This document shows positions 1-24,315 of a stretch of 24,315 bases of DNA, piece by piece. Location: positions 1 to 24,315 of IMG/VR virus record IMGVR_UViG_3300027734_004437, one strand, 5' to 3'. The translations under genes were made by a program, and so were the position numbers. Below the pieces are notes generated by a model that was not told the DNA's origin, did not search any database, and saw only the letters and a list, made by a program, of their open reading frames with translations. Every line of letters starts with the position of its first letter. The first letter of the stretch is position 1. The DNA comes from a virus.

Positions 1-162
1 GCTAGGCACAGAGGGTATAGCGTAGTCTACGATGGTCACGTTTCTATAGGGCACAGCTGGCATGCTTCTTCGGATATCGGGGGCGAGCCGGACTCTAAGT
101 TTAAGATTAGTCAATCCATCTTCAGGGATGCATGTGACCACATGGGTATAGAGCGTGACTGA
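1..162 (+). CDS. Glycosyltransferase-like protein, C-terminal fragment
   Basis: An open frame runs from the first base to a TGA at 160-162, giving the last 53 residues of a gene that starts outside the window. The tail contains V-S-I-G-H-S-W and ends with F-R-D-A-C-D-H-M-G-I-E-R-D. This resembles the C-terminal end of family 2 glycosyltransferases, where a His in a hydrophobic strand follows the GT-A core. It is followed after 35 bases by a run of six glycosyltransferase genes on the same strand, which supports the call. The catalytic core is not visible, so the family is inferred from the tail and the context only. Confidence 0.5.
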   Translation, partial: ARHRGYSVVYDGHVSIGHSWHASSDIGGEPDSKFKISQSIFRDACDHMGIERD

Positions 163-197
163 ACAAAAAATAACTCCGAGAAAGGAAATAAAAAAGT

Positions 198-890
198 ATG
201 TTAATAGCTAATATGGTTGGGAAAAATGAGTCAGGAAGATACCTGACTGATGTGCTGGAGCACTTGTCTAGCATGGTCGATTTAATTGTGTTTACAGATG
301 ACTGCTCAGAAGACGACACAAAAGAGGTAGCCTCTAAGTACGCTGAGACATTTAGCACCGACGAGACACTATTCACTAAGCATGAAGGGCAACTAAGGAG
401 TCAGGCTTGGTCAAATCTATGCGGTTTTGCTAAACCTGGAGACTGGATTCTAGCTATCGATTGCGATGAGAAGCTTTGGTCAACAAACCCAAATTTCGAC
501 ATGTCTATGATATTGCAACAAAATAAATACGATGTCATTAATATCAAATTCTTTCACATGTGGAACCAGTCTCAATACAGAGTAGATAAACTCTGGGCGC
601 CAAATAACAGCTCTAGACTTTTTAGGTTCTATAACGATGGACATTTCAATGATAGGAAGTTAGCCTGCGGATCCGAGCCTACTTATGTTAACCAGCTTAT
701 ACAATCTGGCAAATACCTAGTCGATAGTTCATTAGTTATGCAGCATTTGGGCTATGTGGATGACGATGATAAAAAATTGAAGTATGAAAGGTACATGCAT
801 CTAGACGGTGGAGATTTTCACCAGAAGAGTCACATAGAATCTATTGTAGATGCAGATCCGGTACTCGTAGATTGGAAGGTCTATGCCTAA
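198..890 (+). CDS. Family 2-like glycosyltransferase (GT-A fold)
   Basis: This 230-residue protein is a probable soluble sugar transferase using a nucleotide-sugar donor. The N-terminus (IANMVGKNESGRYL, residues 3-16) is the usual first strand and NE motif of GT2-like enzymes. F-T-D-D-C-S-E-D-D-T at 32-41 matches the nucleotide-binding D-x-S-x-D-x-T motif, and D88-C89-D90 is the DxD metal site. No membrane span is visible. The ATG at 198 follows an AAAGGA ribosome site about 11 bases upstream. It overlaps the next gene by 8 bases. Acceptor and sugar cannot be read from sequence; virion or DNA-base glycosylation are both possible for phage enzymes of this kind. Confidence 0.8.
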   Translation: MLIANMVGKNESGRYLTDVLEHLSSMVDLIVFTDDCSEDDTKEVASKYAETFSTDETLFTKHEGQLRSQAWSNLCGFAKPGDWILAIDCDEKLWSTNPNFDMSMILQQNKYDVINIKFFHMWNQSQYRVDKLWAPNNSSRLFRFYNDGHFNDRKLACGSEPTYVNQLIQSGKYLVDSSLVMQHLGYVDDDDKKLKYERYMHLDGGDFHQKSHIESIVDADPVLVDWKVYA

Positions 891-1563
891 AGTTAGTGTT
901 ATACTCACGGTATACAATAAGCCACAATGGCTTAAGCAGTCTTTAGATTCTGTTATTAATCAAACATTTCAGGATTGGGAATTAATTATCATGGAAGATA
1001 ATTCCCCTAATCCTTTGGTGAAAGAAATAATTGAAACATATACGCATGATCCTAGGGTTATTGCTGTATTTTCTGACGTCACAGAAGAAGAAAGATACAA
1101 AACAACACGCTATGCAACCTTGATAAATCAGGCTGTTAATGATATATCTTCTGGGGATTATATTACGTATTTGACAGATGACGACTATTACTACCCTCAT
1201 CGTTTGGCTGTTATGGTTAAGGAATTAGAAGAAAAAAACGTTTCAGTGGTATACGGGAATCAAGACGTCGTAGATGCTGACGGAAATTGCTCGGGAGTTA
1301 GAGAAGTTTCTGGCATATTAGATGATGCCTGGAATAAGGTTGATCACAATTCAGTAATGCATACGAAAGAATGCTTTATAGAGGTGGGGGGATGGGCTGA
1401 CACTCCCGATATCTGGGGTGGAGGAGACGCTCATTTTTGGCGGAAATTAACAGATGTAGGACATAAATTCTACCCGGTAGAAGGAGCATCTAATGAAGCT
1501 AAAAGGTATCACGAAGGAAGCGTCCAGTGGTTAGTTCATAATGGAAAGTTTTTTCCTGAATGA
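883..1563 (+). CDS. Family 2 glycosyltransferase (GT-A fold)
   Basis: This is the clearest GT2 enzyme of the cluster, at 226 residues. Residues 3-14 (KVSVILTVYNKP) are the classic first beta strand, LKQSLDSVINQTF at 17-29 is the usual following helix, and IIMEDNSP at 35-42 is the uracil-binding acidic motif. T98-D99-D100-D101 is the DxD-type metal site, and a W-G-G-G-D region near residue 185 may be the catalytic-base loop. No membrane segment is seen. The start overlaps the previous gene by 8 bases and the stop overlaps the next start as ATGA, so translation is likely coupled. The substrate is unknown. Confidence 0.88.
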   Translation: MPKVSVILTVYNKPQWLKQSLDSVINQTFQDWELIIMEDNSPNPLVKEIIETYTHDPRVIAVFSDVTEEERYKTTRYATLINQAVNDISSGDYITYLTDDDYYYPHRLAVMVKELEEKNVSVVYGNQDVVDADGNCSGVREVSGILDDAWNKVDHNSVMHTKECFIEVGGWADTPDIWGGGDAHFWRKLTDVGHKFYPVEGASNEAKRYHEGSVQWLVHNGKFFPE

Positions 1564-2249
1564 GTTTAGCCCAGTATCCAATTTTTATAATCTGTAGAGA
1601 TAGAGTAACTTGCACCTCTAAGCTTGTCGATTGGTTAGAGAAGGTTGGTCAAGAAAACATATATCTTGTTGATAATGATTCTACGTATGAACCATTGCTC
1701 GAATACTACGAGAAAACTCCACATAATGTAGTGAAGATGCTAGGTAACACCGGTCACACTGGTGTATGGCTACATGGTGTATTGGACAAGTATGCAGCTG
1801 ATAATTATTTTGTAGTTTCAGATCCAGATGTTCTCCCTATCGAGGACTGCCCAGATGATGCTATCGATTATTTTAGATCTTTATTAGATAAGTATGATGA
1901 TCGCCAAAAGGTTGGTTTTGGTTTGAAGCTAGATGACATTCCTGACCATTATAGATTTAAGCAAGCTGTTATAGATCATGAAACTCAATATTTAAGTTGG
2001 GGTGCTCCTGAGAATAACTTGAATTACGCACCAATTGATACTACCTTTGCTTTATATAGGCCAGGTGCAAGTCAGGATATTAGCCTTAGTTGCAGGACTC
2101 AATACCCATATTTAATCCGACATCTACCTTGGTATATTGATTCCGATAATCCAGGGGAAGAAGAGGAATTTTATATCAAAAACGCACATACTCGTATTAA
2201 TTCCTGGAATCACATTGATCTACCATTTTGGATGGGCGGAAATAGATGA
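1560..2249 (+). CDS. Glycosyltransferase-like protein with SDPD motif
   Basis: This 229-residue protein has the GT-A plan: a first strand FIICRDR (8-15), a second strand ending YLVDNDSTYEPL (35-46), and V-S-D-P-D-V at 86-91 in the place of the DxD metal motif. The middle region carries G-N-T-G-H-T-G-V-W (62-70), similar to the helix after the donor site in bacterial and viral glycosyltransferases. It starts inside the preceding stop (ATGA, 1560-1563) and ends inside the next start (ATGA, 2246-2249). No membrane segment or signal peptide is visible. Donor and acceptor cannot be told from the sequence. Confidence 0.75.
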   Translation: MSLAQYPIFIICRDRVTCTSKLVDWLEKVGQENIYLVDNDSTYEPLLEYYEKTPHNVVKMLGNTGHTGVWLHGVLDKYAADNYFVVSDPDVLPIEDCPDDAIDYFRSLLDKYDDRQKVGFGLKLDDIPDHYRFKQAVIDHETQYLSWGAPENNLNYAPIDTTFALYRPGASQDISLSCRTQYPYLIRHLPWYIDSDNPGEEEEFYIKNAHTRINSWNHIDLPFWMGGNR

Positions 2250-2923
2250 GTATTTCTTGCATTATACCAACTATATGGAAAGATAATATGGTCAATAATT
2301 TGGTTCTCCAATTGGTAGAGCAAGATGAGTTTGATCAATTATTAATATTAGATAATAGCAATATAGACCATACGCATACTTTATCTGATTTTAAGAATAA
2401 AAAGATAACGCTTTTGCCTACTGCTGGATTAAACATCTATCAGCAATGGAACTATGGGGTATCTATAGCGAAAAGTAGCTTTAGTGATTGTAGTATTGTG
2501 GTCTTAAACGACGATTTGATAATACATTCTGAAAACTTTTTGACTAAATTAGTCAATCCATTATTGCTAGATGGTGACATCTGGGCGTCTTGCGGCAATT
2601 ACGACGAGAGATTAAGCACTGGCACGTATGTAGAGGTAGCGGGAACGTATAAGGATAAGGGGTTTGCTGGGTTTTGTTTTGCTATATCTAGTCAAGTTCA
2701 TTTTGGCGGAAATGAAATCTTTGATTCAAATTATAATTGGTGGTATGGGGATGACGATTTAATTCATAGTATACATAAATTTGGAAAAAAAACTGTCATG
2801 GCAACTAATGCTTCATTTACTCACATAGATGGCGGGTCTAAGTCCACTGGTGGATATACACCTGAATTTAATTCTATGGTGGAGCAAGATAGAATATACT
2901 ACATGGAGAAGTGGCACGCATGA
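2246..2923 (+). CDS. Family 2-like glycosyltransferase
   Basis: This 225-residue protein opens with ISCIIPTIWKDN (3-14), a GT2 first strand, and LLILDNSNID (32-41), the acidic nucleotide-binding motif. VVLNDD (85-90) is the metal-site motif. W-Y-G-D-D-D at 166-171 fits the catalytic-base region, and F-T-H-I-D-G-G at 191-197 resembles the C-terminal His motif that closes many GT2 active sites. So the core motifs are present in the expected order. Coding is continuous and coupled on both sides by ATGA overlaps. Target and sugar are unknown. Confidence 0.8.
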   Translation: MSISCIIPTIWKDNMVNNLVLQLVEQDEFDQLLILDNSNIDHTHTLSDFKNKKITLLPTAGLNIYQQWNYGVSIAKSSFSDCSIVVLNDDLIIHSENFLTKLVNPLLLDGDIWASCGNYDERLSTGTYVEVAGTYKDKGFAGFCFAISSQVHFGGNEIFDSNYNWWYGDDDLIHSIHKFGKKTVMATNASFTHIDGGSKSTGGYTPEFNSMVEQDRIYYMEKWHA

Positions 2924-3600
2924 GCGAAAAAGTTTTGCTTGGTATCATCGATAACAAAAGACCAGATTTACTAGATCAAACTATTAAATCCTTAGAGTCT
3001 AATTTAGATTATAATTTTTTTGAAAAGGTTATAATAGACGATTCAGGAGACGCTGGTTATTCACGAGAGCTCAATGACATTTATGGCGATCGTTATACTA
3101 TTTGGTCTCATAGGGTAAACATGGGATTATCTGGATCTATTATGTCTCTATGGTTATTAGCTAAAGAGCATGACGTAGATTATGTGTGGCACCAGGAGGG
3201 TGACTTCACATTTAATCATTGCATAGATTTAGAATTGCTAAAGAACATCTTGAAACAGAAACCTAAGCTAGCTCAAGTTGCATTAAAAAGGCAGCCTGTT
3301 AACGGGGATGAGGCGTCGGTAGGTGGATTTATGGAGCAGAAGCCAGACACATATACTGAGTATAGTTCAGAATCTTTAGGCGCAGTATGGGTTGAGCATA
3401 GAAACTTTTTCACCCTAAACCCATGCCTGTATCCAAGGTGGGTAGTAGATCTGGGATGGCAAAATGGATGGGGAGAAGCTGAATTCTCTAATTTATTATT
3501 TTCTGACGAATCTGTAACTTGCGCTTTTTTGCACGGCGTAGATCACGAGCCTATCGTTAATCATACCGGTAATTATCGTGGGGATGGGTGGTTCGTTTAG
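2920..3600 (+). CDS. Glycosyltransferase-like protein
   Basis: This is a 226-residue protein counted from the ATG at 2920. An upstream in-frame GTG at 2911 is less likely: it lies only two bases after the GGAG motif at 2905-2908, whereas the ATG at 2920 has normal spacing and makes an ATGA overlap with the previous stop. The protein has a GT-A-like first strand (KVLLGIIDNKRP), an acidic second-strand end (KVIIDDSGD) and H-Q-E-G-D-F-T-F in the place of a DxD motif. Divergence from classical GT2 is larger than in its neighbours, so the fold call is firmer than the activity. It shares one base with the next start at 3600. Confidence 0.7.
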   Translation: MSEKVLLGIIDNKRPDLLDQTIKSLESNLDYNFFEKVIIDDSGDAGYSRELNDIYGDRYTIWSHRVNMGLSGSIMSLWLLAKEHDVDYVWHQEGDFTFNHCIDLELLKNILKQKPKLAQVALKRQPVNGDEASVGGFMEQKPDTYTEYSSESLGAVWVEHRNFFTLNPCLYPRWVVDLGWQNGWGEAEFSNLLFSDESVTCAFLHGVDHEPIVNHTGNYRGDGWFV

Positions 3601-4211
3601 TGGAAAAGCTTGTTATAATTGGCGCTGGATCACATGGCTCTGGTATAGAGACTATAGTAAATGCTATTAACCAGGAAAATTTAACCTGGGATTTATTGGG
3701 GTACCTAGATGATGACCACAATAAGGCTGGAGTCATTGGTGACATTGACCATTTAATAGAGGGTGCGTATTACGTAATAGGGGTTAATGAACCAAATCTC
3801 AAAAAAAGTTTATACCATAAAAAAAGAATGAATACTTCAGCAACAATTATTCACCCTTCCGCTTCTATTGGCAGCAACACTACTATAGGCGAAGGTGTCG
3901 TCATATTTGCTGGAGCTATAGTTACCGGAAATGTCCACATAGGGCAGCATAGTCATATCAACGTCGGATCAACCGTAAGTCAGGGTTCGTCTATCGGCCA
4001 ATTTTGTAGTATAGCCCCAGGAGTAAATATAGCTGGGCAGGTTACGGTTGGCGAGGAGACGCTTATAGGGACTGGGTGCTCTATTATTCATTTAATAAAC
4101 ATTGCTAAAAATACAACAATCGGCGCTGGAACTGTTATTATCAGGGACATAACCGAAGAAAAATGTACAGTTGTTGGAATTCCCGGAAAAGTCATAAAAC
4201 ATAATGAGTAA
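3600..4211 (+). CDS. PglD/NeuD-like sugar O- or N-acyltransferase
   Basis: This is a 203-residue enzyme of the left-handed beta-helix family. Residues 4-10 (VIIGAGS) form the N-terminal Rossmann-like sugar-nucleotide site typical of PglD/NeuD. From about residue 80 on, hexapeptide repeats of the I-G-x-x-T-x type follow (IGSNTTIGEGVVI, IGQHSHINVGSTV, IGAGTVIIRDI), ending with the usual VVGIPGKVIK. I place the start at the GTG at 3600, overlapping the stop TAG by one base, because family members begin almost directly with K-L-V-I-I-G-A-G; an in-frame GTG at 3588 would add four residues. It probably acetylates a sugar made or moved by the neighbouring glycosyltransferases. The acyl donor would be acetyl-CoA by family. 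Confidence 0.85.
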   Translation: MEKLVIIGAGSHGSGIETIVNAINQENLTWDLLGYLDDDHNKAGVIGDIDHLIEGAYYVIGVNEPNLKKSLYHKKRMNTSATIIHPSASIGSNTTIGEGVVIFAGAIVTGNVHIGQHSHINVGSTVSQGSSIGQFCSIAPGVNIAGQVTVGEETLIGTGCSIIHLINIAKNTTIGAGTVIIRDITEEKCTVVGIPGKVIKHNE

Positions 4212-4956
4212 AATTTTTGGCATATGCATGGTTAAAGATGAAGAAGATATAATTCAATATATCTTAGAGCACCTTCTTTCTGAAGGCTTAGATCAGATCA
4301 TTATTTTAGATAATTTATCAACTGACGGAACAAGAGATATCCTAAATGATATGTCTAGAGTATATAAAAATATTTTAATAAAGGATGATCCAGAAATAGC
4401 TTATTATCAATCAGCTAAAATGACCGCATTAAGCCATGAAGCTGGTTCGCTTGGCGCAGACTGGATTGTCCCGTTCGATGCCGACGAATTCTGGTATGCG
4501 GTTGATGGATCTACTTTGGCGGAGAAACTCCGTTCCATAGAGGAGCCTGTGGTGGAAGCAACTTCTTTTGATCATCTGCCCACCGAAAATGATCCATACG
4601 ATATAAATCCTCTTAAAAGAATAGTTCACAGAGAAAAAGGCCATCAAGTATTCCCGTGTGTAGCATTCAGGTATGAGCCGGGCTTGACCCTTTTGCAGGG
4701 CAACCACAGTGTAATCAGGAGTGGGAATAGAGACTATTCCAGCTTTCAATTAAGGCATTTCCAATATAGGAATTTTGAGCAATTTTCAAAAAAACTAAGA
4801 AATGGTAAAGTAGCTTATGATGCCACAAACCTTCCCCTTAATGAAGGTCAGCACTGGAGAGAGATGGGCGCTCTAGGGGATGACCAGATGTTGTTGAAGT
4901 GGAAAGAATTCTTATCAAAACCCTTGATCTATGACCCAGCACCGGTGCGGTTATGA
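4204..4956 (+). CDS. Glycosyltransferase, GT2/GT92-like with DADEF motif
   Basis: This 250-residue protein begins with IFGICMVKDEEDII (4-17), followed by IIILDNLSTDGT (32-43) and W-I-V-P-F-D-A-D-E-F-W (87-97); D92 and D94 are the metal ligands. The later LRHFQYRNFEQF segment is common in GT92/Glyco_tranf_2_4-type proteins. It starts 8 bases before the end of the acyltransferase gene. It is the last member of the glycosyltransferase run; a 36-base gap then separates it from the replication genes. The fold assignment is strong, but donor and acceptor are unknown. Confidence 0.85.
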   Translation: MSKIFGICMVKDEEDIIQYILEHLLSEGLDQIIILDNLSTDGTRDILNDMSRVYKNILIKDDPEIAYYQSAKMTALSHEAGSLGADWIVPFDADEFWYAVDGSTLAEKLRSIEEPVVEATSFDHLPTENDPYDINPLKRIVHREKGHQVFPCVAFRYEPGLTLLQGNHSVIRSGNRDYSSFQLRHFQYRNFEQFSKKLRNGKVAYDATNLPLNEGQHWREMGALGDDQMLLKWKEFLSKPLIYDPAPVRL

Positions 4957-4992
4957 TAGTATAGTGTTAGATTTTTACTTTGAGGGATAATA

Positions 4993-5622
4993 ATGGATAA
5001 AGAATTTTGGGAGTTAGAATCTATTTTAAAAGATTTGCTCTTTGAATCTAATATGTCCTTAGCTTCAATATCTAAAGAACTAGATATAAATCAAAAAGAT
5101 TTAAATATCCTTTTAAATAAAATGGGACTCAAGTGGGTTAAGAAGAATAACAGGAAGCTCTCAAGGGGGCACGCCGCACTCACGGCAATCATGCAGGACA
5201 TTTTACCGAATGAAGAAATAGTTAATGAATACCATATAGGCGATAGGCTAAGGTTGGACGTGTATTGCCCATCCTACAATCTGGCAGCGGAGTATCATGG
5301 TAGGCAACACTTCTTTTTCACTAGTCACTTCCATAAGGATATGGATGCGTTTCACGAGTCAGTAGAGCGCGACCTAAAGAAGGAGCAACTCTGCAGAGAT
5401 AAGGGTATAGCTCTTGTTATATTCCACTTTTCGGATCAGCTTGATGAAGAAGCTGTTTTCAAGAAGATGCTTGAGGCTATCAAGGTGGCCCCAAAAGTAG
5501 ATATACCTGATGAGAAGAAAACCTTTAAAGGCAATAACTATTATGAAAAAGTCAAGAAACAAAACAAAGACTATAGAAAAGCAAAGTACAGAGAGCTAAA
5601 AAGGAAAAATGGATCTAAATGA
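4993..5622 (+). CDS. HTH plus Vsr/DUF559-like endonuclease
   Basis: This 209-residue protein has two parts. Residues 20-47 (SLASISKELDINQKDL) look like a helix-turn-helix. Residues 80-145 match the Vsr/DUF559 branch of PD-(D/E)XK nucleases: R-L-D-V-Y-C-P (87-93, D89), A-A-E-Y-H-G-R-Q-H (98-106, E100 with the E-x-x-G-x-Q-H signature), and later R-D-L-K-K and G-I-A-L-V-I-F. This combination is common in phage nicking or homing-type endonucleases, but a role in replication or repair is also possible. The ATG at 4993 follows GAGGG with good spacing. It overlaps the helicase gene by 14 bases. The tail is very lysine-rich. Confidence 0.72.
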   Translation: MDKEFWELESILKDLLFESNMSLASISKELDINQKDLNILLNKMGLKWVKKNNRKLSRGHAALTAIMQDILPNEEIVNEYHIGDRLRLDVYCPSYNLAAEYHGRQHFFFTSHFHKDMDAFHESVERDLKKEQLCRDKGIALVIFHFSDQLDEEAVFKKMLEAIKVAPKVDIPDEKKTFKGNNYYEKVKKQNKDYRKAKYRELKRKNGSK

Positions 5623-7066
5623 AGAAATTTCATATCCGCTAGAGTATCAAGTTTTCGCTCTTTCGATGAAGGAGCCTGGAGCTATAAGCTACTTTGCTGA
5701 ACATCTGCCAGAGGAGGCAGTTGGTCTCCTAAGCGGAGACACAGGGCTATACGAACTATATATAGCTTTTAAGGATTTTCATAAAAAAACAAACCTAGAC
5801 CCAGTAGATCCAATAGCATTTCGTGCTTGGCTGGAGTCTGAGTCCGAGATATGGGATGCGCTTGGCGGGATAGCCGGCGTCAACCTACTCATAGAGTCTA
5901 TACTGACAATAGATATGTCTGACACTGAGTCGGTAACAAAGATACTGAAGCATAGAGCCAACAAGCGCAGGCAGAAAAGCATATTCCAGGACCTACAGTT
6001 ACTCCTAAATAAAAAGGGCCACAAAACAGATGCAGAGGTAGAGAGGCTTAATAGTCTAACTGAACAGATTAGGTCCCTAGAGGGAGACCTAGACTATGAT
6101 CCTTTAGAAAGGGTAACCACTGCTACGGATATAGCGTCAAGGGCGACCTTGCTAATGGAAGTCCCAGACTTTCTGCCCACCCCATTCAAGTCTTATAACA
6201 AAGCTTTGGGTTACACTGAAGATGGCGGCTATTTCAGGGGTGCTGTTCACGCCATAGTGGCTATGTCAGGTTTTGGTAAATCTACATTTGCTAAGACACT
6301 CTCGAACTACTGGGTAGATCAAGGTTATACCTCTCTTTACATCAATTTCGAAGAGGCTCAAACCCACTGGGAAAGAGTTCTTATGAGTCAGATCTTAGAT
6401 GAAAACGTCTACGCTAATGCTGATCACTGGAATCAGGAGGAAAAAACTGAACGTATAGCTAGATTCACCGAGAAGATGGATGAATGGGGCGATAGGTTTA
6501 TGGTTAGGCATGATCCAGATAGTTCCTACTTTGATGATCTGGAACTTTGGCTCAAAGATATAATGGGTCACGAAAGAAGCAACCCTGACATAGTTATTAT
6601 AGATACACTCCAGTCAATGTACACTAAGGGCGGGGGTGGCGCTAGATGGCAAGAGTTTGAAAGAATTATGGTTAGACTAGAAAGATTAGCTAAAGCTATG
6701 AATGCTGTATTCATTGTGACAAGCCAACAGAACAGCAACGCCAACAAAGAAAAAAGGGACGTAATAGAACAGTCTGATGTTGGTGGTTCTTTGGCTATTA
6801 TACAAAAATCATCCGTGGTTACTTTCATTACGCAGAAAAAATTAATCAGCAACGATGATTCGGAAGACGACTACTTAATGCAACTACAGATACCAAAAAA
6901 TAGAATTACTGGCTCTACATTTAATTACGATCCACCACTAGTTAGGTATGACGATAATAGTAAATCTTACAAGGATTTCGAGATGAGTTTTGACGAAATG
7001 CCTGACTATAACTCATCAGAGGTATTCGCATCTGATATATTTGGAGCTGGAGACATTCATGCCTGA
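5609..7066 (+). CDS. dnaB: DnaB-type replicative DNA helicase
   Basis: This 485-residue protein is a probable hexameric 5'-3' fork helicase. Residues 10-125 resemble the DnaB N-terminal primase-contact domain. The RecA-like motor follows: Walker A is A218-M-S-G-F-G-K-S-T, with Ala in place of the first Gly. N-F-E-E-A at 246-250 carries the catalytic Glu. Walker B is D-I-V-I-I-D at 327-332, and I-V-T-S-Q-Q-N-S at 369-376 is the sensor/H3 motif. A loader is not seen in this window. It overlaps the nuclease gene upstream by 14 bases and the next gene by 8, and shares the operon with the primase and polymerase. Confidence 0.92.
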   Translation: MDLNEEISYPLEYQVFALSMKEPGAISYFAEHLPEEAVGLLSGDTGLYELYIAFKDFHKKTNLDPVDPIAFRAWLESESEIWDALGGIAGVNLLIESILTIDMSDTESVTKILKHRANKRRQKSIFQDLQLLLNKKGHKTDAEVERLNSLTEQIRSLEGDLDYDPLERVTTATDIASRATLLMEVPDFLPTPFKSYNKALGYTEDGGYFRGAVHAIVAMSGFGKSTFAKTLSNYWVDQGYTSLYINFEEAQTHWERVLMSQILDENVYANADHWNQEEKTERIARFTEKMDEWGDRFMVRHDPDSSYFDDLELWLKDIMGHERSNPDIVIIDTLQSMYTKGGGGARWQEFERIMVRLERLAKAMNAVFIVTSQQNSNANKEKRDVIEQSDVGGSLAIIQKSSVVTFITQKKLISNDDSEDDYLMQLQIPKNRITGSTFNYDPPLVRYDDNSKSYKDFEMSFDEMPDYNSSEVFASDIFGAGDIHA

Positions 7067-7874
7067 AGTAGAAATAACTCAACTAACCGCAGAATCTATC
7101 AAGGACTATCAAACTTGCGGACTACTCTACAAGTATAGGCATATGGACGATATGTACGAGTCTATATCGTCTAGGGATTTGATGTCTGTTAAGTATGAAA
7201 ATACTATTAAGAAGTTAGCAGCTTTTTTCTTCTACAAAAAACAGGGTGGGATCGTGCCATCTATGTCGGCAATATTAAACCGCTGGGAAAAACTTTGGTT
7301 CCCTAAGGAAACGTCGGCGTATGATATTGCGGTAGAAAAACACGAGTCTTTGTGGGGTAATTTATCAAGTATGAACACTAAGGCTATAAGCTGTATATCT
7401 CAATTTTATGAAGACTTTCATTCAGACAACAGAGATCCTATACTTGTAAACGAAAATTTCCTTTCGTCAGTTACGCCAACAGTAAGGGTAAGTGGGGTCT
7501 TTGACGTTGTCTTACGTGACCCAAAAACTAAAGACATCTCAGTAATAAAATGGTTAGCTTCGCCTAAGAGGCCAAACTTGAGTAGTTTGTCTGTAGACTT
7601 TTCTATTCTAAAGTATGCTTTTGATTCAAAAAATCCGGATAAGTCAGATAGTACGCGATACTACGCCTACGATATCGGGTCGGAGAAAAACTCCCTTATA
7701 GAAGTAGACGTTAAAGATCTAGATATCAATACGCTAATATATTGGTCTAAAGAGATAGGTAGTAGGAAGAACTTCGTCCCCAGAAGGGGTCTAACAATTT
7801 ACTGCAAGAAATGTCCATTTGATTCCCCCTGTAGGGAGTTCTGTATCACGTCGGAAATGACAGAGCTAGGTTAA
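7059..7874 (+). CDS. RecB/Cas4-like protein with degenerate active site
   Basis: This is a 271-residue protein. I take the ATG at 7059, 8 bases inside the helicase end and after GGAGCTGGAG, rather than an in-frame non-ATG codon at 6990. Its layout follows RecB/AddB/Cas4-type PD-(D/E)XK proteins: a Cys near the N-terminus (C20), G-V-F-D (146-149), and a C-terminal cluster C249-x2-C252-x5-C258-x3-C262 suited to an iron-sulfur site. However, where an active member has V-D-Y-K, this one reads V-I-K-W-L-A, so the second catalytic Asp and the Lys appear lost. It may therefore be a structural or DNA-binding partner rather than a nuclease. The intact relative lies at 14888. Confidence 0.68.
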   Translation: MPEVEITQLTAESIKDYQTCGLLYKYRHMDDMYESISSRDLMSVKYENTIKKLAAFFFYKKQGGIVPSMSAILNRWEKLWFPKETSAYDIAVEKHESLWGNLSSMNTKAISCISQFYEDFHSDNRDPILVNENFLSSVTPTVRVSGVFDVVLRDPKTKDISVIKWLASPKRPNLSSLSVDFSILKYAFDSKNPDKSDSTRYYAYDIGSEKNSLIEVDVKDLDINTLIYWSKEIGSRKNFVPRRGLTIYCKKCPFDSPCREFCITSEMTELG

Positions 7875-7879
7875 TTTTT

Positions 7880-8551
7880 ATGAATGAAAAAAAGAAAATA
7901 TTAGATAAATTAATAGAATCTTCTACCTCAAATATTTGTGATAGAGACATTGAGGACTCCGTATTAGAACCTCTGATGGAAGAAATAGATTTGATTAGGG
8001 ACCCATCGGTCTCTTCATTCGTCCGCTCGATGCTGCTGAAGTCTGATACTTTCTGGAGAATACCCGGCAGTTTTGCGAGCGTATATCATCCACCAGATGA
8101 AGATAACGAATATGGCAACGTGCTACACACTAAACGGGTTGTTAGGGTGGCGTTAATCATGTGCAGCAACTTTCATTACGCCAATATAGAAACAGACATA
8201 ATCGTAGCCGCATGTTTGCTGCATGATTTAACTAAGGGTGTTTCTGGTAAGGATGGGGAAATTGAGTATGATGAATTCCACCCATTTACTATAGATAGAT
8301 TCTACGAGGTAGCAAAAAGGCAAGATCTTTTAGTTTCGGAAACTCAGTCATCTGTTTTGCACTTGGAGGAAGAAACTGTATATAGGATTTTGCGCATAAT
8401 CCACTGCCATGCGGGTAAGGGTTCTAAGATTATGGAAACAATGCCGCGAACAGAAGAAGAAATGATCGTGGCAAATGCCAACTCGGTAGCTAGCCGGCTA
8501 CACTGGATAATCGATGGGGATCAGATTATAATGGACAGATGGCTGCTGTAA
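7880..8551 (+). CDS. HD-domain phosphohydrolase-like protein
   Basis: This 223-residue protein has the HD superfamily pattern: H83 in VLHTKRV, L-L-H115-D116-L-T-K-G, H134, and H175-C-H177-A-G. HD proteins hydrolyse nucleotides or phosphodiesters using one or two metal ions. The last ligand is usually Asp in an A-D-x-x-A-S-R segment; here residues 199-206 read N-A-N-S-V-A-S-R, so Asn replaces Asp, which could alter metal binding. The substrate is unknown; nucleotide-pool or signalling-nucleotide hydrolysis are both possible next to replication genes. The ribosome site is weak, and the end overlaps the next gene by 13 bases. Confidence 0.8.
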   Translation: MNEKKKILDKLIESSTSNICDRDIEDSVLEPLMEEIDLIRDPSVSSFVRSMLLKSDTFWRIPGSFASVYHPPDEDNEYGNVLHTKRVVRVALIMCSNFHYANIETDIIVAACLLHDLTKGVSGKDGEIEYDEFHPFTIDRFYEVAKRQDLLVSETQSSVLHLEEETVYRILRIIHCHAGKGSKIMETMPRTEEEMIVANANSVASRLHWIIDGDQIIMDRWLL

Positions 8552-8730
8552 AGAGTAAGGAGTGGCGTTCTGGCGTCGACTGCAAGTGTGGCTCCGACAT
8601 ACTTGCTTACTCGTTGACATACGACAACAGCAGAAGCTTTTATTATTTTAAATGCCCAGGGTGCAAGTTGTCCGGTAAGTGGCTAGATCTAGCAAGAGGC
8701 TATTTTGAGTATAGAAAACGAACGTCTTGA
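8539..8730 (+). CDS. Small zinc-ribbon protein
   Basis: This 63-residue protein carries C-K-C-G near residue 15 and C-P-G-C-K-L-S-G-K-W near residue 40, two Cys pairs spaced like a zinc ribbon. A basic and aromatic middle (YDNSRSFYYFK) could contact nucleic acid. It overlaps the HD gene by 13 bases and the next small gene by 26. The role is unknown; zinc ribbons of this size in replication operons are often accessory DNA or RNA binders. Confidence 0.7.
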   Translation: MAAVKSKEWRSGVDCKCGSDILAYSLTYDNSRSFYYFKCPGCKLSGKWLDLARGYFEYRKRTS

Positions 8731-8881
8731 AAAAAGAAATTGGCTTATTAATAATTTCCAATTAATATTTAACCAAGGATCTTATTACAGGTCACACAAG
8801 GAAATGTTTAAGCTGAAAAAGCAAGTTTTATTTAACATCAACGAAGAACAGGGTAGCGTGGCAATAGATGAGACTTCCTGA
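8705..8881 (+). CDS. Small hypothetical protein, TTG start
   Basis: A frame with no stop fills the space between the zinc-ribbon gene and the primase. From a TTG at 8705 it encodes 58 residues, beginning (M)SIENERLEKRNWLINN and ending AIDETS, then TGA at 8879-8881. An AAGAGG motif at 8694-8699 sits 5 bases before the TTG, and an in-frame TAG at 8690-8692 limits any extension. The composition is ordinary for a soluble protein, with Lys/Glu-rich helices. It overlaps both neighbours (26 and 14 bases), as other small genes here do. No family is recognised. Confidence 0.55.
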   Translation: MSIENERLEKRNWLINNFQLIFNQGSYYRSHKEMFKLKKQVLFNINEEQGSVAIDETS

Positions 8882-10070
8882 TTCGGGAGATAAGTACACT
8901 AACCAATGGAAATACGTAGAGGTCGCCAGGTATGTTGCGAATCTGAGTAGAGTTATTAGAGATAAGAAAAACGACAAACCTGTTTTCTATGAGTTCAATA
9001 ATATGCACGAGTATTCAGAGCTTCATGAAAACCAGGGTATATACACGTCCGTATTCCAATATAACAAACCAAGTATAGACAATAGCATAAGACTAGGCTC
9101 CTTGTACTTTGACTTAGATTCTTCCGATCTTGATGCTTCTCACACTGAGGTTAAGAATCTTTACTCTTACTTTAAGGAGTTTATGCCCGAAAATTCCATC
9201 AGGGTATACTTCACTGGGTTTAAGGGTTTTCACATAGAGCTGGAAGCGCTAACCCTAGGTATCACGCCGAGCAACTCACTACATGAAGTTTTTAGGTACA
9301 TAGCTAATCACCTTAAGTCTGAGATGAGTTTAGAGACAATTGATTTTGCTGTATACGATCTAAGGCGGATGTGGAGATTGCCTGGATCTATGCATCAAAA
9401 AACGGGACTATACAAAAACGATTTGTCCTCGGACGAAGGCTTAATATTTGGAAGTCTTTCAGACATAAAGAAATACTGCCAGGAGCCTAGGCCAATCCAG
9501 GTGCCGGAGCAAGAGTTCAGCCTGAAGTCTAATGAGTGGTATAGGAACTTCATATATAAGCGGGAAGAAGAAAAGCAAGGAAACAAATATACGCAGGAGT
9601 ATCTGCTTGAAAGATTTAGGAAGCAGGGAACGTCCGTCCTTAAGACGATTGAGCAAGAAAAGATGTTTGATCCACATAGGCTTTTTGACAGCTGCCCATC
9701 AATAATGAGGATTTGGGGAAAGGCGGAAAAAGAAAAACACCTTGAGCATGAAGAGAGATTATTCCTCTGTTCATTACTAACATACTCAGATGATGCACTG
9801 TTCTACTTGCACGAGATACTGAAAAACTGCTCTGATTACAACTTCGAGAAGTCCCAAGCACACATAGACGATTGGATCAAGAGGAGAGAGATAGGTATTG
9901 GTGGTAGACCCTATACGTGCGAAAGGGCCAACTCTGTAGGTATTGGGTGTGGAAACTGCGATTTAGAGAAAAAAAAGAAATGGGTTAAAGTAGGGGACTC
10001 ATTCATAGAAACTGACGAGGAATCTTCCCCGTCTCCTATACGGTTCGCTTATAGAAAGGCCGCAGATTGA
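8868..10070 (+). CDS. DNA primase, archaeo-eukaryotic (AEP) type
   Basis: This 400-residue protein has the AEP primase-polymerase motifs in order. L-Y-F-D-L-D at 79-84 supplies the two metal-binding Asp residues (D82, D84). Y-F-T-G-F-K-G-F-H-I-E at 114-124 is the sGxKGxH nucleotide motif. D159 with D-L-R-R-M-W-R-L-P-G-S at 164-174 supplies the third acidic residue and the conserved arginines. A late cluster, T-C-E-R-A-N-S-V-G-I-G-C-G-N-C (about 348-362), may bind zinc. It probably makes primers for the DnaE-type polymerase in the same operon, working with the DnaB-type helicase. The stop shares one base with the next ATG (TGATG). Confidence 0.85.
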   Translation: MRLPDSGDKYTNQWKYVEVARYVANLSRVIRDKKNDKPVFYEFNNMHEYSELHENQGIYTSVFQYNKPSIDNSIRLGSLYFDLDSSDLDASHTEVKNLYSYFKEFMPENSIRVYFTGFKGFHIELEALTLGITPSNSLHEVFRYIANHLKSEMSLETIDFAVYDLRRMWRLPGSMHQKTGLYKNDLSSDEGLIFGSLSDIKKYCQEPRPIQVPEQEFSLKSNEWYRNFIYKREEEKQGNKYTQEYLLERFRKQGTSVLKTIEQEKMFDPHRLFDSCPSIMRIWGKAEKEKHLEHEERLFLCSLLTYSDDALFYLHEILKNCSDYNFEKSQAHIDDWIKRREIGIGGRPYTCERANSVGIGCGNCDLEKKKKWVKVGDSFIETDEESSPSPIRFAYRKAAD

Positions 10071-10282
10071 TGGCTCAACAAGAAGATTATATACATGGTT
10101 TTTGTACAGACTGTAGAAACAAAGTGTCCGATAAATGGATGATGAATAGCCCATTTGCTCAAGGGGGAAAACCCCCTGCCTGTCCCGTTTGCGGCGGTGT
10201 CGTTGCAGTTATGGACTCAAGAAAAGCAAAGAAGGAAATAGATAAGGCGCAAAGACAGAGAGGAATACCGGTGGTCGACTAA
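10070..10282 (+). CDS. Small zinc-ribbon protein
   Basis: This 70-residue protein starts at an ATG that shares one base with the primase stop (TGATG at 10068-10072). Two Cys pairs, C-T-D-C near residue 12 and C-P-V-C-G-G near residue 38, make a simple zinc ribbon. The tail is basic and likely helical (SRKAKKEIDKAQRQR). It is coupled to the next gene by a TAATG overlap. The position between primase and polymerase suggests a nucleic-acid-binding accessory role, but no specific function can be assigned. Confidence 0.72.
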   Translation: MAQQEDYIHGFCTDCRNKVSDKWMMNSPFAQGGKPPACPVCGGVVAVMDSRKAKKEIDKAQRQRGIPVVD

Positions 10283-10494
10283 TGCCGAAATATGACTTTA
10301 AGTGCATAAAATGTGGTAAGATAGAAGAATCCACCGTCAACTCACCAAGCCCAGCTTGTGATTGCTCTGGAACAAGTTTGGAAATGAAAAGGATCTACGC
10401 TTTTGCTGGATCAGTATTAAAAGGCTCCGGTTGGTATTCCGTAGATAGGCGGAAGACCGATGGTGGCACTATAGGGATAGAAGACCCAACATAA
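10282..10494 (+). CDS. FmdB-like zinc-ribbon protein
   Basis: This 70-residue protein begins P-K-Y-D-F-K-C-I-K-C-G-K-I-E-E, the hallmark of the FmdB putative regulatory family, with a second Cys pair (C-D-C near residue 27). The later part (SVLKGSGWYSVDRRKTD) also fits that family. The molecular role of FmdB proteins is poorly known. It overlaps the previous gene as TAATG and ends 11 bases before the polymerase gene, so it is part of the replication operon. Confidence 0.75.
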   Translation: MPKYDFKCIKCGKIEESTVNSPSPACDCSGTSLEMKRIYAFAGSVLKGSGWYSVDRRKTDGGTIGIEDPT

Positions 10495-10505
10495 AGAGAG
10501 AGCAA

Positions 10506-13500
10506 GTGAAAAACTGGTGTAACCTACACGTCCATACGACATTCTCAATGTTGGATGGGCACGGTAAGGTTGATAAGTATGCGGAGCGTGCAGCAGAATT
10601 GGGCATGACCGCATTAGCCCAAACAGATCATGGCAACGTGCATGGCTGGTTAGATTTCTACGAGGCTTGCAAGAAGGTGGATATTAAGCCCATATTGGGG
10701 CTTGAGGCATATCAGGCTAGGAAATCTAGGTTCGATAGGGACCCGGAAGAGAGGTCTGGACCAGCACAGAACGAGTGGGACCAAAGAGGCCCATACCACT
10801 TAACGGTTCTAGCTAGTAACAAAGTGGGTTACAAGAACTTAATTAAGTTATCTTCTAAGGCTTACACCGAAGGTTTCTATGTAAAACCTAGGATTGACCA
10901 CCAACTGGTGTCACAGTATAGCGATGGTCTCATAGTCTTATCGGGCTGCCTAAACGGCGAGTTGCAGCAAGCTTTGCTGCGTGGCGATTATGCTAAGGCG
11001 TTAAAGCACGCATCGACTATGCAAGACATTGTCGGTAAAGAAAATTACTTTGTAGAGATACAAGACCATGGGCTGGCAGAGCAGAAGAGCGTAAAGCAGC
11101 AGACGTTAGAAATCGCTAAAGCTATAGGGGCTAAAGTGGTAGTTACAGGTGACTGCCACTACGTCAACAAAGCCGATGCCCACTACCATGACGTAATGCT
11201 TTGTTCTGGAACTAAGTCTTTGATGGACCAAGAAAATAGGTTCAGGTTTAGTGGGGATGAGTTTTATCTCAAGTCCTATGCGGAAATGGAATCTACATTC
11301 GAGCCGGAATGGTTAGAAAACACACTGCTTGTCGCCGAAATGGTGAACATAGAGTTGGAGTTTAATGAATTCCATTTCCCCGAGTTCCCAGATGTCCCCA
11401 AAGATATTTCCGTCGAAGACCACCTGGAAGAGTTGGTCTGGGATGGCATTAGAAATAGGTATGGTGACCCTATCCCAAGTGAAGTAATAGCTAGGACAAC
11501 TCACGAGCTCGGGGTTGTAAATAGAATGGGGTTCCCTCACTACTTTCTCGTGGTTTCCGACATCGTTAGGTGGGCTAAGGAAAACGATATACGGGTTGGT
11601 TGGGGTAGGGGATCTGCGGCCGGCTCAATCCTTTCCTATGCATTGGAGATTACAAATTTAGATCCGCTAAAGTTCGGATTGCTCTTCGAGAGATTTCTAG
11701 TAGAAGGAAGAAAGTCGATGCCTGATATCGACTTAGATTTTGATGACAGGTACAGAGACAAGGTCATAGAGTATGTAAGAAACCGTTACGGCAATGACCA
11801 CGTGGCGCACATCTGCACATTTGGTACTGTCGGAGCTAGGAGTGCAATTAGAGACACCACTAGAGTACTTGGCTACGAGTACAAGGTGGGGGACGACTTG
11901 GCTAAGCTTGTTCCTCCTGATGTTCTGGGCGTAGCAAAATCCCTTGATGAAGCGCTTAAGTCACCCGAGATGCTGAAAAAGTATGAATCAGATCCAGACG
12001 CTAAGATTATCATGGATACAGCAAAAGGCATAGAGGGCATACACAGGCAAACCGGAATACACGCTGCTGGAGTAGTGATCTCTAGAAAACCTTTGATCGA
12101 ATACATACCAGTTATGCAAAAAGGAGAAAATGCTCCAGTTGTTACCCAATGGGACATGAATCGCGTAGAGCAAAACGGACTACTTAAGATTGACTTCCTA
12201 GGCTTAAGAAACCTAGGTGTTGTTGATATGGCCGAAAAGCTAATCAACGAAAGGCATGGTACATCTGTAGATTGCTACAACCTACCACTGGACGACGAAG
12301 GCGTGTACAAATATCTTAGTAAAGGTAATTCTATGGGTATATTCCAGGTTGAATCTAGGGGCATGAGAGACATGATGCTATCTATGCGCCCAGATAGGAT
12401 CGAAGATATAATGGGTCTCATATCCCTCTACAGACCGGGGCCCCTAGGTTCTGGTATGGATAAGATATATATCGACAGGAAGCACGGCCGAAAAAATTCC
12501 CAGGTTCCCCACCCTAAGCTAGAGGATGTTCTCCAGAAGTCTCGTGGGGTAATGCTCTATCAGGAGGATGTTATAAATGTTGCTAGGGTCTTAGCCAACT
12601 TTAGTGCTTCGGAAGCCGACGACCTGCGTAAGGTCATAGGTAAGAAGCAGATGGACAAGGTACATCTATTTAGGGATAAGTTTGTAGACGGCTGCAAAAA
12701 GCATAGCGATGTAGATAGTCATCTTGCGAATAAGATATATTCCGATATAGAGTATTTCGCAGGGTATGGCTTCAATAAAGCTCACGCAGCATCCTATGCT
12801 GTGCTGTCTTACATTACAGCTTGGCTCAAGTACTACTACCCGTTGGAGTATATGACAGCTCTACTGACCTCTGTGGCCACGAATAAGGACAAGCTATCCC
12901 CATACCTCAACGAGTGCAGGAAAATGTCCATTAACGTCTTGCCTCCCTCTATGAAAGATTCATCTTCGGACTTCACTATATCGGATGAGGATGAAATTAT
13001 CTTTGGCTTTTCCGCTATAGATGGCATTGGAGAGTCAAAGGTGCAGGAGATGCTAGCCAATAGGGGATCATCTAATATATGGGAATTCTTAAGGACTTGC
13101 GAGTCCGGGGTTATTAATAGGGCTACCCTAGAGCACCTGATCAAGTCGGGAGCTTTCGATGAACTATCTCCTGGTAGCAAAAAAATAAATCGTTCAGATA
13201 AGCTTAACATTCTTGAGATGGAAAAGGATGAGTTAGGCCTATACGTGACAGACCACCCATTGCTTGGTATCTGGGATTTTATTACACCAAAGATTTCGTG
13301 TGAGATCGAAGACTTGAAAAATGTCTCAGAAGGAGAACTAGTCACCATAGGCGGAATCGTAGCAAAGAAGCAGTCAATAATCACTAAAGCCAATAAACAG
13401 ATGTACCGTTTACAGGTAGATGACGTAACGACTACAGCCGAAGTGGTTGTTTTTCCTAAGTACTCATCAAAGATAAGCGAGCACGATATAGAGTCGGGGT

Positions 13501-13832
13501 CTCTGGTGACAGTATCGGGGAACGTAGCGTTTGAGGGTGATGAGGAAAACCTAATTATTAAGATATTATTAACAGATATAGAAAAACTCGATATATCTAT
13601 ATTGCATGGGGGTAAACCAATCAGGTTGAAGGCCGCTCATAAACCTTCCTATGGTCAGGTATCGAAGATTTATGGTATAATATCCAATGTGTCTGGTGAT
13701 TCTCCCGTTTATTTAGAGTTTCCTGATGGTAGCAACACAATGACTATGAAGTTCAACAACAGCACTTCCGACAGGATTGAAGAAGAGCTGCAACAGATAA
13801 TACAGATTTTCGAACTTGAAAGAGAGCTTTGA
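10506..13832 (+). CDS. dnaE: DNA polymerase III alpha subunit, DnaE type
   Basis: This 1108-residue protein is close to the length of cellular DnaE. The PHP domain covers about 1-210 with all the usual metal ligands: H-V-H-T-T-F-S, T-D-H-G, G-L-E, S-G-C, Q-D-H-G and G-D-C-H-Y. The C-family polymerase core follows. P406-D407-I-D409-L-D-F holds two of the catalytic Asp residues, and K-I-D-F-L-G-L, G-I-F-Q-V-E-S, Y-R-P-G-P and G-Y-G-F-N-K-A-H-A are the other signature segments. An OB-fold (LVTIGGIVAKKQ) lies near the C-terminus. It starts at GTG (M-K-N-W-C) after an AGAGAG ribosome site. It would be the phage's own replicase; the stop overlaps the next ATG by one base. Confidence 0.95.
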   Translation: MKNWCNLHVHTTFSMLDGHGKVDKYAERAAELGMTALAQTDHGNVHGWLDFYEACKKVDIKPILGLEAYQARKSRFDRDPEERSGPAQNEWDQRGPYHLTVLASNKVGYKNLIKLSSKAYTEGFYVKPRIDHQLVSQYSDGLIVLSGCLNGELQQALLRGDYAKALKHASTMQDIVGKENYFVEIQDHGLAEQKSVKQQTLEIAKAIGAKVVVTGDCHYVNKADAHYHDVMLCSGTKSLMDQENRFRFSGDEFYLKSYAEMESTFEPEWLENTLLVAEMVNIELEFNEFHFPEFPDVPKDISVEDHLEELVWDGIRNRYGDPIPSEVIARTTHELGVVNRMGFPHYFLVVSDIVRWAKENDIRVGWGRGSAAGSILSYALEITNLDPLKFGLLFERFLVEGRKSMPDIDLDFDDRYRDKVIEYVRNRYGNDHVAHICTFGTVGARSAIRDTTRVLGYEYKVGDDLAKLVPPDVLGVAKSLDEALKSPEMLKKYESDPDAKIIMDTAKGIEGIHRQTGIHAAGVVISRKPLIEYIPVMQKGENAPVVTQWDMNRVEQNGLLKIDFLGLRNLGVVDMAEKLINERHGTSVDCYNLPLDDEGVYKYLSKGNSMGIFQVESRGMRDMMLSMRPDRIEDIMGLISLYRPGPLGSGMDKIYIDRKHGRKNSQVPHPKLEDVLQKSRGVMLYQEDVINVARVLANFSASEADDLRKVIGKKQMDKVHLFRDKFVDGCKKHSDVDSHLANKIYSDIEYFAGYGFNKAHAASYAVLSYITAWLKYYYPLEYMTALLTSVATNKDKLSPYLNECRKMSINVLPPSMKDSSSDFTISDEDEIIFGFSAIDGIGESKVQEMLANRGSSNIWEFLRTCESGVINRATLEHLIKSGAFDELSPGSKKINRSDKLNILEMEKDELGLYVTDHPLLGIWDFITPKISCEIEDLKNVSEGELVTIGGIVAKKQSIITKANKQMYRLQVDDVTTTAEVVVFPKYSSKISEHDIESGSLVTVSGNVAFEGDEENLIIKILLTDIEKLDISILHGGKPIRLKAAHKPSYGQVSKIYGIISNVSGDSPVYLEFPDGSNTMTMKFNNSTSDRIEEELQQIIQIFELEREL

Positions 13833-14245
13833 TGGAGTATTTAGCGCCGAAAGGGACTTATAGAGACCCTTTCGCAAAGAGCTGCTGGAAGACATGCGGA
13901 TCATGCGGCAGGTGTTCCAATAAGGGAACTAGACCCGAATGCCGAAGCTGTAGCGGTAGGGTCGATGAATATGGGCAAAAAGTGCCTCATGTTGACGATT
14001 TGTGTAGGTGTGCGGAGGGTATTCTCCAGCTGGTCAATAAAGAGGGTAAGATGTATCAGGTAAGAATGCCGAATGACCCCTTCAAAGGCAAGGTTACTCA
14101 CGAGGGCAAAACGGAAGACGAAAGGGATTACGAATCCTATCTTAGCGAGCAGAGGGAGATTAGGGATGATCCCACCTGGGATGCGGTCACATTTGATGAC
14201 GGCAGTAGCGCACAGGACTGGTCTAATTCTGGGAGAATAATTTGA
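13832..14245 (+). CDS. Cysteine-rich hypothetical protein
   Basis: This is a 137-residue protein from the ATG at 13832, which shares one base with the polymerase stop. The first half is rich in cysteine (C-W-K-T-C-G-S-C-G-R-C, then C-R-S-C and C-R-C), enough for two zinc sites or an iron-sulfur cluster. The second half is acidic (EDERDYES, REIRDDP). No family is recognised. Direct coupling to the polymerase gene suggests a replication-linked role, by context only. Confidence 0.7.
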   Translation: MEYLAPKGTYRDPFAKSCWKTCGSCGRCSNKGTRPECRSCSGRVDEYGQKVPHVDDLCRCAEGILQLVNKEGKMYQVRMPNDPFKGKVTHEGKTEDERDYESYLSEQREIRDDPTWDAVTFDDGSSAQDWSNSGRII

Positions 14246-14427
14246 TGATAAAAGAATTGTACCAGAACAATAGGATTACAATTGAGTCAAGAACTTATAA
14301 AACTGGCCATGTAGAGTACTGGGTGCAGGCTGGTCAAGCTGGCATATTTGTTGATAGTGACGATTTGGCAGACCTTAACGAACTGTTGTCTGCCCTACTA
14401 GAAGAATTGAGTCAAAATGAACATTGA
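14245..14427 (+). CDS. Small hypothetical protein
   Basis: This is a 60-residue protein from the ATG at 14245, which sits in a TGATG overlap with the previous stop. It has a beta-rich first half (RITIESRTYKTGHVEYWVQ) and an acidic helical second half (DLADLNELLSALLEEL). It overlaps the next small gene by 11 bases. No family is recognised. It is real rather than a shadow because it fills the space in a tightly packed run. Confidence 0.65.
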   Translation: MIKELYQNNRITIESRTYKTGHVEYWVQAGQAGIFVDSDDLADLNELLSALLEELSQNEH

Positions 14428-14557
14428 AGATGACTTCATGGAGATTGGCGAAACAGGCCTAATACCTATTGGTGAAGGTCTTTTTTGGGACAAGGTAAAC
14501 AATTGCATAGTAGACCTACACGAGGGAGATGATGATGGCTTACCGGAAGATGCCTAA
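14417..14557 (+). CDS. Small acidic hypothetical protein
   Basis: This is a 46-residue protein (MNIEDDFMEIGETGLIP... ending GLPEDA) with ATG at 14417 and TAA at 14555-14557. It overlaps the previous gene by 11 bases and the next by 23, and closes what would otherwise be a gap of about 100 bases. It is strongly acidic, with many Asp and Glu and few basic residues. Its Asp-rich codons also hold the GAGGGAG ribosome site and start of the next gene. Function unknown. Confidence 0.6.
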   Translation: MNIEDDFMEIGETGLIPIGEGLFWDKVNNCIVDLHEGDDDGLPEDA

Positions 14558-14891
14558 AGAGGTAACTGTTGGACCTTACACGTTTCAAATTAAGGGTGAC
14601 AAAGTATCGATGGATGCAGCAAAAGTAAAGTTTGAGTGTCTAGAGGCTATTGGTTTTACATCTACTCACGAGCAATGTATCTATATAGATCCTGATCTCA
14701 ATGAAGATATGCGTTCTGAGGTCTTATTGCATGAGATAATGCATACTATTTGTGAAGCCACGGGAATAAATTCCTCTTTTGAAGAAAAAGAAGAAGAGCA
14801 GTTTATAGCAACAGTATCACCAACGCTGCTGGATACACTTAGAAGGAATGAAGCTGTTCTGTCATACCTGCTTGGAGATGTTATAGAATGA
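14535..14891 (+). CDS. Small HExxH metalloprotease-like protein
   Basis: This is a 118-residue protein with L-L-H66-E-I-M-H70-T-I-C-E at 64-74, the zinc-binding HExxH motif, and an acidic run E85-E89 that could give the third ligand. Phage proteins of this size and shape are related to the zincin/ImmA-IrrE-like group, but no recognition domain is attached. Three in-frame ATGs (14529, 14532, 14535) are possible; I chose 14535 because it lies 6 bases after the GAGGGAG ribosome site. The stop overlaps the next start as ATGA. Confidence 0.72.
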   Translation: MAYRKMPKEVTVGPYTFQIKGDKVSMDAAKVKFECLEAIGFTSTHEQCIYIDPDLNEDMRSEVLLHEIMHTICEATGINSSFEEKEEEQFIATVSPTLLDTLRRNEAVLSYLLGDVIE

Positions 14892-15676
14892 AGGTTAGAT
14901 CGGTAGAGGAACTATCGGATCTGGAAAAGCTATCATTAATACCGGTTAGCTACTCTAGGCTCAATACATTAAGCATGTGCGAGGCTAAGTACTTTTTCTC
15001 GTATATTCTTAAGGAGCCGCAAATTTTCGGACCTGCGGCAACATTGGGCAATATAATACATAAGGTATTAGAAGAAAAGTTGGAACCAGATAAAGCTATT
15101 GGTAGAGAGGATCTAGAATCCTTCGTACAGGAATACCACAATCAAATACCTAATTACGATCCTAAATCTGAAATCCCAGAAAATCTATTGATCGATGGAG
15201 AGAATATGCTGATGCAGTTTCTCGATAGGCACGATGGTGAATCGTTTGAGATAGAAGACAAGGAACGTGGCTTTTCTATAGTCATAGGAAATGCGCTAGT
15301 AAACGGTTACATTGACCGTGTAGATATTGTGGGCGATACCCTTTATATTGTCGATTACAAGTCTGGCAAGCGCGAAGAAGCACAAAAGAACATACATAAA
15401 AATATACAACTCGGCATATATGCTTTAGCCATGAAGAAGGCATACCCAGATAAGCAAATTCATGCTTCACTTTACTATTTGCGTTCGGGCAAGCAAAAAG
15501 GCCATCTCTTTACAGATGATGACCTTTTTGAGATAGAGGTTCTTATAATAGGGCTTATCGATAAGTTGATCAATAAGAACAACTTCTCTTACACCCCTAA
15601 TTCTTTTATCTGCTCGTTTTGTGATTACGCCCAGAATGGGGTATGTCACGTTGGAGCAAAAAGAAATCGTCGTTAG
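14888..15676 (+). CDS. RecB/Cas4-like exonuclease with four cysteines
   Basis: This 262-residue protein is a complete RecB-family PD-(D/E)XK nuclease of the Cas4/AddB type. C31 lies early and C242-x2-C245-x7-C253 late, the four Cys expected for an iron-sulfur cluster. The active site is H58, D143 in G-Y-I-D-R, D156 and K158 in I-V-D-Y-K-S-G, and Q174 with Y178 in Q-L-G-I-Y. It likely resects DNA ends in replication or recombination. It couples to the HExxH gene by ATGA and ends in a 4-base convergent overlap with a small minus-strand gene. It is probably the active relative of the degenerate protein at 7059. Confidence 0.85.
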   Translation: MKVRSVEELSDLEKLSLIPVSYSRLNTLSMCEAKYFFSYILKEPQIFGPAATLGNIIHKVLEEKLEPDKAIGREDLESFVQEYHNQIPNYDPKSEIPENLLIDGENMLMQFLDRHDGESFEIEDKERGFSIVIGNALVNGYIDRVDIVGDTLYIVDYKSGKREEAQKNIHKNIQLGIYALAMKKAYPDKQIHASLYYLRSGKQKGHLFTDDDLFEIEVLIIGLIDKLINKNNFSYTPNSFICSFCDYAQNGVCHVGAKRNRR

Positions 15677-15837
15677 AAGGATGCTCCTTCAAAGCTTACG
15701 CTTTCCATAACTTCGACTGGGTCAATGTCTACGTGTGAGAGTTCGTAGGCTTCCCCGGCTGGGGTTCCATAGTCTACTAGTTCACAGAAGATGCTGTCTT
15801 TTACTGACTGGATGAGTTTTTCGTTTAATGTGTTCAT
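15673..15837 (-). CDS. Small hypothetical protein, leaderless minus-strand gene
   Basis: This 54-residue protein (MNTLNEKLIQSVKDSIFCE... ending SFEGASF) lies on the minus strand inside a plus-strand run. It is acidic, with sensible codons and no low-complexity stretch. No ribosome site precedes the ATG at 15837, but a TTGAAA box and a TAATCT box, 17 bases apart, end 7 bases before the ATG, which fits a leaderless transcript. An in-frame TTG at 15873 would overlap that promoter and is less likely. The gene lies back to back with the nuclease and sigma genes. No family is recognised; a regulator of the neighbouring genes is possible but unproven. Confidence 0.6.
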   Translation of the reverse strand: MNTLNEKLIQSVKDSIFCELVDYGTPAGEAYELSHVDIDPVEVMESVSFEGASF

Positions 15838-15844
15838 GTGGGGT

Positions 15845-15873
15845 AGATTACCATTCTGTTCTTGTGATTTCAA
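15845..15873 (-). promoter_or_regulatory. Sigma-70-type promoter for the leaderless minus gene
   Basis: Read on the minus strand, TTGAAA (15873-15868) is followed after exactly 17 bases by TAATCT (15850-15845), which fits the actinobacterial TANNNT -10 pattern. Seven bases then lead to the ATG, so the transcript would begin at or next to the start codon. The -35 box is part of a palindrome shared with the opposing promoter. Confidence 0.5.
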
Positions 15874-15879
15874 CTTTTG

Positions 15880-15908
15880 TTGATTTTTTTTGTTTTTTCC
15901 TATAGAAT
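15880..15908 (+). promoter_or_regulatory. Sigma-70-type promoter for nuclease and sigma genes
   Basis: TTGATT (15880-15885) and TAGAAT (15903-15908) are 17 bases apart; the -10 box matches consensus at five of six positions. The expected start is near 15915, giving a leader of about 12 bases with GGAG at 15919-15922 before the ATG at 15927. The sequence T-C-A-A-C, four T, G-T-T-G-A at 15870-15883 is a perfect inverted repeat joining this -35 box to that of the opposing promoter. Confidence 0.5.
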
Positions 15909-15926
15909 TGTATTGATAGGAGTTTC

Positions 15927-16838
15927 ATGGGAGAAAATTGGTCCCCCGTAGAAGATACTTTCCTCTTAGAGAACGCATCTAGGCTTTCTTACGAGGAGTT
16001 GTCATTATACTTAGGGAAAACAGACAAGTCAATTCGTGAGAGAAGTTTCTCTCTAGGCTGCCACTCGCAGGTCTCGGGTAACCAAAAGGTTCATCGGGTC
16101 TGTAGGTACGCCGAATGTAGGAGACTGTACAGGGTTAGGTATTCACTGTATAAGAAGCAAAAAAAGTTATTCTGCTCTCAAGAATGCGAAGATTTATACT
16201 CGGTTCTTTTTTACCCAACACGACAAGAAATTGAAAGTAAGATATCCTCTGATCTAAGTTTCGAAGAGATTTGCAAATCATTCAAGCTAATGCCCGGGGT
16301 CCTGTATGACTTGTATCTTGATTACAATCTTCCTGGTAGAGATAGTTCTATAGAGAAAATTTTAATTCAAGATAAGGCAAAAGAACTTAAAAGAGATAAA
16401 CTAGTCAAGCAAACTGGTGGTACCCCAATGAATAAGTTTAGAGGCGGCTACAAGCCATGCCTAGGAGTTTCGGTGCGTAGTGGATGGGAGAACAATGTTC
16501 TTCTATGGCTCAACGAAAAAAAGATTAAGTGGGATTACGAACCAAAATCATTCTATTTTGAAGAAGTTAAGCGCGGGACAAAAGGATACATACCAGACAT
16601 ATGGCTAGAAAAAGAGCAAGTGTGGATAGAAGTAAAGGGCTACATGTCGTCAGTTGATAAAACTAAGATTAAGAGGTTTAAGAAATACTATCCAGAAGAA
16701 TTCCAAAAGCTGCAAGCAATAACTAAAAATGATAAAGTAGATAGTACAAAGTTTTTTAAAGATTTCGGTGTGCCAGTATACGCCTATTATGATGATATAG
16801 CGGAAGCGTACGCACACCTACCTAACTGGATAAGATAG
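15927..16838 (+). CDS. Myb/SANT, zinc and PD-(D/E)XK endonuclease
   Basis: This 303-residue protein has three parts. Residues 5-45 (WSPVEDTFLLENASRLSYEE, then ending RSFSLGC) resemble a Myb/SANT-like helix-turn-helix. C59, C64, C83 and C87 form a treble-clef-like zinc site. Residues 180-240 are a nuclease core: R-S-G-W-E188, W-D-Y-E205-P, Y-I-P-D224-I, and W-I-E235-V-K237-G-Y. The last three segments give the D...E-x-K metal site. The order resembles phage site-specific or homing-type endonucleases and TnsA/DUF1064-like cores. It has its own promoter and a GGAG site, and the sigma gene follows 6 bases downstream. Confidence 0.78.
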   Translation: MGENWSPVEDTFLLENASRLSYEELSLYLGKTDKSIRERSFSLGCHSQVSGNQKVHRVCRYAECRRLYRVRYSLYKKQKKLFCSQECEDLYSVLFYPTRQEIESKISSDLSFEEICKSFKLMPGVLYDLYLDYNLPGRDSSIEKILIQDKAKELKRDKLVKQTGGTPMNKFRGGYKPCLGVSVRSGWENNVLLWLNEKKIKWDYEPKSFYFEEVKRGTKGYIPDIWLEKEQVWIEVKGYMSSVDKTKIKRFKKYYPEEFQKLQAITKNDKVDSTKFFKDFGVPVYAYYDDIAEAYAHLPNWIR

Positions 16839-16844
16839 AGGATT

Positions 16845-17702
16845 ATGCCTAGAACTAAGTCTAAAATAAAAAAAGATGTATCAAGCCAGTACTATATTCT
16901 ATCTGAAGAAGAGATACAAGGATTAATATCGAAAGCTAAAGCTGGTGATGGTTTTTCTCAGATTGAACTTCTCAAAATCTTTGAACCATTCCTTAATAAA
17001 TACGTAAACTTACTCCACTATGGTAGGTACAAGCTCTCTGATTACGATATAAGACAATTCATAAACTTATTTGTTCCAGATAAAACTGTAGGCTTTTACC
17101 TAAAGAGAAATAAGCTTAACTCGACAGGTTCAGCTAAAGTTCAGGAAACCATGCAAGGCATAAGATACATGGTGGAGAGGTACGGAGATGAAGAGGATAC
17201 TCGCCAGACTGTCAACTTAGCATTCCTTCAATGCCTGATGAACTATAAGAGGACTGAATCAAAAGCTGGCGGTTATGTTCCATTTAGCGGATACATATAC
17301 AGCTACTTTTATTTCATCTTAAGTAAGCATGTAAAGGTTTTCTTAATTGATCAGCTTGGTAGAAAAACATTTCCATTGATAAGCGATGATGATTTTGGGG
17401 ATTCAGATTCCGAGGATAAGCCACAGGGCTTTACTGCACCTCCGGAACCTTCCGTAGAAGATCTTTTTGGTCCTGAAGTAATAGATGAGTTTTGGGTGGC
17501 TGGTGATACAACTATATTCCCATTTGATAGGTTAACCATTCAGGAGCGCCAGCTGGTAAAATGGCGATTTGTTGATGGATATAAATCTAGTGAAATAGCC
17601 CAAAGAATAACAGAACACCCTAATACAGTAAGAGAACATTTCAACAAGATTCGTTTAAAGTTGATGGAAATTTTGATGGAAGATGACCTTGTTGGCCGGT
17701 GA
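16845..17702 (+). CDS. Phage RNA polymerase sigma factor (sigma-70 family)
   Basis: In this 285-residue protein region 4 is clear: residues 228-272 contain LTIQERQLVKWRFVDGYKSS then EIAQRITEHPNTVREH, a helix-turn-helix that would read the -35 box. Region 2 is divergent; V-P-F-S-G-Y-I-Y-S-Y-F-Y-F-I at 145-158 fits the 2.3-2.4 helix that reads and melts the -10 box. An acidic linker (DDDFGDSDSED, 181-191) joins them. It likely redirects host RNA polymerase to middle or late phage genes. AGAGGATT lies just before the ATG at 16845. The tail-fibre and lysis genes downstream are natural targets, by inference. Confidence 0.82.
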   Translation: MPRTKSKIKKDVSSQYYILSEEEIQGLISKAKAGDGFSQIELLKIFEPFLNKYVNLLHYGRYKLSDYDIRQFINLFVPDKTVGFYLKRNKLNSTGSAKVQETMQGIRYMVERYGDEEDTRQTVNLAFLQCLMNYKRTESKAGGYVPFSGYIYSYFYFILSKHVKVFLIDQLGRKTFPLISDDDFGDSDSEDKPQGFTAPPEPSVEDLFGPEVIDEFWVAGDTTIFPFDRLTIQERQLVKWRFVDGYKSSEIAQRITEHPNTVREHFNKIRLKLMEILMEDDLVGR

Positions 17703-17723
17703 AATAATGATATGGAGATTACT

Positions 17724-17885
17724 ATGATAAATGATATTTCTTTCGGAAGAGACTTTTGTATAAACTGTGGGCATTACCACCACAGGGAGCGCAGCAATAA
17801 ACCATTTGATTGCATGCTTGGGCATGACTGTAAGTGTAAAGAAAAAGACTTCTTACCCAGAAAAAACAAAAGCAGTTTCTCTTGA
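17724..17885 (+). CDS. Small Cys/His zinc-binding-like protein
   Basis: This 53-residue protein has F-C-I-N-C-G-H-Y-H-H near residues 11-20 and C-M-L-G-H-D-C-K-C-K near 30-39: five Cys and several His able to bind one or two zinc ions. The ATG at 17724 follows GGAG at 17714-17717 with 6-base spacing; an in-frame ATG at 17712 would hide that site. It lies 21 bases after the sigma gene and 13 bases before the fibre gene. No family is recognised; a sigma-associated role is only a guess. Confidence 0.6.
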   Translation: MINDISFGRDFCINCGHYHHRERSNKPFDCMLGHDCKCKEKDFLPRKNKSSFS

Positions 17886-17898
17886 TAGGATTTTATAA

Positions 17899-18900
17899 GT
17901 GGCTTTAGATTTCCCTAACTCACCAAGCGTAAATCAAACACATACCTCGGGCACCAGAACCTGGCAGTGGGATGGCACTGCGTGGGGGTTAACCGCCTCC
18001 GGCATAGTCGGACCGACTGGCGATAGTTCTCCGCCTGGTCTTATTTCGCCCTACGCAGGATTATCTGCACCATCTGGCTGGCTTTTCTGTGATGGTTCAT
18101 CTGTAAGTAGAACTACTTACGCTAACCTGTGGGCAACCCTTGCAGTATCTAAGGGTGCAGTAACCAGCATTGCTAATGGCGCTTCTGCCATAGTCAACAA
18201 ACCATCTCACGGGCTAGTTGAGGGTGATGCCGTCTACCTCACCACGACTGGCGCATTACCCACCGGCTTATCAATCAATACTACTTATTACGTTAAGTTG
18301 ATTGATGCCAATAACTTTAGATTGTCAACAGGTAGAACGGCTACGACCACCGTATCAAATGCAGCAGCCTCATTTACAACAGGCACTGCCATAACTACCA
18401 GTACTGCTGGAAGTGGCACTCATACGGTTTACCTTGCCCCTTACGGCATTCCAGCAGCATCTACAACAAACTTTTTGCTACCCGATATGCGTGGTCGAAC
18501 CCCCATGGGCCTTGACAACATCAATGGTACTGACGCTGGTATTCTCACTATTCCCAATGCTATTGGTGCCAAATCAGGTGAAGAGAAGCATCTTCTTATT
18601 ACTTCTGAAATGCCAAGTCATCTTCACGATAATGGAACGCTTGCAAACTCAACCGATTCAACACACACACATACCGCTGGCAAATATGATGCACTTGGTA
18701 TTGGCAATAATGGGGTGGCAGCCGGTGGTGATTATCAAGCCCTAATCGCTTCGGGTGCCAGTGCGACTACTCGCGTACTCACCAATGCTGGGACCAGCCA
18801 TGGTCACACGATATCGGGGAATACCGGTTTAACCGGTGGGGATGACTATCACAATATCCTTCCACCGTTTATGCTCGTCAACTACATCATTAAAACTTAA
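17899..18900 (+). CDS. Phage tail-collar fibre protein
   Basis: This 333-residue, GTG-started protein follows AGGA with 8-base spacing. Residues 46-80 (PGLISPYAGLSAPSGWLFCD then GSSVSRTTYANLW) are a phage tail-collar domain, and N-F-L-L-P-D-M-R-G-R-T-P-M-G near 191-204 is its second half. Between them, residues 88-180 are an inserted beta-rich unit with H-G-L-V-E-G-D-A-V and T-T-G-A-L-P-T-G-L. The C-terminal part has H-L-H, H-T-H-T and H-G-H, able to bind metal as in short tail fibre needles, and ends N-I-L-P-P-F-M. It likely binds the host surface. Codons are more G+C-rich than in the replication genes. Confidence 0.85.
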   Translation: MALDFPNSPSVNQTHTSGTRTWQWDGTAWGLTASGIVGPTGDSSPPGLISPYAGLSAPSGWLFCDGSSVSRTTYANLWATLAVSKGAVTSIANGASAIVNKPSHGLVEGDAVYLTTTGALPTGLSINTTYYVKLIDANNFRLSTGRTATTTVSNAAASFTTGTAITTSTAGSGTHTVYLAPYGIPAASTTNFLLPDMRGRTPMGLDNINGTDAGILTIPNAIGAKSGEEKHLLITSEMPSHLHDNGTLANSTDSTHTHTAGKYDALGIGNNGVAAGGDYQALIASGASATTRVLTNAGTSHGHTISGNTGLTGGDDYHNILPPFMLVNYIIKT

Positions 18901-18927
18901 TATCTACTAAATTTAGAAAAGGAAAAA

Positions 18928-19995
18928 ATGGAATTTTATTTATTAAACAACCCACCCGCAACACAACAGTTTTACCCATCAAGGAATAGTGGCCTAAGTG
19001 GTGGCGTAGTTATTCACACCACAGAGGGATCTGGTGGCTACAGCGCTGCAGAGAACACTGCAGGATTTATATCGAGGCGTTCCGATCCGGGCAGCTATCA
19101 CATGATAGTTGACGTCGATTCATCCGTAGCGATGATGCCAGATGACTACACTGCTTTTGGTGTGGCAGCTTCTGGCTATAACAGCCGATGCTGGATGATC
19201 GCAATTGGGGCAAGGTCATCTGATCTTGATGGCAATAGCCCAGACACGCAGGCAGAAATTGACCGAATGGGTGCTGAAATCGTTGCTTTCTGGCAGCGCA
19301 ATAATATCGATATTGCATCGGCTTCACAGTTCATTGGCGAAGAGGTAAAGAACCGACCAGGACTCGCTCACCATGGTGATGTCCAGCCTCAAGACCGTAG
19401 CGATGCGTGGAGCCGCCGAGAAGACCGCTGGGTCTTCGATTCGTTACTCCTCCAGGCTATTGGGCGCCATAGCGGAGCAGCCCCAGTTGCACCGCCCACC
19501 CCTACGCAACCAGTCCCTGTGCCTCCACAGTCGGTTTGGCACCTCGGATCCAGCGGCGATAAGGTCAGCGAGATCCAGAAGGTTGTAGGAGTCACTCAGG
19601 ACGGCATATACGGCCCTCAGACCGCCTCAGCAGTGAGCCAATGGCAGACTAACCTAAGTCTACCACCAGACGGGGTATGGGGCCCTCAGACGGAAGAGGC
19701 GACACACAACCTATTCGTATTCCTAAGTAACCTCCCTGCCGTACAGGAGACAGCTCCAGATAACCAATTCTTTGCCGCACTAGATGAAGCAACTAAGCAG
19801 GTCCTTCGTCAGGGCTCAAGTGGTGGAGCAGTGAAGATACTTCAAGGTGGTCTCAATGGGATCGGTTACCGGCTCGTGGCTGATGGCGTATTCGGTCCAG
19901 CAACCGATAATATGGTGCGCAGATTCCAATCGGACCGTGGACTTGAGTCTGATGGCATAGTAGGCCCACAGACTTGGAAGGCATTGCTTTCCTAG
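18928..19995 (+). CDS. Endolysin: N-acetylmuramoyl-L-alanine amidase with two PG-binding domains
   Basis: This 355-residue protein would cut the bond between muramic acid and the peptide stem of peptidoglycan at lysis. The amidase-2 domain covers about 20-175, with zinc ligands likely H30 (VVIHTTEG), H148 or H149 and D159 (H-H-G-D-V-Q-P-Q-D-R-S-D). A proline-rich linker follows at 185-201. Two peptidoglycan-binding repeats lie at about 205-262 and 295-354, each with D-G-x-x-G-P-Q-T-like motifs (DGIYGPQT, DGVWGPQT, DGVFGPAT, DGIVGPQT). No signal peptide is seen, so export should depend on a holin. It sits between the fibre and a holin-like gene and is followed by a terminator. Confidence 0.92.
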   Translation: MEFYLLNNPPATQQFYPSRNSGLSGGVVIHTTEGSGGYSAAENTAGFISRRSDPGSYHMIVDVDSSVAMMPDDYTAFGVAASGYNSRCWMIAIGARSSDLDGNSPDTQAEIDRMGAEIVAFWQRNNIDIASASQFIGEEVKNRPGLAHHGDVQPQDRSDAWSRREDRWVFDSLLLQAIGRHSGAAPVAPPTPTQPVPVPPQSVWHLGSSGDKVSEIQKVVGVTQDGIYGPQTASAVSQWQTNLSLPPDGVWGPQTEEATHNLFVFLSNLPAVQETAPDNQFFAALDEATKQVLRQGSSGGAVKILQGGLNGIGYRLVADGVFGPATDNMVRRFQSDRGLESDGIVGPQTWKALLS

Positions 19996-20034
19996 AGCTT
20001 ATATAAACTAACTTAATTCTATATATCTATGCGG

Positions 20035-20065
20035 AATAAGGCCTCTTAACAGGGGTCTTATTTTT
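20035..20065 (+). terminator. Rho-independent terminator after the endolysin gene
   Basis: AATAAGGCCTC (20035-20045) can pair with GGGGTCTTATT (20052-20062) in an 11-base stem containing two G-T wobble pairs, around the hexaloop TTAACA. The stem runs straight into a T tract (20061-20065). This is a typical plus-strand intrinsic terminator, 40 bases after the endolysin stop, in an otherwise gene-free stretch (19996-20135). Confidence 0.75.
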
Positions 20066-20135
20066 ATATTCTTTGTTCGGAATAAAAATACATTATTACT
20101 AATAAACATATCGTTCAAGCGGAAAGGCGAACCCA

Positions 20136-20609
20136 ATGCTCTCTAACGTATTTGCTGAATTGCCGCAGTGGCTAGAAACAATTGCCAGTGATCTCTCTAC
20201 ACTATGGCCAATCGTACTATTTGTTGGCGCAGGTTACGGTCTAATAAAATGGTTAAGCAGTAGGTTTAGAGATGAGGTAAGAGACCTTATCGTTGGTGAA
20301 GTGGAACCAATTAAGGCTGAATTCAAGAATAATGGCGGTTCTTCGTTCAGAGACGCTATAGACCGCTTAGATAACAACTTTAAAGACTTAAAAAATGATG
20401 TTAACCATATAAAGTCAGATGTTGACTTGATGAGATTAGACCTGACTAGGACAGATAAAAATTCGCGCGATGCACATAAAGCCCTATCCGATAAGATAGG
20501 GCTCATAAGTGATAAGAATGATTCTATTTGGGACGAGATGCAAAGACGACGTCCAGCTCACGATTATTACGACAGTGAGATGAAGAAGAGAAATAAAAAC
20601 GAGTTTTAG
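20136..20609 (+). CDS. Holin-like membrane protein with coiled coil
   Basis: In this 157-residue protein residues 22-41 (TLWPIVLFVGAGYGLIKWLS) are a single membrane span. The rest is charged and helical, with a coiled-coil-like heptad region at about 73-120. The N-N-G-G-S-S-F-R-D-A-I-D-R segment at 65-77 resembles the DUF2746-type small membrane proteins of actinobacteriophages, often found beside the endolysin. It may form the lysis pore or control it; a spanin-like or antiholin role is not excluded. A GGAAAGG ribosome site lies upstream. It is the last plus-strand gene and ends in a 4-base convergent overlap. Confidence 0.65.
   Translation: MLSNVFAELPQWLETIASDLSTLWPIVLFVGAGYGLIKWLSSRFRDEVRDLIVGEVEPIKAEFKNNGGSSFRDAIDRLDNNFKDLKNDVNHIKSDVDLMRLDLTRTDKNSRDAHKALSDKIGLISDKNDSIWDEMQRRRPAHDYYDSEMKKRNKNEF
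20480..20503 (-). terminator. Intragenic hairpin, possible leftward terminator
   Basis: GCCCTATC (20481-20488) and GATAGGGC (20495-20502) pair perfectly around CGATAA, with one further A-T pair outside. The hairpin lies inside the holin-like gene. On the minus strand it is followed by TTTATGTG, a poor T tract, so it could weakly stop leftward transcripts that run past the convergent junction. It could equally be a chance product of the coding sequence. Confidence 0.3.
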
Positions 20610-20932
20610 GCTCTTCCCTCATTTTGGGCGTCTTTTACTATAATATACCGCTGGAAAGTCTCGCTAGAAGTTATAGCGAAGCCTAGTTCGGCTGCTTTTG
20701 TAATAGCATCTCTGAGTGATTCTATGTCGGTAATTGACTCACCATCCAATGGCAGGGCTAAGCCCGAATAGATATCAATGTTCTCAAAGTTACCTATGTT
20801 TGCTTTTCTATTTACTCCACATATAAAAACTGGTGTGGTAGTAATGGATATGTTCGCTAATGCCTGCTCTACGGCACTTCCAATTGGTGAATCTTCTGTT
20901 TGTTCTTTTGCGCTTTTTGATATATTAGGCAT
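20606..20932 (-). CDS. Hypothetical protein
   Basis: This 108-residue soluble protein has a central segment R-K-A-N-I-G-N-F-E-N-I-D-I-Y with L-P-L-D-G-E, then S-L-R-D-A-I-T-K-A-A-E. A similar N-I-G-x-F/Y-E-N strand followed by a helix is seen in unnamed phage proteins, but I cannot attach a function. The start overlaps the end of the dNMP kinase gene by 8 bases, so it is probably translated from the same message. The stop overlaps the holin-like gene by 4 bases. Confidence 0.65.
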   Translation of the reverse strand: MPNISKSAKEQTEDSPIGSAVEQALANISITTTPVFICGVNRKANIGNFENIDIYSGLALPLDGESITDIESLRDAITKAAELGFAITSSETFQRYIIVKDAQNEGRA

Positions 20933-21713
20933 TGATCCTACTAATCTCTTTCCTGATTACGTTTAATGAGGCTTTTGCTTGTTCTGATATAGACATATTA
21001 TCAGTGTTGATAACGCAATCTATAATTTCTTCCCTGATTAATTCCACTTGTTCGGACTTGTGGTTCAGCTCACTATCGGGCATAGTATAGCCGTCCCTCT
21101 TCTGTAGCCTGTTCATCCTTATGTCGTTAGACGCATCAAACCTTATAAGAATTCCGCCAGGAAGAGACTTAATCATTTCAGCTTCGTTCTCATATCTTAC
21201 GTCAGATATAATACATACGTAGCGGTCAATGTTTTCGTTTGCCTCATCTTTGTCTGACAGGATAGTAGCAGACCTTTGGTAGGCTTTCTTCTTAGCCCAT
21301 TGAGTGAAGCAGTTTTCGTACTCTCTCCGACACAGTTCGCCGGCCTTCTGTAAGAACATTCTCGGCTTCATATCCTCATCTACCGGCATGGGTATCTCGG
21401 CAATCTCTTTAGTGAGATTCACAAACTGGTCGTAAGAAGGAGCGCCGTATAGTGGACTACCGCCAAAAAGATCAAAAAGAACATCGTGCAGCTGGAAGAG
21501 TACCCTATCTTCTTCCTTGTCGCCCTTAGTCATTCTCTTGATTGATGCCATTTCGTAAAGCGGCATAGCAAAGAAGCTGTGATCCCATACCACACCATTT
21601 TCGTGGTCAAATTTAACTGCGTGCGACGGCACAATAGCGTTGGCGACACTGGTTTTTCCGGTACCTGCCCTTCCGCAAAGGCCTATTATGATTGGGTAAT
21701 TTTCTGAATTCAT
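20925..21713 (-). CDS. Deoxynucleoside monophosphate kinase-like protein
   Basis: In this 262-residue P-loop kinase Walker A is G14-R-A-G-T-G-K20-T21. I-I-S-D-V-R-Y-E-N-E-A at about 168-178 matches the D-V-R segment typical of phage dNMP kinases, and R-F-D-A-S-N-D-I-R-M-N-R-L carries lid-like arginines. It probably turns dNMPs from degraded host DNA into dNDPs for phage DNA synthesis. The ATG at 21713 lies 6 bases after a TATAAT box, so the message seems to be leaderless. Three repeats and a palindrome lie upstream. Specificity for one nucleotide cannot be read from sequence. Confidence 0.78.
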   Translation of the reverse strand: MNSENYPIIIGLCGRAGTGKTSVANAIVPSHAVKFDHENGVVWDHSFFAMPLYEMASIKRMTKGDKEEDRVLFQLHDVLFDLFGGSPLYGAPSYDQFVNLTKEIAEIPMPVDEDMKPRMFLQKAGELCRREYENCFTQWAKKKAYQRSATILSDKDEANENIDRYVCIISDVRYENEAEMIKSLPGGILIRFDASNDIRMNRLQKRDGYTMPDSELNHKSEQVELIREEIIDCVINTDNMSISEQAKASLNVIRKEISRINA

Positions 21714-21719
21714 AGATGT

Positions 21720-21728
21720 ATTATATCA
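21720..21728 (-). promoter_or_regulatory. Extended -10 promoter for leaderless dNMP kinase mRNA
   Basis: On the minus strand TGA directly precedes a perfect TATAAT (21725-21720), an extended -10 box. Six bases then separate it from the ATG at 21713, so transcription should begin at the start codon. No good -35 box lies at the usual distance (CAATAA), and no ribosome site is present. Confidence 0.55.
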
Positions 21729-21774
21729 TTCCTTGTAGGAGTTTATTGTATTTTTGTCATATATTATTAGCTAA

Positions 21775-21788
21775 ATCCTTAGAAGGAT
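21775..21788. repeat. Short palindrome beside the iterons
   Basis: ATCCTT and AAGGAT are perfect inverted arms around AG. The element sits between the dNMP kinase promoter and the first iteron. It could be an operator half-site pair or part of the iteron array; it is too short to be sure. Confidence 0.4.
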
Positions 21789-21794
21789 ATTGCG

Positions 21795-21873
21795 CTGTGA
21801 TCTAAAACCCTAGTTAAAAACCTGTGATCTAAGGCACTAATAAAATCTGTGATCTAAAGCACCAAACTAAAAA
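21795..21873. repeat. Three tandem iterons (CTGTGATCTAA)
   Basis: The 11-base core CTGTGATCTAA occurs at 21795, 21822 and 21847, in the same direction, with starts 27 and 25 bases apart. The match extends beyond the core: each copy is followed by a C-rich trimer region (ACCC, GCAC, GCAC) and an A-rich end (TAAAAAC, TAAAAT, TAAAAA). The array fills most of the 194-base non-coding space between two minus-strand genes and has no open frame. Spacing near 2.5 helical turns is usual for iterons bound by an initiator or a repressor. It may be a replication origin or a control site for the kinase promoter. Confidence 0.7.
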
Positions 21874-21889
21874 ACGCGTACGCCTTTTT
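21868..21889 (-). terminator. Possible weak terminator after the membrane protein gene
   Basis: Around the palindrome GCGTACGC (21876-21883), A-rich and T-rich flanks can pair with one C-C mismatch. On the minus strand the element lies 18 bases beyond the membrane protein stop and ends in a run of T. The GC part of the stem is very short, so strength is doubtful. Confidence 0.3.
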
Positions 21890-21907
21890 AAAAAAAGACA
21901 AAGAGAA

Positions 21908-22144
21908 TTACTTTGATTCGGCGCGCCATGTTCTCATGTTGTAGTAGTTCATAGCCCACCACATAAGCGACATAGCTATAAATCCCGGCTTGCCGTAAAT
22001 AAAGCTATAGATAAACCAAGGAATAGAGTGTAAAAGGATAATCAGCCATCCCCACCAGTACTTTTTTCCGACAAAAAAGGTACCAGTTATGCCAAAAATC
22101 TCAAAGACGAATAGCACCCAAGTCCAAGTTGTTTCTGCATCCAT
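21908..22144 (-). CDS. Small multi-span membrane protein
   Basis: This 78-residue, tryptophan-rich protein has three hydrophobic segments: about 8-25 (WVLFVFEIFGITGTFFVG), 31-50 (WGWLIILLHSIPWFIYSFIY) and 53-68. The W-G-W and W-x-x-Y spacing recalls short PnuC-like membrane proteins found in phages, which in full-length form move nicotinamide riboside, but this one is too short to be a complete transporter. A holin-like role is another option. AAGG lies 7 bases before the ATG. The gene stands alone between the iteron region and an upstream inverted repeat. Confidence 0.65.
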   Translation of the reverse strand: MDAETTWTWVLFVFEIFGITGTFFVGKKYWWGWLIILLHSIPWFIYSFIYGKPGFIAMSLMWWAMNYYNMRTWRAESK

Positions 22145-22159
22145 ACCGGTACCTTACTA

Positions 22160-22186
22160 TAGTATATTAGGGGTAATTATATACTA
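22160..22186. repeat. Inverted repeat upstream of the membrane protein gene
   Basis: TAGTATAT (22160-22167) and ATATACTA (22179-22186) are perfect 8-base arms around an 11-base spacer that holds GGGG. On the minus strand, TATAAT (22181-22176) and TATACT overlap the arms, so a dimeric regulator bound here would cover likely -10 boxes of the membrane protein gene. No convincing -35 box was found. Confidence 0.5.
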
Positions 22187-22235
22187 GCATATTGGCGCAT
22201 GTTTTGGCCAACAAAGTTCTCCGATAGGCATTTAG

Positions 22236-22523
22236 TCAAGGTTCAGGGTAGAACTCATAGTCTTCTTCACTGAAAGGGCTTCCGTATACACGGCCACTTT
22301 CTATGTCAAAGTAGCTTTCATCAATTTCGAAGAAATTAAGAATTTCCTCAGAAAAATCTTCTTTAGCTAGTTCGTCCTTGTCAACTTCCACAACTGTCCA
22401 AAGGTGACATATGGATGAGTTGGATTCAAGGTTGTCCAAGTCAACCACTAGCTCAGTAACGTCCTTATCGGACCAGTCTTTATCAGAATAAATAACTATT
22501 GTAGATTTATAGAGGTGACCCAT
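22236..22523 (-). CDS. Acidic hypothetical protein
   Basis: This is a 95-residue protein from the ATG at 22523, which follows GGAG with 5-base spacing. The open frame extends to a TTG at 22589, but that codon lies inside the -35 box of a good promoter, so the shorter form is preferred. It is strongly acidic, especially the C-terminal third (D-E-S-Y-F-D-I-E-S-G-R-V-Y and E-E-D-Y-E-F-Y). No motif is recognised. Very acidic small phage proteins can act as DNA mimics or host-protein inhibitors; that is only a possibility here. Confidence 0.65.
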   Translation of the reverse strand: MGHLYKSTIVIYSDKDWSDKDVTELVVDLDNLESNSSICHLWTVVEVDKDELAKEDFSEEILNFFEIDESYFDIESGRVYGSPFSEEDYEFYPEP

Positions 22524-22560
22524 GATAGCTCCATTTACTTCAACGTTTGTTTTATCAAAT

Positions 22561-22589
22561 ATAATATCACAAGTTATAAAAATATTCAA
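22561..22589 (-). promoter_or_regulatory. Sigma-70-type promoter for the acidic protein gene
   Basis: On the minus strand TTGAAT (22589-22584), exactly 17 bases, then TATTAT (22566-22561), which is preceded by TGA as an extended -10. The expected start near 22554 leaves a leader of about 30 bases containing GGAG before the ATG at 22523. It lies in the 114-base space between two minus-strand genes. Confidence 0.6.
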
Positions 22590-22637
22590 CTATAAGATTA
22601 GCATACTGCGGCAAGGCAAAGCTAATGGTGGATTGAA

Positions 22638-23447
22638 CTACGTCCAGATAGTCTTATAAATGCCCGGATTATCTGCTACTACTTTGTTTTCGGCCACGAC
22701 TTCCATATCTCTGATTGTGTCACGTAGTTCTGCGTTAGCATTTTGGATTTTCGTCAATGCTGTACTGGTGATTAGCGAATGTTCTCTATATTTTTCTGTT
22801 TCACGCTTAGCGTTTTTTAGTTCTGCCCTTAGCCTAGCTACTTCTTCTAGAATGGCGTTTGGGGTCCCGTTTTCCAATTCCTTGAGAAGGTGGTCTATTT
22901 CTATATCTTTATCATAGACTTTTTTGCGTAACTTAGCATTTTCCTTGAGCACATCTACCCCCCTAGGGGCGCCTTGCTTCGTTACGCCTATGGGCCTTAC
23001 TGCCGTAAAACCTCTCTCCATAGAAGCCTCTAAGTAGCCTTCCTCAACGATACCGGCTGAAGCTAGGGCCTTAAGGATCCTAGTATACTGGGCCCAGGTG
23101 ATCTCTTTGTCTATATAGAGATGACCATGTCCAAGCTTTGAGGAAGGCACTACATACATGGGGACGTCTATGTCTATAACTGGGGCATGTTTGCCGCTAG
23201 TGCAGCGAGAAGAAATTAAGTTAGCTCCATGACTATTCTCAGGGCTGATAACCTTATAGTCATAAAGCTTTTCCCCATTTTCTAAGGTTATATTAATATC
23301 ATACTCGTTGCTATTGCTTTGGCTCGCAACGTATTCTTTTAGTGCGTTAAGCCCTTCTTCGGTCATATCTACTTTGGAGGAGTAGAGATAGATTCTTTGA
23401 GGTGGAATCTTATGTTTTACTGGCTTTGGTAACTTTAGCCTTGCCAT
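22638..23447 (-). CDS. Conserved phage-type protein with D-x-D and G-H-x-H motifs, coiled-coil tail
   Basis: In this 269-residue protein residues 87-160 form a conserved-looking core: I-D92-I-D94-V-P-M, then V-P-S-S-K-L-G-H107-G-H109-L-Y-I-D, then W-A-Q-Y-T-R-I-L-K-A-L and R-G-F-T-A-V-R-P. A D-x-D followed by S-S-x-x-G-H-x-H and a late Arg-Gly recalls primase-polymerase active-site layout, but the resemblance is partial. Residues 165-255 are charged and heptad-like, a probable coiled coil. The N-terminal 85 residues are not recognised. AGGT lies before the ATG at 23447. Function is unknown; DNA or nucleotide binding is inferred from motifs only. Confidence 0.65.
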   Translation of the reverse strand: MARLKLPKPVKHKIPPQRIYLYSSKVDMTEEGLNALKEYVASQSNSNEYDINITLENGEKLYDYKVISPENSHGANLISSRCTSGKHAPVIDIDVPMYVVPSSKLGHGHLYIDKEITWAQYTRILKALASAGIVEEGYLEASMERGFTAVRPIGVTKQGAPRGVDVLKENAKLRKKVYDKDIEIDHLLKELENGTPNAILEEVARLRAELKNAKRETEKYREHSLITSTALTKIQNANAELRDTIRDMEVVAENKVVADNPGIYKTIWT

Positions 23448-23458
23448 TTTTTACCTAT

Positions 23459-23803
23459 TCATTTGCTAGTAGTTTTGCAGGCATACGTTTCTTCTAGGTA
23501 TAAGCGTAAATCATCTTCAAAATCTGGGTTTACAGTATATAATTCATCTGTTTCCCAGGCAAAGGCATGAAAAATATCTCCTAGAAAATCAACTGCTTCC
23601 AATTGGTATCCGACCTTATTGCCGGGAACCACAACTTTACTTGTTATTTTCAAAAAGTATATATCAAAAACAATATCATCAATAGCTATTTCCCCTACCC
23701 TACAAGGGTAGAGGTTGCCATCTTGCTTTAAGCTATTGACGTAAGCATACTTGGGGATACATTCTGAGCTATCTTTTTTTGGGTCATTTCTAAAAAATAA
23801 CAT
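23459..23803 (-). CDS. Hypothetical protein
   Basis: This is a 114-residue protein from the ATG at 23803 (MLFFRNDPKKDSSE), preceded by AAGGA 9 bases upstream. The frame stays open to 23887, but the added part runs through two strong RNA hairpins and has no ribosome site, so the shorter form is chosen. The protein is mixed alpha/beta, with C-R-V-G-E-I-A-I-D-D-I-V-F-D in the middle and an acidic end. No family is recognised. It lies 11 bases upstream of the coiled-coil gene and directly downstream of a terminator-like hairpin, so its expression may depend on read-through. Confidence 0.62.
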   Translation of the reverse strand: MLFFRNDPKKDSSECIPKYAYVNSLKQDGNLYPCRVGEIAIDDIVFDIYFLKITSKVVVPGNKVGYQLEAVDFLGDIFHAFAWETDELYTVNPDFEDDLRLYLEETYACKTTSK

Positions 23804-23818
23804 AATATAATTTTCCTT

Positions 23819-23859
23819 AATAAGAAAGAGGCTGGCACCCCCAACACTAGGTGCCAGCC
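23819..23859 (-). terminator. GC-rich terminator or attenuator hairpin
   Basis: GGCTGGCACC (23830-23839) and GGTGCCAGCC (23850-23859) pair perfectly over 10 bases around a 10-base loop. On the minus strand the stem is followed by TCTTTCTTATT, a T-rich though broken tract. The ATG of the next gene is only 26 bases beyond, with no room for a full promoter, so this may be an attenuator rather than a simple gene end. Confidence 0.6.
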
Positions 23860-23861
23860 AA

Positions 23862-23891
23862 GCCACTTGCGTTACCACTAAACGCAATGGC
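23862..23891 (-). other. RNA hairpin II of the structured leader
   Basis: On the minus strand GCCATTGCGTT pairs with AACGCAAGTGGC: 11 base pairs with one bulged G, and a 7-base loop TAGTGGT. The loop side (TTTAGTGGTAA) also looks like a tRNA D-loop. It lies 2 bases from the terminator-like hairpin and a few bases from the T-arm element, so the three stems are stacked almost without spacer. Confidence 0.5.
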
Positions 23892-23895
23892 TAAG

Positions 23896-23938
23896 AGGCC
23901 TTCCGGGAATCGAACCCGGAAGTAATCCAATAGGCCTA
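23896..23938 (-). other. tRNA-like T-arm element
   Basis: On the minus strand CTTCCGGG and CCCGGAAG (23922-23900) form a perfect 8-base stem around TTCGATT, an exact tRNA T-loop. The flanks can also act as an acceptor stem: AGGCCT 11 bases upstream of the T-stem can pair with AGGCCT directly after it. No D-arm or anticodon arm fits between them, so this is not a complete tRNA. A 12-base palindrome, AATAGGCCTATT (23929-23940), covers the stop of the gene before it. It could be part of a structured RNA, a tRNA remnant, or a tRNA-derived attachment site. Confidence 0.55.
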
Positions 23939-24148
23939 TTTATAATCCATGACTGGTATAATTTTTTCTACTTTATTCCAAAGGTTTTTGCTAAGAATGT
24001 ATCTCTCATCGTTATGGGGAACTGGCGTGTCCGCCTCACATGCATGACGCATACCGTGAAAGAACTCGACAACCGCAGCATTAAGGTAGCATGCTTCCAT
24101 ATAGTTCAGATTAAGAGTGTATTCTTGCTCACCCTCGAATTGCTCCAT
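23936..24148 (-). CDS. Small hypothetical protein
   Basis: This 70-residue protein has E-Y-T-L-N-L-N-Y-M-E-A-C-Y-L-N-A-A-V-V-E-F-F-H near its start, probably a strand then a helix, and no recognised motif. The ATG at 24148 shares one base with the stop of the preceding minus-strand gene (TGATG), so the two are translationally coupled. The stop lies within a 12-base palindrome at the edge of the structured RNA region. Confidence 0.65.
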   Translation of the reverse strand: MEQFEGEQEYTLNLNYMEACYLNAAVVEFFHGMRHACEADTPVPHNDERYILSKNLWNKVEKIIPVMDYK

Positions 24149-24303
24149 CAGTCTTCTTCGTCCTCTGCTGGTGGGTTCATTTTGTAGTCATAGTCTAGAG
24201 CTGCAGTTTTATTGAGGAACATCATATCTTTATATTGCCACGCAAAGCCCCTCTTAGGGAGGAGTCGATGGGTTTGGGTGCAATACATGGGTTCGTCACT
24301 CAT
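24148..24303 (-). CDS. Small hypothetical protein
   Basis: This is a 51-residue protein from an ATG at 24303 (MSDEPMYCTQTHRLLPKRGF) to a TGA that overlaps the next ATG. The C-terminal end is acidic (PPAEDEED); the middle has L-P-K-R-G-F-A-W-Q-Y and two nearby Met codons. The gene may start further upstream than the window shows, since only 12 bases precede this ATG and no ribosome site is visible. Function is unknown; the overlap with the 70-residue gene supports it as real. Confidence 0.55.
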   Translation of the reverse strand: MSDEPMYCTQTHRLLPKRGFAWQYKDMMFLNKTAALDYDYKMNPPAEDEED

Positions 24304-24315
24304 ATTTAGAATCTG

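Follow-up and report, generated by a model that had tools for sequence, protein, structure and literature searches.

Introduction

RNAs with tRNA-like structures are already known: tmRNA, mascRNA and T4 RNA C are examples. The tRNA-like domain of tmRNA consists of an acceptor stem, a D-loop-like stretch with GG but no D-stem, and a T-arm. The mammalian mascRNA and menRNA (of MALAT1 and MEN-beta) also form a tRNA-like structure, at a site where RNase P and RNase Z are reported to cut the transcript (PMC4919922). According to the same source, RNase P processes pre-tmRNA, tRNA-like structures, mRNAs and phage-induced RNAs (PMC4919922). Recognition of a tRNA by RNase P, by RNase Z and by the CCA enzyme involves its elbow (PMC4810234). 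T4 RNA C (rnaC, species 1 RNA) is phage-encoded and stable and ends in a T-arm, CCGGGTTCGAATCCCGG; its role is described as unknown (PMC3014915). The Y RNA YrlA carries a T-loop and D-loop-like parts, in the order T, then D. In mitochondria, intergenic tRNAs act as transcript cutting signals, an arrangement termed tRNA punctuation. Intergenic tRNAs or tRNA-like structures serve as cutting signals both there and, as t-elements, in plants.

How does the element described here compare with these systems? It lies in a virus record of 24,315 bases (the window, that is, the whole stretch of DNA analysed), and its first part is a ‘mini-tRNA’ made of an acceptor-like stem, a linker with GG and a T-arm. 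It resembles the tRNA-like domain of tmRNA in all three parts; however, the linkers of such minis have 8–18 bases where tmRNA has hundreds, and the window copy has neither a tag frame nor the G3–U70 pair. mascRNA and menRNA are longer, contain a second stem region and belong to mammals; cutting is known there and putative here. T4 RNA C differs in its 139 nt and large internal hairpins, and scores a chance-like 13.2 bits against our three-hairpin model. The mitochondrial and plant cases concern organelles and whole tRNAs or t-elements, not an anticodon-less phage class. The likeness of the window to YrlA is far below the cut-off, absent in relatives and without the outer stem, and no Ro60 partner was found. 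In the open-access literature we found no description of a phage class built of acceptor, GG linker and T-arm.

Structure of the intergenic element

A structured element fills the gap between a 70-aa gene and a 114-aa gene on the minus strand, with three stems in tandem (23937–23830). Its features are as follows.

23936–24148, minus strand: upstream gene, 70 aa, without a Pfam match, conserved in relatives
23938–23936, minus strand: TAG stop of the 70-aa gene, overlapped by the acceptor-like 5′ strand
23932–23937, minus strand: acceptor-like stem, 5′ strand AGGCCU, pairing with 23901–23896
23921–23931, minus strand: linker AUUGGAUUACU, replacing the D and anticodon arms, with GG at 23928–23927
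23902–23920, minus strand: T-arm, 6-bp stem UCCGGG/CCCGGA, loop UUCGAUU (23914–23908), from fold and alignment
23896–23901, minus strand: acceptor-like stem, 3′ strand AGGCCU, from the fold and the alignment of three phages
23861–23892, minus strand: hairpin 2, 12 pairs, 7-nt D-loop-like loop UAGUGGU, bulged A at 23868
23830–23859, minus strand: hairpin 3, terminator-like, 11 pairs, 8-nt loop, tail TCTTTCTT
23812–23827, minus strand: U-rich tail, possible small stem 4, able to pair with the SD region of the next gene
23459–23803, minus strand: downstream gene, 114 aa, without a Pfam match

An earlier note on this DNA had described three strong minus-strand stems almost without spacer, and the minimum free energy (MFE) fold bears this out: 23945–23815 folds at −57.1 kcal/mol (z −5.4), a value matched by none of 200 dinucleotide shuffles. 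The first stem had been read as one of eight pairs. Its T-loop is indeed exact (TTCGATT, 23914–23908), but the stem is better described as two helices of 6 bp each, a T-stem and an acceptor-like stem, which stack to give about 12 pairs across 23937–23896; the eight-pair reading had overlooked the AGGCCU 5′ strand (23937–23932) and the GG linker. With just 11 bases, the linker has no room for an anticodon arm. ARAGORN detects no cloverleaf with an anticodon arm in the window, and the normal tRNA gene that the note had named as a refutation is not recovered. What is present is an acceptor stacked on a T-arm, some 12 pairs, with a T-loop of the form TTCRANY. Hairpin 1 corresponds to the upper half of a tRNA and has neither a D arm nor an anticodon arm: it retains the stack, the T-loop and probably the elbow, and the GG of its linker is likely a stand-in for the D-loop, placed upstream of the T-arm as in ordinary tRNA.

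The second stem has the single bulge and 7-nt loop reported previously and 12 pairs, not 11. In hairpin 3 the T-rich tail likewise stands, and the pairs number 11 rather than 10. Its GC-rich stem followed by a T-run tail (TCTTTCTTAT) has the form of an intrinsic terminator; a simple terminator scan gives three overlapping sites here against a mean of 2.0 per shuffle. The ribosome site announced beside the stems was found too: an SD-like AAGGA, then ATG at 23803–23801, directly 3′ of hairpin 3. Stem 4 appears in the MFE folds of the window and of its relative G004 and is absent from the full-length fold of a second relative, G002; its consensus has four pairs, one of them with a double change, and its register varies among folds.

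Does the element belong to a described family? Searching the window against Rfam 15 returned no family at its gathering score. At relaxed thresholds weak matches appear to YrlA in the window and to tmRNA and mascRNA in G002, all of which contain the T-arm. Each was rejected: tmRNA (RF00023) matches G002 at T-arm level, with 10–14 of 47 bits and no tag frame, and mascRNA-menRNA (RF01684) reaches 14.7 bits there, under its gathering score of 42.5; YrlA (RF02553) is taken up in the Discussion.

Conservation in related phages

The contig G001 (55,940 bases, locus L122) derives from the same phage, at 99.98% identity over 5,854 bases. Relatives were located through the DNA polymerase, which gave seven loci in seven records. 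(At 198–4956 and 10506–13832 the window holds a row of proteins resembling, by eye, glycosyltransferases, and a phage DNA polymerase III alpha of the DnaE type.) Besides its own contig, two of the seven records hold the region at the same place, G004 (75% DNA identity) and G002 (72%); in the remaining four, short records of 6.6–14.3 kb, it was not matched.

Compensatory changes, which the earlier note had proposed looking for, are present. The alignment of the three phages contains 37 pairs with 95.5% of cells paired, and 11 of these pairs show compensatory double changes; none of 500 shuffles does as well, and structures slid along the alignment reach at most three double changes. Judged on these aligned sequences, the three stems are real and under selection. 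Helix 1 reads AGGCCU/AGGCCU, GGCCU/AGGCC and GACCCA/UGGGUC in the three phages, with a double change in three of its six pairs, and encloses the T-arm like an acceptor stem. The linker has 9–11 bases and its GG is invariant. Conservation is strong in hairpins 2 and 3, including the loop of hairpin 3. In hairpin 2, 87.9% of cells are paired and two pairs carry a double change; four pairs depart solely through unpaired cells, and G002 appears to be one base out of register. The hairpin 3 stretch CCTAGTGTTGGGGG is the same in all three phages, and four of the 11 pairs carry a double change. The relatives support the earlier proposal of a structured RNA, one whose first part is genuinely tRNA-like and is followed by a terminator-like hairpin.

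How far does the whole element extend? It is absent from the same gene junction in eight more distant loci that carry the 70-aa gene. Hairpins 2 and 3 were detected in the three related phages only. A search with the full three-hairpin model (R1), as the earlier note had suggested, matched these three alone among 15 records searched whole, at 120–135 bits against a best of 23.0 bits in other loci; it is the mini-tRNA part that recurs. Hairpin 3 was rejected as a family-wide motif: among viral contigs its strict pattern picked out the three phages alone, its single match in genome contigs looks coding and lacks the element, and a looser pattern gave 18 further places, all without it. DNA searches against named phages returned no match for the window region or for stretches of loci L343, L354, L330, L313, L249 and L287.

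We then ask whether the same phages hold further copies. The fetched pieces of G001, G002 and G004 (325,090 bases) were searched for T-arm motifs whose stems are stable. Six of these T-arms lie outside tRNAs and tmRNA: besides the three homologues, G001 has a second one near 36755, and G002 has two more, near 161593 and 162584. All six have an acceptor-like stem a short distance upstream and a GG in the linker, and by our reading of sequence and ORFs five of the six begin at the preceding stop codon or within five bases of it. Under stricter rules minis make up 5/5 free T-arms in the clade; the count is five, not six, because the intron option of ARAGORN places the G004 copy in a false tRNA with a 488-base intron. 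The same rules give 0/4 in the 12 records G003 and G005–G015, and 8/163 among the matches listed from a first viral scan, where a wrong linker length gives 13/163. A perfect mini-like match in L118 proved to be part of a normal tRNA.

The clade encodes other tRNA-like RNAs. Its tmRNA lies at 37561–37951 (minus strand) in G001 and at 129798–130188 (minus strand) in G002, with 23-residue tags that end in GALV; it begins GGGGCTG-ACTGG, and one mini has ACTGG at the same place. Just past the end of the window, in the same gene row and two intergenic gaps upstream of the element, is a second tRNA-like RNA (L157:3681–3746, plus strand), found in the same gap in L158 and L159. Its T-loops are odd in the three phages (UGUAAAC, UGCAAAU, UGCAAAA). 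In G004 Rfam scores it as tRNA at 42.2 bits, and ARAGORN makes no call.

Occurrence across viral sequences

If hairpin 1 can stand without hairpins 2 and 3, how common is it? The pattern ATGGTTN{4,10}GGTTCGATTCC matches at least 120 viral loci. Since ATGGTT and GGTTCGATTCC are fixed by the pattern, the free evidence consists of the acceptor pairing, the outer three T-stem pairs and the spacing, and prevalence taken from such scans is a lower bound. Among the matches listed, 130 exact ones could be placed, seven in tRNAs and 123 outside. At a fixed place before ATGG, 64 of the 123 unfiltered hits listed have an acceptor of at least 6/7 pairs; when the 3′ strands were swapped 1000 times, such acceptors numbered 2.5 on average and never more than 9. 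None of the seven hits inside tRNAs has one. With flexible stems, at least four contiguous acceptor pairs occur in 98 of the 123 listed (10–24 in 20 swaps) and at least 11 stacked pairs in 88 (3–9 in 20 swaps of the 3′ flank). The length of the 3′ strand peaks at 12 (43 of the 98 among the matches listed), as in tRNA, and three bases separate acceptor and GG in 77 of the same 98. The contrast is weaker in plain MFE folding, which finds the acceptor in 77 of the 123 listed and in 35–39 once the flanks are swapped.

The 42 hits that share the most frequent gap were counted under a fixed structure and served to build a second model, R2. In this set 81.6% of cells are paired (51.7% in shuffles) and 159 cells show double changes (60.5 in shuffles). 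Two of five measures do not exceed shuffles, namely pairs with a double change (9, mean 9.0) and pair types (40 against 36.1; 24/500). With the structure slid by +1, 61.3% of cells are still paired, and RNAalifold predicts the T-arm alone.

R2, derived from these 42 other viral hits, finds the window element (match 23940–23891) at 30.1 bits, E 7.4e-5 over 349,405 bases. It scores G004 at 37.6 bits and one G002 copy at 51.7 bits; the G002 homologue receives 17.6 bits (E 0.16), another G002 copy is matched just partially and the second G001 copy not at all. Three of the six clade copies are therefore missed by R2 or receive a low score. A candidate match in G011 reaches 24.1 bits. All 13 of the 13 mini-holding records are matched, 1–8 times each, a few of them partially. 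In the window copy the GG stands 2–3 bases behind the acceptor stem, as in the class. We conclude with high confidence that 23937–23896 is a mini-tRNA of acceptor-like stem, GG linker and T-arm, and a member of a phage class.

A search of 398 genomes from a single bacterial phylum with the ATGGTT pattern gave one match, which lies in a tmRNA. In six mini-bearing loci Rfam 15 did not recognise the class; the exception is L343, where it makes four short tRNA calls and one of these overlaps a mini.

Genomic context

Where do the minis lie? For context we used 113 distinct minis from 69 loci among the matches listed, no two of which share 500 bases at 80%. As a set chosen by pairing and GG, they are used for context alone: ATGGTT-pattern loci contribute 105, first-scan loci two and the clade six, and G001 and G002 are each represented by two pieces among the 69 loci. 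Seventeen of the 113 lie inside ORFs of at least 100 aa. Of the other 96, 33 start at a stop codon (from 6 bases before to 10 behind the end of a same-strand stop), against 5.0 expected from random places of the same kind, with a maximum of 10 in 200 draws. For 92 minis the longest ORF nearby shares their strand, and for 16 it is on the opposite one. Immediately before the stem 56 of 98 minis have A and 16 have U, and CCA is encoded in 2 of 113; these counts too are among the matches listed. The ordinary tRNAs of the same loci have U before the stem in 50/71 and lie near stop codons in 11/71. No ARAGORN tRNA away from the locus ends was found in 51 of the 69 loci. In 19 viral records, chosen for holding minis and with tRNAs left in, a related pattern gave 60 matches, on one strand per record and up to 10 in each; reversed, it gave none there and one in a bacterial genome searched alongside.

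Minis recur up to 16 times per locus. This number is reached in L343, where 12 lie within about 2,000 bases in which no ORF exceeds 109 aa; one of the 16 (369) is more plausibly a short tRNA-like RNA that has a D-arm, and Rfam calls it tRNA. Beside this array are four tRNA-like RNAs of 55–62 nt (350–410, 2052–2113, 3556–3610 and 10701–10761, minus strand) with acceptor, D-arm and T-arm and no anticodon arm; a HEARO RNA also lies in L343. At L276:1096–1770 (minus strand) five near-identical minis stand about 150–200 bases apart in low-complexity, AAC-rich DNA.

The mini-bearing locus L260 matches 67 Streptococcus phage records, including prophages of Streptococcus agalactiae, and L263 has one match, to an unannotated gut phage. 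In the Streptococcus prophage Javan53 a further mini, which R2 misses, was read by eye in an unannotated gap. Four Streptococcus prophage loci (L361, L362, L363, L364) carry a longer tRNA-like RNA in which GGAACA … TGTTCC surround the T-arm with about 100 bases between; L260 has a mini with the same acceptor at the corresponding place. Comparison of these sequences suggests that some minis arose by deletion.

The searches also turned up candidate permuted tRNA genes in other phages. In L112, L083, L047 and L102 the 3′ half precedes the 5′ half, and 7/7 acceptor, 4/4 D-stem and 5/5 anticodon-stem pairs can form; other candidates are weaker. The permuted-tRNA pattern gave 25 of 120 hits with cross-pairing acceptors, a raw count that includes some ordinary tandem tRNAs. 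No group I intron reached its gathering score in seven permuted-candidate loci, and L112 contains a GOLLD RNA.

Discussion

What might a tRNA without its decoding half do between genes? Since the recognised parts of tRNA are kept and stop codons are preferred, transcript punctuation is our best guess: the mini-tRNA would be a putative RNase P/RNase Z cutting signal behind genes, much as the earlier note had suggested for these two enzymes, an explanation that, taken whole, we hold to be evenly balanced between true and false. On this model the mini-tRNA would be transcribed along with its co-directional neighbours, and the linker GG would dock on the T-loop to form a tRNA elbow. Host RNase P and RNase Z would mistake the product for a pre-tRNA and cut its ends. 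The stop codon of the upstream message adjoins the mini-tRNA, and cutting would release this message from the RNA that follows it. Some of the window's transcripts could then terminate at hairpin 3, which is terminator-like, and this would yield a stable RNA of small size and restrict how much message the downstream gene receives. The whole would amount to punctuation by tRNAs without the decoding half. With its position behind genes and its arrays, this use would resemble that of whole tRNAs in mitochondria. To the putative cutting by tRNA-processing enzymes we give almost an even chance. That in many phages an unnamed RNA class of acceptor, elbow and T-arm recruits host tRNA-processing enzymes for putative transcript punctuation is possible, and we advance it tentatively. 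Against punctuation stand the A rather than U before the stem (56 and 16 of 98) and the CCA encoded in merely 2 of 113, both among the matches listed; two thirds of the minis listed lie away from stop codons, and arrays such as that of L343 fall outside long ORFs. Ordinary tRNAs of these loci, too, lie near stops (11/71).

Several findings would suit a tRNA decoy or docking site, in which the mini-tRNA binds tRNA-recognising proteins and is not a cutting signal. Nothing is kept but the parts such proteins recognise, the arrays lie outside long ORFs, the clade phages carry their own tmRNA, and most mini-bearing loci (51/69) have no ARAGORN tRNA away from their ends. Lacking an anticodon, a mini would resist anticodon nucleases. 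We nevertheless consider a decoy unlikely: it leaves unexplained the preference for stop codons (33/96 against 5.0, among the matches listed) and the gene-strand bias, and the window copy has no G3–U70 pair, the rule for alanine charging, and so shows no sign of such charging. As its partners we can name, with the same low expectation, the CCA enzyme, EF-Tu, T-loop modification enzymes, SmpB and tRNA-attacking defence enzymes. The strong conservation of hairpins 2 and 3 and of the hairpin 3 loop, the terminator-like hairpin and SD that follow directly, and a tail able to pair with the SD region would fit a cis-regulatory leader or attenuator of the 114-aa gene, with the mini-tRNA and hairpin 2 switching hairpin 3 and access to the ribosome site. 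However, hairpins 2 and 3 are limited to three phages while the mini-tRNA recurs in other surroundings, and the SD pairing is missing from the full-length G002 MFE fold; this reading, too, seems to us improbable.

Two further readings were considered. The arm order had led the earlier note to call a permuted tRNA worth testing, and a circularly permuted tRNA or a YrlA-type Y RNA would indeed have T-arm, acceptor-like hairpin and D-arm in succession; the window matches YrlA weakly in that order (16.3 bits, E 0.94, gathering score 69). But in all three phages the strand behind the T-arm pairs with the strand in front of it, which excludes the permuted reading, as that needs downstream pairing, and the D-loop-like sequence seen after the T-arm belongs to hairpin 2, a long hairpin of its own. 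A permuted or YrlA-like fold requires an outer stem, which by our reading of the alignment is formed by the window sequence alone; stems incompatible with that fold show double changes, and neither G004 nor G002 has a YrlA match at E up to 10. No TROVE/Ro60 protein was found in the window's record (G000) or in G001, both of which are fragments. We give a permuted or YrlA-type RNA scarcely any credence, and as little to functionless wreckage left by a tRNA gene. The clade has ordinary tRNAs, and deletions can bring about the decay of such genes; the stems, however, are kept by double changes in the three phages and across the 42 sequences, which makes wreckage unlikely, and copies recur up to 16 per locus.

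The window element very probably represents an RNA class that is widespread in phages and escapes both tRNA finders and Rfam. If cutting by RNase P and RNase Z is true, phages would split polycistronic transcripts compactly by using host enzymes; if the minis are decoys, they would regulate tRNA-binding proteins in a new manner. In both cases a single 45-nt stem suffices to test the prediction, and the class bears on how small an RNA may be and still be treated as tRNA by the processing machinery.
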